From Gammaproteobacteria bacterium (lineage in GTDB: Bacteria; Pseudomonadota; Gammaproteobacteria; GRL18): a DNA stretch of 64,000 bases. Under the pieces are notes generated by a model. It worked only from the letters and a program-made list of their open reading frames with translations, searched no databases and was not told where the DNA came from. Of the stretch, positions 1 through 64,000 are shown piece after piece. The stretch covers positions 1 to 64,000 of the forward strand of contig JADGDG010000014.1 in NCBI GenBank assembly GCA_016744995.1, given 5' to 3'. How positions within the stretch are numbered: the stretch's first letter is position 1; each line of letters begins with the position of its first letter. The position numbers and the translations under genes were made by a program.

Positions 1-13
1 GGGTGTTCATAAT

Positions 14-43
14 AGCCTCCTGGCTACTCAATTTCAGGAGGCT
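14..43. terminator. Hairpin, possible terminator of a gene left of the window
   Basis: Perfect 9-bp inverted repeat (AGCCTCCTG at 14-22, CAGGAGGCT at 35-43) with a 12-nt loop, followed by AT-rich DNA but no clean T-run. It lies just before the truncated phosphatase-like gene, so it may mark a rearrangement border instead of a terminator. Confidence 0.4.
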
Positions 44-90
44 TAAGAATATTTTATTCAGGGAGACCTTGGAAGGACGTCGGGGAATGA

Positions 91-507
91 TCGCTTACAG
101 AAGAAGAACTCTCTTTTATTGTAAATTCAGGATATGAAATAGTTGTTAATCTAGGTCTTGATGATGCAGAATACTCATTAAAAAATGAGGCATTATTCTT
201 TAATAAGAGGAGTGTTCAATACTTTCATATTCCAGTTATATTCCAGGATCCAAAGGAAAGTGATTTATCACAATTTATGGAATTACTTGAAAAATATAGA
301 GAAAAAAGAATATTTATTCACTGCGCTGCAAACAAACGAGCTTCAGTCTTTATTGCACTTTACCGAGTAATAAAGCTTGGCTGGCAAGAAAGCAAAGCCT
401 TAAGCGATATAGGTTTAATTTGGGAGCCAAATGGAATATGGCAATCATTTATTAACCATCAGCTAACAAACAACCGGAGTGCATCAGATAGTCGTCGAGC
501 AATATAG
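91..507 (+). pseudogene. 5'-truncated protein tyrosine phosphatase-like gene
   Basis: The frame is open from just after a TGA at 88-90 to the TAG at 505-507. The translation runs through TEEELSFIVNSGYEIVVNLG, a HIPVIFQDPKESDL segment and the cysteine loop IHCAANKRAS, then a helical tail ending near WEPNGIW. This matches the small cysteine-phosphatase-like family whose P-loop reads HCxxNxRxS. The N-terminal strand that normally precedes the first helix (usually ending in a GQPT-like turn) is missing and a stop codon stands in its place. No ATG, GTG or TTG occurs before ATG 277, and starting there would remove nearly half the fold. I infer a decayed gene. What was seen is the frame and motif; the family assignment is from memory of homologues. 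Confidence 0.6.
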
Positions 508-1325
508 CTAGCAATTTTGAACATTTCTTCTCACTGGGTATATCCAACACAGTTACAAATATGTAAGTGCTCTCTGGTAGGAAAATAAAAAATGAAATTT
601 TTCCAGCAATTCTAACGGTAATGTGTCTTCTGTTGATGGTTAATCAAGCCTGTTTTAACATGTGGAAAAGCTTTCAGCCGCTACGCCCCAACAATTTCCC
701 TTTCGATTCATCACTCTGATGCCATTATCTGATAAAAAGTTGTCGCTTGTGACTCAAAAGTCTTAAAATTCAAAGAAAAATGAGCTTGCCTAAAAATAAG
801 GATAACTTGAGAAATTGAAGCATCAATATGTTTTTTGGGAAGCAAAACAGAGAATGTCAGGTATTTAATGAGAGTAATATATAAATGTACAATATTCAAC
901 TTAAAAACTGAGTTCATATCACGATTGATTCTTTAGGTTGCCAAACTTACAAAACCTGTTTTATGTACAAAAAACATAGATACACTATATGGTGTTTGTG
1001 ATTTTTATTTCTACTAAATATAGTGTTTTTGATGGTTTCTGCTTGATTAAAGTAACATTAATTGAAGCTTTTCTGAATAAACCTATCTTAGAGGCTGTTT
1101 TAGTACAAGTTCTGTTTTCCCTGGTATCAGCGGTGATTATTCTTTATGCCTGCTTCGATCCTCATCACCCCCATTAACAAGATGTAATAACATACTGATT
1201 TATCAGAAAATTAGTCTTGAAAAATTAGTGAAAGTTTTCCTAAGTCATTGTCACAAAAGAAAGAAATTAAAAAAATACACGATTTTACTTGACCTTGTCT
1301 CCAACAGTTTCTATAGTTGCAAATG
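508..1325. other. Gene-free stretch upstream of the dcw cluster
   Basis: AT-rich DNA of about 0.8 kb. Short frames exist (for example 711-917 reverse and 989-1177 forward), but none has a convincing ribosome binding site, recognisable domain or coding look. I see no RNA gene. It probably contains decayed sequence together with the phosphatase-like remnant. Confidence 0.5.
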
Positions 1326-1380
1326 TGGGGTAAAGTGGATCAGAATGGATCAAAATGGGTTAAAGTGGTATCCGTTGGAT
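1326..1380 (+). promoter_or_regulatory. MraZ operator: six TGG-boxes at 10-bp period
   Basis: TGGGG, TGGAT, TGGAT, TGGGT, TGGTA and TGGAT start at 1326, 1336, 1346, 1356, 1366 and 1376, exactly one helical turn apart. MraZ of E. coli is known to bind direct TGGGN repeats with 5-nt spacers at its own promoter, and mollicute MraZ binds AAAGTG-type repeats. The A-rich spacers here (AAAG, AAAA) resemble the latter. The array ends 90 bp before the mraZ start and directly precedes a promoter-like sequence, so autoregulation of the dcw cluster is likely. Confidence 0.85.
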
Positions 1381-1401
1381 AAATAAGGCTTTTTTTACCA
1401 T

Positions 1402-1431
1402 TTGAATCATTATTTCCAAAAACCTTAATAT
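1402..1431 (+). promoter_or_regulatory. Probable sigma-70 promoter of mraZ/dcw
   Basis: TTGAAT at 1402-1407 and TAATAT at 1426-1431 are separated by 18 bp and lie between the MraZ boxes and the gene. This is a match to the -35/-10 pattern only; no transcript start is known. Confidence 0.5.
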
Positions 1432-1469
1432 GAAGTGAAATTTAACCGTTAATATTTTGGTATTTTACA

Positions 1470-1907
1470 GTGCTCAATGGTGTAAGCAAACTCAATCTTG
1501 ATGTAAAAGGGCGTTTAGCGATTCCAAGTCGTTATCGAGAACGGCTGATGGATGATTGTGCTGGTCATCTGGTTATTACTTTAGATACAGAAAAACGTAT
1601 GGTGATCTATCCATACAATGACTGGAAAGAGGTTGAAGCCAAGCTGGTTAAACTTTCCAGTGTTAATAAGGCTGCCGTGAGAATAAAACGTTTATATCTT
1701 GGGCATGCAACTGATTGTGATATGGACAAAAACGGCCGTATTAACCTTCCTCCTTATTTAAGAGAGAAGACCGGGCTGACAAAACAAATTGTTTTAGTGG
1801 GTATTGGTAATAAGTTTGAAGTCTGGGATGAAGATAGCTGGACTCGCGAATGGGAAAATGATGAAGAACTGGAATTATCTGAGGAACTGGAATCACTTTC
1901 TCTTTAG
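1470..1907 (+). CDS. mraZ: Transcriptional regulator MraZ
   Basis: 145 residues, the usual size. Two SpoVT/AbrB-like beta modules are visible: the first from LNGVSKLNLDVKGRLAIPSR at the N-terminus, the second around residues 75-120 with DCDMDKNGRINLPPYLRE. MraZ forms a ring-shaped oligomer that binds repeated boxes at the head of the dcw cluster and represses it. The start is GTG 1470, which places the conserved xxxG(I/V)xxLNLDxKGR motif at its normal distance from the N-terminus. The six-box operator just upstream fits autoregulation. The C-terminal end is acidic (EELELSEELESL). Confidence 0.95.
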   Translation: MLNGVSKLNLDVKGRLAIPSRYRERLMDDCAGHLVITLDTEKRMVIYPYNDWKEVEAKLVKLSSVNKAAVRIKRLYLGHATDCDMDKNGRINLPPYLREKTGLTKQIVLVGIGNKFEVWDEDSWTREWENDEELELSEELESLSL

Positions 1908-2005
1908 CTCATATTTAAACCCATATTTAAAGTAAGGTTAAAGGCAGATTATTTAAATTCTTGCTCTTTAAAACATGCTCTTTTAAAGAAATCAGCTGAA
2001 TTGTT

Positions 2006-2947
2006 ATGACCAATAAAGAAATGAATTTTGAACATAAACCGGTACTGCTCCGAGAGTCAGTTGAAGCACTTGCGATTGAGCCTGATGGTATTTATGTTGA
2101 TGGCACATTTGGTCGAGGCGGGCATTCACAATATATACTTGAGCAGCTAGGAAGTAACGGTCGGTTGATTGCCTTTGATAAAGATCCTCAGGCTATTGCT
2201 ACCGCAGAGGAAAAATTTTCAGATGAGTCACGATTCAGTATTCATCATGGTTCTTTTGCTGAACTGGAAGAATATCTTATAGCACAGGGTTTGTGTGGCG
2301 AAATAAATGGTATTTTGCTGGATTTGGGCGTTTCTTCGCCACAGTTGGATGATCCGCAAAGAGGTTTTAGTTTTCAACAATCTGGTCCGCTGGATATGCG
2401 CATGAATGATCAGCTGGGTATGAGTGCTGCGCAATGGATTAATAAGGCTAAAGAAACTGAGATAGCCAATGTCATCTATGAATACGGTGAAGAACGTTAT
2501 TCAAGGCGTATTGCCAGAGCGATTGTTTTAGCCAGAGAGGATGAATTATTAAATGACACCAGACAATTAGCTGAAATTATTAAACAGGCTCATCCTCGAT
2601 GGGAAAAGAAAAAACATCCGGCTACGAGGAGTTTCCAGGGTATACGGATTTTTATTAATAATGAGTTAGGTGATCTGGATGAATGTTTACAGCAAAGCTA
2701 TCGCTGTCTGGCAAAAGAAGGGCACTTAGCGGTGATTAGTTTTCATTCGCTTGAAGACAGAAAAGTAAAACGTTTTTTTAAACGCATGGTTGAGGGTGAT
2801 AAATTGCCGCCTGATATACCCATTATGGATGAAGCAGTCAATCGGAAAATGAGGTTGGTGGGTAAAAGAATAAAAGCAGGAAAACAGGAACTGGATGAAA
2901 ATCCTCGTGCCAGAAGTGCGGTACTGAGAGTTGCGAGCAAGTTATAA
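2006..2947 (+). CDS. rsmH: 16S rRNA (cytosine1402-N4)-methyltransferase RsmH
   Basis: 313 residues, full length. It transfers a methyl group from S-adenosylmethionine to N4 of C1402 in the ribosomal P site. The SAM-binding loop DGTFGRGGHS is near residue 33, followed by LIAFDKDP and GILLDLGVSSPQLDDPQRGFSF; the C-terminal ENPRARSAVLRV ending is typical. It is the second gene of the dcw cluster, about 100 bp after mraZ. The gap before it contains imperfect tandem copies of a CATATTTAAA-like and a GCTCTTTAAA-like sequence. Confidence 0.97.
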   Translation: MTNKEMNFEHKPVLLRESVEALAIEPDGIYVDGTFGRGGHSQYILEQLGSNGRLIAFDKDPQAIATAEEKFSDESRFSIHHGSFAELEEYLIAQGLCGEINGILLDLGVSSPQLDDPQRGFSFQQSGPLDMRMNDQLGMSAAQWINKAKETEIANVIYEYGEERYSRRIARAIVLAREDELLNDTRQLAEIIKQAHPRWEKKKHPATRSFQGIRIFINNELGDLDECLQQSYRCLAKEGHLAVISFHSLEDRKVKRFFKRMVEGDKLPPDIPIMDEAVNRKMRLVGKRIKAGKQELDENPRARSAVLRVASKL

Positions 2948-2984
2948 GTTTGATGATATAGATTTTAAGATATAGGCGTAAGAA

Positions 2985-3254
2985 ATGAGTGGCAAAGTAT
3001 TATTCATAATGATTTTGCTGATTGTCACGTTTGTATCGGCTATCAGTGTTGTTTATGTGAAACATTATAATCGTAAACTTTTTGTTGAGCTTCAGCAGCA
3101 GGAAAAACAAAGAGATGATATGGATGTTGAATGGGGAAAGTTGCAAATAGAGCAAAATACCTGGGCAACACATGCACGAATTGAGCGTATTGCAAAAAAA
3201 AAGCTGCAGATGATAACGCCTGATACCAGTGATGTCATCTACATAAGACAATAA
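2985..3254 (+). CDS. ftsL: Cell division protein FtsL
   Basis: 89 residues with a short cytoplasmic N-terminus, one membrane segment (about residues 6-25, FIMILLIVTFVSAISVVYV) and a periplasmic heptad-like region ending in ARIERIAKKKLQM, the hallmark of the family. FtsL forms the FtsQLB complex with FtsQ and FtsB and activates FtsWI. Its sequence is poorly conserved, so position between rsmH and ftsI weighs heavily in the call. Confidence 0.92.
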   Translation: MSGKVLFIMILLIVTFVSAISVVYVKHYNRKLFVELQQQEKQRDDMDVEWGKLQIEQNTWATHARIERIAKKKLQMITPDTSDVIYIRQ

Positions 3255-3290
3255 AGACACAAGTTTTAAATACGATATGCTGACAACAAC

Positions 3291-5048
3291 ATGGTGAAAA
3301 CAAAGGGTCAAATACAAACCTATCGGATCAATTTTATTTATCTGATTCTAGTTGTGGTTTGTTGCGCGCTTATCTGGCGGGTTCTGGATTTACAGGTTGT
3401 TAATAATGAATTTTTAAAAGGGCAAGGAAATGCCCGTGTGCTGAGGCAGCTGGAAGTCACTGCTCACCGGGGAATGATAACAGATAGAAATGGTTATCCT
3501 CTGGCTATCAGTACACCGGTTTCATCAATTTGGATTAATCCAAAAGAGTTTGAAGCAGATAATAAAAAAATTTATCAGGTTGCAAAATTGCTTAAGCTGA
3601 ACAGCCAATATATAAAAAACAAGGTAAAAAAACGCGCCAATAAAGAATTTGTCTATATTAAGCGACGTATTAACCCTGCTCTGGCACAGCGAATTTTAAA
3701 GATGAATATTAAAGGTATTCATGTACAGAGAGAATATCGACGTTACTATCCGGATGGTGAAATTTTTGGCCATGTTCTGGGTTTTACTGATGTTGATGAT
3801 AATGGTCAGGAAGGAATGGAACTGGCTTATAACGATTGGTTAAGTGGTGATTCTGGTCGTAAGCGTGTGGTTAAAGATCGTCTGGGTCGTATTATTGCAA
3901 TTGAGGAGCAGATAAAAGCCCCTCAGCCTGGTAAAGATTTAAGCCTGAGTCTGGATCGTCGAATTCAGTATCTGGCATATAAAGAACTAAAAAAAACAGT
4001 ACAACAACATAAGGCAAAATCAGGGTCTATCGTGATATTAGATATTGAAACAGGTGAGGTAATAGCCATGGCGAGTCAGCCAGGGTTTAATCCCAACCGC
4101 TTACAAGATCGAAAATCAAGACTGTATCGCAACCGAGCGATAGCAGATCTGTTTGAGCCGGGTTCAACAATGAAGCCCATCTCTATTGCTGCGGCATTGA
4201 ATAGTGGTCGTTATGGTCCATCAACACAGATCAAAACAGGTGATGGCTGGTTTATGATTAATGGTAAGACCATTAAAGATACTCATGCCTATGGCACCAT
4301 TGATGTTTCCACTGTGATACAAAAATCAAGTAATGTAGGCACTTCAAAAATTGCCCTAAGTTTGCCTAAATCATTATTATGGGACACGTATTATAGTTTT
4401 GGTTTCGGTAATGATACTGGAAGTGGTTTCCCTGGTGAGTCTTCAGGACGTCTGGTACGTCCCCGACGTGTTTCAAAAATAGAGCAGGCTACACTTTCTT
4501 TTGGTTATGGCATGTCAGTGACGAATCTGCAATTAGCCAATGCCTATGGCATGATTGCCCGGCAGGGTAACAAGATACCGGTTACTTTTTTATCTCAGGC
4601 TGCTAATGATGAAATTGAGTTAACACAAGATTCAACTCTGGCCTCAGGACAGAGAGTAGCACTATCATCACGTTCCCTGAAACAAGTGAATAAGATGATG
4701 CAACGTGTTGTTAAAGTCGGTGGTACAGCGCCTAAGGCTGCAGTTAAAGGTTATAAGGTTGCCGGGAAGACAGGGACCGTAAAAAAAGCCTCCAGACATG
4801 GTGGTTACACCAAAAAGAAATACAGTGCAGTGTTTGCCGGTTATGCACCTGCAAGTGCGCCAAAGATGGCGATTGTTGTCATGATTGATGAACCTGCTAA
4901 TGGTGAATACTACGGCGGCCTGGTGGCAGCACCTCTTTTTTCTACTGTGATGTCAGGTGCTTTACGCTTACTTAATATTGACCCGGATGATATCAGTCAG
5001 CCTGATGTTGTGACACAAATAGAACAACATATCGGGAGGCAGGGATGA
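3291..5048 (+). CDS. ftsI: Peptidoglycan D,D-transpeptidase FtsI (PBP3)
   Basis: 585 residues. A single N-terminal membrane anchor (about 15-35) is followed by the pedestal domain (RGMITDRNGYPLA) and a C-terminal transpeptidase domain with the three penicillin-binding motifs: STMK (catalytic Ser near residue 292), SSN, and KTG in AGKTGTVKKA. It cross-links septal peptidoglycan together with FtsW. Its TGA overlaps the murE ATG (ATGA), so the two are probably translationally coupled. Confidence 0.97.
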   Translation: MVKTKGQIQTYRINFIYLILVVVCCALIWRVLDLQVVNNEFLKGQGNARVLRQLEVTAHRGMITDRNGYPLAISTPVSSIWINPKEFEADNKKIYQVAKLLKLNSQYIKNKVKKRANKEFVYIKRRINPALAQRILKMNIKGIHVQREYRRYYPDGEIFGHVLGFTDVDDNGQEGMELAYNDWLSGDSGRKRVVKDRLGRIIAIEEQIKAPQPGKDLSLSLDRRIQYLAYKELKKTVQQHKAKSGSIVILDIETGEVIAMASQPGFNPNRLQDRKSRLYRNRAIADLFEPGSTMKPISIAAALNSGRYGPSTQIKTGDGWFMINGKTIKDTHAYGTIDVSTVIQKSSNVGTSKIALSLPKSLLWDTYYSFGFGNDTGSGFPGESSGRLVRPRRVSKIEQATLSFGYGMSVTNLQLANAYGMIARQGNKIPVTFLSQAANDEIELTQDSTLASGQRVALSSRSLKQVNKMMQRVVKVGGTAPKAAVKGYKVAGKTGTVKKASRHGGYTKKKYSAVFAGYAPASAPKMAIVVMIDEPANGEYYGGLVAAPLFSTVMSGALRLLNIDPDDISQPDVVTQIEQHIGRQG

Positions 5049-6760
5049 AAAGTCAACTGCCCATAGCCAGAAGCCTCAACAGGCCTCTGGCGAAACCCAT
5101 AAAAAAGAAAGCTGAAAAGCACTATTCTCATAACCATCTACAGTCACTGTTAGATGGTTTTGTTGATTTTAGTGGGGTCGAAAATTGTGACCTTAATTTC
5201 AAAGGCTTATCGATTAATAGTAAGAAAGTACATGAAGAGTATCTGTTTTTAGCCTGTGCTAGCGTAGGGCATGGCTTACAAAAAGATTTACAGCATGGTA
5301 TTGCCTATGCGGGTGAAGCGATTAACCTTGGTGCCAGTTGCATTGCCTGGGAGCCGATGACAGAGCTTGAAGATATGCCGGAAAGTTGCTCTGTTGAGAG
5401 ACATGGAGAGATGTTTCATGTGCCCTTAATTCAAGTTGAAGCACTGCATGAAAAAGTGGGTGAAATTGCTGCACGGTTTTATCAGCACCCAAGTCATTTA
5501 CTCAATGTAATTGGTATTACCGGGACTAATGGCAAAACATCGATTGCACATTTTATTGCACAGTTAATTCATGCTCAGGATGTGACAGAAAAAAATGAAT
5601 CAAAAGGGGCAGCAAAAAAATGTGCCGTGATAGGTACTCTGGGTAATGGTTTTTATGGACAGCTTGAAGCTGGAACTCATACTACCCCGGATGCAGTCAC
5701 TGTGCAGGAACTCATTGCTGACTTTCGTGATAAGCAGGCTGAAACTCTGGTGATGGAAGTGTCCTCTCATGCTTTATCTCAGGGCCGGGTTAATGGGGTT
5801 GAGTTTGATTGTGCAATTTTCACGAATCTGACTCGGGATCATCTGGATTATCATGGTGATATGAAATCCTATGCAAATGAAAAACTGAAATTGTTTCAAT
5901 TTTCATCTCTTAAGCAAATTGTTTTGAATCAGGATGATTCATTTTCAAAAATAATTATTGAATCAATTAAACATGATTCATATAGCCAGAAATTATCGAT
6001 TATTCGCTATTCCAGAGAGGACAGGAATGCTGAATATTTTGCTGATTCTATCAGCCTGAGTTCTGAGGGTATTTCTTTTACCTTATATATAAATGATCAA
6101 GCTGCTGTTGAAATAAAAACATCAATAGTGGGTGATTTTAATATTGACAATATACTGGCGTCTATTGCCGCATTGCATTCTCAGGGGTATGACTTAGATG
6201 CCATTGTGAGCCGTGTAGGAAAATTAGCAATTGTTCCAGGACGAATGGAAAAGATAATGCTTCCCTCTTCAGAGAGTGGAGTATTACAGGATGATTTACC
6301 ACTGATTGTTGTTGATTATGCCCATACTCCCGATGCCATAGAGAAAGTGCTTGGTGCGTTAAGAGCACACACCCGGGGACAACTGATCTGTCTCTTTGGC
6401 TGTGGTGGTGATCGTGATAAGGGTAAACGTCCATTGATGGCAGAAATTGCTGAGCAATTGGCTGATCAGATTATTGTCACTTCGGATAATCCGAGAACTG
6501 AATCTCCAGATCAGATTATTGCAGATATTATGGATGGTTTTAAAAATTCAAAAAATGTAGTGATAGAAGTTGAACGAGAAAAAGCAATTTACTCAACATT
6601 GAGTTCAATTAATACAGGGGATGTTGTGCTCATTGCAGGCAAGGGGCATGAAGACTATCAGGAAATTAATGGTCAGCGTCTGCCTTTTAGTGATAAGGGC
6701 TGTGTACATCGTTTTTATAAAGAGCATTTAACAAAACGATCAGGAGAGGCTTGTAAATGA
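5045..6760 (+). CDS. murE: UDP-MurNAc-tripeptide synthetase MurE (meso-DAP type)
   Basis: 571 residues, longer than the usual ~495. It adds the third stem residue to UDP-MurNAc-L-Ala-D-Glu using ATP. The ATP loop GITGTNGKTS, the HTTPDAV substrate segment, and the DNPR motif that marks specificity for meso-diaminopimelate are all present. The extra length comes from a basic N-terminal extension of about 35 residues, a lysine-rich insert after the P-loop helix (around residues 178-195) and a longer hinge near the central/C-terminal domain border. ATGA overlaps join it to ftsI and murF. Confidence 0.96.
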   Translation: MKSQLPIARSLNRPLAKPIKKKAEKHYSHNHLQSLLDGFVDFSGVENCDLNFKGLSINSKKVHEEYLFLACASVGHGLQKDLQHGIAYAGEAINLGASCIAWEPMTELEDMPESCSVERHGEMFHVPLIQVEALHEKVGEIAARFYQHPSHLLNVIGITGTNGKTSIAHFIAQLIHAQDVTEKNESKGAAKKCAVIGTLGNGFYGQLEAGTHTTPDAVTVQELIADFRDKQAETLVMEVSSHALSQGRVNGVEFDCAIFTNLTRDHLDYHGDMKSYANEKLKLFQFSSLKQIVLNQDDSFSKIIIESIKHDSYSQKLSIIRYSREDRNAEYFADSISLSSEGISFTLYINDQAAVEIKTSIVGDFNIDNILASIAALHSQGYDLDAIVSRVGKLAIVPGRMEKIMLPSSESGVLQDDLPLIVVDYAHTPDAIEKVLGALRAHTRGQLICLFGCGGDRDKGKRPLMAEIAEQLADQIIVTSDNPRTESPDQIIADIMDGFKNSKNVVIEVEREKAIYSTLSSINTGDVVLIAGKGHEDYQEINGQRLPFSDKGCVHRFYKEHLTKRSGEACK

Positions 6761-8202
6761 ATCAGACACTCGCTCAGGTAGCCGCAGCATTAAGTGTTGA
6801 TTTAATTGGAGAAGAACGGGCTTTTTCAAAAGTGAGTATTAATACCCGCACTCTGCAAACTGGTGATTTATTTGTTGCACTCAAAGGTGAAAACTTTGAT
6901 GCTCATGAATATGTTGAGCAAGCGGAAGAAAAAGGAGCCTGTGGCTTAGTTGTCGAACGGCTGTGTCAATCAGTTTTACCTCAGATTGTTGTTCATGATA
7001 CTCGAATTGCTTTGGGTGATATTGCTTCTTTATGGAGCTCAGCATTTACTTTGCCGATTATTGCCATTACAGGCAGCTGCGGTAAGACAACTGTGAAAGA
7101 AATGACAGCTGCTATTTTTCAAAAAAAATATAAGCAAGGATCTCATGAACACAAAGTGGTGTTAGCAACAAAAGGTAATCTTAATAATGAAATTGGTGTA
7201 CCGCTTACGCTGTTGAGACTCAGTAAAGAACATAAAGCAGCAGTAGTAGAATTAGGTGCTAATCATATTGGTGAGATTAAGCAGCTCGTCGATATGGTAC
7301 AGCCGGATGTGGCTGTGATAACCAATGTAACTCATGCTCATATTGAAGGCTTTGGTTCAATAGAAGGAATTGCTCAAGGTAAAGCAGAGATCTATACCGG
7401 GCTGGAACGTGGTGGTACAGCAGTGATTAATGCAGATGATCATTTTTCGGATTACTGGAAAAGCTTTTGCCGGGAACAGTCCAGTTTAAAAGGTCTGATT
7501 AAACAAGTTACTTTCGGTATAAAAACAGATGCGGATATCAGTGCGGACTGCAAACCATTAAGTGAGGGTTTTGAATTAACGATTAAAACACCTGAAGGTA
7601 ATCAAACTGTCCATTTAAAACAATTTGGTTTACATAATGTTTATAACGCTCTGGCCGCTACAGCAGTTACCTTGTCAGCTGGTTGCAACTTAGAGGATAT
7701 AAAGGCTGGACTGGAAAGTTTTACTAATGTCTCTGGTCGCTTAGAACGGAAAGTCGGGCTCAATGGCGCAATAATTTTTGATGATACCTACAATGCGAAT
7801 CCAGGTTCAGTGCGAGCAGGGATTGATGCTATAAACCAGCTTGATGGTGAATCTGTTTTAATTCTTGGTGATATGGGGGAGCTGGGTAATGAGTCTGCTC
7901 AATTGCACTACCAATTAGGGATTGATGCGGCGAACATGGGGGTTAGTCAGCTATTTACAGTAGGTACTATGAGCCGGGAAACAACTCTTGGCTATAATTC
8001 AGTTTCTGCGGATCATAATAATAAGAAAATGGAAGCAATTCATTTTTCAGATAAAAATGAATTAATTCAAAAGGTGAAAAATAAGTTGAATAAACACAGC
8101 GTTATTTTAATCAAGGGTTCCAGAACCATGTCAATGGAAACTGTCGTCAATAAATTAATTGACAGCTCCTTAACAAGTGAACAACAAAAAGGTGGTCAAT
8201 AA
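6757..8202 (+). CDS. murF: UDP-MurNAc-pentapeptide synthetase MurF
   Basis: 481 residues. It ligates D-Ala-D-Ala to the UDP-MurNAc-tripeptide. The ATP-binding loop [13 protein letters not shown], the [13 protein letters not shown] motif and the C-terminal [11 protein letters not shown] and [10 protein letters not shown] segments are all in order. The start overlaps murE by ATGA, and its TAATG junction with mraY overlaps by one base, so the three are likely coupled. Confidence 0.97.
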
Positions 8203-9284
8203 TGTTACTGGCCCTGGCTGAATACTTATCTCAATTTTACAGTGGGTTTAATGTTTTTTCATACTTAACATTACGCGCAATTTTGGGAATTCTAACAGCA
8301 TTGTCCATTGCATTACTGGTGGGACCGTTGATGATCAAGAAGCTTAGTGTTAAACAAATTGGACAGGTTGTCAGAACTGATGGCCCGGAAAGTCACTTTA
8401 GTAAAGCCGGTACTCCAACAATGGGTGGTGCACTGATCCTGGTGGCTATTGCAGTCAGTACTTTACTCTGGGGTGATTTAACCAATCATTATGTCTGGGT
8501 TGTATTGCTGGTGACTCTATCATTTGGCATTGTTGGCTGGATTGATGATTATAAAAAGGTTGTACATAAAGACACAAAAGGATTAATTGCACGTTATAAA
8601 TATTTCTGGCAAAGCGTAATTGGTTTAATTGCTGCAGTTTATTTATATGTAAGTGCACAAACACCAGAAGAAACATTATTGTTGATCCCTTTTATGAAAA
8701 ATGTCTTTCTTGATTTGGGTCCATTTTATATTTTACTGACTTATCTGGTGATTGTTGGCAGCAGCAATGCGGTTAATTTGACAGATGGTCTGGATGGTTT
8801 GGCAATCATGCCGACCGTTATGGTTGCAGGTGCATTAGGTGTTTTTGCATATCTGACGGGGCACTATAACTTTTCAGCCTATTTAGGAATTCCTTATATT
8901 CAGGGGGTGGGTGAAATTGTTGTGATTTGTGCAGCCTTTGTGGGAGCTGGTTTAGGATTCTTATGGTTTAATACCTATCCTGCACAGGTATTTATGGGTG
9001 ATGTAGGTGCTCTTGCTCTGGGTGCAGGTCTTGGTATTATTGCAGTGGTTGTACGTCAGGAAATTATTCTGTTTATTATGGGTGGCGTATTTGTTATGGA
9101 AACAGTCTCAGTCATACTGCAGGTAGGCTCTTATAAATTAACGGGAAGAAGAATTTTTAGAATGGCTCCTATTCACCATCACTTTGAATTGAAAGGGTGG
9201 CCAGAGCCCAGAGTGATTGTTCGTTTTTGGATTATTACGGTTATTCTGGTTTTAATTGGTTTGGCATCATTAAAAATACGTTAA
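8202..9284 (+). CDS. mraY: Phospho-MurNAc-pentapeptide translocase MraY
   Basis: 360 residues, exactly the E. coli length, with about ten membrane segments. It moves phospho-MurNAc-pentapeptide onto undecaprenyl phosphate to form lipid I. Visible signatures include GTPTMGG, the aspartate pair [24 protein letters not shown] and the C-terminal [18 protein letters not shown] with the histidine cluster. It sits in its standard place between murF and murD. Confidence 0.98.
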
Positions 9285-9338
9285 AGACTTATATTTTAAA
9301 CATGCTAAAGGCTTATATCTTAAATACACTAAAAACTT
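9285..9338. repeat. Imperfect 24-bp tandem repeat before murD
   Basis: The gap holds about two and a half copies of a 24-bp unit, AAAG(A/G)CTTATAT(T/C)TTAAA followed by CA(C/T)GCT-like bases, ending as AAAAACTTATGAAC where the murD ATG is. The murD start context therefore lies inside the last partial copy. Confidence 0.75.
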
Positions 9339-10865
9339 ATGAACATAACAACACTTAACAAACAATTTGACTTCAGCATACCGACATTGATTGTCGGTAT
9401 GGGGGGTACTGGTTTGTCTTGTGCTCGCTATCTTAAACAGCGAGGTTGTTCTTATGCTTTTGCTGATAATCGTAAGGAATTATTAACACTGGGTGAAATA
9501 AAGGATCAATTTAGTCCTCTTGAAGTATTAACGGGTGATTTTAAATTTGAACAATTTATAAATTATAAACAGATTGTTGTCAGTCCCGGCATTTCAATTC
9601 GCTGTGAATTATTTACTTCACTGATTGAAAAGGGATGTTTTGTTCTGGGTGATATTGAGCTTTTTTCTCAGGTTGTTAATAAACCGGTTATCGCCATTAC
9701 GGGTTCAAATGGAAAAAGTACAGTAACAACACTGGTTGAGAAAATAACACAGGAATGCGGTGTTAAATCCATAGCAGGCGGTAATCTTGGTGTTCCGGCT
9801 TTAGAACTTTTGGAAACAAATAGTGACCTGTATATTCTGGAGTTATCAAGTTTCCAGTTAGAAACAACTTATAGTTTAAAAACACTTTCAGCTACGGTTT
9901 TAAATGTCAGCGAAGATCATATGGATCGATATGATGATCTGAGTGATTATCGAAGAGTTAAAGAAAGTATCTATAATAATACTGAAAATGCGGTTGTTAA
10001 TATTGATGAAAAAATAACTCTTCAAAGAGTTGAAAGTGCACTTGCAGGCAATGATGAAAAATATACCATAATTACATTTGGTGAAGAGCCTTCAGCGGAT
10101 AAAGAGCCTTCAGCGGATAAAGAGCCTTTAGCAGATCAAGAGCCTTCAGCGGGTAAGGATAAAGAACCTTCAGCAAAATATTATCTGCGTAACGACGATA
10201 CTTTAATGAGATGTAAAAATGAAATCATTCAAGCGAGTAAAATTAAACTAAAAGGTAGTTACAATTACATCAATATCCTTGCAGCACTGGCATTGCTTGA
10301 GCCATTAAAATTGAATATGCAAAAAATGCTTGCAGTAATAACAGAATATAGTGGTTTAGCTCATCGATGTGAATGGGTTGCTCAAGTTAATGGTATTGAG
10401 TTTTATAATGACTCAAAAGGAACCAATACTGGCGCAACAATTGCTGCAATTGATGGTTTTGAAACAGAAGAAGATAAACAACAGTTACTGAGAAAAGTTA
10501 TTTTAATCGCCGGTGGAATAGCAAAAGATGCTGACTTTACTGAAATGGGCACGGTTATAGAAAAAAAAATAAAAGCCACTGTTTTAATGGGTGTTGATTC
10601 GCAACAGATAAAGAGCAGTGCATTAAATGCAGGCGTGGAGAATAGCGTTCTCTATTCAGTTGATACAATGTCTGAGGCAGTTTCAAAGGCATATAAACTG
10701 GCAATAACAGGTGATACTATTTTATTTTCACCAGCCTGTGCCAGTTTTGATATGTACCAGAACTATATAAAACGTGGAGAAGATTTTAAAGAAAAAGTTT
10801 TAACATTGAGTTCTGAATTTAAAACTAAACTTGAAATGAATAGTGAACTCAAACATGTCAGCTGA
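9339..10865 (+). CDS. murD: UDP-MurNAc-L-alanine:D-glutamate ligase MurD
   Basis: 508 residues against about 440 normally. It adds D-glutamate to UDP-MurNAc-L-Ala. Motifs seen: GMGGTGLSCARYL at the N-terminus, the ATP loop AITGSNGKST, NVSEDHMDRY, the NDSKGTN catalytic segment and SPACASFDMYQNYIKRGEDF at the C-terminus. The excess includes a repeated acidic stretch of EPSADK units (residues about 250-280) from an 18-bp DNA tandem repeat, placed between the central-domain strands where a surface loop is expected. The frame stays open and the catalytic motifs are intact, so the enzyme should be active. Confidence 0.96.
   Translation: MNITTLNKQFDFSIPTLIVGMGGTGLSCARYLKQRGCSYAFADNRKELLTLGEIKDQFSPLEVLTGDFKFEQFINYKQIVVSPGISIRCELFTSLIEKGCFVLGDIELFSQVVNKPVIAITGSNGKSTVTTLVEKITQECGVKSIAGGNLGVPALELLETNSDLYILELSSFQLETTYSLKTLSATVLNVSEDHMDRYDDLSDYRRVKESIYNNTENAVVNIDEKITLQRVESALAGNDEKYTIITFGEEPSADKEPSADKEPLADQEPSAGKDKEPSAKYYLRNDDTLMRCKNEIIQASKIKLKGSYNYINILAALALLEPLKLNMQKMLAVITEYSGLAHRCEWVAQVNGIEFYNDSKGTNTGATIAAIDGFETEEDKQQLLRKVILIAGGIAKDADFTEMGTVIEKKIKATVLMGVDSQQIKSSALNAGVENSVLYSVDTMSEAVSKAYKLAITGDTILFSPACASFDMYQNYIKRGEDFKEKVLTLSSEFKTKLEMNSELKHVS
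10086..10178 (+). repeat. 18-bp coding tandem repeat inside murD
   Basis: Units begin at 10086, 10104, 10122 and 10140, with a diverged fifth after a 6-base spacer at 10164. The first two are identical (GAGCCTTCAGCGGATAAA) and encode EPSADK; later ones read EPLADQ, EPSAGK and EPSAK. The in-frame 18-bp period keeps murD open. Confidence 0.95.
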
Positions 10866-12252
10866 AATAATGATAAATTCACGAACTAAAAAGCAGGCTG
10901 CATCTGCTGGAAATATTAACTTGCTGAGTAAAATGTTTCAGCAGAGTGCCAAAAATCGAAATGAAAAAATAAAACTAAAAAGCAAAAAAGTCAGTAGAAA
11001 AAAAGAGCTTAGTTCGACAAAACAAGTAACTCAGATTGTTTTAGAAAAAGACCAGAAATGGTTGTTTGACCCATGGATACTAATTATTACTGTGAGCATT
11101 ATTACCCTTGGCATCACCATGGTTGGCTCAGCTTCAATATCAATTGCTGAACGTAATAATGGTGAACCTTTTTATTATTTATATCGACAGCTTATAGCTA
11201 CAGGGCTAGGTTGTGGAATTGGTATCATTGTTTTGTTTACACCCATTAAATTCTGGCAAAAAATGGGACCATTATTATTATTGGTGACTTTGATGTTATT
11301 AATTGCAGTGCTGGTGCCTGGAATTGGCAAAGAGATAAATGGCAGTTCACGATGGATAGCAATGGGTGTTTTTAATCTGCAAGTTTCAGAACTGGTTAAG
11401 TTGGCAATGGTTATCTATCTGGCCGGTTATCTTGTCAGACATAATGAAAACGTTAGAGAAACAATAAAAGGTTTTTTTATGCCAATGATTGTTCTGGCTG
11501 CTATTGCTGTTTTGTTGCTTATGGAACCTGATCTTGGTGCCACAGTGGTTATTTCTGTAACGGCTCTGGGTATGCTGTTTTTGGGTGGTGTTCGATTATG
11601 GCAGTTTTTAGTACTGATTTTGATTATGGCAATAGGTGTTTATTATTTGATTATATTAGAGCCTTATCGACTTGTTCGCATACAGTCTTTTATGGATCCC
11701 TGGGCTGATCCATTTAATACTGGTTTTCAGTTGACACAATCATTGATTGCCTTTGGCAGAGGAGAATTAACAGGGGTTGGACTAGGTAATAGTATACAAA
11801 AATTATTTTATTTACCTGAGGGGCATACTGACTTTTTGTTTGCTGTGCTGGCAGAAGAATTAGGGGCTATTGGTGCTATTTCAGTCATTGCTTTATTCAG
11901 TGCGTTAGTTAGCCGGATCTTTATACTGGCAAAAAAAGCAGACAGGCTAAACCAAACATTCTCAGCTTATCTGATGTTTGGTTTAGCAATCTGGATTGGT
12001 TTGCAGGCTTTTGTCAATATTGCCGTCAATATGGGGGCATTGCCGACTAAAGGCTTAACGCTACCATTAATGAGTTATGGCGGCAGTAGTATGATGATTA
12101 TGTGTGTGGTGATAGCCCTGATTTTACGAGCTGAACATGAAACTCGATATAAATGTCCTTTAGGTAATATGCTATGGGCTAGAATTTTAGGGGCTCATAT
12201 TGTGGCTTCATGTGATACAGAAAATGAAAAAAAATCTGGGAAATCTTTTTAA
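10855..12252 (+). CDS. ftsW: Septal peptidoglycan polymerase FtsW
   Basis: A SEDS-family glycosyltransferase with about ten membrane helices; it polymerises lipid II at the septum with FtsI. Family motifs include ITMVGSASI in the first helix, NGSSRWIAMG, MEPDLGAT and the C-terminal ALPTKGLTLPLMSYGGSS. I prefer ATG 10855, which overlaps the murD stop region; an in-frame GTG at 10843 would add four residues. Either way there is an unusually long, strongly basic cytoplasmic N-terminus of about 70 residues before the first helix. Confidence 0.95.
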   Translation: MSAEIMINSRTKKQAASAGNINLLSKMFQQSAKNRNEKIKLKSKKVSRKKELSSTKQVTQIVLEKDQKWLFDPWILIITVSIITLGITMVGSASISIAERNNGEPFYYLYRQLIATGLGCGIGIIVLFTPIKFWQKMGPLLLLVTLMLLIAVLVPGIGKEINGSSRWIAMGVFNLQVSELVKLAMVIYLAGYLVRHNENVRETIKGFFMPMIVLAAIAVLLLMEPDLGATVVISVTALGMLFLGGVRLWQFLVLILIMAIGVYYLIILEPYRLVRIQSFMDPWADPFNTGFQLTQSLIAFGRGELTGVGLGNSIQKLFYLPEGHTDFLFAVLAEELGAIGAISVIALFSALVSRIFILAKKADRLNQTFSAYLMFGLAIWIGLQAFVNIAVNMGALPTKGLTLPLMSYGGSSMMIMCVVIALILRAEHETRYKCPLGNMLWARILGAHIVASCDTENEKKSGKSF

Positions 12253-12253
12253 T

Positions 12254-13450
12254 ATGAGTCAGTTAACTAATACTCAATCGGATAGTGATGTGTCGGCTAA
12301 AAAAATATTGATAATGGCTGGAGGAACAGGAGGGCATATATTTCCTGCTCTGGCAACAGCTCATGTGCTCAAACAAAAAGGCATGCATATTGAATGGCTG
12401 GGAACACAAAAAGGCATGGAGTCCAGGATAGTTCCTGAAAATAACTATCCTATTAATTATATTGAGATTGGTGGACTGAGAGGAAAAGGACTTAAAACAT
12501 TATTAATGTTGCCATTTCGCTTATCACGAGCTCTGTTTCAGACTTTAGGTGTTTTTCGAAAACTAAAGCCAGATGTCATTTTAGGTATGGGCGGTTTTGT
12601 CACAGGCCCTGGTGGTATTGTTGGCTGGTTAATGGGAGTACCATTGGTTTTACATGAACAGAATGCTATAGCAGGAATGACCAATAAAATTTTGTATCGA
12701 TTTTCAAGCAAAGTACTGGCTGCATTTCCTGGTGCCTTTGAACAAAATAAACAGTCAAAGAATAAATTGAGCATTATTGGCAATCCGGTTCGAAAAGAAA
12801 TTATGATTCTGGGTGAACCTGAATATCGTTTTGAAAAAAAGTGGGCTGATAGTGATACGGAACAATTGAATATATTAATTGTGGGTGGCAGCTTGGGGGC
12901 TGCAGCTCTTAATGAAGCTATCCCCAAAGCCCTGGAAGAAATTTATCGGACAGAACAAATAGAAACAAGTGCTTTTGATAAAATTAATATTCGTCATCAA
13001 TGTGGTGTAAAAAATCTGGGACCTACAACAGAATATTATCATTTCTTTCTGGGGGCAGCTGATAAAAATGAAAAAATACAATCAAAAATTGAAGTTGAGG
13101 TGATGAGTTTTATTGATGATATGGCGGCAAGTTATGCATGGGCTGATTTGGTTATTTGTCGTTCAGGTGCGCTTACAGTGAGTGAAATTGCATCAGTTGG
13201 CATTGCTTCGCTGCTGGTGCCTTATCCCCATGCTGTGGACGATCATCAAACGGCTAATGCTGATTATCTAGTAAAAGGTGGTGCAGCATTTGTCGTTCAG
13301 CAGAAAAAATTAGATACGGTAAAATTAATTAAAATTTTAATGTCATTGGATAAAAAAGTAATTTTGGATATGGCCACTAAGGCCAGACACTTATCAATAA
13401 ACAATGCAGCAGAAGTTGTTGCAGATGAATGTCTGTTACTAGCAGGTTAA
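12254..13450 (+). CDS. murG: Lipid II synthase MurG (GlcNAc transferase)
   Basis: A GT-B glycosyltransferase that transfers GlcNAc from UDP-GlcNAc to lipid I. The N-terminal glycine-rich loop [14 protein letters not shown], the [10 protein letters not shown] segment, HEQNAIAG, the second G-loop VGGSLGA and the C-terminal [12 protein letters not shown] are present. The frame is open from ATG 12200 within ftsW, but ATG 12254, two bases after the ftsW stop, gives the usual short N-terminus. The result is 398 residues, longer than the ~355 norm because of an insertion at about residues 220-260 between the G-loop and the AAxYAWAD region. Confidence 0.95.
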
Positions 13451-14940
13451 TGATGATGAACCCTACAAAAGAAACAGTTGAACACAATATGATTAAAGCA
13501 CATAACGAACTGACAATGGGGCGAATTGAGCATATTTATTTTATTGGTATCGGCGGTGCAGGTATGAGTGGTATCGCAGAAGTTTTGCTTAACATGGGGT
13601 ATCAGGTTTCAGGCTCGGATTTACAAAACAGTAAGGTGACAGAACGTTTAAAAAATGCAGGCGCAGTAGTTTATCAGGGGCATAATGCGCACCAGATCGA
13701 TGAGGCCCATGTAGTGGTGACATCAACTGCAGTGAGTCTGGACAATCCGGAAGTTCAACGTGCAAAAGAATTGAGAATACCAATTATTCCACGCGCTGAA
13801 ATGTTAGCCGAATTAATGCGCTTTAAATTTGGTATTGCAATTGCCGGCACCCATGGAAAAACGACCACCACAAGTTTGGTGGCCAGTGTGTTGGCAGAAG
13901 GTGGCATGGATCCTACTTTTGTTATTGGCGGAAAGCTCAATAGTGCTGGAACCAATGCAAAACTGGGGGCGAGCAAATATCTGGTGGCTGAGGCTGATGA
14001 AAGTGATGCTTCTTTTTTGCATCTGCAGCCGATGATTTCTGTTGTAACCAATATTGAAGCTGATCATATGGATACTTATGGCGGAGACTTTGAAAAGTTA
14101 AAGTCAACCTTTAATGAGTTTTTACATCAGCTGCCTTTTTACGGTTTAGCTGTTTTATGTATTGATAATGATGTTGTTGCAGAGCTTGTGGATGAAATTA
14201 GCAAGCCAGTAAAAACCTATGGTTTGAATAATGACGATGCGGATGTGCAGGCTTATGATATAAAACAGAAACTGAATAAAACATCCTTTAAAGTATCATG
14301 CAAAGATTTAGAAGGGCAGCATATTGACTGGATTGATGTCACTCTGAATATGCCCGGTTTACATAATGTACAAAATGCTCTGGCAGCCATTGTTATTGCT
14401 ATTGAGTTAGGTGTTGAAAAAGAAAAAATTACCTCTGCTCTGGAAAAGTTTGAGGGCATAGGTCGTCGCTTCCAGATGTATGGTGAGCTTAATATTAAAG
14501 GACAGAAAGTCATGCTGGTTGATGATTATGGCCATCATCCGACAGAGGTTGAAGCAACAATTAATGCCATACGAAGTGGCTGGCCGGATAAACGTCTGGT
14601 GGTATTATTTCAGCCGCATCGCTATAGCAGAACCAGAGATTTATTTGAAGATTTTGTGTTTGCCCTGAGTCAGGTCGATCAATTATTGTTACTTGAAGTT
14701 TATTCTGCAGGAGAAGATGTAGTTGCAGGAGCTGATTCTCGTGCACTGAGTCGCTCAATCAGAAACAGAGGAAAAGTTGACCCTATATTTATTGAGCAGC
14801 ATGAGCAAATCAATGAGGTATTGCAAGAGACTTTAAAAGAAGGTGATATTTTATTAACCCTGGGTGCTGGAAATGTGGGCGCTATTGGTGCTGATATCTT
14901 TGAACAATTTGCAGCTGAAAAATTGAAAGTTGAGCATTGA
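13450..14940 (+). CDS. murC: UDP-MurNAc:L-alanine ligase MurC
   Basis: It joins L-alanine to UDP-MurNAc using ATP. Motifs: [18 protein letters not shown] near the N-terminus, the ATP loop [12 protein letters not shown], the EADESD acidic motif, and [10 protein letters not shown] followed by FQPHRYSRT in the C-terminal domain. Three consecutive ATG codons (13450, 13453, 13456) follow the murG stop, the first overlapping it; an ATG at 13489 is a further possibility that would give a more typical length. Neighbours are murG and murB. Confidence 0.95.
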
Positions 14941-14947
14941 TCAGATC

Positions 14948-15979
14948 ATGACTCAGAAATTAACACTTAAATCTGAATTACAAAAAAAACTTCAGAGTGC
15001 AAAAGATGAAGGTTTATTGCAGGGACAATTAAAGCTGAATGAGCCATTATCTCGTTATACAACCTGGCGTATAGGTGGTGAAGCAGAATGTTTTTATCAG
15101 CCGGAAGATGAGAAAGATTTACAAAATATATTAAGATTAATTCCGGAAGAAACTGAAATCTACTGGATAGGTTTAGGGAGCAATTTGCTGGTCAGAGATG
15201 GTGGTGTAAAGGGCGTTATAGTTTATACCAAAGGTGTATTAAATCAGCTTGATATCAATTGTACTGAGACAGAAGAAAAACCACAATGTTACATCTCAGC
15301 ACAAGCAGGTGTTGCCTGTGCTATCTTTGCCAGAAAAGCAGCCAATGAGAGTATTAATGGTGCTGAATTTTTATCAGGTATCCCTGGAACTATGGGTGGC
15401 GCTTTAGCGATGAATGCGGGAGCATTTGGTGGTGAAACCTGGGAACATGTTATCAAGGTGAAAATGATTAATCGTAAGGGAGAACTTATTGAGCGTACAC
15501 CGGATGATTTTGATGTCCGGTATCGTTCTGTCTCCTTAAAAGCCCCTTTCCTAAAAGAAAGGTTTCTAAAAAAAAGGAGAACTAATGAGTGGTTTATCAG
15601 TGGCACGTTTAGTTTTGAAAAAGATGAGCAAGGTTTAAAACAGAGTAAGCAGAAAATTAAACGTTTACTCACCAGGCGTGCAGAAACTCAGCCGACGAAA
15701 CAGGCGAATGCCGGCTCAGTGTTTAAGAATCCTGACAATGATCACGCTGCACGTTTGATTGAAGTGTGTGGTTTAAAAGGTGTTTCAATCAATGATGCTC
15801 AAATTTCACCAAAGCATGCCAACTTTATTATTAATAAAGGACATGCCAAAGCGGAAGATGTTGAAGCTCTGATTGAAAAAGTAAAAAAAACAGTATCTGA
15901 GCAATATCAAATAGCTCTGGATACTGAAGTTAAAATTATTGGCGAACACTTATTGCAGGGAAAAGAGTTTCATGAATAA
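14948..15979 (+). CDS. murB: UDP-N-acetylenolpyruvoylglucosamine reductase MurB
   Basis: FAD/NADPH enzyme that reduces enolpyruvyl-UDP-GlcNAc to UDP-MurNAc. FAD contacts are in YTTWRIGGEAE, GLGSNLLVRDGG and SGIPGTMGGALAMNAGAFGGE; the proton-donor serine is in NAGSVFKNP. The GSVFKNP form and overall layout are of type II (Bacillus/Caulobacter-like) and not the E. coli type. I chose ATG 14948; a TTG at 14930 overlapping murC is also open. A tandem duplication around 15547-15580 inserts a lysine/arginine-rich stretch (LKERFLKKRR). Confidence 0.93.
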   Translation: MTQKLTLKSELQKKLQSAKDEGLLQGQLKLNEPLSRYTTWRIGGEAECFYQPEDEKDLQNILRLIPEETEIYWIGLGSNLLVRDGGVKGVIVYTKGVLNQLDINCTETEEKPQCYISAQAGVACAIFARKAANESINGAEFLSGIPGTMGGALAMNAGAFGGETWEHVIKVKMINRKGELIERTPDDFDVRYRSVSLKAPFLKERFLKKRRTNEWFISGTFSFEKDEQGLKQSKQKIKRLLTRRAETQPTKQANAGSVFKNPDNDHAARLIEVCGLKGVSINDAQISPKHANFIINKGHAKAEDVEALIEKVKKTVSEQYQIALDTEVKIIGEHLLQGKEFHE

Positions 15980-16961
15980 CCATGCTGACATATACAACGC
16001 CTTTGGCCGAGTTGCTGTTTTGATGGGCGGTGACTCTGCTGAGCGTGATGTTTCTCTAAAAAGTGGTGCGGCGGCTCTGGGAGCATTAAAACGTAAAGGG
16101 ATTGATGCTTTTGGGCTGGATTTACGTTTTAACCAGATTGATGATGGTCTGAGTATTTGTCAGCAGCTTAGTGCTGAAGAATTTAATACAGCATTTATAG
16201 CATTACATGGTCGGGGAGGAGAAGACGGTATAATTCAGGGCGTGCTGGAGGCACTTGATATTCCCTATAGTGGTTGTAAGGTTGCGGCATCTGCAATTGG
16301 TATGGATAAGTTGCGTACAAAACTGCTTTGGGCTGGTGCGGGTTTGCCGACTCCTGCTTTTGAATTAATTAAAGCATCCGATTTATTAGGCGACGATAAA
16401 GGTTTAATTGATTTGTTGATACAGCGGGTTGCAGTATCGTTGAGTTTTCCTGTCATGGTAAAACCAGCTCATGAAGGTTCCAGTATTGGTATGAGTAAAG
16501 TGCTTGGACAGGATTCATTGTTAGAAGCGTTATTGACTGCCGCAAAATATGATAAAGAAATTTTAGTAGAACAATGGATTGTTGGAAAAGAATATACGGG
16601 TGCTGTTTTAGCGGGGAATGCTTTACCTTTAATCAGACTTGAGACGCCTCGTGAGTTTTATGATTATCAAGCTAAATATGTGAGTGATGATACAGACTAT
16701 CACTGCCCTTGCGGTCTTGAAAAAAAACAGGAAAGCCAATATCAATTATTAGTTATGGATGCGTTTGAGCGCATAGGTGCAGAAGGTTGGGGGCGGGTTG
16801 ATTTTATGTGTGATGAACAGGGACAGCCCTGGTTAATAGAAATCAATACAGTACCCGGTTTAACCGATCATAGTCTGGTTCCTATGGCTGCAAGAAATGA
16901 CGGTATTGAGTTTGATGACTTAATTGTCCAAATTTTAAATACTGCTGTCTCTTATGGCTGA
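15972..16961 (+). CDS. ddl: D-alanine--D-alanine ligase
   Basis: ATP-grasp enzyme of about 329 residues that makes D-Ala-D-Ala for MurF. Signatures: VLMGGDSAERDVSLKSG at the N-terminus, LHGRGGEDG, HEGSSIGMSKV, and the metal-binding IEINTVPGLTDHSLVPMAA at the C-terminus. ATG 15972 overlaps the murB stop and is preceded by GCAGGGAAAAGAG; the longer frame from TTG 15939 is less likely. The end overlaps ftsQ by 8 bp. Position between murB and ftsQ corresponds to E. coli ddlB. Confidence 0.96.
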   Translation: MNNHADIYNAFGRVAVLMGGDSAERDVSLKSGAAALGALKRKGIDAFGLDLRFNQIDDGLSICQQLSAEEFNTAFIALHGRGGEDGIIQGVLEALDIPYSGCKVAASAIGMDKLRTKLLWAGAGLPTPAFELIKASDLLGDDKGLIDLLIQRVAVSLSFPVMVKPAHEGSSIGMSKVLGQDSLLEALLTAAKYDKEILVEQWIVGKEYTGAVLAGNALPLIRLETPREFYDYQAKYVSDDTDYHCPCGLEKKQESQYQLLVMDAFERIGAEGWGRVDFMCDEQGQPWLIEINTVPGLTDHSLVPMAARNDGIEFDDLIVQILNTAVSYG

Positions 16962-17787
16962 GGTAGATAATATTGAAAGTAAACGGGTAAATATTTTTAC
17001 CCGATTATTTTTATGGCTGGTGATGATGATAATTATTGCATCACTTGGCATTGTTGTAAGTTGGCTTAATAAACCGGGTAATTTCCCATTTAAAAAAGTG
17101 GAGTTAGTTAACCAGCTTGAGAATCAGGAAAGTAGTGAATTACAGAGGATAGCAGCGGAGGCATTAAATGGTGGTTTTTTTAGTCTGGATGTCGATGCAT
17201 TCAGAGCAGAATTAGTTAAACAATTACCATGGGTTAAATCAGTATCGGTGAGAAAATTATGGCCAGATAAATTGGCGATAGAAATTATAGAGTATAAACC
17301 AGTTGTTCGTTGGCAATCGGTTGATAGTCATTCATCAATGCAAGCAAAACAATTGTTAAGCCGGGAAGGTGTTATTTTTAAGCCTCATTTAACGGCAGCT
17401 CAAATAGTAAAGTTTGAGCAAATGGTTTTGTTCTTTGGGCCAAAAATGAATGCCGGGAAAATATTAGAAAAATGTTATGTTATTAGCAAAAAATTAACTA
17501 GTCTGGGATTGGGGATACAACACTGCGGGATGAATAATAGAAGAACCTGGAAGCTCAATCTGACGGGTTTTAAAAAAAATAGAGCAATAACAATAGAAAT
17601 TAAATTAGGTAAAAATAATGTTATCCAGAGCTTAGAACGATTTGTACAGGTTTTTTCCGGAAAATTAGAACCATATCTGGACTCAATTGAATCAGTTGAT
17701 TTACGTTATAGCAATGGATTTAGTGTTAAATGGAATACAAGTGGCCATTCGCAAAAAGAAGTAATAAACAAACCTCTTATACAATAG
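16954..17787 (+). CDS. ftsQ: Cell division protein FtsQ
   Basis: 277 residues: a short cytoplasmic tail, one membrane helix (about residues 15-38), a POTRA domain (from FPFKKVELVNQLE to WPDKLAIEIIEYKPVVRW) and the beta domain with GLGIQHCGMNNRRTWKLNL. FtsQ recruits FtsL and FtsB and controls septal synthesis. It overlaps the end of ddl and stands 27 bp before ftsA. Confidence 0.94.
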   Translation: MAEVDNIESKRVNIFTRLFLWLVMMIIIASLGIVVSWLNKPGNFPFKKVELVNQLENQESSELQRIAAEALNGGFFSLDVDAFRAELVKQLPWVKSVSVRKLWPDKLAIEIIEYKPVVRWQSVDSHSSMQAKQLLSREGVIFKPHLTAAQIVKFEQMVLFFGPKMNAGKILEKCYVISKKLTSLGLGIQHCGMNNRRTWKLNLTGFKKNRAITIEIKLGKNNVIQSLERFVQVFSGKLEPYLDSIESVDLRYSNGFSVKWNTSGHSQKEVINKPLIQ

Positions 17788-17814
17788 AGAAGGGAACAGG
17801 ATTAAAAAAGGCAT

Positions 17815-19050
17815 ATGACTAAGCGAAATGATAAACGTCTCATCGTCGGTTTGGATGTTGGTACATCTAAGATCTCTGCGATAGTTGCTGAAGTCGCTAC
17901 CGATGGTGATGTAGAAATTATCGGTATGGGTAAGCATGCTGCTCGGGGAATGAAAAAAGGTGTGGTGATTAATATTGAATCCACAGTTCAATCAATAAAA
18001 CGAGCGATTGAAGAAGCAGAGCTGATGGCAGGATGTGAAATTCATTCGGTTTTTGTTGGTGTTGCAGGGAGTCATATTAGTAGCTTAAATTCTCATGGAA
18101 TGGTGGCTATTCGTGATAAAGAAGTCTCTATTGAAGATCTTGAAAGAGTGATGGATGCTGCAAAAGCGGTTGCAATTTCAACCGATCAAAAAATTCTGCA
18201 TGTGTTACCCCAGCAGTTTTTAATTGATGATCAGGAAGGTATTCGTGAACCGGTTGGTATGTCGGGTGTTCGTCTTGAAGTTGATGTGCATATGGTGACA
18301 GGTGCTGAAAGTGCTGTACAAAATATAGTCAAATGTATACATCGTTGTGATCTGGAAGTTGATGATATTATTCTGGAACAATTAGCATCCAGTTATTCTG
18401 TGCTAACAGAAGATGAAAAAGAACTCGGTGTTTGTCTTGTGGATATTGGTGGTGGAACGACTGATGTTGCAATTTTAATTAATGGTGCTATTCGCCATAC
18501 CAGAGTTTTTCCTGTTGCAGGCGATCAGGTGACTAACGATATTGCTGTGGCATTAAGAACACCGACAAAATATGCAGAAGAAATAAAAATTAAATATGCC
18601 TGCGCATTGAGACAACTAACGAATCCGGAAGAAACAATTGAAGTTCCCAGTGTTGGTGATCGGCCTCCACGGCGTTTGGCTCGTCAGGTTTTAGCAGAAG
18701 TTGTTGAACCTCGATATGAAGAGTTATTCAACCTGATCAAAGGTGAGTTACAACGAAGTGGTCTGGAAGAATTTTGTGCCTCAGGAATAGTGCTTACTGG
18801 AGGCAGCTCAAAAATGGAAGGTGCGGTGGAACTGGCAGAAGAAGTGTTTCATATGCCAGTCAGGATTGGTATCCCTATGGAAGTAGAAGGCTTAACCGAT
18901 ATGGTTAAAGATCCCCGGTTTGCAACTGGAGTTGGCTTAATTTTATTTGGCAAACAAAATCAGGAAATGAGTGGTTTTGAGTTTCCAGAAAATAAAGGAT
19001 TTGGTGGTATTTTTGCCAAAATGAAGAAGTGGTTTCAAGGTAATTTTTAG
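17815..19050 (+). CDS. ftsA: Cell division protein FtsA
   Basis: 411 residues, actin-like ATPase that tethers FtsZ to the membrane. Phosphate-binding segments VGLDVGTSKISAIVAE and CLVDIGGGTTDVAIL, the FtsA-specific 1C domain between them, and GIVLTGGSSKMEGAVELAE are visible. The C-terminus FAKMKKWFQGNF is the amphipathic membrane-targeting helix. ATG 17815 follows the end of ftsQ closely. Confidence 0.98.
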   Translation: MTKRNDKRLIVGLDVGTSKISAIVAEVATDGDVEIIGMGKHAARGMKKGVVINIESTVQSIKRAIEEAELMAGCEIHSVFVGVAGSHISSLNSHGMVAIRDKEVSIEDLERVMDAAKAVAISTDQKILHVLPQQFLIDDQEGIREPVGMSGVRLEVDVHMVTGAESAVQNIVKCIHRCDLEVDDIILEQLASSYSVLTEDEKELGVCLVDIGGGTTDVAILINGAIRHTRVFPVAGDQVTNDIAVALRTPTKYAEEIKIKYACALRQLTNPEETIEVPSVGDRPPRRLARQVLAEVVEPRYEELFNLIKGELQRSGLEEFCASGIVLTGGSSKMEGAVELAEEVFHMPVRIGIPMEVEGLTDMVKDPRFATGVGLILFGKQNQEMSGFEFPENKGFGGIFAKMKKWFQGNF

Positions 19051-19258
19051 TTAGTTTGTAGTGACTGTTGTTTGTAACAATTGTAGTAAAGACAGGTATA
19101 GGAAAAGTAGTATTGCTGATGTCATTTAAATGGTTTAAGTGATGGGCAAAAGGACATAAGTTTGTAAAGCATACAAAGTGTTGGTAGTAATTTTGGTTGT
19201 TTTATTTTTTATTTTAATGATTTATCTTTCATTGGCAGTGAAGAAGGAGTAAGTAGGA

Positions 19259-20419
19259 ATGTTTGAATTAATGGATACAACAAGTGATCGAGCTGTAATT
19301 AAAGTTATGGGGGTCGGCGGTGGCGGTGGTAATGCTGTTGAACACATGGCAAATAGTAATCTGGATGGTGTGGATTTTATCTGCGCCAATACGGATGCTC
19401 AGGCGTTAGCTCATTCATCAGCACGAACAGTGTTGCAAATTGGTAATGAGATGACAAAAGGCCTGGGTGCTGGTGCTAACCCAAGTGTGGGTCGTGAGGC
19501 GGCAATTGAAGATCGTGAACGCATTATGGAAGCGATTAACGGTACGGATATGTTGTTTATTACTGCGGGTATGGGTGGAGGCACAGGTACAGGTGCTGCA
19601 CCTATTGTTGCTGAACTGGCAAAAGAAATGGGTATTTTAACAGTTGCTGTTGTAACCAAGCCTTTTCCATGGGAAGGTCCTCGTCGTATGAAGCAGGCAG
19701 AAGATGGTATTACTGAGCTGAGAGAATATGTTGATTCATTGATCACTATTCCCAATGAAAAACTGCAGGCTGTGCTGGGTAAGGGAACGACATTACTGGA
19801 TGCTTTTAAAGAAGCAAATAATGTCCTGCTGAATGCGGTTCAGGGTATTGCTGAATTAATTACTCGCCCTGGTTTAATCAATGTGGATTTTGCTGATGTC
19901 CGCACTGTTATGTCAGAAATGGGTATGGCAATGATGGGTACGGGTAGTGCAACAGGTGAAGATAGAGCAAAAGATGCTGCTGAGCGAGCAATTTCCAGTC
20001 CATTACTGGAAGATGTCGATCTTTCTGGTGCCAAAGGTATTCTGGTGAATGTGACTGCCGGCATGGACATGTCAATTGGTGAATTTGAAGAGGTGGGCAA
20101 CTCCATAAAATCATTTGCTGCTGAGAACGCCACTGTGGTTGTTGGTACAGTCATTGATCCGGAAATGAATGGTGAGATGCGTGTTACCGTTGTGGCAACA
20201 GGAATTGGATGTGCTGCACGAGTTCAGCAAGAAACAGCTGGCATTAAGCTGGTTAAAGCTGAAAGCCATGAACAAATACCAACTATTGATCATAGCTCTA
20301 TTGTTGAAGAACCAGTTGCCGCTAAAAAAGTTTCTGGTGGTGATTACTCCTCTGATGGAGAAGTTGAAGATCTGAAATATCTTGATATTCCAGCTTTTCT
20401 TCGTCGCCAGAACGACTGA
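19259..20419 (+). CDS. ftsZ: Cell division GTPase FtsZ
   Basis: 386 residues. FtsZ polymerises into the Z ring. The tubulin signature [12 protein letters not shown] is near residue 105, with [17 protein letters not shown] at the N-terminus and the T7 catalytic loop [11 protein letters not shown]. The C-terminal peptide [13 protein letters not shown] is the docking site for FtsA and ZipA, and the linker before it is short (about 45 residues). The start has a clear AAGGAG upstream. A 208-bp gap after ftsA leaves room for a separate ftsZ promoter; I could not pick one confidently. Confidence 0.98.
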
Positions 20420-20600
20420 GCAGTTATATTTTAGACAGCAAAAGGTGTGAAATGACGGGTACAAAAATGCTGCTGATTAGGTTATAGAATGAGTGGCAGG
20501 TGGGAGCTCCGATGAGAACTTGGGTCTGAGCTAGGAGATTTGTAGTCAATATGGTACACTTTGCCGCTGAAGGCTTTATCATCAATCAGGAATATCGTCA

Positions 20601-21512
20601 ATGATAAAACAGCGTACGTTGAAAAATAGCATTAAGGCAACCGGAGTTGGTTTACACTCCGGTGAAAAAGTGTATTTAACACTCAGGCCTGCGCCAGTTA
20701 ACACGGGAATTATCTTTCGCAGAGTCGATCTGGACACGCCCGTTGAAATTCCAGCAAGAGCTGAAAATGTGGGTGACACGACACTATCCACAACTTTGGT
20801 TAAGGATGGAGTCAGAATTTCAACTGTGGAACACTTATTGTCTGCAATGGCAGGTATGGGAATTGATAACGCTTATATTGATCTCAGTGCGCCAGAAGTA
20901 CCGATTATGGATGGCAGTGCAGGCCCTTTTGTCTTTTTATTGCAGTCAGCAGGCATTGTGGAACAATCTGCACACAAGCGCTTTATTCGAATCAAACGAA
21001 ATGTTGTGATTGAAGAAGGTGATAAATGGGTGCGTTTTGAGCCCTATGAAGGGTTTAAAGTCTCATTTATCATTGATTTTGAACATCCGGTGATTCAAGG
21101 ACGCTCCCAGAGTGCAGAGATTGACTTTTCTTCGACTTCTTTTGTTCGGGAAGTTAGTCGAGCCAGAACGTTTGGTTTTATGAATCAGATAGAGCAGCTC
21201 AGGGCTAATAATCTTGCCTTAGGCGGCAGCTTAAATAATGCTATCGTGATGGATGAATATCGAATTCTTAACGAAGACGGTCTGCGCTATGAAGATGAGT
21301 TCGTTAAGCATAAAATCCTGGATGCCATTGGTGATCTTTATCTTTTAGGAAGCAGCCTGATCGGTGCTTTTAGCGGCCATAAGGCAGGGCATGCACTTAA
21401 TAATAAGATTTTGAGAGAACTTCTGGCGGATAAGTCAGCCTGGGAAGAAGTCATTTTTGATGATGAAAATTTAGCACCAATCTCTTATATGAAGTCCATT
21501 GCTATAAGTTAA
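20601..21512 (+). CDS. lpxC: UDP-3-O-acyl-GlcNAc deacetylase LpxC
   Basis: 303 residues. A zinc enzyme that carries out the committed step of lipid A synthesis. Zinc ligands and base are in [15 protein letters not shown] and [24 protein letters not shown] and the late [10 protein letters not shown] complete the family pattern. It follows ftsZ as in E. coli. Its presence proves a lipid-A-bearing outer membrane. Confidence 0.98.
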
Positions 21513-21534
21513 CTTTTACTTTAATCTCTTATTT

Positions 21535-21560
21535 TGCCCCTGTGCCATATGGTACAGGGG
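21535..21560. terminator. Bidirectional hairpin between lpxC and dciA
   Basis: GCCCCTGT and ACAGGGGC flank a CCATATGG-centred middle, making a near-perfect palindrome. Outside it, AATCTC and GAGATT can extend the stem. It lies between convergent genes and suits termination from both sides, though neither T-run is strong. Confidence 0.75.
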
Positions 21561-21595
21561 CAGATGAGATTTCTGTGTTGCTTAGCTTCTTTCAA

Positions 21596-22045
21596 CTACT
21601 GCCCTCCGACATTGCGTGCCAGTCGTATTAAAGCCTCTTTTAATTCATCATTTTCTATAAATTGTGCGCTGTCCTGAATAATTTCAGCGGCATTATGAGA
21701 GTAATTGGGCATCTTTTTGTCTTTTTTTGTGCTAATATTAGCAGAAGCTACTTTAATGGTGATTTTTCCTAGCTGACTGAATTGAGGCTCGGCGCTTATG
21801 GAGCGTTTTAATGTAGGAGTATAAAAACGCAGCTTGCTGGCCCATGCGGCGCTGATAGCAGAAATGATCAGGCTTTGTTGTTTTCCCTTATTTGATAGAC
21901 GGCTGGAAAACCCTAAAACAGATATTTTTCCAGAAAATTCATCTGGAAGATAAGTTAAAACCCGTTTTGTAATATATTCAAGATAACGGCTATGTTGCAG
22001 CAGACGATCAATGCTGATGGCAGGTTGTTGAAAGACTTTTTTCAT
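21596..22045 (-). CDS. dciA: DUF721 / DciA-family protein
   Basis: 149 residues from the ATG at 22045 (MKKVFQQPAISIDRLLQ). The frame continues further upstream, but that part overlaps the opposite-strand peptidase gene and does not match the family. DciA proteins are the ancestral loaders of the DnaB replicative helicase in bacteria lacking DnaC. The KH-like core (ISVLGFSSRLSNKGKQQSLI... WASKLRFYTPTL) and the reversed position between lpxC and an M23 peptidase/secA pair are typical of gammaproteobacteria. The function is inferred from family membership. Confidence 0.8.
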   Translation of the reverse strand: MKKVFQQPAISIDRLLQHSRYLEYITKRVLTYLPDEFSGKISVLGFSSRLSNKGKQQSLIISAISAAWASKLRFYTPTLKRSISAEPQFSQLGKITIKVASANISTKKDKKMPNYSHNAAEIIQDSAQFIENDELKEALIRLARNVGGQ

Positions 22046-22136
22046 ACTATTCGATGTTAGATATAGAGTTGAATGGATTGTAGCATGGAACGCTGTCTCA
22101 TTAACCAGTTTATTAAAAGAACCTCTCAAGGTTGTT

Positions 22137-23129
22137 ATGAATATTATTTTAGTAAGAAAACGAAGCGGGGCAACATTTGACATTAATTTGTCTCGAAGTT
22201 TTACTGTCATTTTCTTTTTGCTGCTGCTCAGTATTCCAGTATTGACCTATTATCTTGGTCTCATTTCTAATGATCGTGTGCCATCAATTGCGGACTTAGA
22301 TAAGCCCGAACACATTGAGCCTATTCGAACAAAATTAAATCAAATTATTGGCAGTATCTATCAGGAAGAGCTCGTTCATCAGCAAGAAGAACTTGATGCG
22401 ATCAAGTTGCATAACCAGGAAAATATTAATGCTCTGACTAATAGCATGGCTAAGTTACAAGCCCATATTATTCGCCTTGATTCACTGGGGCAACGCTTAA
22501 CGCAAGTTGCTGATCTGGATGAAAAGGCATTTAATTTTGATTTTGAACCTTCAATGGGAGGCTCGATTGATCCTCAGGAAGTTCTTAGAGAAAAATTCAC
22601 ATCTGAAAATATAAAATATGGTGAATTTATTAAGAGGATGACACAGATAACCCTGGACATTGACAGCAGGTCAAAACAATTAACGATTCTGGAAAATTTA
22701 CTCATTGCCGATCACTTTAAACTGGCATCAACACCGACTGGAAATCCAGCAGAAAAAGGTTGGGTCTCTTCCTTTTTCGGTATGCGAAAAGATCCATTTA
22801 CCGGTCGTAAAAAAATGCATAAAGGTGTTGATGTTGCTGGAAAGTCAGGCTCATCCGTATTGGCAACCGCAGGTGGTGTTGTTATTCAGGTGAAAAAACA
22901 GCAGGGTTATGGCAAAGTGGTCGAAATAGATCACGGTTATCGACTCAGTACCCGTTATGCTCACAATAAGACAGTCTTAGTCAAGGTCGGTGATATTGTT
23001 AAACAAGGACAGGCTATTGCAACTATGGGGTCAACCGGGCGTTCAACCGGTCCGCATGTGCATTATGAAGTTTTACGAAATGGAAAGCAGGTCAACCCTC
23101 AGAAGTACCTCAGAACCGCTCAAAAGTAA
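22137..23129 (+). CDS. M23-family peptidoglycan peptidase, membrane-anchored
   Basis: 330 residues with an N-terminal membrane helix (about 25-45), a coiled coil of roughly 100 residues (EELVHQQEELDAIKLHNQEN onward) and a C-terminal LytM domain. The zinc site is complete: HKGVDVAG gives the first His and Asp, and HVHYEV near the end gives the HxH. Such enzymes cut peptide cross-links in the periplasm. The position just before secA is the same as that of secM in E. coli, but no SecM arrest peptide is seen; M23 proteins at this locus are common in other gammaproteobacteria. Confidence 0.93.
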   Translation: MNIILVRKRSGATFDINLSRSFTVIFFLLLLSIPVLTYYLGLISNDRVPSIADLDKPEHIEPIRTKLNQIIGSIYQEELVHQQEELDAIKLHNQENINALTNSMAKLQAHIIRLDSLGQRLTQVADLDEKAFNFDFEPSMGGSIDPQEVLREKFTSENIKYGEFIKRMTQITLDIDSRSKQLTILENLLIADHFKLASTPTGNPAEKGWVSSFFGMRKDPFTGRKKMHKGVDVAGKSGSSVLATAGGVVIQVKKQQGYGKVVEIDHGYRLSTRYAHNKTVLVKVGDIVKQGQAIATMGSTGRSTGPHVHYEVLRNGKQVNPQKYLRTAQK

Positions 23130-23140
23130 CCTTTATGGCA

Positions 23141-23199
23141 GGGGTTGGAGTTTAGCTATTATTACTCATAAGCTCCTGCACCCTTTTTATCTTTTTTTT
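23141..23199 (+). terminator. Rho-independent terminator after the M23 peptidase gene
   Basis: GGAGTTTA (from 23147) pairs with TAAGCTCC (23169-23176) with one G-T pair, and outer G and C runs add to the stem. Two T-tracts follow at 23184-23188 and 23192-23200. Confidence 0.7.
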
Positions 23200-23419
23200 T
23201 GTCCCAATATTAATAATTCGTCATTAATTACATGGTCTTTGTGCTATGCTAGATGGCTTAGACAAATAGAGTAAGAGCATAATCCATCCGAGGTTGGAGT
23301 CAAATGATATCTGGGACTCAAGTCAAATTAAGAAGATATGAGTTCAGACCATCTGAGGCCAATCCTTTCAACATGATGATGCTCTTTTTATACATTACAC
23401 AATTAAGCTTATACTAATT
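23200..23419. other. secA leader region
   Basis: Intergenic DNA. An extended -10-like TGCTATGCT at about 23242-23250 is the best promoter candidate for secA, but its -35 is poor. No SecM-like leader gene was found. Confidence 0.35.
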
Positions 23420-26158
23420 ATGGTTGCAAAATTTTTTAGAAAACTTTTCGGAAGCCGCAATGACCGGGAAATAAAACGTTACTCCAAACAGGTAGTTGGT
23501 GTTAATGTCTTTGAGGGTGCATTACAGGAACTGACCGATCAACAACTCCAGGAAAAAACCGATGATCTCAGGCATAAGCTTGATGAAGGAAAAACCCTGG
23601 AGGATATACTGCCGGAAGCCTTTGCCGTAGTGCGGGAGGCCAGTCGCCGAGTTATGGGAATGCGTCATTTTGACGTTCAGCTTATTGGTGCGATGGTCTT
23701 AAATGAAGGTAAAATTGCTGAGATGCGCACTGGTGAGGGTAAAACCTTAATGGCGACACTGGCAGTCTATCTCAATGCTTTAAGTGGTAAAGGTGTGCAT
23801 GTCGTTACCGTCAATGACTATCTGGCCGAGCGTGATGCTAAATGGATGGGCAAGCTTTATAACTTTCTGGGTTTGTCGGTTGGGATCATTTTGTCTGGTC
23901 AGGACTCCGAGAAAAAACGCCAGGCCTATGCCGCTGATATTACATACGGTACTAATAATGAGTTTGGCTTTGATTATTTACGCGACAATATGGCCTTCTC
24001 AACAGAAGAAAAAGTTCAGCGGGGGTTAAATTTTTCTATTGTTGATGAGGTTGATTCCATCCTCATTGACGAGGCCAGAACACCACTGATTATTTCTGGA
24101 CCTGCTGAAGATAATTCAGATGTTTATCAGCGAGTTGATAAGTTGATCCCAAAACTTGTACCGCAGGAAGTAGTTGAGTCACTGGAAGAGCAGGAAGAAG
24201 AACCACCGGGTGACTATACGGTCAATGAGAAAGATAAAAATGTTCTTTTGTCCAATGAAGGGCATCAGCATGTTGAAGAATTTCTGCTTGAAGAAGGGCT
24301 GATTGCAGAAAATGAAAGTCTGTACGACCCCTCTAATATTATCCTGATGCATCATATTAATGCGGCATTGAGAGCACATAGCCTGTTTACTATAAATGTG
24401 GATTATATCGTCAGTAACGGTGAAGTGGTTATCGTAGATGAATTCACCGGTCGTACTATGCCAGGTCGACGTTGGTCAGATGGTCTGCATCAGGCGGTTG
24501 AAGCAAAAGAAGGGGTGACAATTCAGGTTGAGAATCAGACTCTGGCGTCCATCACCTTCCAGAATTTATTCCGCCTATACGACAAACTTTCAGGGATGAC
24601 GGGTACAGCAGATACTGAAGCCTTTGAGTTCCATGAAATTTATAGCTTGGAAGTTATTGTTTTACCAACTAATAAAGATATGCAGCGAAAAGATAATGGT
24701 GATCTGATCTTTCTTACTCAGGAAGAAAAATTTGATGCCATAATTGAAGACATCAAAGATTGTCAGCAAAGAGGCCAGCCTGCTCTTGTTGGTACAGCAT
24801 CCATTGAAGTGTCTGAATTACTTTCAAATGCGCTGCAGAAAGCGGGCATTGAGCATGAAGTTCTCAATGCCAAACAACATGCCCGTGAGGCTGATATTAT
24901 TGCTCAGGCAGGGCAGGCCGGTCATATTACTATAGCAACAAATATGGCTGGTCGTGGTACGGATATTGTTCTGGGTGGTAGTATTGATGCAGAGATCAAT
25001 AAACTTGATGATCCCAATGAAACAACCATACAAAAAATGCGTTTGGAATGGAATGATCGCCATGAACAGGTTTTAAATAATGGTGGTTTGCATATTATTG
25101 GTACAGAACGTCATGAATCAAGACGTATTGATAACCAGTTAAGAGGTCGTTCAGGGCGTCAGGGTGATCCGGGTTCATCCCGTTTTTATCTGTCACTGGA
25201 TGATAATCTGATGCGAATTTTTGCCTCAGAAAAAATGGCTGGTCTGATGCGTAAGCTGGGTATGGAGAAGGGCGAGGCTATTGAACATAAGTGGGTCACT
25301 CGTTCTATTGAAAATGCCCAACGCAAAGTAGAAGGTCATAACTTCGATATTCGTAAGCAATTGCTGGAATATGATGATGTTGCCAGTGATCAGCGTAAAG
25401 TTATTTATGAGCAGCGTACTGAATTAATGGCCACTGAAGATATTTCTGAACTGATCGTTGATGTGCGAACTGATGTGGTTGAGCAGTTTATTGATGGCTT
25501 TATTCCAGCTGAAAGCATTGAAGAACAATGGGATATTCCAGGTCTGGAAGAAGAACTGAAAAAAGAATTTTTAATGGATCTTCCAGTTGCTCAATGGCTG
25601 GCTGAAGATGATGATCTGCATGAAGAGCCATTAAGAAAACGTATCCTTGAGAAAATGGTTGATTCTTTTGACAAAAAAGAAGAGCTCATTGGTTCTGAAA
25701 TGATGCGCCGTGTTGAAAAAGGCGTCATGCTGGAAGTACTGGACAGTCTCTGGAAAGAACATCTGGCCGCTATGGATTACCTGCGTAAAGGTATTGGCTT
25801 ACGTGGTTATGCACAAAAAAATCCAAAGCAGGAATACAAACGAGAGTCGTTTGAATTGTTTACTGATCTATTAGACCGTGTGAAACATGATGTCATTTCC
25901 CGGTTAAGCATTATGCAGATCCGCGAAGAACCTGATATGAGTGAATATGAGCAGCATGAACAGCCTGAGATGGAGTTTCAGCATGATGAAATGAATACTC
26001 TGGGTAATAATAATGCTCAGTCTGCTCCTTCTGTTGAAGAGGAGCAGGAAGAGAAAGCCCAGCCGTTTGTCCGAAGTGGACAAAAAGTGGGTCGTAATCA
26101 ACCATGTCCCTGTGGATCAGGTAAAAAATACAAGCAATGTTGCGGAAAGCTGAGCTGA
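23420..26158 (+). CDS. secA: Preprotein translocase ATPase SecA
   Basis: 912 residues, full length. SecA drives secretory proteins through SecYEG. Walker A is in [14 protein letters not shown], Walker B in [17 protein letters not shown], followed by the helicase-like second domain ([35 protein letters not shown] as overlapping motifs) and the helical scaffold. The C-terminal zinc finger [14 protein letters not shown] binds SecB and phospholipid. Start ATG 23420 gives the usual FxxKxFGSRNDRxxK N-terminus. Confidence 0.98.
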
Positions 26159-26220
26159 TCCCGATCGCATACTAAAGGTTTATGCTTACAACTTATACCT
26201 ATAACTTATTACCTACAATA

Positions 26221-26239
26221 GTGCCCGCATTCCGTGGGC
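26221..26239 (+). terminator. Terminator after secA
   Basis: TGCCCGC and GTGGGCA form a 7-bp stem (one G-T pair) with a 5-nt loop, followed by TTTCTATTTTT. It covers the GTG at 26234, which argues against that codon as the argJ start. Confidence 0.7.
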
Positions 26240-26269
26240 ATTTCTATTTTTGTATATTCAGGTAGAAAA

Positions 26270-27517
26270 ATGACAACAGCAAATGCAAGTCCATCAATGA
26301 CCTCGAGTCTTCCTATAATGCATCCTGTTCCCGGATTTAAACTAGGCACTACCTGTGCAGGAATTAAAGTGGCTGATCGCAAAGATGTCGTAGTCATGTC
26401 ATTTGATGCTTCAGCCAATGTAGCGGGTGTTTTTACCCAAAATGCCTTTTGTGCTGCACCTGTTCATATCGCCAAAGCACATTTACAACAGAAGTCTTCA
26501 AACCCTGTTCAGCACTTTGTCATTAACACTGGAAATGCCAATGCCGGGACTGGGGCGCAGGGAATGAATGATGCTCTGAGTACCTGTCAGCAGCTTGGTG
26601 AATTGACTGAAACGGGCAGTGAGTCGGTATTGCCTTTTTCAACTGGTGTTATTGGCGAATCATTACCAGTTGATAAAATTATTCAGGCATTGCCCGATGC
26701 CCTGAATCTTCTGTCTGAAAATGGCTGGCAGGATGCTGCTCAGGGGATCCTTACCACAGATACTCGAGCTAAAGGTGCTTCAATTCAGCTGACTCTTAAT
26801 GGCCAAAAGGTAACGATTACCGGAATATCCAAGGGCTCAGGAATGATCTGCCCTGATATGGCAACGATGCTGGGGTTTGTGGCGACAGATGCATCGATTG
26901 AGGCTTCATTATTACAGAAAATACTGAAGCATGGAGCAGATCACTCTTTTAACCGAATTACAGTTGATGGTGATACCTCAACTAATGATGCCTGTATGCT
27001 GGTGGCCACTGGGAAATCCAAAGCCCCTACGATTGATAATGAACAGCATCCTGATTACCCAGAGCTGCTCAATGCTATCACCGATATTCTTGAACAACTG
27101 GCCAAAGCTATTGTTCTGGATGGTGAGGGTGCAACAAAATTAATTAATATTAAAGTAAAATCTGGGGAAACAGAGCAGGAATGCAGTGATGTTGCCTATA
27201 CCATTGCGCACTCTCCATTAGTTAAAACTGCTTTTTTTGCCAGCGATCCAAACTGGGGGCGAATTTTGGCGGCAGTGGGGCGCTCCGGCATAAGAAATAT
27301 GGATATTGACGCTCTGGAAATTTTTCTGGATGATGTCTGTCTGGTTCGAAATGGTGGTAAGGCGGATGATTACACGGAAGAACGTGGTCAGGTGGTTATG
27401 GATCAAGATGAAATTACAGTAACTGTTAATCTGCATCGAGGTGGCTTTAATACCCAGATCTGGACCTGCGATCTTTCCTATGATTATGTGAAAATTAATG
27501 CCGAATATCGAAGTTAG
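26270..27517 (+). CDS. argJ: Bifunctional ornithine acetyltransferase / N-acetylglutamate synthase ArgJ
   Basis: 415 residues from ATG 26270. ArgJ recycles acetyl groups in arginine synthesis, moving acetyl from N-acetylornithine to glutamate. The self-cleavage and nucleophile motif is in KGSGMICPDMATMLGF, where the threonine of ATML is the new N-terminus of the beta chain. The N-terminal AGIKxADRKDVVVM and GNANAGTG, and the C-terminal DPNWGRILAA segments, are conserved. It overlaps the following Nudix gene by 20 bp, the usual order after secA in gammaproteobacteria. Confidence 0.97.
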   Translation: MTTANASPSMTSSLPIMHPVPGFKLGTTCAGIKVADRKDVVVMSFDASANVAGVFTQNAFCAAPVHIAKAHLQQKSSNPVQHFVINTGNANAGTGAQGMNDALSTCQQLGELTETGSESVLPFSTGVIGESLPVDKIIQALPDALNLLSENGWQDAAQGILTTDTRAKGASIQLTLNGQKVTITGISKGSGMICPDMATMLGFVATDASIEASLLQKILKHGADHSFNRITVDGDTSTNDACMLVATGKSKAPTIDNEQHPDYPELLNAITDILEQLAKAIVLDGEGATKLINIKVKSGETEQECSDVAYTIAHSPLVKTAFFASDPNWGRILAAVGRSGIRNMDIDALEIFLDDVCLVRNGGKADDYTEERGQVVMDQDEITVTVNLHRGGFNTQIWTCDLSYDYVKINAEYRS

Positions 27518-28610
27518 TTCATATCCAACCGACAAAAGCCTTCATGTTGCGGTGGCTGTTATTATTAAAAATGGTCATGTTTTAATATCAAAAAGAGCGC
27601 AAAACGTTCATCAAGGAGGCTTATGGGAATTCCCTGGTGGTAAAGTAGAGGTGGGTGAAGGAGTTTCTGAGGCACTTTATAGAGAAGTTAAAGAAGAGCT
27701 GGGTATTAAAATCCAACAGACACAGCCTTTAATTTCACTGGAACATCACTACCCAGAGAAGATCGTTTATTTAGAGACTTTCAGAGTGATGGTCTTTGAC
27801 GGCATCGAATATGACTCTGATTCTGGTTTTGACTCTAATTCCAGCTATGATTTAAACCATGGGAAGCCACCCCGTGAACAACAAGGATTAGAAGGTCAGC
27901 AGGTTAAATGGGTGCCTTTGGAACAATTGAGTAACTACTCGTTTCCACAGGCAAACAGGGCAATTATTGAAGCACTTATGTTGCCTCAGTGTTATCTGAT
28001 CACCCCTGATTGCGACTCTGAGAGCGATGATACTAATTCATTTATCAGGCAGTTTACAAGCAGTATCCTCAATGATGAACAGGGTGGGCTGGTTCAGCTA
28101 CGCATAAAATCTCTTAAAGGCAGTGCACTGAGTGAACTGGTGCAGCAGCTTTGTAATATTGCTCAAAAAAATAATACTCAGATCCTCGCAAATTCATCCA
28201 TGTGCTTTGGTCGTGATACTGCAGATCTCACTGAAACACAATCTCATATTATTAATATGGCTGCAGGTATCCATTTAACCAGTTCTCATCTTCATGAGAC
28301 TTTTGCCGAAGATTATCGTCAGAAATTTCCTGATAAAATACTAGCTGCTTCCTGCCACTGCAAAGCTGATATTGAACGAGCCAATGATTTAAAGCTTAAT
28401 TTTATTGTTATTTCACCCGTACAGCAGACGGCATCACATCCTGAGAGTAAACCACTGGGCTGGGAGGCTTTTAAAACACTAACATCCTTTGCTAAAATGC
28501 CAGTTTTTGCTCTGGGAGGAATGACTCAAAAGGATATTAAGCGAGCCCAGGAAAATGGTGCCCAGGGAATTTCAGGCATCCGCAGTTTGTGGGGAAATGA
28601 AAACTTGTAG
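27498..28610 (+). CDS. Nudix hydrolase fused to a thiamine-phosphate-synthase-like domain
   Basis: 370 residues in two parts. Residues about 10-150 are a MutT-type Nudix domain with the Nudix box GGKVEVGEGVSEALYREVKE followed by ELGI. Residues about 170-370 form a ThiE-like barrel ending in FALGGMTQKDIKRAQENGAQ and GISGI. The N-terminal half resembles MutT, which removes 8-oxo-dGTP; the role of the barrel is unknown, and such fusions are frequent at this locus. A Ser/Asp-rich insert (YDSDSGFDSNSSYDLNHG) from a short DNA repeat sits inside the Nudix domain. ATG 27498 is the only ATG before the domain. Confidence 0.92.
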   Translation: MPNIEVSSYPTDKSLHVAVAVIIKNGHVLISKRAQNVHQGGLWEFPGGKVEVGEGVSEALYREVKEELGIKIQQTQPLISLEHHYPEKIVYLETFRVMVFDGIEYDSDSGFDSNSSYDLNHGKPPREQQGLEGQQVKWVPLEQLSNYSFPQANRAIIEALMLPQCYLITPDCDSESDDTNSFIRQFTSSILNDEQGGLVQLRIKSLKGSALSELVQQLCNIAQKNNTQILANSSMCFGRDTADLTETQSHIINMAAGIHLTSSHLHETFAEDYRQKFPDKILAASCHCKADIERANDLKLNFIVISPVQQTASHPESKPLGWEAFKTLTSFAKMPVFALGGMTQKDIKRAQENGAQGISGIRSLWGNENL

Positions 28611-28683
28611 TCAGGAGTCTATTGTCAAAAACAATCAGTGGATATCTCTGATCCAGCTCAGTAATCACATATAGGATAAATGA

Positions 28684-29184
28684 TTGAATAATAAATACTT
28701 TCGCCTGTTAATTATGACCTCTGTTATTATTCTGGCATTAATTTTTGTACAGGATTTTGGTGATTTTCTGGATGAAAATTCGGATAAGATCGTTAAGTTA
28801 GGAGTGAATCCTCATTGTAATGCAGCAAGCAGTATCTGCAGCGCATCAATTATCAACGAGGGTGATTTTCAGCGGCTTAGTTTGAACATTAAAAAAGCGA
28901 AAAATTCTGAATCAGAGTATTTATTGGCTGTTACTGCAGTTGGTTTTGACTTTGAGGGGATTGAATCCATTTCAGTTTCATTTGAAATGCCGGGTGAAGG
29001 TATCGAAGAGAATACGGCTCTTTTCTCTCCTGATAAATCACTACAGCAGGTTGTACCAGAAAACTGGAATGCAGTGCTCAGGCTGCCATCCATATCAAGC
29101 GGTCGAACTGATTGGCTGGCAGTCATTCGATTAAAATCCACAATAAAAGAATATCGTGCCCAATTTCCCTTTCACTTTAAATAA
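28684..29184 (+). CDS. Hypothetical membrane-anchored protein
   Basis: 166 residues with one N-terminal helix (about 7-25, LLIMTSVIILALIFVQDF) and a predicted periplasmic beta-rich domain. Two cysteines (NPHCNAASSICSAS) may form a disulphide. The end SGRTDWLAVIRLKST followed by AQFPFHF resembles small uncharacterised proteins in gammaproteobacteria, but I cannot name a function. The start is TTG 28684, nine bases after AGGA; ATG 28714 would cut into the helix. Just before the TTG, ATG-ATT-GAA-TAA (28680) forms an overlapping mini-frame. Confidence 0.75.
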   Translation: MNNKYFRLLIMTSVIILALIFVQDFGDFLDENSDKIVKLGVNPHCNAASSICSASIINEGDFQRLSLNIKKAKNSESEYLLAVTAVGFDFEGIESISVSFEMPGEGIEENTALFSPDKSLQQVVPENWNAVLRLPSISSGRTDWLAVIRLKSTIKEYRAQFPFHFK

Positions 29185-29229
29185 GATTTAAACGCGTTGA
29201 GTTGTTATAAGCTAAGTAGTTATAAAAAG

Positions 29230-29445
29230 CTAATTGATAAAGCCGCCTGAATTATCACTTTCAGGGGGATCCGTAAATTGCTCTGATGTTGAAATTGATT
29301 CACCTTTAATTCGGTGCTCTTCGCTGGCCCAGGCGCCTAAATCAATTAACTGACACCGCTCAGAGCAAAAAGGGCTCCAGGGTTTAGAATGATAATAATC
29401 ATGCATTGTTGAGCAGGTTGGGCATTTAATACTGAGTTTTTTCAT
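29230..29445 (-). CDS. yacG: DNA gyrase inhibitor YacG
   Basis: 71 residues. A small zinc protein with CPTC near the N-terminus and CSERC after it, the four zinc ligands, and the conserved LIDLGAWASEEHRI segment. E. coli YacG binds GyrB and blocks gyrase activity. It is the last gene of the reverse pilBCD-coaE-zapD-yacG block, a well-conserved association, 11 bp after zapD. Confidence 0.95.
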   Translation of the reverse strand: MKKLSIKCPTCSTMHDYYHSKPWSPFCSERCQLIDLGAWASEEHRIKGESISTSEQFTDPPESDNSGGFIN

Positions 29446-29456
29446 AATTTAAACAT

Positions 29457-30221
29457 CTACAATGCACAGCAGGAAAGTTGAAACTCAATATTGTTTGTGC
29501 AAGGGGCGGGGCGTCCGCCACTAACGGGCAGCATAAAGCGAACACTAAAACGATGTTTGCCGCCACTCATCTCCGCATAATAACCAGCATCAGCAGGTAC
29601 AATCACTCGAATAAGCTGAAAAGGGATACTGGTATCCAGTGATTGCTGATAAAAGCCCTGCTCGGCAGTTATTGGTGTGTTGATAGCACTCTCTCGTAAT
29701 AAACTTAAAATGACATCAATTGACAATCGATAATTATCCAGCTGACTGAGCCATGATTCAAGGATTTTAACTCTTTGCTCGGATTCCTGTTTGAGCCAGA
29801 AATGGTAAATTGGAATATCAAAATCACAACTGCCGCCAGCAATTGCATCCCGTTGACGGATGAGTTTTAATAGTTCAATGTTGTTTAAATCATGGCCATT
29901 GTGTTTTGATGGGCTCAGATTTTGAGTATAGGTTGTCAGTTTTTTTAGAGTATCATCTAAAATAGAAGGATCCACTCCTGGTCGCGAACTGATTGCTACT
30001 AAAGCAGAAGTCTGGCGTTCCAGCTCTTTAACCAATTCAGAGCGTAGATCGATGCGACTCATAATGTTCAAAATATCAAGAATATGACTGATTGTGGCTC
30101 TGCTGTCCCAAACAGTATAACCACGCATAGAATAGCGGGCTTGCTGAAATAAAAACTCCAGGCGCAGCATGGTTCGAATTCGTTCATTGAGGGGAAGCTC
30201 GTAAATAGTGGAATCTGTCAC
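29457..30221 (-). CDS. zapD: Cell division protein ZapD
   Basis: 254 residues with the family N-terminus YELPLNERIRTMLRLEFLFQ and the later IRQRDAIAGGSCDFDIPIYHFWL. ZapD (YacF) cross-links FtsZ filaments and stabilises the ring. It sits between coaE and yacG on the reverse strand, the arrangement also seen in E. coli. Confidence 0.95.
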   Translation of the reverse strand: MTDSTIYELPLNERIRTMLRLEFLFQQARYSMRGYTVWDSRATISHILDILNIMSRIDLRSELVKELERQTSALVAISSRPGVDPSILDDTLKKLTTYTQNLSPSKHNGHDLNNIELLKLIRQRDAIAGGSCDFDIPIYHFWLKQESEQRVKILESWLSQLDNYRLSIDVILSLLRESAINTPITAEQGFYQQSLDTSIPFQLIRVIVPADAGYYAEMSGGKHRFSVRFMLPVSGGRPAPCTNNIEFQLSCCAL

Positions 30222-30314
30222 GTTGTTAAATACTTCCTGTTAAATTTTTTGCAAGCAATAAAGCTCTATCCAGACATTGTCCAATATCTTGCACACGGTT
30301 GCAACAATCATTTG

Positions 30315-30959
30315 TTAAGCAATTGACTGATAATACTTCAGTAAAGAGGCGACTTGTTGCTGAAGCTCTAAGAGTGTACCTGAATTATCAATAATATCAT
30401 CAGCTTGTGCTAATCGAGTCTGGCGATTTACTTGAGAATTGACTATCTTTTTAATTAAATCGGGTGAACAATTATCCCTTGCAGAGCTGCGCTCAATTTG
30501 AAGCTCAATGGGGATATCAATGACTAAAATACGATCAAAATTATAATCTGATTTTGTTTCAAAAAGTAGAGGAATTGCAATAATAGCAATGTCAGGACTT
30601 TTGTACCTGAGTTGAGAAAAAATTTGCTGATAAACCATGGGATGTAAAAGCGTTTCGAGTTGCTGCTTTTTTTCTTTTGATGAAAAGATAAGCGCCCGTA
30701 ATTTTTTCCTGTCCAGATAACCTTTTGCGTCAAAAATTTCTGTGCCGAATAACTGCTGAACTTGTCTTAGAGCAGACTCCTTATTGGGGTTATTCAACGA
30801 GTTATTCAACGAGCCAGCCAAAAGTTCACGGGCGATTATGTCGGCATCAATAATTTTCAGTGAATGCTCAAATTCAGAATTTAAAGCCAACTCCTGAAAA
30901 AATTCAGTCACTGCTGTTTTGCCGCAGCCAATCCCTCCTGTCAGAGCAATTGTCAGCAT
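30315..30959 (-). CDS. coaE: Dephospho-CoA kinase
   Basis: 214 residues. It phosphorylates dephospho-CoA at the 3' hydroxyl as the last step of coenzyme A synthesis. The P-loop is in IALTGGIGCGKTAV at the N-terminus; IDADIIAREL, LHPMVYQQI and PLLFET are the other conserved parts. The ATG shares one base with the pilD stop. A perfect 12-bp duplication (30789-30800 and 30801-30812) adds a repeated SLNN in the loop after the Asp motif. Confidence 0.96.
   Translation of the reverse strand: MLTIALTGGIGCGKTAVTEFFQELALNSEFEHSLKIIDADIIARELLAGSLNNSLNNPNKESALRQVQQLFGTEIFDAKGYLDRKKLRALIFSSKEKKQQLETLLHPMVYQQIFSQLRYKSPDIAIIAIPLLFETKSDYNFDRILVIDIPIELQIERSSARDNCSPDLIKKIVNSQVNRQTRLAQADDIIDNSGTLLELQQQVASLLKYYQSIA
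30789..30812 (-). repeat. Perfect 12-bp tandem duplication in coaE
   Basis: GTTATTCAACGA occurs twice head to tail, encoding a repeated SLNN on the reverse strand. Perfect identity suggests a recent slippage event. Confidence 0.9.
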
Positions 30960-31858
30960 TAGAGCCCTGAAATTTTAAAATAAAATTGCTGAATAGGCTC
31001 ACCCCATAACAAGTTAATAAAACCTGCGGAAGCAAGGTAGGGACCAAAAGGAATGGGAACACTTTTGTCACGGCCCATAAAGACAATAAGGGAAATGCCG
31101 ACTAAAGCTCCTACCAATGCTGAGAGCAGAAGAACAAGAGGTAATGCCTGCCAGCCCAGCCAGGCCCCTAAAACAGCTAATAATTTAAAATCACCATAAC
31201 CCATACCTTCTTTTCCAGTAGCCAGTTTAAAGAGTTGATAGACACTCCAGAGTGCCATATAACCCGCCATTGCGCCAATCACACTAGCCTCAAGAGGAAT
31301 TGCCGAGATTTGCAATAAACTTATCAATAGTCCAAGCCACAATAAGGGCAAAGTCATATTATCAGGCAGCAATTGCGTATCAAAATCAATCATTGTCAGG
31401 GCAATGAGAGTCCAGGTTAAAATCAATGCAGCCAGAGTAAACCACTGAACACCAAAATAATAAGCCACCAAAGTAGAGAGAACCGCCGTTGTCAGCTCAA
31501 TAATTGGATATCGAATGGAAATACCCGAATGGCATTCAGAACACTTTCCTCTTAGGAAAAGCCATGAAATTACAGGTATATTTTCCAAAGCCGTGATTTT
31601 ATGTCCACAGGATGGGCAGCGAGAGCGTGGTACAGAAAGGTTAAATACCTCTTCTTCATTCACCTCTTCTGACTGGTGTGTGTCAGAATTATCCTCATCA
31701 GCAAGAAAAGCAACACAGTCCGATTTCCATTCATGTCTCAGCATGATGGGAATGCGGTGGATCACTACATTCAAAAAACTGCCCACTAGTAAACTGAATA
31801 AAAATGCAATGGCAAGAAAAAATTCTGGATTGTCTTTTAAGTATAAAAAAATATTCAT
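30959..31858 (-). CDS. pilD: Type IV prepilin peptidase/methyltransferase PilD
   Basis: 299 residues with about eight membrane helices. It cleaves the leader of type IV prepilins and N-methylates the new Phe. The zinc-type tetracysteine is present (CPSCGH and CSECHS, residues about 78-110), as are the catalytic aspartates in MIDFDTQLLPDN and GYGDFKLLA. Substrates in this window are the two pilins at 35310 and 36215. An acidic insert (about residues 50-70) precedes the cysteines. An 18-bp duplication containing AAGCCCTTAGCC lies just upstream (31859-31890). Confidence 0.96.
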   Translation of the reverse strand: MNIFLYLKDNPEFFLAIAFLFSLLVGSFLNVVIHRIPIMLRHEWKSDCVAFLADEDNSDTHQSEEVNEEEVFNLSVPRSRCPSCGHKITALENIPVISWLFLRGKCSECHSGISIRYPIIELTTAVLSTLVAYYFGVQWFTLAALILTWTLIALTMIDFDTQLLPDNMTLPLLWLGLLISLLQISAIPLEASVIGAMAGYMALWSVYQLFKLATGKEGMGYGDFKLLAVLGAWLGWQALPLVLLLSALVGALVGISLIVFMGRDKSVPIPFGPYLASAGFINLLWGEPIQQFYFKISGL

Positions 31859-31902
31859 AAGCCCTTAGCCATATGTAAGCCCTTAGCCTGATATATAGGT
31901 CT

Positions 31903-33132
31903 TTAGATAACATTACCCATCTGGAAGATTGGCAAGTACATTGCCACAACAATACCACCAATAATGACACCTAGGACAGTCATGATAATCGGCTCCATTA
32001 AAGCAGTCAGGCCATCAACCAAATCATCAACTTCAGCTTCATAAAAGTCTGCAACTTTACCCAACATGGTATCAAGGGCTCCAGATTCTTCACCAATTGC
32101 GGTCATTTGAATCACCATATTTGGAAATACACCGGTATTGGTCATGGCTTTATTTAATTGTGTTCCAGTGGAGACTTCCTGTTGTATCTGATCAACAGCT
32201 TTACTAAAGACGATATTACCCACCGCACCTGAAACCGAACCAAGTGCTTCAACCAGAGGAGTGCCGGCAGCAAACATTGTCTGTAATGTACGGGCATAAC
32301 GAGCAATGGAAGCTTTTTCCATTATGGGGCCGACAATGAGTATTTTAAGCATGATTCTGTCAACCGCCTCACGCATTTTTCGTGAACGTTTTTTGAAGAA
32401 AAAGAAGGCATAAACTCCCGCACCAATAGAGCCAAAAAGAAGCCACCACCATTCCTGTAAGAACTTTGATAAATTTACAACAAATTGAGTTGGGGCTGGA
32501 AGTTCAGCGCCAAAGTTACCGAACATAGTCTCAAATACGGGTATGACAAATAATAATAAAATAGAGACCACGATAATGGCGACCAGGATAACTGCAATAG
32601 GATAACCCATCGCTTTTTTAATCTTGGACTTAATTGCCTCAGTTTTTTCTTTATAGGTTGCAACTTTATCTAAAATCGAGTCTAAAATACCCGCGTGTTC
32701 ACCGGCCTGGACTAAATTACAATACAAATCATCAAATAGCAGTGGGTATTTTCTTAATGCTTCGGTCAATGAGCTGCCACCTTCAACTTCTGCTTTGAGA
32801 CCAAGAATCATCTCCTGCATTGCGAAGTTATCATGGCCATTACCAACAATCTCAAATGATTGAACGAGAGGGACACCAGCTTTCATCATAGTGGCTATCT
32901 GGCGTGAGAAAATAGCAATATCCAGTGGTGTAATAGCTTTTCTCTTTGGTCCGCCAATGCCAAACAAAGGCTTTGGTTTAGGCTTAATCTTCAGTACATT
33001 GATTCCTTCGCGTCTGAGTTGAGCCTTGGCTAAAGCGGAATTTTTTGATTGAACTTCCCCCTTTTTCCTATTTCCATTTCTATCAGCACCTTCCCAAACA
33101 AATATGGGTGATGGTTTTTCTTTAGTCGCCAT
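31903..33132 (-). CDS. pilC: Type IV pilus inner-membrane platform protein PilC
   Basis: 409 residues. It has two T2SSF domains, the first beginning near FSRQIATMMKAGVPLVQS and the second near YARTLQTMFAAGTPLVEAL, each followed by membrane helices. PilC is the platform on which PilB acts to add pilin subunits. It lies between pilB and pilD on the reverse strand, the standard order. Confidence 0.97.
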   Translation of the reverse strand: MATKEKPSPIFVWEGADRNGNRKKGEVQSKNSALAKAQLRREGINVLKIKPKPKPLFGIGGPKRKAITPLDIAIFSRQIATMMKAGVPLVQSFEIVGNGHDNFAMQEMILGLKAEVEGGSSLTEALRKYPLLFDDLYCNLVQAGEHAGILDSILDKVATYKEKTEAIKSKIKKAMGYPIAVILVAIIVVSILLLFVIPVFETMFGNFGAELPAPTQFVVNLSKFLQEWWWLLFGSIGAGVYAFFFFKKRSRKMREAVDRIMLKILIVGPIMEKASIARYARTLQTMFAAGTPLVEALGSVSGAVGNIVFSKAVDQIQQEVSTGTQLNKAMTNTGVFPNMVIQMTAIGEESGALDTMLGKVADFYEAEVDDLVDGLTALMEPIIMTVLGVIIGGIVVAMYLPIFQMGNVI

Positions 33133-33248
33133 TATTGATCCTTAATTATCAATGCCATTATTCGAGCTGCTTGCATAATTGCTCTTGCTTCACCTTCTTT
33201 AAGCCTAAAGTAGGTGCTTTGAGGGGACTTTTAAGTTTTTGTCACTTA

Positions 33249-34964
33249 CTAATCCTTAGTTACTCTATTAACTTCTTCCAGACTGGTAATCCCATCCATC
33301 ACTTTTTTAAGCCCTGATTGCCTTAAATCAGGAATGCCTTCTTTTTTAGCCTGATTAGCTAAATCCATGGCATTGCCGCCTTCCATTATAATGCGTCCCA
33401 TTTCTTCTGAAATTTTCATTACCTGATAAATTCCTACCCGGCCCTTATAGCCTGCATTACAACTGGAGCAACCAACAGGTTTATAGACGGTAAATTCCAT
33501 AGCTACATTTTCTTCAGTAAAACCTTCTTCTAATAAAGCTTCTTTAGGTACATCATGTGCTGTTTTACAATTTTCACACAGGCGTCGGGCAAGTCGTTGA
33601 GCTATAATCAGACTAACTGCTGAAGCAATATTATAAGGAGGAACACCCATGTTCATTAAACGACCAAGTGTTTGTGGCGCATCATTGGTGTGTAGAGTTG
33701 ATAATACCATATGCCCCGTTTGAGCGGCTTTAATTCCAATCTCGGCAGTTTCTAAATCACGAATCTCACCAACCATGACGATATCAGGATCCTGACGTAA
33801 AAAGGAACGAAGTGCCGTAGCAAAAGTCAGGCCTGTTTTGGGGTTGACATTAACCTGATTGACTCCAGGCAAGTTGATCTCAGCAGGATCTTCTGCTGTG
33901 GATATATTAACCTGTTCGGTATTGAGAATATTTAAGCCAGTGTACAATGAGACTGTCTTACCCGAGCCGGTAGGGCCTGTTACCAGAATCATGCCTTGAG
34001 GTTTAGATAAAGCATCCATATACAGATCTTTTTGAAAGCTCTCATAACCTAAGGCATCAATTCCTAACTGGGCACTGGAGGGATCAAGAATACGTAATAC
34101 AGCTTTTTCACCAAAAAGTGTTGGACAGGTACTGACACGAAAATCAATGGCTCGATTTTTAGAAATTTTCATTCTCATACGCCCATCCTGAGGAATGCGA
34201 CGTTCAGAGATATCAAGTCGGGACAAAACTTTGATCCGGGCCAAAATACGAGGTGTCAGGTTTACTGGCGGTTTAGCAACTTCTTCAAGAATGCCATCCA
34301 GTCTTACGCGAACCCGAAAAAATTTCTCATAGGGTTCAAAATGGATGTCGGAGACTCCTTTATTAATGGCATCCAGTAATATTTTATTAACAAATTTGAC
34401 TACGGGGGCATCGTCTTTGCCATTGCCAGTATCCTCGTCTTCTTTTTCTGTGTCTTCGTAGTCAAGCCCTTCTAAATCTTCATCGTTAAAATCAGACATA
34501 TCCATGCCGCTATCAGCATCTGATAAGGCTTTTTCTATAGCGATCTCAAGCTTGTCGGCTTCAACCAGAATGGCTTCTGTGCTTAATCCAGATTGAAATT
34601 TAATTTCATCAAGAGCAGCAATATTGGTTGGATCGGCAACGGCAATGAATAATCTTGCCCCTCGCTTAAAAAGGGGAAGAGCATGATGTTTATTGATCAA
34701 ATTTTCTTTAATAACGGCAACAGTTTCTTTCTCAAACTCAACGGTACTAATATCAAGAATGGGTGTACCAAATTCAGTTGAAGCAAGGGTTGCTATGTCA
34801 ATGGACTTGACCATATTTTTTTTTGTTACATATTGAACAAAAGGTACTTTGTCTTTAGCCGCAGCATCTATGGCACTCAGTGCATCCTCTTCATTAAGAA
34901 AATTTTGCATAACAAGTTGTCGTGCCAGACCTGTCAGCTGAGATGATTGTTGTGCTCGTATCAT
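33249..34964 (-). CDS. pilB: Type IV pilus assembly ATPase PilB
   Basis: 571 residues. An N-terminal T2SSE_N domain is followed by the hexameric ATPase. Walker A is GPTGSGKTVSLYTGL, and the Asp and His boxes are in EDPAEINLPGVNQV and LSTLHTNDAPQTL. A tetracysteine zinc motif (CENC then CSSC) is near the C-terminus. PilB powers pilus extension. An acidic linker (GLDYEDTEKEDEDTG) joins the two parts. It is divergent from the first pilin gene. Confidence 0.97.
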   Translation of the reverse strand: MIRAQQSSQLTGLARQLVMQNFLNEEDALSAIDAAAKDKVPFVQYVTKKNMVKSIDIATLASTEFGTPILDISTVEFEKETVAVIKENLINKHHALPLFKRGARLFIAVADPTNIAALDEIKFQSGLSTEAILVEADKLEIAIEKALSDADSGMDMSDFNDEDLEGLDYEDTEKEDEDTGNGKDDAPVVKFVNKILLDAINKGVSDIHFEPYEKFFRVRVRLDGILEEVAKPPVNLTPRILARIKVLSRLDISERRIPQDGRMRMKISKNRAIDFRVSTCPTLFGEKAVLRILDPSSAQLGIDALGYESFQKDLYMDALSKPQGMILVTGPTGSGKTVSLYTGLNILNTEQVNISTAEDPAEINLPGVNQVNVNPKTGLTFATALRSFLRQDPDIVMVGEIRDLETAEIGIKAAQTGHMVLSTLHTNDAPQTLGRLMNMGVPPYNIASAVSLIIAQRLARRLCENCKTAHDVPKEALLEEGFTEENVAMEFTVYKPVGCSSCNAGYKGRVGIYQVMKISEEMGRIIMEGGNAMDLANQAKKEGIPDLRQSGLKKVMDGITSLEEVNRVTKD

Positions 34965-35203
34965 AAGTGCCCAATAGTTAGCTATGTTTGAAAAAGTTTA
35001 TGAAGATTGACATACTCTATTAATATATTCTAGTACGAACTTTAATTATAGCCAAAAAATTATTGTTTTTTCTAAAGAAAATATCAAAAATGAGATATAT
35101 TTCAATAAATCTCTTATAATTTGAAGAAATACCATGAAATTTTTATGGTTATGACTAAGTTGAATGAACAATATTATGCTTAAAAATGGAAATAAAAATA
35201 AAA
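34965..35203. other. AT-rich divergent region between pilB and pilA1
   Basis: No gene found. It must contain the pilB promoter and any activator sites for the sigma-54 promoter that follows. I did not find the GTGACA/TGTCAC arrangement seen upstream of the second pilin. Confidence 0.4.
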
Positions 35204-35204
35204 T

Positions 35205-35220
35205 TGGCATATGGAATGCT
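35205..35220 (+). promoter_or_regulatory. Sigma-54 promoter of pilA1
   Basis: TGGCAT followed by ATGCT has GG at 35206-35207 and GC at 35218-35219, exactly ten bases between them, as required by RpoN. It lies about 90 bp before the pilin ATG. PilR, an activator of RpoN, is encoded nearby. Confidence 0.8.
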
Positions 35221-35229
35221 TACTTAATT

Positions 35230-35260
35230 CCTGTCGGGTGTAGAAAAGCACCTGAACAGG
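35230..35260 (+). promoter_or_regulatory. Hairpin in the pilA1 5' leader
   Basis: CCTGT (35230-35234) pairs with ACAGG (35256-35260), with an inner GGTG/CACC helix. It falls immediately after the expected sigma-54 start, so it would sit at the 5' end of the mRNA, where it could protect the transcript or affect translation. Confidence 0.5.
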
Positions 35261-35309
35261 GACTAAGAAGCCAAAACATTTATAAATAAAGAATGGGGAG
35301 TGTTGTTCA

Positions 35310-35762
35310 ATGATAAGCAAATACAACAATCATAAGGGTTTTACACTGATTGAATTAATGGTTGTTGTAGCAATCATTGGTATTTTAGCTGCTATCGCCA
35401 TTCCAACCTATCAGGATTTTATTGCCCGCTCACAAATTGCTCGTGTATATGGTGAAATATCCGCGTTTAAAGCCGGGATTGAAGATCAATTATCACAAGG
35501 AAATATGCCTACAGGACCTGCTGGTCTTATTACTATTGGCTATGTTAACCCTTCGAAAATACAGGCAGCAGATCCTGTATTGACTTTTGTTGCTTCAGGC
35601 TCAGGGACATTAGTGGCTACATTGGGTGGAGATGCGATAAATATAATCTTAAACACAACGATTACACTATCGAGAACTGCTACGGGAGTTTGGAGCTGTG
35701 CAACGGATGGCGGTGGTGCGCCTGGGTATAAACCGTCACATGCCCCGGTTAGCTGTCCATAA
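35310..35762 (+). CDS. pilA: Type IV major pilin PilA (copy 1)
   Basis: 150 residues. A short leader ending in glycine ([10 protein letters not shown]) precedes [20 protein letters not shown], with the cleavage-site Phe and Glu at position +5. The globular part has a C-terminal cysteine pair (WSCATDGG ... SCP) forming the D-loop. GGGGAG stands at a good distance before the ATG. It is paired with a second pilin 450 bp downstream that shares the N-terminal half and the WSC motif but differs elsewhere, so one may be the main subunit and the other a variant. Confidence 0.95.
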
Positions 35763-35870
35763 ATCGATAAATATGGACTTAAAGCTAAGAGCTTTCCTTA
35801 ATATTTATAGGCTCTGTTTTGAGTTAACCTCCTGTTAACCCTCTTTGTTTCATGTCTGTTGGTCTCATAT

Positions 35871-35890
35871 GGATAGCTACCCTGCTATCC
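35871..35890 (+). terminator. Probable terminator or attenuator after pilA1
   Basis: GGATAGC and GCTATCC form a perfect 7-bp stem with a 6-nt loop. No strong T-run follows. A weaker GTTAAC/GTTAAC hairpin lies just upstream (about 35823-35839). Confidence 0.5.
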
Positions 35891-35965
35891 ACTCGTTTAT
35901 TCTAAATAGAAGATTTTTTTTCTTGTGAATGCGATCAAGATCGGATTAATAAATTGTGACTGTAT

Positions 35966-36005
35966 AAGTGACAATTTGCATAAATTGTTTTGTCACTTAG
36001 TGACA
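35966..36005 (+). promoter_or_regulatory. Candidate PilR enhancer sites upstream of pilA2
   Basis: AAGTGACAA (35966-35974) is repeated inverted as TTGTCACTT (35990-35998), and TGTCACT-T-AGTGACA (35991-36005) is a second palindrome sharing that half. A further TGTGAC begins at 35955. The cluster stands about 100-150 bp before the -24 element, the normal distance for an RpoN activator. P. aeruginosa PilR is known to bind repeated C/GTGTC tracts; assigning these to PilR is inference. Confidence 0.6.
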
Positions 36006-36100
36006 TAATTGTTAATTGTTAGCAGAAAATAATCAAAATCACTATTAACTCTCTTTTAAGTCAGGAACTAATTGATTGATATAAAAGCAATTCAATTTAT

Positions 36101-36117
36101 TGGCACAAAGAATGCTT
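36101..36117 (+). promoter_or_regulatory. Sigma-54 promoter of pilA2
   Basis: TGGCAC (36101-36106) and TGCTTT (36113-36118) place GG at 36102-36103 and GC at 36114-36115 with exactly ten bases between. This is close to the full RpoN consensus, about 100 bp before the start codon. Confidence 0.88.
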
Positions 36118-36214
36118 TAACTATTGTAAGACATAGGGCCGTGACAGAATATTCTACATAGCTCATTTGCTCACAATGCTAAATTTTAGTATTAATTATT
36201 TAAAGGAACTCATT

Positions 36215-36646
36215 ATGATGAAAAAATCAAACAAAAACCAACAAGGTTTTACATTAATTGAATTAATGGTTGTTGTTGCAATTATTGGTATTTTAGCAGC
36301 GATTGCTATTCCAGCGTATCAGGACTATATCGCTCGTTCACAATATTCTCGTGTATTTGGTGAAATATCTGCACTTAAAACAGGAGCCGAAGATCAACTT
36401 GCACAAGGTAATGCTGTAGCTACTGCTGCACAGATTGGTCATGTTAATGATTCAGATATTCAAGCCGCTGCTCCTACTGCGGTTATAGCACTTGCTGGGG
36501 CTGGAACCATTATTGGAACTATGGGTGGAAACGCTTCTGGTGCAATTGCAGGTCATACTATAACACTTACCAGAACAGCTGCTGGTGCGTGGAGTTGTAC
36601 AAGTAATGCTACTAACCAGGCTTTACTTCCATCTGGTTGTCAATAA
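36215..36646 (+). CDS. pilA: Type IV major pilin PilA (copy 2)
   Basis: 143 residues from ATG 36215, which has AAGGA nine bases before it; the frame is open from 36167 but that start has no such site. The leader [11 protein letters not shown] is followed by [20 protein letters not shown] with Glu at +5. The C-terminal cysteines (WSCTSN ... LPSGCQ) close the D-loop. The strong hairpin terminator just downstream and the better sigma-54 promoter suggest this is the main, highly expressed pilin. Confidence 0.96.
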
Positions 36647-36695
36647 AGTATTATTTTACAAGTTCATGAGTTCATGTATTTTGCTTATGAACTGG

Positions 36696-36743
36696 AAAGA
36701 ATAAAACCTTAACTTGTTGTCTCAAGTTAAGGTTTTATTCTTT
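36696..36743 (+). terminator. Strong terminator of pilA2
   Basis: A perfect 21-bp stem (36696-36716 with 36723-36743) and 6-nt loop, AT-rich and ending in a T-run. The length of the stem is unusual and fits a very highly transcribed gene. Confidence 0.93.
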
Positions 36744-36749
36744 TTAGCC

Positions 36750-37199
36750 CATTTCTTTGCTTTAATAAAGGGTGTAGCATTTACTGAAATATAAAGTCCA
36801 AATAGAAAAAATTGCAAACTCCATTAAATAAACTGAGCCTGAATTTTGATATGGACTACGCTAAAAAGACAGATTGTCTATTCTAACTAATTTTATTAGT
36901 CTGTTTTTTTTAAGGCAATAACTGATAATAATGCAATTTATTAAATTACTGCTTAAAAAATCTATCAACTCCCTTTAATTTCATCAATTTACCTTGTACT
37001 TTTAACCATCCTATTTTATTACCTCTATAATAGTTATATTGCATTTCTCAACCATAAAATAATCTATTGAAACATTAAGATTATCTTTTTTCAGGGTCGA
37101 CTAATTATTGATTTTATTCTTTAATTTCATCATTTTAAAAGATCTGCACCCCAAAATTAAAGACAATTCAATTTTTATAGCTGTAACTTATTGAATATG
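36750..37199. other. Gene-free AT-rich region between pilA2 and pilR
   Basis: About 450 bp of very AT-rich DNA between a forward terminator and the end of reverse pilR. I see no frame, RNA gene or clear repeat. Confidence 0.5.
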
Positions 37200-38588
37200 C
37201 TAATCTAAGTTTAATTTCTTTAATTTATAACGAAATTGTCGATAAGTGAGGCCAAGTAATTCTGCCGCGGCTTTTCTATTCCATCGAGTTTTTTCTAATG
37301 CCTGTCTGATATGTTGTTCACTAATTAATGGACTGGATACCTGACTAGAGAGAGGAGATGGTGACGTTGTCGTCTTTATATCATTGGATGATGGACTTGC
37401 AGCTTCTTGAAGTGATAAGTCAGTAATTTGAATAAGTTGATCATCACATAGTGCAACAGCTCGTTCCAGAATATTTTCTAACTCTCGTACATTTCCGGGA
37501 AAAGTATAAGATTTCAGTGTGTCAATTGCTTCGCTTGACAGTAGATAATGATTTTCATTGTTTGATAATTTTTTTAAAAAGAAGTCAACCAGAAGTGTGA
37601 TATCATCGCATCTTTCTCTTAAAGGCGGCATGGATAATTCTATGACATTGATCCGATAATAGAGATCCTGTCGAAAATTTCCATCTGAGACCAGCTGTTT
37701 GAGCTCCTTATGGGTGGCACTGATGATACGGACATTTATTTTTTCTTCTTTTTGAGAGCCTACCGAACGGATGGCTTTTTCCTGTATTGCCCGGAGTAAT
37801 TTAACTTGCATTAAAAGGGGTAAATCAGCCACTTCATCTAAAAAGAGAGTGCCACCATTGGCAGCTTGAAATAAACCCTGTTTATCCTTGTTTGCACCTG
37901 TAAAACTGCCTTTTGTATGTCCAAAAAATTCACTCTCCATCAGCTCTGAAGGAATTGCACCACAGTTAACTGCAATGAAGGGGCTGTCTGAACGGGAGCT
38001 GAGATTGTGAATTTGATTAGCGGCCAGTTCTTTTCCTGTGCCAGATTCGCCACTGATATAGACAGGGGCCTGACTTTTTGCTAGTTTTTCAATTAAATTT
38101 CGGGTTTTCTGCATAGCATTGGAGTGACCAAGCAGTGTTTGTTTCTTTTCTATTTGAATTGAGGTGTCTGCTGAAGAGTTGTTTTGTTTAATAGAATCCT
38201 GACTTTGACCCTGAGATTTCTGAGCCAGTTTAATGGCAGAGTTAACCAGGTTTCTAAGTTCTGCAAGTTCAAGTGGTTTTGAGACAAAATCGAAGGCTCC
38301 TGCTTTTAATGCCTCAATTGCAGTATCCATATTACCATGTGCACTGATCATAGCGACAGGAATATGGTTAGACTGCTGTTGTATTTTTTTGACCAGTTCA
38401 ATACCGTTGCCATCGGGCAGACGCATATCGGTCAGGCAAATTGAAATATTATTTTCATTGAGCAGCTTATAGGCTGTTTTTAAATCCCCGGCAGAGAGGG
38501 TATTAATGTCCATACGATTTAATGTGAGTTCCAGGAGTTCACAGATATCGGGTTCGTCATCAACAATCAGGGCAAGATGTTTTTTCAT
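37200..38588 (-). CDS. pilR: Type IV pilus sigma-54 response regulator PilR
   Basis: 462 residues. Receiver domain with phosphoacceptor Asp in CLTDMRLPDGNG (residue ~54), AAA+ domain with Walker A GESGTGKE and the sigma-54 contact loop as GSFTGA, then a Fis-type helix-turn-helix (WNRKAAAELLGLTYRQFRYK). It activates RpoN-dependent pilin promoters, two of which lie beside it. PilR is normally directly after pilS; here a Uma2 gene and a fragment stand between them. Confidence 0.95.
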   Translation of the reverse strand: MKKHLALIVDDEPDICELLELTLNRMDINTLSAGDLKTAYKLLNENNISICLTDMRLPDGNGIELVKKIQQQSNHIPVAMISAHGNMDTAIEALKAGAFDFVSKPLELAELRNLVNSAIKLAQKSQGQSQDSIKQNNSSADTSIQIEKKQTLLGHSNAMQKTRNLIEKLAKSQAPVYISGESGTGKELAANQIHNLSSRSDSPFIAVNCGAIPSELMESEFFGHTKGSFTGANKDKQGLFQAANGGTLFLDEVADLPLLMQVKLLRAIQEKAIRSVGSQKEEKINVRIISATHKELKQLVSDGNFRQDLYYRINVIELSMPPLRERCDDITLLVDFFLKKLSNNENHYLLSSEAIDTLKSYTFPGNVRELENILERAVALCDDQLIQITDLSLQEAASPSSNDIKTTTSPSPLSSQVSSPLISEQHIRQALEKTRWNRKAAAELLGLTYRQFRYKLKKLNLD

Positions 38589-38597
38589 TAATTATTT

Positions 38598-38680
38598 TTT
38601 CATTGAGTTCAATGGTGCATGGTAAATTCTGCAGGTTTTTGTCTACAGGACATATCACTATTGCATTGTTTTACTCTATC
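38598..38680 (-). pseudogene. Fragment of a second uma2 gene
   Basis: This stretch aligns with the 5' end of the intact uma2 gene (about 39128-39207): shared pieces include TTGAGTTCAAT, GGTAAATnnTGCAGG, the AGGACAT block and ATTGCATTG. Read on the reverse strand it begins ATGCAATAG, so the frame is stopped at once. The remnant ends just before the pilR start. Confidence 0.7.
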
Positions 38681-38722
38681 CACATGGGGTATTTAGAAAA
38701 TATTCGGGATAGTATATGGCAG

Positions 38723-39199
38723 CTAAATATTCAGTTCGATTCTATCAATAAGGATCTTAAATTGTGATTTTTTAATCTGCCCTTCTTTATTATAAATGCT
38801 GATATCACCGGATTCTGTGACTAACCAGACTTCTTGTGCACCAGCCTCGATAAATAATTGGGTTTTCTCAAGCATTTCTTTACTTGTGTTGGATGGAGAT
38901 ATTATTTCAACACAAATTTCTGGTGCCGAAGAAGCATATAGTTCATCTTTATGCTTTTTGATATAGCCATGGCTTCCCCAGGCAACATCAGGGACTCTTA
39001 TTCCATTAGAAGTTTGAATGGCAAGTTCTGTAAAAGTATGACCTTTTAGGCTACTTCTTAATAACCATGTTGTTTCAGCTTGCAACAGGCTGTGAATTAT
39101 TGATGCCGGACTCATTTCAATATTCCCTTTTTTATTGAGTTCAATTTTATAGGGTAAATCTTGCAGGCTTTTATCTGCCAGGACATCTTGCCATTGCAT
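38723..39199 (-). CDS. Uma2-family (DUF820) endonuclease-like protein
   Basis: 158 residues. The restriction-endonuclease-like fold shows RVPDVAWGS, APEICVEIISPSNTSKEMLEK and FIEAGAQEVWLV, which supply the D...E-x-(I/V) catalytic pattern. The family is very abundant in cyanobacteria and some sulfur-oxidising gammaproteobacteria; the biological role is not known. Its location between pilS and pilR, with a duplicated 5' fragment on the pilR side, suggests an insertion into the pilus regulatory operon. It may be transcribed with pilS and pilR. Confidence 0.85.
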   Translation of the reverse strand: MQWQDVLADKSLQDLPYKIELNKKGNIEMSPASIIHSLLQAETTWLLRSSLKGHTFTELAIQTSNGIRVPDVAWGSHGYIKKHKDELYASSAPEICVEIISPSNTSKEMLEKTQLFIEAGAQEVWLVTESGDISIYNKEGQIKKSQFKILIDRIELNI

Positions 39200-39261
39200 T
39201 GCATTGCTCCATTTAGTGCAGTTCTTAAGGGAATAATAGCACTAATTGCAGACAAAATCTT

Positions 39262-40911
39262 TTATGCTTTTTTCCGTCTGGAATCAGCAAAATTAAGTTG
39301 AAAGCATGCTCCTTCTTTTATTGGAATATAGACCAGTTTTGCTGAGTTACATACGGCCATTTCTCGTGAGATATACAGGCCCAGGCCGGTTCCTGTGGCT
39401 TCGGTGGTAAAAAAGGGTTCAAACAGTTTTGGTAAATCATCTTCAGGGATACTGGCTCCATAATTCATCACTTGCAGATAGGTATTTTTAATGATGGCAT
39501 CAATACCGGCAGTGATGACAATGGGGCGGAAATGATTATCTTGCTCAATTGTGTGCCTCAGAGCATTTTGAATCAGATTATTAAAAATCTGATGCAGGTG
39601 TTGGCGGTCAAATTGAACCTCCAGTTCTTCATTTTCAAATTTCAGATAAAATCGTTCCTGAGGTAATTGTATATAATCATTGAGAAATTCTTTAATCCAT
39701 TGAAATAAATTAATATTTTCAAATTCTGCATGTTGTCGTCTACTTAAATCCAGTACGGTGTCAATAATCTCATTAACTCGGATGGATTGCTTGTCAATGA
39801 TGGTAGTCAGACGTTTATCTGTTTTTTCAAGGAGAGGGGATTCATTTAATAATTCCCCGGCAGTTCGAATTGCAGCGAGTGGGTTTCTTAATTCATGAGC
39901 GATGCTTGCTGTTAATCGACCCAGTGAAGCCAGCTTTAATTGCTGAGCCTGTTGAGCCAGCTCGGCATTATCTTCAATAAAAATTACCGTGCCGCTATTC
40001 GTTTTATTGCCCAGAGCGGCAAACTTTATATTTAGCTCAGTTAATCCATTATCTAATTTTATGTTCTGATCCTTGTTATTAGGTGCTGTTCGCCAGGATT
40101 GAAATAAATCACCTAATTCCAGAGAATACTCATAAAGATTAGTCTGTTGTTTTAATGTTTTTGTTAATTTAAGTAAGTTAATGGCTGTGTCATTGACTAA
40201 CTTTATTTTGCCTAGAAAGTCGACAACAATGACTGCTGTTTGCATTCGCTGCATAATAAATTGAGTCAGTTGTTCCATATTGGCTAGATCAACTTCTCTC
40301 TGGCTGGCAATTTCAACACTTTCTTCTGTTTTTTTCACCAGATAATTAGTCAAAAAAGCAGTTAGAAATATAATGCTGCCTAATAAACCTGTTTGAGCAT
40401 AAGCGGGAGGGACATTAAGTGCCAGGTTCAGATAACTTTGATCGATAAGCAGAACCAGCGTCACCATTGCCGCGTAAAAAATAGATGAACGTCCCAGTGA
40501 GAGTATGCTGGTAGCGGCAATGGGCAATAGCAGCAGCAAACCAACACCACTTTTGACACCGCCACTGGCATGCATAATAAGAATGATGACACAAAAATCA
40601 AGAATGATATGTATATGAGTTTGCAGCCTCAAATTGGGCCAACGCCAGCGAATCGTGATGCCATTGAGAATACTGGCGATAAGATAACCAAAACTGGCAA
40701 TTTGAAACAATTCAGTATGGGTGCTGCCAAAGGGTTTAATCTGCATATTAGAAAAAATTATGGCAACAAAAATACCGGAAATTAATAAGCGGTATAAATT
40801 AAGGAGGTGTAATGGCCGCCAGGATTTTTGTTCCGGACTTATAACCGGATTAAAGTCAGGCAGAAGAAAAGAAGCTTTTGCTGTTTTTTCTTTGGTTTCT
40901 GATTGAGGCAT
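39262..40911 (-). CDS. pilS: Type IV pilus sensor histidine kinase PilS
   Basis: 549 residues. Six membrane helices (about residues 30-210), a PAS-like domain (about 225-320), a HisKA domain with the phosphorylated His in SIAHELRNPLAAIRTAGELL, and an ATPase domain with N-box LIQNALRH and G-box TGLGLYISRE. PilS senses pilin in the membrane and controls PilR. The start is the ATG at 40911, a few bases after the PP0621-like gene. Confidence 0.94.
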   Translation of the reverse strand: MPQSETKEKTAKASFLLPDFNPVISPEQKSWRPLHLLNLYRLLISGIFVAIIFSNMQIKPFGSTHTELFQIASFGYLIASILNGITIRWRWPNLRLQTHIHIILDFCVIILIMHASGGVKSGVGLLLLLPIAATSILSLGRSSIFYAAMVTLVLLIDQSYLNLALNVPPAYAQTGLLGSIIFLTAFLTNYLVKKTEESVEIASQREVDLANMEQLTQFIMQRMQTAVIVVDFLGKIKLVNDTAINLLKLTKTLKQQTNLYEYSLELGDLFQSWRTAPNNKDQNIKLDNGLTELNIKFAALGNKTNSGTVIFIEDNAELAQQAQQLKLASLGRLTASIAHELRNPLAAIRTAGELLNESPLLEKTDKRLTTIIDKQSIRVNEIIDTVLDLSRRQHAEFENINLFQWIKEFLNDYIQLPQERFYLKFENEELEVQFDRQHLHQIFNNLIQNALRHTIEQDNHFRPIVITAGIDAIIKNTYLQVMNYGASIPEDDLPKLFEPFFTTEATGTGLGLYISREMAVCNSAKLVYIPIKEGACFQLNFADSRRKKA

Positions 40912-40916
40912 AAAGT

Positions 40917-41180
40917 TTATTGTTTATGCTCAAGATAACTGTCGAGATGCTGGTAGCTGCAAAAAAAATGCTCATCCTTATAAATGCCTTCGTCTTCGGG
41001 GATATGAGTTTTACAATAGGCACATGCTTTGATTTTCTGCACTTGTTTGGGCTGCTCCTGAAATTTTTTCTGTTCTTTTTGCTCAACCTCTTTAACCCGG
41101 GCTGACCAGGTTTTGTTAAGAAAACGATAGCCCATCCAGGCTAAAAAAAGGATACCTAAAATAAGTAATAGTCGACCCAA
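40917..41180 (-). CDS. PP0621-family small membrane protein
   Basis: About 87 residues from TTG 41180, which has AGGAGG nine bases upstream; the frame also reaches a TTG at 41216 with no such site. One N-terminal membrane helix (LLLILGILFLAWMGYRFL) is followed by a charged coil and a zinc-ribbon-like region CAYCKTHIPEDEG ending in FCSYQH. Members of this family sit upstream of pilS in many gammaproteobacteria. The function is unknown; the link with pilus regulation is by location only. Confidence 0.8.
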   Translation of the reverse strand: MGRLLLILGILFLAWMGYRFLNKTWSARVKEVEQKEQKKFQEQPKQVQKIKACAYCKTHIPEDEGIYKDEHFFCSYQHLDSYLEHKQ

Positions 41181-41394
41181 AAGAAAAACCCTCCTCAACT
41201 CTCTCTTTATATCCAAACTAGCTAAATGAGGCTAATTTGTTATTATTAAAAATGACAAAGAACAAATAATAGCAGAAATAGAAATTTTTTTATCGGATGA
41301 CTCTAAAATAACTTATCAATAGTGCTCAGCTAAGTTAAAATATTGCATTAGAAAAAGATTGAAAGTGACATACAAAAAAAATTGGTGAAATATC

Positions 41395-42567
41395 ATGAAT
41401 TTACATGAGTATCAGGCAAAACAGGTGTTTGCTGACTATGGTATTCCTGTTCCAGCGAACCGAACAATTCGTTCTGTTGCTGAAATTGAACAGGCTGTCA
41501 GTGAATTAGGTGGTAATGAGTGGATGGTCAAAGCACAGGTGCATGCTGGCGGTCGAGGAAAAGCCGGAGGCGTAATAAAAGCCAAATCAGTGGGTGAAAT
41601 CAAAGCTTTTGCAAACAAAATGTTGGGCACAAATTTAGTGACGTTTCAAACCGATGCCAATGGTCAGCCTGTTAATACTCTGATGATTGAAGTGCCAAGC
41701 TCAATAGAGCGTGAACTTTACATGGGCGTGCTTATTGATAGAGCATCAAAGAGAGTTACCATTATGGCTTCTGAAGCAGGTGGTATGAATATTGAAGAAG
41801 TGGCTGCTGAGACGCCGGAAAAAATAATTACCCTGGCTATCGATCCCGTTAATGGTCTGATGCCTAATCAGGTCAGAGAAGCTGGCTTCGCTATGAATAT
41901 GACTCCGGTTCAGCAAAAAGGTCTGATGGCAGTCATGCAGGGTGTGTATCGAATTTTTATGGAGAAAGATGCCTCTCAGGTTGAAATTAACCCATTGGTC
42001 ATCACTGGTGATGATGTTGTTATGGCTCTGGATGCTAAAATCTCACTGGATGATAATGCTCTGTATAAGCATAAAGATATGCAGGCGTTTCATGATCCCT
42101 CACAGGAAGATGATAAAGAAAATCATGCCAAAGAATTTGAACTAAATTACGTGCCTCTGGATGGTGACATTGGCTGTATGGTCAATGGGGCTGGTCTGGC
42201 AATGGCCACAATGGACATCATTAAAAATAATGGTGGTGATCCGGCTAATTTCCTGGATGTGGGCGGCGGTGTGACCACCGAGCGTGTAGCCGAAGCACTT
42301 AAGCTGATATTATCTGACTCTAAAGTAAAGGCTATTCTGATTAATATCTTTGGCGGAATTGTCCGTTGTGATTTAATTGCAGAAGGTATTATTGCGGCGG
42401 CCAAAGAGGTCAAACTAAGAGTTCCTGTGGTGGTTCGTCTGGAAGGTACCAATGTTGAATTAGGACGTGAACTACTGGAAAAAAGTGGTTTGGATATTAT
42501 TTCCAGAGGTGATTTTACTGAAGCTGCAGAGGAAGTTGTTAAGGCAGCAAAAGGAGCGGGTGCATAA
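41395..42567 (+). CDS. sucC: Succinate-CoA ligase (ADP-forming) beta subunit
   Basis: 390 residues, close to E. coli SucC. ATP-grasp domain beginning [20 protein letters not shown], with [11 protein letters not shown] and EINPLV, and a C-terminal CoA-ligase domain with [16 protein letters not shown]. It catalyses the substrate-level phosphorylation step of the TCA cycle with SucD. Its stop overlaps the sucD ATG (TAATG). Confidence 0.98.
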
Positions 42568-43433
42568 TGTCGATTTTAATTAATAAAGACACTAAAGTCA
42601 TTTGTCAGGGATTTACCGGGCAACAGGGCACTTTCCATTCCGAGCAGGCTATTGCCTATGGGACAAATATTGTCGGCGGTGTAACACCGGGCAAGGGCGG
42701 ACAAACGCATCTGGACAGACCGGTTTTTAATACCGTTAAAGATGCTGTGGCACAAACTGGTGCAGAAGCAACTATGATATATGTCCCCGCAGCTTTTGCC
42801 GCAGATGCGATTATGGAAGCGGCCAATGCCGGTATTAAAATAATTGCCTGTATCTCTGAAGGCATACCAGTACTGGATATGCTTAAAGTGAAAGCCAGTC
42901 TGCCTGATAATGTCCGCCTTATTGGTCCTAACTGTCCAGGATTGATCACCCCGGGTGAATGTAAGATTGGCATTATGCCTGGCAATATACACCTTAAAGG
43001 CAAAATTGGTATCGTATCCCGCTCAGGTACTCTTACTTATGAAGCAGTGCATCAGACCACAATTACCGGTCTGGGTCAAAGTACCTGTATTGGTATTGGT
43101 GGTGATCCTATTCATGGTATGAATTTCATTGATTGTCTGGAGTTGTTTGAACAAGATCCTCAGACAGAAGGTATTATTATGGTTGGTGAGATCGGTGGCA
43201 CTGCAGAAGAAGAAGCCGCTGAATTTATCAAAAATAACGTCAGTAAACCCGTTGTTGCTTATATTGCTGGTGTTACTGCACCCAAAGGCAAGCGCATGGG
43301 ACATGCCGGAGCCATTATTGCTGGAGGTAAGGGCACCGCAGAAGAAAAATTTATTGCCCTTGAAGCTGCAGGAGTCAGTATTACCCGTTCACCAGCAGAA
43401 ATGGGCAAGGTCATGCTGTCTGTGATGAAGTAA
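42567..43433 (+). CDS. sucD: Succinate-CoA ligase (ADP-forming) alpha subunit
   Basis: 288 residues. CoA-binding Rossmann domain with [11 protein letters not shown], and the phosphohistidine loop region [17 protein letters not shown]. It pairs with SucC to convert succinyl-CoA to succinate. Usually these genes follow sucAB; here they stand alone as a two-gene operon. Confidence 0.98.
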
Positions 43434-43440
43434 AAGAATG

Positions 43441-43507
43441 TTTGTCGTCGGTGGTCAATTGTCTGTTGTCTAAAAGCAGGCTCATAAAGCTTTTGGCCGC
43501 CGACAAA
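43441..43507. terminator. Hairpin between convergent sucD and nadE
   Basis: TTTGTCG-T-CGG at 43441-43451 pairs with CCG-C-CGACAAA at 43497-43507 with one mismatch and a long inner region. It may end transcription from both sides; no clear T-run is seen. Confidence 0.45.
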
Positions 43508-43510
43508 TGA

Positions 43511-44356
43511 CTAGAGACTTTCTTTTCCATAAATTGTCGGGATAGGCTGACGCTTGTGCTCTGTACTCACATAAATCTTAATTAATTTTTCCTTTATATT
43601 GTCATCAACCTTTCTGCCCTCAAGAAAATCATCAATCTGATCGTATTTAATGCCTAATGCTAATTCATCCGCTTTAGAAGGGGCATGGCACTCCAGATCG
43701 GCTGTGGGAGTTTTATTAATTAATTGCTGTGGCGCACCCAGTGTTTTGGCTATTTGTCTTATCTGACGTTTGTTCAGGCCAAATAGTGGAGCCAGATCAC
43801 AGGCGCCATCACCATATTTAGTATAGAAACCTGTAACATTCTCTGCTGAATGATCAGTACCAATGACTAGTCCGCCTAGGATCCCAGCTATTTCAAACTG
43901 GATGATCATTCGGGTTCTGGCTTTAACATTTCCTTTTGCAAAATCGATGGCATATTCAGGTTGCGTGAGTAAGTTCTGTTCTTTTAGCGCACTCAAGGAT
44001 TCCTGATGAATCTCATCTGTTCCGGGTTTAACATTTACGGATAAACTCTTACTGGGTTTAATAAAGCCCAGAGAGGTTTGTGCATCCTCTTCATCAGCCT
44101 GCACACCATAGGGTAATCGGATGGCAATAAACTGATAAACAGTTGTTGTTTGCTGGGTATTGAGTTGCTCTACTGCAAGTTGCGCCAGTCGACCACAGGT
44201 GGTTGAATCAATACCACCACTAATTCCCAGGATCAGATTCTTTAGCCCGGACTGTTTCAGTTGTGTTTGAATAAAGCTGACTCGTCTTTGAATTTCAAAG
44301 TCAGGATCAATTTCAGGCAGAACCCGCATTTCATTAATAATAGTTTGTGCATCCAA
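43511..44356 (-). CDS. nadE: NAD synthase (ammonia-dependent)
   Basis: 281 residues, the short ammonia-dependent form without a glutaminase domain. The ATP pyrophosphatase loop is [45 protein letters not shown] and [15 protein letters not shown] are the deamido-NAD and second-site segments. It makes NAD from nicotinate adenine dinucleotide. It is divergent from glnB. Confidence 0.96.
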
Positions 44357-44637
44357 GAGAGTATTCTCCGCTTTAACTTATTGGTAACTATTCAGCATGT
44401 TTAGATTTTGCCTGAGTTCAAGGCATTTTCGCACGGAAAATGTGAGCATATAAGTATATGTGACCATTTGAGTACGAAAATAACGCAGAAATCGGGTAAA
44501 AGATGAATATGCTGAGTAGTTACACTTATTGAATATAAATTTTACACTGATGAGTAGATACTTACCACTCGCAATGTATTAAAAAATCTCCCTACCCAAG
44601 TCTTTTAATTTGATGTAATATACTGAAATTAATTATC
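44357..44637. other. Divergent intergenic region nadE/glnB
   Basis: No gene seen. It contains a short palindrome, CATAT-AAGT-ATATG, near 44448, and otherwise AT-rich DNA that must hold the nadE promoter. Confidence 0.4.
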
Positions 44638-44667
44638 TTGACACTGGGCAGTTGCTGGAACTCTATT
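44638..44667 (+). promoter_or_regulatory. Probable sigma-70 promoter of glnB
   Basis: A perfect TTGACA (44638-44643) and TCTATT (44662-44667) with 18-bp spacing, about 40 bp before the start codon. No sigma-54 element was seen, which fits a constitutive glnB more than a nitrogen-controlled glnK. Confidence 0.5.
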
Positions 44668-44695
44668 TTCAGATAGTTTTTCAGGACTTCCATAA

Positions 44696-45046
<351 letters not shown>

Positions 45047-45058
45047 GCAATCAAAAAT

Positions 45059-45081
45059 AAGCCTCTCTCCCTTAGAGGCTT
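45059..45081 (+). terminator. Terminator of glnB
   Basis: AAGCCTCT (45059-45066) and AGAGGCTT (45074-45081) form a perfect 8-bp stem with a 7-nt loop, followed by TG instead of a T-run; on the other strand it also ends bamD transcription, as the genes converge. Confidence 0.85.
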
Positions 45082-45103
45082 TGTACAGGAATTATCTTAA
45101 AAT

Positions 45104-45970
45104 TTATTCCTGAGGTTTCATCCAATCAGGAATTCCGGGGATAACACCTTCCTCTTCATAAAAAACACTTTCATGAAATTTATGTGCATTGAGGTTATAA
45201 ACCCGTTGCGCATCCTGTGCCAGTCGAGGTTGATCAAGTTTCTGATAGGCACTAATCATAATCAGTAAAGATTCACTGATTGCAGGGGTTTGCTGATAGT
45301 GTTCAACAACATAAGATGCCCGATCAACCGCCGCAATGTACGCTCCTCTCTCCATATAATATTTAGCCACATGTAATTCATGCTTGGCCACTTTATTTCT
45401 CAGATAGCGCATGCGCATCAGCGCATCTTTTGTATATTTACTATTAGGATATTTTCTGATCAACTCACTGAAATAATTAAATGACTCAAGGGATGAATTG
45501 GGGTCGCGCTTGGATTCATCTTGGGGAAATATGAATTCAAAAATACTTTTCCGGGCAGGAAAGACAATAAGGCCACGTAAGTAATAGGCATAATCAACAT
45601 TGCCATGCCGAGGGTGTAATTTAATAAAACGATCGGCAGCGGCAATGGCGGACTCAGGCTCACTAAATTTATAATAGGCATAGGCTGTTTCCAGCTGGGC
45701 TTGCTGGGCATAGGCCCCGTGAGGATACCGTGCTTCTAGTTTCTCATAGAGCTCAATGGCTGATTTATACTCACCTTCTGCAAGGTTTGCCTTGGCTTCA
45801 GCGTATAATTTACTGGCAGACCAGCTCTTGGTTTTATCAACTTCTTCTGGAAACCAGGACTTAATTGTTGAACAGCCACTGGTAAATAAACTGATGAATA
45901 TAACCAATAGAATCAGACGAAACTGGCGACTCTGATGGAGCGAAAGAGTTTGAAAAAGAACTTGAGGCAT
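45104..45970 (-). CDS. bamD: Outer membrane assembly lipoprotein BamD
   Basis: About 288 residues from ATG 45970 (TTG 45982 also in frame). A lipoprotein signal ends in LFTSGCSTIK, with the Cys lipidated; TPR repeats follow (KLYAEAKANLAEGEYKSAIELYEKLEARYP, shown here by its ends only KLYAEAK and KLEARYP). BamD binds BamA and drives folding of outer-membrane beta-barrels. Divergent from rluD, a conserved pairing. Confidence 0.95.
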   Translation of the reverse strand: MPQVLFQTLSLHQSRQFRLILLVIFISLFTSGCSTIKSWFPEEVDKTKSWSASKLYAEAKANLAEGEYKSAIELYEKLEARYPHGAYAQQAQLETAYAYYKFSEPESAIAAADRFIKLHPRHGNVDYAYYLRGLIVFPARKSIFEFIFPQDESKRDPNSSLESFNYFSELIRKYPNSKYTKDALMRMRYLRNKVAKHELHVAKYYMERGAYIAAVDRASYVVEHYQQTPAISESLLIMISAYQKLDQPRLAQDAQRVYNLNAHKFHESVFYEEEGVIPGIPDWMKPQE

Positions 45971-46061
45971 GAGTCTGAACAATTCCCGATAATTAATTAA
46001 TGACTAACGAGCTAGTATACTGGTTTTATAGCTAAATATCATTAAGAAATAGGTTATACTT

Positions 46062-47054
46062 ATGCAGATGAAATTAGAAGAAAAGACTCAAAAAATTGAG
46101 CAAAAAGAATTTGAAATACCCATGACGGCATTTGGTCAACGACTGGATCAGGCTGTGGCACAACTGCTGCCGGAATATTCTCGTTCACGCCTGCAACAGT
46201 GGATAAAAAAGGGTAATATTCTGTTAAATGGTGAATCTTGTAAATCTAAGACAAAAGTCTCGGGTGGTGAAACCTTGCAGGTGACCATAGAACAGGAGCA
46301 GCAGGGAGAGTGGCAGGCAGAAAAAATACCCCTGGATATTGTTTTTGAAGATGAAACTATTCTTGTTATAAATAAACCCATTGGTCTGGTGGTTCATCCA
46401 GCAGTAGGTAATTATAACGGAACCTTGCTCAACGCCTTGCTGTATCACTGCCCTGAATTGATCAATGTACCCAGAGCCGGTATCGTGCACCGTCTTGATA
46501 AAGATACTTCTGGAATATTAGTGGTTGCTAAAACACTGCAGGCTCAAACTCACCTGGTGAACCAGCTGCAGAACCGAGCTTTTGAACGGGAATATGAAAC
46601 CATTGTTCAGGGCGAAATGATCAGCGGCGGTACAGTGGATGAGGCTATTGGCCGTCATCCTGTGCACCGGGTCAAAATGGCAGTGATGAAAAATCCAAAT
46701 AACGGAAAAGAAGCCATCACCCACTATCGTATTAAAGAACGTTATCGGGGTTATACCTGCTTACAGGTCAAATTAGAAACCGGTCGGACCCACCAGATCC
46801 GTGTTCATCTTTCCTATATCAACTTCCCGGTTGTGGGTGATCCTGCTTATGGCGGACGTCTCAGGCTGCCGCCTGATAGTGATGATTCTTTAAAACAATT
46901 TTTAAATTTTTTTAAACGTCAGGCACTGCATGCGCGGCGTCTGGGACTCAAACATCCGGAGACCGGGGAGTGGGTTGAGTGGGAAGTTGAGATACCGGAA
47001 GATATGCAGGAACTGAAACGCTTGCTTAAAGGATATACGGAAAAAAAGTTATAA
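46062..47054 (+). CDS. rluD: 23S rRNA pseudouridine synthase RluD
   Basis: 330 residues. An N-terminal S4 domain (RLDQAVAQLLPEYSRSRLQQ) is followed by the catalytic domain with Asp in HRLDKDTSGILVVAKT and the later RTHQIRVHLSYI. It forms pseudouridines 1911, 1915 and 1917 in helix 69. Adjacent ATGs at 46062 and 46068 are both usable. The divergent bamD and downstream pgeF match the E. coli order. Confidence 0.96.
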   Translation: MQMKLEEKTQKIEQKEFEIPMTAFGQRLDQAVAQLLPEYSRSRLQQWIKKGNILLNGESCKSKTKVSGGETLQVTIEQEQQGEWQAEKIPLDIVFEDETILVINKPIGLVVHPAVGNYNGTLLNALLYHCPELINVPRAGIVHRLDKDTSGILVVAKTLQAQTHLVNQLQNRAFEREYETIVQGEMISGGTVDEAIGRHPVHRVKMAVMKNPNNGKEAITHYRIKERYRGYTCLQVKLETGRTHQIRVHLSYINFPVVGDPAYGGRLRLPPDSDDSLKQFLNFFKRQALHARRLGLKHPETGEWVEWEVEIPEDMQELKRLLKGYTEKKL

Positions 47055-47059
47055 TTTTT

Positions 47060-47092
47060 CCGGGAGCATGGGTGGGCTGCCCATGCTCCCGG
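47060..47092. repeat. GC-rich perfect hairpin between rluD and pgeF
   Basis: CCGGGAGCATGGG (47060-47072) and CCCATGCTCCCGG (47080-47092) form a 13-bp perfect stem with a 7-nt loop. No T-run follows on either strand. It is far richer in GC than its surroundings and looks like an extragenic palindrome (REP-like) or a transcript-end structure. Confidence 0.85.
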
Positions 47093-47163
47093 CAGAGAAG
47101 ATTGTACATATTACAATGAATCCAAAGTTTGATGAATTCGGAGCCTTCTTGTTTGGTAAACAG

Positions 47164-47970
47164 ATGTTAAAAGAACAGATTATTATTCCAGAATGGGATG
47201 TACCCGAAAACATTAAATCATTGGTTACCACCCGGCAGGGCGGCTATAGTAAGATACCTTATGATAGTTTCAATCTTGCTGAGCATGTTGGTGATAATCT
47301 TCTCCATGTCCAACAAAACCGTCAGAAATTAGTTGAATACCTCCCATCAGAGCCGATTTGGCTTAATCAGGTTCATAGTAATGTTGTCGTTAATGCCTGT
47401 ACCTCAGCCATAGGAAAAGATGCTGATGGCAGCTATACTACCCAGCGCAATGTGGTTTCAGTGATTATGACAGCAGACTGCCTGCCGGTTTTAATTACTA
47501 ATCGGCAGGGTAATGGCGTTGCTGCAATACATGCTGGCTGGAGAGGTTTGCTTAATGGCATACTTGAACAGGGTGTCTGTCAATTATTAAAAGCCAGCCA
47601 GTGTCAGCCTGAAGATCTGTTGGTGTGGCTGGGGCCTGCTATTGGTCCTGAAATGTTTGAAGTGGGTGATGAGGTAAGACTAGCCTTTCTGGATAAATCT
47701 TCAAATAAAGAGGCAATCTCAAAATGTTTTCTTCCATCAAGCTATCAACAGGAAAAACTGGTTGTTCAAAAACGCTTGATCCAAAAACTCTTGATCCAGA
47801 AGAAGTGGCTGGCCGACATTTATCAGTTGGCCAGAATACGATTATCATATATTGGCATTGAAAATTTTTCTGGCGGAGTTTTCTGCACTTATAAACAAAA
47901 AGAACAATTTTATTCTTACCGGCGTGATGGAAAAACAGGGCGTATGGCCAGCCTGATATGGTTTGAATGA
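47164..47970 (+). CDS. pgeF: Polyphenol oxidase / purine nucleoside phosphorylase PgeF (YfiH)
   Basis: The conserved start is MLKEQIIIPEWDVPENIKSL followed by VTTRQGG, so I place it at ATG 47164; the frame is open from 47068, but that ATG lies in a hairpin, and ATG 47116 is a middle option. The copper/zinc-type site is present: NQVHSNVV, TADCLPVLI and HAGWRGLLNG. Members act on purine nucleosides and, in E. coli, also edit UDP-MurNAc with L-Ser. A 15-bp duplication (47773-47802) produces LIQK repeats before KKWLAD. It follows rluD as in E. coli. Confidence 0.9.
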   Translation: MLKEQIIIPEWDVPENIKSLVTTRQGGYSKIPYDSFNLAEHVGDNLLHVQQNRQKLVEYLPSEPIWLNQVHSNVVVNACTSAIGKDADGSYTTQRNVVSVIMTADCLPVLITNRQGNGVAAIHAGWRGLLNGILEQGVCQLLKASQCQPEDLLVWLGPAIGPEMFEVGDEVRLAFLDKSSNKEAISKCFLPSSYQQEKLVVQKRLIQKLLIQKKWLADIYQLARIRLSYIGIENFSGGVFCTYKQKEQFYSYRRDGKTGRMASLIWFE

Positions 47971-47995
47971 TATTTTATTAATAGAAGGAAAGAAA

Positions 47996-48517
47996 ATGAG
48001 TGAATGGAAAATGCTGACTCTGGTGGGGCAGGATAAACCGGGTATTGTGGCTAAAATAACGACGGCTTTATTTGAAGCTGGCTCGCAACTGGGTGAAGCT
48101 TCAATGATGCGTCTGGGGGGGAATTTTACAATTATGCTCATGGTAAAAAGCGAACAGTCTGTTGAACAACTCAATCAAAGCATTGAACCCGTGGTAAAAG
48201 AAATGCAGCTGAGCAGCTCTTTTCAAAGTATTGAAGCCAGCTTACACCAGCATGAGATCCCAGATACCAGGATCACTGTTTATGGCGCCGATCGTCCTGG
48301 GATTGTGGCTAAAGCGACCAGCGGTTTGCTGGATGCCGGATTTAATATTATGGATCTTGAATCTGACGTTGCCGGTGATGAAGCTAATCCTATCTATATC
48401 ATGCATATTGAAGGGCTTGCAGTACATGGTTCTGAGGCTTTGGAACGAGCCATGGAACAGATAAAAATAAATGGTGTCCATGTTGATGTGACCCCTATTG
48501 ATGTAATGATAGGATGA
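47996..48517 (+). CDS. GcvR-like ACT-domain protein
   Basis: 173 residues from ATG 47996, which follows a strong AAGGAAAG; the longer frame from 47963 lacks this. Two ACT domains are visible, each with the glycine-containing turn (LVGQDKPGIVAKITTALFEA and VYGADRPGIVAKATSGLLDA). GcvR represses the glycine-cleavage operon by binding GcvA, but this family is broad and many members have no assigned target. No gcv gene is in the window. Confidence 0.85.
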   Translation: MSEWKMLTLVGQDKPGIVAKITTALFEAGSQLGEASMMRLGGNFTIMLMVKSEQSVEQLNQSIEPVVKEMQLSSSFQSIEASLHQHEIPDTRITVYGADRPGIVAKATSGLLDAGFNIMDLESDVAGDEANPIYIMHIEGLAVHGSEALERAMEQIKINGVHVDVTPIDVMIG

Positions 48518-48527
48518 TGGAATCACC

Positions 48528-49028
48528 ATGACTGTATTGGATATTTTAAAATACCCCGATGAAGCTTTAAAACAAATTTCACAACCAGTTGAATCCTTCG
48601 ATGAAGAGTTATCTACTTTTTTGGCTAACCTGGAAGAAACCATGAGAGCAGGCCCGGGTGGTGTGGGTATTGCTGCTGCACAAGTGGGATATTTTAGCCG
48701 AATTGCCATCGTTGATGTCTCATCTAAGCCTAAAATCAAGCACAATGGCTGTATGATCCTAATTAACCCGGAAATAAAAACATGGGAAGGTATGAAAGTG
48801 GGTCGGGAAGGCTGTATGTCTGTTCCGGATTATACCGGTAATGTGATCCGTGCGGAGAAAATTACCCTGCAGGCATGCAATGCACAGGGTGAACTCTGTG
48901 ATTATGAATGTGAAGCTTATGAAGCTCGTGCAGTTCAGCATGAGCTGGATCATCTTGATGGACTGTTATTCCTGGATCGCCTTGTGAGTCGGCGCACAGA
49001 TCTCTTTAAACGTAAAAAATATAAGTAA
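48528..49028 (+). CDS. def: Peptide deformylase
   Basis: 166 residues. All three metal motifs are present: GVGIAAAQVG, EGCMSVP and QHELDHLDG. It removes the formyl group from the initiator Met. A second def-like gene near fmt is common in gammaproteobacteria; this one sits apart from fmt, next to the gcvR-like gene (stop 10 bp before), so it may be an extra copy. Confidence 0.96.
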   Translation: MTVLDILKYPDEALKQISQPVESFDEELSTFLANLEETMRAGPGGVGIAAAQVGYFSRIAIVDVSSKPKIKHNGCMILINPEIKTWEGMKVGREGCMSVPDYTGNVIRAEKITLQACNAQGELCDYECEAYEARAVQHELDHLDGLLFLDRLVSRRTDLFKRKKYK

Positions 49029-49084
49029 AACAAAGGGTAAAATACATTGTTATATGAGCTTTCATAGCCTCTTCTGGTTAAAAC

Positions 49085-49093
49085 TTATCCACA
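49085..49093 (+). promoter_or_regulatory. Perfect DnaA box 1
   Basis: TTATCCACA, the strict consensus 9-mer for DnaA, in the def-clpB gap. Confidence 0.6.
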
Positions 49094-49118
49094 ACTTAAC
49101 TGCATGAATAATAAAAAG

Positions 49119-49132
49119 AAACAATATTGTTT
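49119..49132. promoter_or_regulatory. 14-bp perfect palindrome between the DnaA boxes
   Basis: AAACAATATTGTTT is its own reverse complement. It lies between the two DnaA boxes, upstream of the heat-shock-like promoter; it could be the operator of a dimeric regulator. Confidence 0.5.
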
Positions 49133-49151
49133 AACTGATTAATCAAAAGAA

Positions 49152-49178
49152 CTTGAAAAAGTTATCCACAGGCCATAT
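49152..49178 (+). promoter_or_regulatory. Heat-shock (sigma-32) promoter candidate for clpB
   Basis: CTTGAAA at 49152-49158, and GGCCATAT at 49171-49178 after 12 bp, resembles the sigma-32 pattern CTTGAAA and CCCCATnT. The second DnaA box lies between the two elements. ClpB is a classic heat-shock gene. Confidence 0.6.
49162..49170 (+). promoter_or_regulatory. Perfect DnaA box 2, inside the clpB promoter
   Basis: TTATCCACA again, same orientation, 77 bp from the first. It occupies the spacer of the sigma-32-like promoter, so bound DnaA would block RNA polymerase. Confidence 0.6.
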
Positions 49179-49326
49179 TTACTGAGTATATAAAGAATTT
49201 GCCACCCGGAGTCGGAATCAAATAGCACAAGGAAATCAAGCTAACAAGAAACATGAGCTAAGGTTATTTGACTACGACCCCTTATTATACCAGAAAACTA
49301 AAAAAACTTTCAAGAGGTACTATTGA

Positions 49327-51972
49327 ATGAGAATGGATAAACTAACCAGTAAATTCCAGCAGGCAATTGCTGATGCTCAAAGCCTGGCAATTGGTCGAGA
49401 TCACCAGTTTATTGAATCAATTCATGTCATGGTCGCATTGCTGGATCAGGACAATGGTACAGCAAGGCATTTGCTGACCCAGTCAAATGTGAATATTAAT
49501 TTATTACGCTCACGCCTGGCTCAGGTACTGGATCAGATGGCCAGTATTGATGGCTTTGCCGGTGATGTTCAAGTGTCACCTGAACTAACTCGCCTGCTTA
49601 ATATGACGGATAAACTGTCTCAGCAGCGCAAAGATCAATTCGTTTCCAGTGAGCTTTATATATTAGCTGCAACTGATGACAAAGGTCAGTTAGGTAATAT
49701 TTTGACTGAACTTGGGGCCAGTAAAGCGAATATTGAAAAAGCCATTGATAGAATGCGCGGCGGTCAGACGGTGGATGATCCCAATGCAGAAGAACAGCGT
49801 CAGGCTTTAGAAAAATATACTATTGACCTCACTGAAAGAGCTGAGCAAGGGAAACTGGATCCAGTAATTGGACGTGATGATGAAATTCGTCGCACTATTC
49901 AAGTCCTGCAGCGCCGCACAAAAAATAATCCTGTACTCATTGGTGAACCCGGTGTGGGTAAAACCGCTATTATTGAAGGCCTGGCACAACGCATTATTAA
50001 TGGTGAAGTTCCTGAAGGCTTAAAACATAAACGTATCCTGTCTCTGGACATGGGATCTCTTATTGCTGGTGCAAAATTCCGTGGTGAATTTGAAGAACGT
50101 CTGAAAGCCGTATTGAGCGATCTGTCAAAACAGGAAGGCAGTGTCATTCTGTTTATTGATGAACTGCACACCATGGTGGGAGCCGGTAAAGCGGAAGGCT
50201 CTATGGATGCTGGTAATATGCTTAAGCCAGCCCTGGCCCGTGGTGAACTGCATTGTGTGGGTGCTACGACTTTGGATGAATATCGGGAATATCTGGAAAA
50301 AGATGCGGCTCTGGAACGTCGTTTTCAAAAAGTGCTGGTGGAAGAGCCTACGGTGGAAGACACTATTGCAATTTTGCGAGGTCTTAAAGAAAAATATGAA
50401 CTGCATCATGGGGTTGATATTACCGATCCAGCCATTGTTTCTGCTGCCATCCTGTCACATCGATATATCTCTGAGCGTAAACTGCCTGATAAAGCCATTG
50501 ATTTGATTGATGAGGCCGGTAGTCGAATTCGTATGGAAATTGATTCTAAACCTGAAAAAATGGATAAACTGGAACGCCGTATTATTCAGCTTAAAATTGA
50601 GCGTGAAGCATTAGGCAAGGAGTCTGATCCAGCGTCTAAAAAACGCCTGACGATTTTACAGGATGATATCGCTGAACTGGAGTTGGAATACTCTGAGCTG
50701 GAAGAAATCTGGAAATCTGAAAAGGCTGCTGTACAGGGGACTCAGCACATTAAGGAATCTTTGGATCAGGCAAGGAAAGATCTGGAAACAGCTCAGCGAG
50801 CAGGTGATTTAGGGCGTATGTCAGAATTGCAGTATGGTCGGATCCCAGAGTTGGAAAAACAACTGGATATGGCCTCTCAGGCTGAAATGATTGGTATGGA
50901 GGAGCAGCCTAAGTTATTGCGTAATCGAGTCACAGAAGAAGAAGTGGCTGAAGTTGTGGCAAAATGGACCGGCATTCCTGTTGCTAAAATGCTGGAAGGT
51001 GAAAATGATAAGCTACTGCGCCTTGAAGAGCAGTTACATGCCCGTGTAGTTGGTCAGAGTGAAGCCGTGACAGCGGTATCCAATGCCATACGCCGCTCCC
51101 GTGCTGGTTTATCTGATCCGCGACGCCCCAATGGTTCGTTTTTATTTTTGGGGCCAACTGGGGTTGGTAAAACTGAATTGACCAAAGCACTGGCCAATTT
51201 CTTATTTGATACTGATGAAGCCATGGTACGTCTGGACATGTCAGAATTTATGGAAAAACATGCTGTTGCCCGTTTAATTGGAGCGCCCCCAGGTTATGTG
51301 GGTTATGAAGAGGGTGGTTATCTGACTGAAGCAGTTCGACGTAAGCCCTATTCTGTAATTTTGCTTGATGAGGTGGAAAAAGCACATCCCGATGTCTTTA
51401 ATATTCTTCTGCAAGTACTGGATGATGGACGCTTAACCGATGGTCAGGGACGTACCGTTGATTTTCGCAATACGGTGATTATTATGACTTCTAATCTGGG
51501 TTCTCAGCGAATCCAGGAGTTAAGCGTGCTCTCTTCGAACCGAAAAGGATCACAGTCACATGAAGAAGCAGAGGCTGAGTACCAGTTAATGAAGTCTGAA
51601 GTGATGGATGTTGTGTCACAACATTTTCGTCCGGAGTTTATTAACCGCGTTGATGATGTCGTGGTTTTCCATCCATTGGGGAGAGAAGCGATTCATAAAA
51701 TTGCTGAAATTCAGATGCAGGATCTGCGTACTCGTTTAATTGATCGAGAATTGGATCTGATTTTGTCAACAGAGGCAATGAATCAAATCAGCGATGCAGG
51801 TTTTGATCCCGTTTACGGGGCCAGACCTCTTAAACGAGCAATACAGCAATTATTAGAGAGCCCGTTGGCTCAGGAGATCCTGGCAGGCAAGTTTGTTGCT
51901 GGTGATCGGATTGAAGTTGATGTTATTGCTGATGATTCACAGGGACGAATGAGTTTTAAAAAGAAGTTATAA
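49327..51972 (+). CDS. clpB: ATP-dependent disaggregase ClpB
   Basis: 881 residues. N-domain, first AAA+ domain with Walker [11 protein letters not shown], coiled-coil middle domain (about 400-530), second AAA+ with [11 protein letters not shown], and the C-terminal small domain. ClpB unravels protein aggregates with DnaK. It is about 20 residues longer than E. coli ClpB, because of an insert near residue 735 ([18 protein letters not shown]) within the second AAA+ domain. The intergenic region holds a sigma-32-like promoter. Confidence 0.97.
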
Positions 51973-51977
51973 GTTAT

Positions 51978-52028
51978 AAGTTGTAAGTCTTAGATCTTTT
52001 TGATTTAGGACTAACAACTTCAGATTTT
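51978..52028. terminator. Terminator between convergent clpB and the SDR gene
   Basis: AAGTTGTAAGTC (51978-51989) pairs with GACTAACAACTT (52009-52020) with one mismatch, followed by a run of seven Ts. A TTATAAG tandem repeat precedes it. Confidence 0.75.
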
Positions 52029-52030
52029 TT

Positions 52031-52876
52031 TCAATTCTCTTCCTTAGAAACTTTACGCAGTACCCAATCCAACCCCTTTGCAGGCAATAAGCGTTTCAAT
52101 GTGCCAAACAGGTGAGTTGGAAAGGTGACATAATAATGTGCTCTGGGATGGGCACTTTCCAGGGCATGTTCCAGCTTTTTATAAACGGCTTCCGGAGGTA
52201 AGGTAAACGGTACGGCTGGCTCTTTTTTTTGTAAGCGCGCCTCCATACCTTCATAGCTGCTTTTAAAAAAACTGCTCTCTTTATTAATATTTTCCTGATA
52301 TTTTACAAAAGCATTCTTGCGAAAAGCACTGGTGATGGGGCCAGGTTCAATGATTGAGACTTCAATGCCGCTGCCATATAATTCTAATCTAAGAGTGTCT
52401 GCCAAACCTTCAAGGGCATATTTAGAGGCATTATAAGCACCTCGAAAAGGCAAAGAGATAATGCCCAGTACGGAACCATTATAAATGATCCTGCCATAAC
52501 CCTGTTGACGCATAACAGGAATAATACGATTGGTTAACTCCTGAGTGCCAAAGACATTGCTTTCAAATTGCTCTTTTAAAACATGACGTTGTAAGTCTTC
52601 TACGGCACCGGGCTGACCATAAGCCGCATTATTAAATAATGCATACAATTGACCCTGAGTCAGTTCTAAAATTGTATCAACTGCCTGGTGAATAGATTCA
52701 CTGCTGGCCAGATCAAGCTGCAGACTTTCAAGTCCCTGTTCTTGAAGCCGGACAACATCCTCTGCTTTGCGTGCAGTAGCAAATACCCGGTAACCGCGTT
52801 GCTTGAGTTCATGAGCACAGCACAGACCGATTCCTGAAGAACAGCCAGTAATTAGTATTGATTTTTGTTTTGACAT
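52031..52876 (-). CDS. Short-chain dehydrogenase/reductase
   Basis: 281 residues. Classical SDR with the nucleotide motif TGCSSGIGLCCA, NNAAYG, and the catalytic YxxxK in YNASKYALEG. The Ser that precedes it appears in YNGSVLG. Similar to E. coli-type SDRs of unknown substrate; a C-terminal arm (FGTLKRLLPAKGLDWVLRK) could dock on the membrane. The gene stands alone; neither substrate nor pathway can be told. Confidence 0.9.
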   Translation of the reverse strand: MSKQKSILITGCSSGIGLCCAHELKQRGYRVFATARKAEDVVRLQEQGLESLQLDLASSESIHQAVDTILELTQGQLYALFNNAAYGQPGAVEDLQRHVLKEQFESNVFGTQELTNRIIPVMRQQGYGRIIYNGSVLGIISLPFRGAYNASKYALEGLADTLRLELYGSGIEVSIIEPGPITSAFRKNAFVKYQENINKESSFFKSSYEGMEARLQKKEPAVPFTLPPEAVYKKLEHALESAHPRAHYYVTFPTHLFGTLKRLLPAKGLDWVLRKVSKEEN

Positions 52877-52936
52877 ATAATCTGTTTTAAAGTTAAGGAA
52901 AATAATGGATTGCTGTTGTTATTTCTGGAATTTTGG

Positions 52937-52991
52937 CTATTCTTTTAACTAGTGTTCGAGACACCAGTTAAAAAATTCGTCAAAAGAATAG
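52937..52991. promoter_or_regulatory. Nested inverted repeat in the SDR/pomA intergenic region
   Basis: Outer arms CTATTCTTTT (52937-52946) and AAAAGAATAG (52982-52991) are perfect; inside, TTAACT-A-GTGT and ACAC-C-AGTTAA (52945-52955 and 52961-52971) make an 11-bp stem with one mismatch. The divergent genes on each side make this a likely shared operator or a cruciform. Confidence 0.65.
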
Positions 52992-53042
52992 TCATATACT
53001 AAAACAAAACATTTATTGATGCATTAGAAAGGTAGTTATTGA

Positions 53043-53798
53043 GTGGATATAGCAACGATCATTGGAATTATTGGAGCACTAGCCATTATTGCGGTGGCAA
53101 TGGTTCTCAGTGGTGGCATTATTTTATTTATTAATGTGCCGTCAATGCTGGTGGTTTTTGGTGGTGCTTCATTCGCAGTAGTGGCCATGTTTCCTTTGGG
53201 GACGACCATTAGTTCATTTAAAGTAGTCTTAAAAGCAATTTTAAATAAACCTGTAAGCTCTAATGAACTGATTGAAAAAGGTGTTGAACTAGCCACTATT
53301 GCCAGAAAAGAAGGTATTCTGGGTCTTGAAGGTCAGGAAATTCCGAATGAATTCCTGCAAAAAGGCATTAGCCTGTGTGTCGATGGACATGAACCGGATT
53401 TTGTACAACGAATGTTATCTAAAGATATCAATCTTGCCGTAGAACGACATGAACTGGGTCAAAAATTTTTGATGAAACTGGCTGATATGGGCCCGGCAAT
53501 GGGTATGATTGGTACGCTCATTGGTCTGGTGGGTATGCTGGCAAATATGGATGATCCAAAAACCATCGGCCCTTCAATGGCGGTTGCATTATTAACCACT
53601 CTTTATGGGGCTGTCTTAGCAAATGCCGTCTGTATCCCCCTTGCGGACAAGTTAACCTTTGTGATGGATCAGCAACGCCTGAGTCGAACACTAATCCTTG
53701 AAATTATTGGTGCTATCCAGGAAGGTATTAATCCCAAAGTCATGGGGGAAATGCTACAAACCTATTTACCTGAAGGTCAACGTGCTGTTGCTGAATAA
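53043..53798 (+). CDS. pomA: Flagellar stator protein PomA/MotA
   Basis: 251 residues, four membrane helices, with GPAMGMIGTLIGLVGMLANM of the TM3 segment and TTLYGAVLANAVCIPLADKL of TM4. The Asp-to-Ser-like features and lack of the long E. coli MotA loop are those of the PomA (sodium) group. Start is GTG 53043. No other flagellar gene is in the window, so this stator pair is separated from the main flagellar cluster. Confidence 0.92.
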   Translation: MDIATIIGIIGALAIIAVAMVLSGGIILFINVPSMLVVFGGASFAVVAMFPLGTTISSFKVVLKAILNKPVSSNELIEKGVELATIARKEGILGLEGQEIPNEFLQKGISLCVDGHEPDFVQRMLSKDINLAVERHELGQKFLMKLADMGPAMGMIGTLIGLVGMLANMDDPKTIGPSMAVALLTTLYGAVLANAVCIPLADKLTFVMDQQRLSRTLILEIIGAIQEGINPKVMGEMLQTYLPEGQRAVAE

Positions 53799-53862
53799 GA
53801 GCCCTTAGCCAATAAATTTATGACAAATGATTATCTGATTTTAAATATAAGGCTGCTTCTGG

Positions 53863-54990
53863 ATGGATGATGAGAAGCCCTGCAAATGCCCGGCAGGCAT
53901 TCCTGCCTGGGTTCTAACATTTGCTGATCTTATGTCTCTTCTGATGTGCTTCTTTGTACTATTGCTTTCCTTTGCAGAAATGGATGTGCAGAAATTCAAA
54001 CAAATTGCCGGTTCCCTTAAAGTGGCCTTTGGTGTGCAGCGTGATATTAAAGCGGTGGAAATTCCCAAAGGGGTAAATATTGTTGCCAAAGAATTTAGTC
54101 CTTCCCCCCCACAGCCCACTGTTATTAATGAAGTCAAACAAGTTACCAGTGATGACACACAGCAGGAACTTAAGCTCATTAATAAACTTGAGCAATTACA
54201 GGATGAAAGCAAAGAGCTCAAAGACAAAATGGAGAATATGTCTGAAGCGGTGGCAGAAGCAGAAGGTTTGAAAAAACAGCTGAGTAAAGTTGAAGCCGAA
54301 ATTGCTGAAATTGAACAGGAATTAAGTGAACTGCAGCAGAAAATGGATCAGATGCAGGAAAATAAAATCAAAGAAAAAGCCGATGCATTAAGTGCTGCCC
54401 TGAAACAGGAAATTGAAGCCGAGATGATTGATGTGGAAGCGAAGGATGATAGTATTATTATTCGCATCCGTGACAAGGGTTCTTTTTCAGCAGGTTCAGC
54501 CAGACTCACGGACGACTTTATTGAGATTCTTGAAATTATTGCTGAAGAATTAAGCAGTACCCAGGGTAATATTATTGTTGCAGGCCACACCGATGATATT
54601 CCTATCAGTACGGCTCAATTTCGTTCAAACTGGGCTTTGTCGTCGGCTCGTGCGGTGGCGGTGACTCATGAGTTACTATTAGACGATCGCCTGGAAAAAT
54701 CCCGCTTCAGTATTCAGGGCTTTGCTGATGCCAGACCATTGGTTGGTAATGAAACACCTGAAAGCAGGGCACAAAACCGCCGAGTTGAAATTATTATTTC
54801 ACAAGGTAAAGCAGACTTGGGAATTACTCCTGATGAAGAGCCAGGCGTGTCTGATGGAAAGACTAACCGTACAGACAAGAACATAAATAAAAAACCATCA
54901 GGTGTTCAAAATAAGGCAGACTCAAATAGAGCAAATACAAATAATACCAGTGTTCCTGAGCAAGAGACACCAAGTTTTATTCAATTTTAA
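53863..54990 (+). CDS. pomB: Flagellar stator protein PomB/MotB
   Basis: 375 residues. The N-terminus CKCPAGIPAWVLTFADLMSL carries the ion-binding Asp of the single membrane helix (PomB type), then a long coiled coil (EELKLINKLEQLQDESKELK onward, about residues 105-185), an OmpA-like peptidoglycan-binding domain (GHTDDIPI, NWALSSARAVAV) and a Lys/Asn-rich tail of about 45 residues. The coiled coil is longer than usual for PomB. A PilZ gene follows 8 bp later. Confidence 0.92.
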   Translation: MDDEKPCKCPAGIPAWVLTFADLMSLLMCFFVLLLSFAEMDVQKFKQIAGSLKVAFGVQRDIKAVEIPKGVNIVAKEFSPSPPQPTVINEVKQVTSDDTQQELKLINKLEQLQDESKELKDKMENMSEAVAEAEGLKKQLSKVEAEIAEIEQELSELQQKMDQMQENKIKEKADALSAALKQEIEAEMIDVEAKDDSIIIRIRDKGSFSAGSARLTDDFIEILEIIAEELSSTQGNIIVAGHTDDIPISTAQFRSNWALSSARAVAVTHELLLDDRLEKSRFSIQGFADARPLVGNETPESRAQNRRVEIIISQGKADLGITPDEEPGVSDGKTNRTDKNINKKPSGVQNKADSNRANTNNTSVPEQETPSFIQF

Positions 54991-54998
54991 GGGATAGT

Positions 54999-55619
54999 AT
55001 GAATTCAAATGTTCAAACAGATGAGCGTCGGCAGTATTATCGGATTGATGATAGTGCTATTTTTTCTTATCACGTCTTAAAAAAAGAGCTAAAAAAAGAG
55101 CTAAAAAAAGAGCTAAAAAAAGAGCTCAATAAAGAGCCAGCTGACGTGAATAAAAACATTTCGACTGCTTTTGAAATGATTGAATTATTTGGTCAAATGA
55201 ATCAACAAATGAGCGTTGCTCTGGGTCGTATCAGTGACCACTCAGCCGATATAGCCACTTATCTGAAGGGGCTGGATAATAAAATAGAGTTGCTGGCTCA
55301 AATGTATTTGTTTAAAGACAATGGGTCTGATTTAGAACCTCAGCGGCAGATTAATCTTGGTGCAGGGGGACTGGCATTTGGCTCAGATGAAAAACTCAAA
55401 CAGGGCACCTTGATTGCCATGGATATGATCCTGTCCACTGACTTGCTCTGTCTGCATCTGACAGGGCGAGTGATTCAGGTTTCCAATGAAACAAATGGTG
55501 ATTTTCCCTATCGAATTTCTGTTGGCTTTGTTGAGATATCAGATACTGAAGTTGATCAAATTATTAAACACATCATGCGCCTGCAATCTGAGCAACTGAG
55601 AGCTAAAAGAGGATCCTAG
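54999..55619 (+). CDS. PilZ-domain protein
   Basis: 206 residues. The N-terminal RRQYYRIDDSA gives the RxxxR arginines that bind c-di-GMP; the C-terminal half (from INLGAGGLAFGSDEKLKQGT to RISVGFVEIS) is PilZ-like with the D/NxSxxG-like INLGAGG. In between are a (KKEL)x4 run from a 12-bp tandem repeat and a helical dimerisation stretch. It follows pomAB, so it may couple c-di-GMP to stator function, as YcgR does. The regulation is inferred from position. Confidence 0.8.
   Translation: MNSNVQTDERRQYYRIDDSAIFSYHVLKKELKKELKKELKKELNKEPADVNKNISTAFEMIELFGQMNQQMSVALGRISDHSADIATYLKGLDNKIELLAQMYLFKDNGSDLEPQRQINLGAGGLAFGSDEKLKQGTLIAMDMILSTDLLCLHLTGRVIQVSNETNGDFPYRISVGFVEISDTEVDQIIKHIMRLQSEQLRAKRGS
55080..55127 (+). 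repeat. 12-bp coding tandem repeat in the PilZ gene
   Basis: Four units (AAAAAAGAGCTA, last one ending CTC) encode KKEL, followed by a diverged NKEP unit. The run lies in the first 50 residues, after the arginine motif. Confidence 0.95.
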
Positions 55620-55807
55620 GAAAAATGTATCTAAAATGGATTTTTCTCAGTAAGCTCTTTATTCTTAGATAAGCTCCTAATTTTCTTCATTGATAAATCC
55701 TACGTTTTTCATGAGTTTTATCCCAGAGAGAGTGAGCTTGAGATTTATCCCATTCATCCCAATCTTAGACTGCAATTACAATTAAAGACCAAACTTAGGA
55801 AAATAAT

Positions 55808-56053
55808 ATGCCAATTTATGAATACCGCTGTAATGGTTGCGGTCATGAGATGGAATTGATACAAAAAATGTCAGATGATCCAATGAAAGATTGCCCGGTT
55901 TGTAAAGAGTCGAAGTTAAAAAAACTGATTTCTGCGGTAGGTTTTCGTCTCAAAGGCAATGGCTGGTATGAAACCGACTTTAAAAATAGTAAAAAAAGTA
56001 GCAGTTCCGACAGCTCTTGTGGCGGCGGTGGCGGTGGTTGCGCTTCAAAGTAA
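55808..56053 (+). CDS. FmdB-family zinc-ribbon protein
   Basis: 81 residues. Begins MPIYEYRCNGCGHEMELIQK with CxxC and CPVC forming a zinc ribbon; the C-terminus is Ser/Gly-rich with CGGGGGG. It often precedes aspS in gammaproteobacteria. The precise function is not known; it was first noted as a regulator near amidase genes. Confidence 0.9.
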   Translation: MPIYEYRCNGCGHEMELIQKMSDDPMKDCPVCKESKLKKLISAVGFRLKGNGWYETDFKNSKKSSSSDSSCGGGGGGCASK

Positions 56054-56137
56054 CTTATCCCTTGTAGTCTGAGCAAACAAAGCTTAAAATTATCGGTTTT
56101 ATATAGATAAACGTGAATTATAATCAGGAAACAGGGT

Positions 56138-57928
56138 ATGCGAAGCCATTATTGCGGTCACTTAACACAAGAAAACATTGATCAAGAAGTTCTTCTCAGC
56201 GGTTGGGTGCATCGTCGCCGTGATCATGGCGGTGTTATTTTTGTCGATTTGAGAGACTGTAAAGGCATTTCACAAATTGTTTTTGATCCTGACATTCCTG
56301 AAATGTTTATGCTGGCTGAAAAGATTCGTAATGAATTTGTTATTCAGGTTAAAGGCAAGGTTCGTCAACGTCCTCAGGGAACAGAAAACCCGGAAATGAC
56401 TACCGGGCAAGTTGAGGTGCTGGCTCTGGAACTGAGCGTTTTGAATGCTTCAGAAACCCCTCCATTTCAACTCGATGACGACGATGTTTCTGAAGAACAC
56501 CGTCTACGTTACCGTTATATCGATCTACGTCGTCCTGAAATGCAAAAACGTTTGAGACTGCGTTCACAGATCACCCGTATGTTGCGTAATTATCTTGATG
56601 ATAATGATTTCCTTGATATTGAAACTCCTATTTTGACTAAGGCGACTCCTGAAGGTGCTCGTGATTATCTGGTGCCCAGTCGAACACATCCGGGAGAGTT
56701 TTTTGCTTTGCCTCAGTCACCTCAATTGTTTAAACAATTACTGATGATGTCAGGAATGGATCGCTACTATCAGGTGGTTCGCTGTTTCCGGGATGAAGAC
56801 TTACGAGCCGATCGCCAGCCGGAATTTACTCAGATTGATATCGAAACTTCCTTCATGGAAGAAGAACAGCTGATGACTATGATGGAAGATATGATGCGCT
56901 CTATCTTTGCCAAAGTGTTAGAACAGCAGTTGCCGAACCCATTTCCTCGCATGACTTATGCAGAAGCAATGAATCGTTACGGCAGTGACAAGCCGGATTT
57001 ACGGATTGAGCTGGAGCTGGTTGAAGTTGCAGATGTGTTGACCGATGTTGATTTCAAAGTCTTTTCTGGTCCTGCAAAAGATCCTGATAGCCGTGTTACA
57101 GCATTGCGTGTACCCAATGGTTCAGCTCTGACCCGCAAACAGATTGATGGATATACTAAGTATGTTTCAATTTATGGTGCCAGAGGATTAGCTTACATAA
57201 AAGTCAATGAGATTGCTGCTGGTCGTGAGGGCCTGCAGTCACCGATTGTTAAATTTATTCCTGATGAATCTCTGACTACTATTATAGAAAGGACTGGTGC
57301 TCAAGATGGCGACTTGATCTTCTTTGGTGCTGATAAAACAAAAGTGGTTAACGAAGCTTTGGGAGCTTTACGTATTAAAGTTGCTCAGGATTTAGATCTG
57401 GTGAAACATGGCTGGCAACCTCTCTGGGTGGTTGACTTCCCGATGTTTGAATATGATGAAGGTGGCAAACGTTGGACTGCATTGCATCATCCATTCACAT
57501 CACCCAGTAGTGATGATCCTCAGGAGTTACTGGATAATCCCGGTAAAAGTCTGTCCAAAGCCTATGATATGGTGCTTAACGGCACAGAACTGGGTGGCGG
57601 CTCAGTTCGCATTCACCAACAGGCGATGCAGCAAAGTGTCTTTAAATTGCTGGGAATTGGTGATGAAGAAGCGCAGGATAAATTTGGCTTCTTACTGGAT
57701 GCATTAAAATATGGCTGTCCGCCACACGCAGGTATTGCCTTTGGTCTGGATCGTCTGGTGATGCTTATGACCGGTGCCAGTTCAATTCGAGAAGTCATGG
57801 CATTCCCAAAAACACAATCAGCAGCATGCTTGCTGACATCAGCGCCGTCAGAAGTGAGTCCTGCTCAATTGAAAGAGCTGGGCATTAAGAAGCGTGAAGT
57901 TTTAGCGGATAAATTAGCTGAAAGTTAA
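56138..57928 (+). CDS. aspS: Aspartyl-tRNA synthetase
   Basis: 596 residues. Anticodon-binding OB domain ([20 protein letters not shown]), the class II motif 2 ([18 protein letters not shown]), the bacterial GAD insertion domain, and motif 3 ([15 protein letters not shown]). Charges tRNA-Asp. The size and GAD domain are those of the bacterial type; whether it also charges tRNA-Asn depends on the presence of asnS, which I cannot see. Confidence 0.97.
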
Positions 57929-57937
57929 AGCACGATT

Positions 57938-58012
57938 GATATAGAATTTAATGACATTGTTTTAGATGATACTGTCTTAAATGATATAGTTTTAAATGAC
58001 ATAGTATTGAAG
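57938..58012 (+). repeat. Five 15-bp tandem repeats between aspS and yebC
   Basis: Units start at 57938, 57953, 57968, 57983 and 57998; the consensus is GATATAGTTTTAAAT with one to five changes per unit (for example GACATTGTTTTAGAT, GATACTGTCTTAAAT). Together they fill most of the gap between the genes. Confidence 0.92.
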
Positions 58013-58031
58013 AAAGAAAAAAGAGGTTTTC

Positions 58032-58784
58032 ATGGCAGGTCATAGTAAATGGGCAAATATCCAGCACCGAAAAAAAGGTCAGGATGCCAAACGAGGAAAA
58101 TTATTCACCAAACTCATTCGTGAAATCACCGTAGCTGCCCGTCTGGGCGGTGGTGATGCGGATGCTAATCCACGCTTACGAGCGATTATTGATAAATCAT
58201 TACGTGCCAATATGACTCGTGATACAGTAGAACGTGCTGTAAAACGTGGTGCAGGCGATACTGATGGTGAAAACTTTGATGAAATTCGTTATGAAGGTTA
58301 TGGCCCAAATGGTGTTGCTGTCATGGTTGATTGTCTGACCGATAACCGCAATCGTACGGTTGCTGAAGTGCGTCATGCCTTCACCAAGTCTGGTGGAAAT
58401 CTGGGTACTGATGGTTCGGTATCCTATTTGTTTAGTAAAATCGGCATACTGAGTTATCCCGTGGGCAGTGATGAAGATGCCATCATGGAAGCTGCACTGG
58501 AAGCTGGCGCAGAAGATGTTGAAACCAATGATGATGGTTCCATTGATGTCACTACATCATCGGATGACTTTATGGATGTTAAAGATGCCATGGTTGCTGC
58601 AGGCTTTGATCCGGAAATGGCTGAAGTGACCATGAAAGCAGCAACCAGTGTTGAGCTGGAGCTTGAAGACGCACAAAAAGTTATGCGCCTGGTGGATATG
58701 CTGGAAGATCTGGATGATGTACAGAATGTTTACTCAAATTCTGAGTTTTCAGATGAGGTAATGGTACAGTTAGCCGAAGGTTAG
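58032..58784 (+). CDS. yebC: YebC/PmpR-family transcriptional regulator
   Basis: 250 residues. The signature [20 protein letters not shown] is present with the acidic central and C-terminal segments. The family includes DNA-binding regulators and proteins that help ribosomes over proline runs. It precedes ruvCAB, as in many gammaproteobacteria. Confidence 0.96.
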
Positions 58785-58791
58785 ATTTAAC

Positions 58792-58819
58792 GAGGAGGGT
58801 ATTCATGAATCACCTCCTC
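58792..58819 (+). promoter_or_regulatory. Hairpin sequestering a strong SD between yebC and ruvC
   Basis: GAGGAGG (58792-58798) pairs with CCTCCTC (58813-58819); the middle holds the ATTCATGAAT palindrome. It includes both the Shine-Dalgarno of the first mini-ORF and its ATG, so translation would depend on opening this hairpin. No T-run follows. Confidence 0.5.
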
Positions 58820-58846
58820 AGTACACTGGAGCACATCATTTCTTGA
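58805..58846 (+). CDS. Possible 13-residue leader ORF
   Basis: ATG 58805 after GAGGAGGG: MNHLLSTLEHIIS, stop at 58844-58846. Directly followed by a second mini-ORF, ATG 58847 to 58876 (MLSDFEVLL), whose ATG touches the stop of the first. Coding is unproven; the strong ribosome site and tight order suggest leader peptides for ruvC. Confidence 0.3.
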   Translation: MNHLLSTLEHIIS

Positions 58847-58894
58847 ATGCTCAGTGATTTTGAAGTTTTGCTTTAATTATAAGGAAAGCCGCTC

Positions 58895-59473
58895 ATCTTA
58901 ACCCCCCCCAATACAACAATTATATTAGGTATTGATCCCGGTTCATTGAAAACCGGCTATGGTCTCATAGAATCTGCAGGGAACCGACTTCGATTTTTAG
59001 AGTGCGGCACCATCAAAACCGGCGGAGGCCCTTTACCTCCCCGATTAAAAATAATTTTTAATGATATTCGTCAGATCGTACAACAGTGGTCTCCAGATGA
59101 AATGGCAATAGAAAATGTTTTTCTGGCACGTAACCCTGATTCAGCGTTAAAATTAGGGCAGGCTCGAGGTGCGGCTATTTGTGCTGTTATGGTTGATGAT
59201 ATTCCGGTTGCAGAATACAGCGCCAATCAAGTCAAGCAGGCCATTGTCGGTAAAGGTCATGCAGCAAAAACACAAGTTCAGCATATGATTAAAATATTAC
59301 TGAATTTAAATGAAACACCCCAGCCGGATGCTGCGGATGCACTGGCTATTGCCCTTTGTCATGCTAATACAAGAAAAACAATAACCGAGCTAAAAAGTAA
59401 AGCCAGTGAGCGATACCCTGCAGAAGTGCTGAAATCAATTCGCGGCAGACGGAAAAAACGCTTTAAGATATAA
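58895..59473 (+). CDS. ruvC: Holliday junction resolvase RuvC (non-standard start)
   Basis: The catalytic set is complete: Asp in ILGIDPGS, Glu in AIENVFLARNPDSALK, and the paired Asp in PQPDAADALAIALCH. The first ATG, GTG or TTG in frame (TTG 58946) lies after the catalytic Asp, so the real start must be upstream. After an in-frame TAA at 58880 the only near-start codons are ATC 58895 (9 bases from AGGA) and ATT 58919. I use ATC 58895, giving ILTPPNTTIILGIDPGS. A C8 run lies in between and could hide an error or a slippage site. RuvC cuts Holliday junctions and precedes ruvA. Confidence 0.75.
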   Translation: MLTPPNTTIILGIDPGSLKTGYGLIESAGNRLRFLECGTIKTGGGPLPPRLKIIFNDIRQIVQQWSPDEMAIENVFLARNPDSALKLGQARGAAICAVMVDDIPVAEYSANQVKQAIVGKGHAAKTQVQHMIKILLNLNETPQPDAADALAIALCHANTRKTITELKSKASERYPAEVLKSIRGRRKKRFKI

Positions 59474-59518
59474 ATCAGTTATTAAATATACAAATATACA
59501 AACTTAAAACAGGCTCCC

Positions 59519-60133
59519 ATGATTGGACGATTGTCAGGTATTCTGATACAAAAACAAGCCCCTTTTCTGATGATTGATGTGCATGGAGTCGGCTACGAAG
59601 TCCAGGCTCCCATGAGTACTTTTTACAATTTACCAGAGCTGGATAAACCCCTTGTGCTGCTCATTCATATGGTGGTCCGTGAAGATGCCCAGTTACTCTA
59701 TGGATTTTATAGTGAATCAGAGCGTCGGCTGTTCAAAAGCCTGATTAAAGTGAATGGTGTCGGTCCGAAATTAGGCTTAACCATTTTGTCAGGCATTAGT
59801 GCTGATGAATTTGTTCAGGTTGTTAAAAACAATGACGAAACAGGTCTGGTACGATTACCCGGCATTGGCAAGAAAACTGCCCAGCGATTAATTGTGGAAA
59901 TGAAAGATCGTCTGGATGACTGGCAGGATGAATCTGAAGCAGGACTGGACAAAAGCACGACTGCATCAGATAATTTAAATCCTGGACAGGATATTATAAA
60001 AGAAGCCACCAGTGCACTTATTGCATTAGGCTATAAGCCTGTTGAAGCCAGTAAAATGATCAGTAAATTAGATAAGCAGAATCAAAGCAGTGAATCCTTA
60101 ATTAAACAAGCTTTAAAAAATACCGTCAGATAA
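59519..60133 (+). CDS. ruvA: Holliday junction branch-migration subunit RuvA
   Basis: 204 residues. OB-fold N-terminus (MIGRLSGILIQKQAPFLMID), helix-hairpin-helix repeats (VNGVGPKLGLTILSGIS, LPGIGKKTAQRLIVEMKDRL) and a C-terminal domain that binds RuvB. It tetramerises at the four-way junction and loads RuvB. The gap to ruvB contains a TTATGTnAGG-type tandem repeat. Confidence 0.98.
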   Translation: MIGRLSGILIQKQAPFLMIDVHGVGYEVQAPMSTFYNLPELDKPLVLLIHMVVREDAQLLYGFYSESERRLFKSLIKVNGVGPKLGLTILSGISADEFVQVVKNNDETGLVRLPGIGKKTAQRLIVEMKDRLDDWQDESEAGLDKSTTASDNLNPGQDIIKEATSALIALGYKPVEASKMISKLDKQNQSSESLIKQALKNTVR

Positions 60134-60164
60134 CTTATGTTAGGCTCTTTATGTCAGGTTTTTT

Positions 60165-61163
60165 ATGTTAGAAAATGAACGTATTATTTCAGGAGTTGAA
60201 GTAACGAATGAAGATCAATTAGATCGTTCTATCCGCCCTAAAACCCTGAAGGATTATGTCGGACAGCCTTCAGTGTGTGAGCAGATGGATATCTTTATTC
60301 CAGCAGCCAGAAACCGCAATGAAGCATTGGATCATGTGCTTATTTTTGGCCCCCCTGGCCTTGGGAAAACCACACTATCACATATTATTGCTAACGAAAT
60401 GGGCGTTAATTTGCGTCAGACATCAGGACCAGTACTCGAACGTCCTGGAGATCTCGCTGCTTTGCTGACCAATCTGGAAGAAGGTGACGTATTATTTATC
60501 GATGAAATTCACCGCTTGAGTGCCGTGGTTGAAGAAGTTTTGTACCCTGCAATGGAAGATAATCAGCTGGATATTATGATTGGTGAAGGACCGGCTGCTC
60601 GCTCAATTAAGCTGGACTTACCGCCTTTTACCCTGATTGGTGCCACCACAAGGGCAGGTTTATTGACTTCACCTCTACGTGATCGTTTTGGCATTGTGCA
60701 GAGACTGGAATTTTACTCGATTGCTGATTTGACTCATATTGTCAGCCGTTCGGCAAAGATTATGGCTATACAGATTGACCCGCATGGTGCCAGTGAAATT
60801 GCTAAGCGCTCCAGAGGTACACCCCGTATTGCCAATCGTCTGTTGAGACGTGTCCGGGATTATGCAGAAATTAAAGGCGATGGACTGGTCAATGTTGATA
60901 TTGCTGATCGTGCTTTGAATATGCTGGAAGTTGATCCCATGGGCTTTGATATGATGGATCGAAAACTGATGTTGAGCATTATTGAAAAATTTGATGGCGG
61001 CCCTGTAGGTGTTGATAATCTGGCAGCAGCGATCAGTGAAGAAAAGGGAACTATAGAAGATGTTCTGGAACCTTTTTTAATTCAGCAGGGATACATCATG
61101 CGTACTCCAAGGGGGCGGGTGGCAACCGATATGGCTTATTTACACTTTGGTCTGCAGAGGTAG
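60165..61163 (+). CDS. ruvB: Holliday junction helicase RuvB
   Basis: 332 residues. Walker A is [14 protein letters not shown], Walker B is [10 protein letters not shown], sensor and arginine-finger region [16 protein letters not shown], and a winged-helix C-terminus ([15 protein letters not shown]). It is the hexameric motor of branch migration with RuvA. The usual next gene, ybgC, is separated by 1.2 kb of repeats. Confidence 0.98.
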
Positions 61164-61425
61164 TTCACAGCGTTGATTATCCGGAGCCAAGAGGCATGAA
61201 ATACTTATATTAAAAGACAATATGCATCCAGTAAAAAATATTCTTTCTTTAAAGGTCTTAAGAAGAATTCTTTGTTTAATTATTACTGAATTTTAGTTAT
61301 TGCTCAAGAATGAAGTTTTCACCTTATATTTCACTTTTGGATAACACGCAATTACTAGAAATAAACAGTTTATGGATGAAATTAATCCAAATTTACCGGA
61401 TTATTTTTATAATGAATAGCAACAA
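61164..61425. other. Gene-free DNA between ruvB and the palindromic element
   Basis: AT-rich, no recognisable gene. A 41-residue frame from about 61310 has no support. Confidence 0.4.
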
Positions 61426-61507
61426 AACGACCTAAGCAGTAATTTGCTGATTGTTTGGAAATCAAGAGAAAAAGAAGTGGCGGTGTTCGAATAAGTGTGT
61501 ATAAAAC

Positions 61508-61643
61508 GACTGCAAGGGCAGCTAATGCAACAACCTGGGGACGCTGCAGGCTTTTAGTTATCAAAGGTCATCCATGTAACGCTTGCTGTCGCCATCCATG
61601 GATCCAAACACCCCAGTTTGTTGCATTAGCTGCCCTCACAGTC
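61508..61643. repeat. Variable-arm hairpin, left copy
   Basis: An 18-bp perfect arm (61516-61533 with 61618-61635) continues outward to GACTG/CAGTC (61508-61512, 61639-61643) after a 3-nt bulge and inward to CTGGGG/CCCCAG (61535-61540, 61611-61616). The loop carries the 30-nt core at 61572-61601 plus a 16-nt insert absent in the right copy. Confidence 0.85.
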
Positions 61644-61847
61644 TCTTAAGGCATTTATTCTCTCTGGGAGTGTCCGAAATCAAAAGCAAAGAAAAAGCCA
61701 GAGCAATAGCTAACCCCTCAATCCCCCTTTGAAAAAGGGGGAAGTAACAGCACAATAGCTCAAGTAAATGGGCTCCTATGCTTTTGATTTTTCTTTGCTT
61801 TTGGACAACACCAGTGAGGACAACTGAGGTAGAAGAGTGTGCACGAT

Positions 61848-61941
61848 ACTGGTCCGTCTAACTGGGGTGTTTGGAGCCATGGATGGCGACAGCAAGCGTT
61901 ACATGGACGTACCTGAAGCGTCCCCAGTTAGACGGACCAGT
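61848..61941. repeat. Variable-arm hairpin, right copy
   Basis: A perfect 20-bp stem (61848-61867 with 61922-61941), extended further outward with one mismatch. The loop contains the same 30-nt core (61877-61906) as the left copy, but in inverse orientation. Its outer arm sequence shares nothing with the left arm, apart from the CTGGGG next to the core. Confidence 0.85.
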
Positions 61942-62080
61942 GTCGGGTGCAATCGACAGGCTCAGCATTTTGTCCGAACGCCCCCCTTCTTTTTCTCTTG
62001 ATTTTCAAATTACAGCTATGGTCGTTAAGCAGCATAAGTATGAAAAAATTTAAAGAACCATTTATATTATTAGAAAATAG

Positions 62081-62182
62081 ATGAATTGCATATTGGACGA
62101 GAAGACTAATTCATCTTTGAAAGATCTAATTAAAGCTTTATCCTGGCAATCAGGCGTATATCGGATGGTGTATACTTGCTGA
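62081..62182 (+). pseudogene. uvrC 5'-end remnant
   Basis: A 33-codon frame from ATG 62081 reads SSLKDLIKALSWQSGVYRMV, matching the N-terminus of UvrC (typically LKTL-x-x-QPGVYRM), then stops at TGA 62180-62182. The rest of the gene is missing, so this is a fragment, placed beside the palindromic element. Confidence 0.6.
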
Positions 62183-62360
62183 GTTCGAATACTGAATTGG
62201 TTTTGCTATAAAAATCAAACCTGTCACAATAATGAACATCTATGGGTTTTATCTCGTTGCCGATGAAACTTTATTCACTTAGAATAGTCAGTTATATGAA
62301 TCAGTAAATTCAGACTAGTGCTGTTTTTCTACTAGTTTGATGTAAGAAATGGATGAATGA
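62183..62360. promoter_or_regulatory. Upstream region of the ybgC-tol operon
   Basis: No gene. ACTAGT occurs twice (about 62315 and 62332) around a T-rich loop. The promoter for ybgC-tolQRA is probably here, but I could not identify it. Confidence 0.4.
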
Positions 62361-62780
62361 TTGAATAATCAAGAGTTTTTGTGGCCTGTTAGAGTCTACT
62401 ATGAAGACACCGATAGCGGCGGAGTGGTTTATCATTCCAACTATTTAAATTTTATGGAACGAGCCAGAACCGAGTGGCTGAGATCAATGAATCTGGAACA
62501 GGATGATATTGTCAAAGAGTATGGTATTTTATTTGTTGTTCATTCTCTATCCATCAGCTATATAAAACCGGCCCTGTTTAATGAGGCTCTACTAGTCAAA
62601 AGCAAAATTCAGAAATTAAGCCGTGCCAGTCTCATTTTTGAGCAATTGATTGTCAGACAAGATGGTGAAGCTAGTGAAGAAATTTTAACTCAGGCTTCGG
62701 TAAAAATTGTCAGTTTGGGAGTAGAGCCAAAAAGACCGGTGCCTTTGCCAAAAGCAATTTATGAACAATTTTCTAATTAA
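62361..62780 (+). CDS. ybgC: Tol-Pal-associated acyl-CoA thioesterase YbgC
   Basis: 139 residues. Hot-dog fold with VYYEDTDSGGVVYHSNYLNF, carrying the catalytic Asp, and ERARTEWLR. The start is TTG 62361, because the codon before it is a stop; the conserved N-terminus fits. YbgC hydrolyses acyl-CoA thioesters and opens the tol operon. An ATG-ATT-GAA-TAA mini-frame overlaps the TTG, as also at 28680. Confidence 0.93.
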   Translation: MNNQEFLWPVRVYYEDTDSGGVVYHSNYLNFMERARTEWLRSMNLEQDDIVKEYGILFVVHSLSISYIKPALFNEALLVKSKIQKLSRASLIFEQLIVRQDGEASEEILTQASVKIVSLGVEPKRPVPLPKAIYEQFSN

Positions 62781-62804
62781 ACTGATATTTCCGGATAACT
62801 ATTA

Positions 62805-63476
62805 ATGCATACAGATATGTCAATTTTTTCCCTTGTCAGCGGCGCCAGTGTGATGGTTCAGCTGGTTTTGCTAAGCCTCCTGCTGATTTCTATTATCTCC
62901 TGGACTATGATTTTTCAAAAATGGATAGTGTTAAAAAAGGCGCGGGATGAAGCCAATTTATTTGAACGCCGCTTCTGGTCGGGAGCCGATCTGGTGGACT
63001 TATACAAAGCCTTAGCACAGAGAAAAGATGCCCATGGGATGGCCAGTATTTTTGAGTCTGGGTTTCGAGAATACGCTAAGCTGCATAAGCAGCCAGGAAT
63101 TGACAATGATGCAGTGCTGGAAGGTGCGCAACGAGCGATGCGTGTGACCATGAATCGGGAAGTTGATCGAATAGAAGCGGGTCTGCCATTTTTGGCAACC
63201 GTTGGTTCAACCAGTCCCTATGTGGGTTTATTTGGCACGGTCTGGGGAATTATGAATTCATTTCGTGCCCTGGGGCAGGTTGAACAGGCGACTATGGCAA
63301 TGGTTGCGCCAGGTATTGCTGAAGCTTTGATTGCTACGGCAATGGGATTATTTGCTGCCATACCGGCAGTCATAGCATACAATCGTTTCTCCTATAGTGT
63401 TGAGCGAATAGAGGCACAATACGATGCCTTTATGGAAGAATTTTCGAACCTGCTGAACCGTCAGGTTCGCAACTAA
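62805..63476 (+). CDS. tolQ: Tol-Pal system proton channel TolQ
   Basis: 223 residues with three membrane helices and the conserved GSTSPYVGLFGTVWGIMNSF and MAMVAPGIAEALIATAMGLF segments. TolQ and TolR form the proton-driven motor of outer-membrane constriction. The stop overlaps the tolR start by one base. Confidence 0.97.
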   Translation: MHTDMSIFSLVSGASVMVQLVLLSLLLISIISWTMIFQKWIVLKKARDEANLFERRFWSGADLVDLYKALAQRKDAHGMASIFESGFREYAKLHKQPGIDNDAVLEGAQRAMRVTMNREVDRIEAGLPFLATVGSTSPYVGLFGTVWGIMNSFRALGQVEQATMAMVAPGIAEALIATAMGLFAAIPAVIAYNRFSYSVERIEAQYDAFMEEFSNLLNRQVRN

Positions 63477-63910
63477 TGGCCAGAAAGCGCCGCAAACCCA
63501 TGGCCGATATTAATGTTGTACCCTATATTGATGTCATGATGGTGTTACTGGTGATTTTTATGATTTCAACCCCTCTGCTGACTCAGGGAGTGAAAGTTGA
63601 ATTGCCCCAGGCGAATGATACCGAGTCTCTGGATCCTAAGCCCAGTGAAACAGTGATTGTAAAAGTTGATTCACAGGGGCAATTTTATTTGACCTTTGGT
63701 ACGGGAAAAGAACATTCTGTAGTTCGTGACGAACTGGTGGCAAAAATACAAAATAAATTATTAGAAAAGCCCAAACTTTCTATTTTAGTTGCTGGTGATA
63801 AAACAGTTCAATACCTTTATATTATGGATGTTCTGGCTTTATTGAGTCAGGCTGGGATCCCCAATGTCGGGCTTATGACTAAAACCATAGATAATAATCA
63901 GGCGAACTAA
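63476..63910 (+). CDS. tolR: Tol-Pal system protein TolR
   Basis: 144 residues. One helix with the channel Asp in INVVPYIDVMMVLLVIFMIS, then a periplasmic ExbD-like domain. Together with TolQ it energises TolA. The TAATG junction with tolQ suggests coupling. Confidence 0.97.
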   Translation: MARKRRKPMADINVVPYIDVMMVLLVIFMISTPLLTQGVKVELPQANDTESLDPKPSETVIVKVDSQGQFYLTFGTGKEHSVVRDELVAKIQNKLLEKPKLSILVAGDKTVQYLYIMDVLALLSQAGIPNVGLMTKTIDNNQAN

Positions 63911-63931
63911 TGTTTTTAAAGATGGTTGCTA

Positions 63932-64000
63932 ATGATGTTTGACTGGATTAAGGAAAACCGCATTGCTTTTATCATAGCGCTGGTCTTTCATGTGCTGATT
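63932..64000 (+). CDS. tolA: Cell envelope protein TolA, N-terminal part
   Basis: Only the first 23 codons are in the window, running to its edge. MMFDWIKENRIAFIIALVFH shows a short cytoplasmic tail with a membrane helix beginning. ATGs at 63932 and 63935 both fit. Order tolQ-tolR-tolA supports the call. Confidence 0.8.
   Translation, partial: MMFDWIKENRIAFIIALVFHVLI

Follow-up and report, generated by a model that had tools for sequence, protein, structure and literature searches.

Two back-to-back units between ruvB and a ybgC-like gene

The window analyzed here, a stretch of 64,000 nucleotides from a gammaproteobacterial genome, contains a repeated element in the gap between two genes that, by recognition of their proteins, we take to be ruvB (60165-61163) and a ybgC-like gene (62361-62780). 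Repeat coverage against the other copies in the genome and an alignment of the long copies place the whole element at about 61403-62032. Its outer ends, at 61424-61444 (plus strand) and 62008-62030 (minus strand), form an imperfect inverted repeat that the long copies have in common. Between these ends lie two units, a left one on the minus strand (61500-61651) with arms of type A and a right one on the plus strand (61827-61962) with arms of type B. Since the left unit belongs to the minus strand, the RNA strands of both units diverge from the middle. An earlier note on the window had described two facing hairpin units over about 600 bp; both units are real and their arms are paired, but the repeated element is wider than proposed.

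In both units, the arms form one long stalk enclosing a head of two hairpins. The two sides of the left stalk (61508-61540 and 61611-61643, 33 nt each) are 91% complementary, and those of the right stalk (5' side 61824-61867 and 3' side 61922-61965, 44 nt each) are 77% complementary; the perfect stretches of 18 bp and 20 bp described before lie inside these longer arms. The identity of a 30-nt core in both units, at 61572-61601 (minus) and 61877-61906 (plus), was also borne out (0.00 expected by chance). In the left unit, the core additionally has a 16-nt insertion at about 61553-61568 on the minus strand, which two other copies have as well. The outer arms, thought to be wholly different, do differ strongly between types A and B, the two arm types among the copies of this genome, yet they can be aligned as one stem and intermediates occur in relatives. 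The spacer between the units contains a CCCCCTTTGAAAAAGGGGG hairpin (61722-61747), which is present in the spacers of some other copies and missing from others.

Head loops and assignment to TwoAYGGAY

Within the 30-nt core there are two small hairpins whose loops have the form ANGGAN and lie at a distance of 24 nt. In the right unit, sequence and structure pairs define loop 1 (AUGGAU, 61879-61884, plus) on the stem GGAGCC/GGCGAC with a tandem G-A, and loop 2 (AUGGAC, 61903-61908, plus) on the stem UAC/GUA. The left unit has AUGGAU in both loops (loop 1 at 61594-61599, loop 2 at 61570-61575, minus), as seen from the sequence and the alignment. Two hairpins with ANGGAN hexaloops were found in 33 of 36 units of this genome and 38 of 43 units of relatives, compared with 1 of 3950 shuffles. 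The loops are near-invariant, their closing pair is almost always C-G, and the spacing from GGA to GGA is 23-28 nt across units. There are two main head types, one with a tandem G-A (GGAGCC-AUGGAY-GGCGAC) and one that is all-paired (AGAAAAC-AUGGAC-GUUUUCU). The tandem G-A is present in both window units and altogether in 22 of 36 genome copies, the remaining copies having A-U pairs at this place.

These features are those of the already known RNA family TwoAYGGAY (RF01731), which is labelled cis-regulatory in Rfam, has gammaproteobacterial hosts like the units described here, and for which a tandem G-A in one head stem has been noted (PMC4333381). Both window units align to RF01731 over the full model, with 30.6 bits (right, E 0.013) and 29.6 bits (left, E 0.022), and thus stay below the gathering cut-off of 43 bits, which is a database threshold and not a biological feature. 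A covariance model (R1) that we built from 36 copies of this genome gives 152.5 bits for the right and 110.7 bits for the left unit. Even with E values of up to 10 allowed, the RF01731 search of the genome found 24 copies, of which a single one passes the cut-off (50.5 bits), and a run with fast filters at the gathering threshold gave no match; the present Rfam cut-off therefore overlooks most copies in this genome (1 of 49 above it). Among relatives of the same genus, four units are above the cut-off; for homologous units in L090 and L109, the scores range from 43.1 to 53.2. No other Rfam family matched the units, and csrB of E. coli, used as a control, belongs to the same Rfam clan (CL00106) as TwoAYGGAY.

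The two AYGGAY-loop hairpins, the tandem G-A, the outer stem around both hairpins and the homology to copies scoring above the cut-off make divergent TwoAYGGAY members the best classification of the units. They differ from the family as described in their number, with between tens and about 100 dispersed copies in a genome, in occurring as back-to-back pairs and in scoring mostly below the Rfam cut-off, and further in the all-paired head variant, the hypervariable stalk and the exchanged heads. The literature searched contained no account of this repeat, and we did not find the copy number, the back-to-back pairs or an evolution by stalk drift and head exchange described there.

It has been reported that a CsrA dimer can bridge sites 10-63 nt apart and that ligands of RsmE carry an ANGGAN loop (PMC7652899). 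The units have GGA in hairpin loops that match this CsrA/RsmE consensus, and their two sites lie within the bridging range. For TwoAYGGAY, CsrA binding was proposed earlier on motif grounds only (PMC4333381), and from the same kind of features we infer that the units described here might bind CsrA, for which the genome has one gene. We consider it probable that each unit specifies a TwoAYGGAY-type structured RNA, with a CsrA-type two-loop head on a drifting paired stalk, predicted to act as a decoy or as a CsrA-responsive element. The two GGA loops of a head would together be occupied by a single CsrA dimer, and a unit that is transcribed could either sequester CsrA as a small decoy or make a neighbouring transcript responsive to CsrA. 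Points against this reading are the cis-regulatory label of RF01731, the scores of the window's units below the cut-off, and that no promoter or terminator of a free RNA stood out for the units. The stalk sequence might be free to change because only its pairing matters.

Hairpin loops with a GGA that fits the CsrA consensus are also found in CsrB, RsmY and RsmZ, sRNAs that sequester CsrA. However, they have many sites at one or a few loci, whereas the units have two sites each at many dispersed loci, and a role that is predicted. If this were confirmed, several genera of marine bacteria would have a plentiful supply of CsrA-type sites in a little-studied RNA motif, and the titration of CsrA could vary with how many copies of a repeat are present.

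Selection on the RNA strand and the origin of differing arms

A search for further copies with paired but differing arms, as suggested by the earlier note, was successful: the genome contains 49 units, arranged as 11 adjacent pairs like that of the window and 27 separate units, and more are found in relatives. The R1 model matches 20 of 56 relatives, namely 13 of 15 other members of the genus, all six of another genus of the same family and one more distant genome; the matched relatives are gammaproteobacterial MAGs. By a scan of named genomes with the core pattern, units were also found in Shewanella (local arrays), Marinobacter, Reinekea, Glaciecola and Stenotrophomonas, with 97 units in Marinobacter sp. 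EhC06 and 84 in M. maroccanus. The pattern occurs in one clostridial MAG as well, but the covariance model did not confirm this case. In one array, that of Shewanella inventionis L139 (about 3600-6300), seven TwoAYGGAY-like units follow one another on a single strand at distances of 366-543 nt; their arms are similar and their stalks weaker.

Among the copies of this genome, changes on both sides were found at 18 of 46 pairs, and the covariation score is 0.307 compared with 0.130 in shuffles, although part of this score does no more than distinguish the two arm types. In the units of relatives, 97.2% of the stalk cells are paired, and nearly every stalk pair occurs in all four Watson-Crick types; as a structure model served to find and align these units, the result is biased towards pairing. 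Units found by the core pattern alone have a median of -51 kcal/mol with their own arms and of -28 kcal/mol with swapped arms. Likewise without the structure model, ungapped stems of 18/24 or better are formed by 212 of 282 units, compared with 14 of 561 swaps of arms. Against this stands that the stalks of many copies in Shewanella are weak; in the comparison of stems, only 62 of the 130 units found by pattern came up to 18/24.

The pairing might also be kept at the level of DNA, either by template switching during replication or as a cruciform or single-strand hairpin used by a transposase, with no RNA role. We regard this as quite improbable, even though the genome contains a gene resembling REP-type tyrosine transposases together with many fragments, and the inverted pairs resemble REPINs, where compensatory changes have been reported (PMC3116915). 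The covarying stems carry near-invariant ANGGAN loops, which does not fit this explanation. The core strand of the units, moreover, folds more stably than its complement; the folding z-scores are -6.8 for the right unit (plus strand) and -9.2 for the left unit (minus strand), and 0 of 200 shuffles were as stable. In the model-free stems, G-U was counted 152 times on the core strand and A-C 24 times. A DNA cruciform or a correction by template switching should give G-U and A-C equally, and this excess therefore marks out the core strand as the one that folds as RNA. Selection thus acts on an RNA fold of one strand. Of the two possibilities that the earlier note had left side by side, selection on the structure is the one that agrees with the many copies with paired but different arms, the compensated changes in orthologs and the G-U excess.

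The other possibility was a mobile core that enters the loops of pre-existing, unrelated palindromes. It is favored by the Marinobacter genomes, within which every sampled 16-nt arm segment is distinct while head types recur. However, intermediates connect the arms across the genus, and orthologous arms diverge by paired substitutions. The only comparison of a filled with an empty site with close flanks (L304/L395) did not reveal a matching palindrome at the empty site, and a headless precursor of this kind had been the expectation. At the ruvB-ybgC gap itself, which is readable in seven relatives, none has the element. The gap of the same-genus genome G013 (L234) contains a long palindrome (GTAGGATGTGGTGAGGCACGAACCGCATC...), which by eye looks like a GTAG-tagged REP, and which is unrelated in sequence to the arms in the window. 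On the ortholog and strand-bias evidence we reject loop insertion, which is in our view extremely improbable as an explanation of the units.

What remains of the mobile core is the reverse case, in which the head is exchanged inside fixed arms. The alignment with the closest relative, G012, yielded three orthologous units in conserved flanks. Two of them (L314/L300, L311/L330) have kept their arms and flanks, but over about 50 nt the head is replaced by the other head type, while in the third (L313/L340) the head is unchanged. L311/L330 additionally shows one compensated arm pair, and G012 is without about 123 nt of the B unit at this locus. The 16-nt head insertion is found in L001 and L002, which have A arms, and in L019, which has B arms; this likewise suggests that heads move between arms. 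Gene conversion, using the conserved blocks GGGGTGT and AGCGTCCCC, could explain the replacement of heads. Homogenization of heads inside pairs was not significant in this genome or in Marinobacter (p 0.42, 0.62, 0.25) and was marginal in relatives of the same family (0.03).

The paired substitutions in orthologous copies demonstrate that the arms drift with compensation. The majority of pairs is unchanged between Marinobacter orthologs, but L420/L455 has six double compensated changes, none broken, and a different head stem. Some orthologous stalks also show unpaired one-sided changes; the total of broken pairs is inflated by the misaligned Marinobacter copies L418/L445. The pattern of a same core with different arms consequently has two sources, namely the paired drift of the stalk and heads that are common to copies. 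With one fold, hundreds of stalk sequences and exchanged heads, the family is a natural experiment in RNA evolution.

Arrangement of the units and relation to other repeats

Consecutive units in this genome alternate perfectly in strand (-+ 16, +- 10, ++ 0, -- 0), and neighbours less than 500 nt apart are always -+ in three genomes. It is conceivable that the units are outward-facing ends of mobile segments, where a minus and a plus unit bound a cargo and the close pair is the form without cargo. The stretch C35:903413(-)/920131(+) is consistent with this idea, as its outer flanks are colinear with G012 and about 17 kb stand in place of 4.6 kb. On the other hand, the alternation breaks down for distant units in Marinobacter, and G013 has 25 singles, no pairs and no alternating order. 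In some of the inner flanks, the genes seem to be ordinary chromosomal ones, and the segments share no common recombinase and contain no attC arrays. We therefore hold this explanation to be decidedly improbable. Integron cassettes as cargo were rejected, since a scan of 22 inner flanks for RYYYAAC...GTTRRRY gave almost no match. An autonomous element with the same outer end was not found either, because the matches adjoin units, apart from a few weak ones.

A wider variant of the decoy reading combines several of these aspects. It describes a self-spreading repeat with a CsrA-decoy payload, in which tens to about a hundred dispersed two-site RNAs would jointly buffer CsrA, swappable heads would sit on stalks free to evolve, and outward copies would delimit mobile segments; we think that this is rather unlikely as a whole. 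In the narrower and preferred reading as CsrA-type RNAs on drifting stalks, the family would spread as a non-autonomous repeat. Besides the pair of the window, one pair of this genome has an empty counterpart site in G012, and neither the filled and empty sites nor the long copies showed a target duplication clear by eye.

As short intergenic repeats that often form inverted doublets and show compensatory hairpin changes, REPINs (PMC3116915), which are mobilized by RAYT, resemble the units, and a RAYT-like gene is present in this genome. The units differ from them by the evidence for selection on the RNA strand, and with about 136 nt and an internal two-hairpin head they are not palindromes of 20-40 nt; an assignment to REPs fails on this size. 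ERIC, Correia/NEMIS and similar MITEs are, like the units, non-coding intergenic long hairpins that are presumed to be non-autonomous (PMC2229807), but the units have no detected target duplication, a stalk sequence not conserved between copies and loops of a protein-binding type.

Among the 19 separate units for which both neighbours were called (simple ORF calling), 17 have the 3' side of the RNA facing the 3' end of the next gene. By the same simple calling, 11 of these 19 lie between convergent genes, compared with 0 of 11 close pairs.

Stretches of the genome bounded by a minus and a plus unit are C35:903413-920131, C35:127096-132390, C17:184098-186678, C14:45439-53258 and C7:47913-69720. 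Besides many small genes and assorted transposases, those that were read contain a HigB-type toxin and a subtilase. Several stretches of this kind are absent from G012 or different there. The RAYT-like protein has 339 aa (C35:908915-909931; L317:13416-14435) and scores below the NCBIfam cut-off; its gene has 21 further matches in the genome, mostly fragments. At L318:653-4708 and L314:1008-4727 (C15, C54), repeated similar ORFs (MGGVTAQLS..., M..GLVQLGSSQIDQWLPGQSL...) lie beside small genes and resemble, by eye, CdiA-type toxin/immunity clusters. Elsewhere in the window, there are an 18-nt tandem repeat (AAGAGCCTTCAGCGGATA) at 10066-10155 and a pair of 195-nt direct repeats, 908 nt apart, at 35310-36412.
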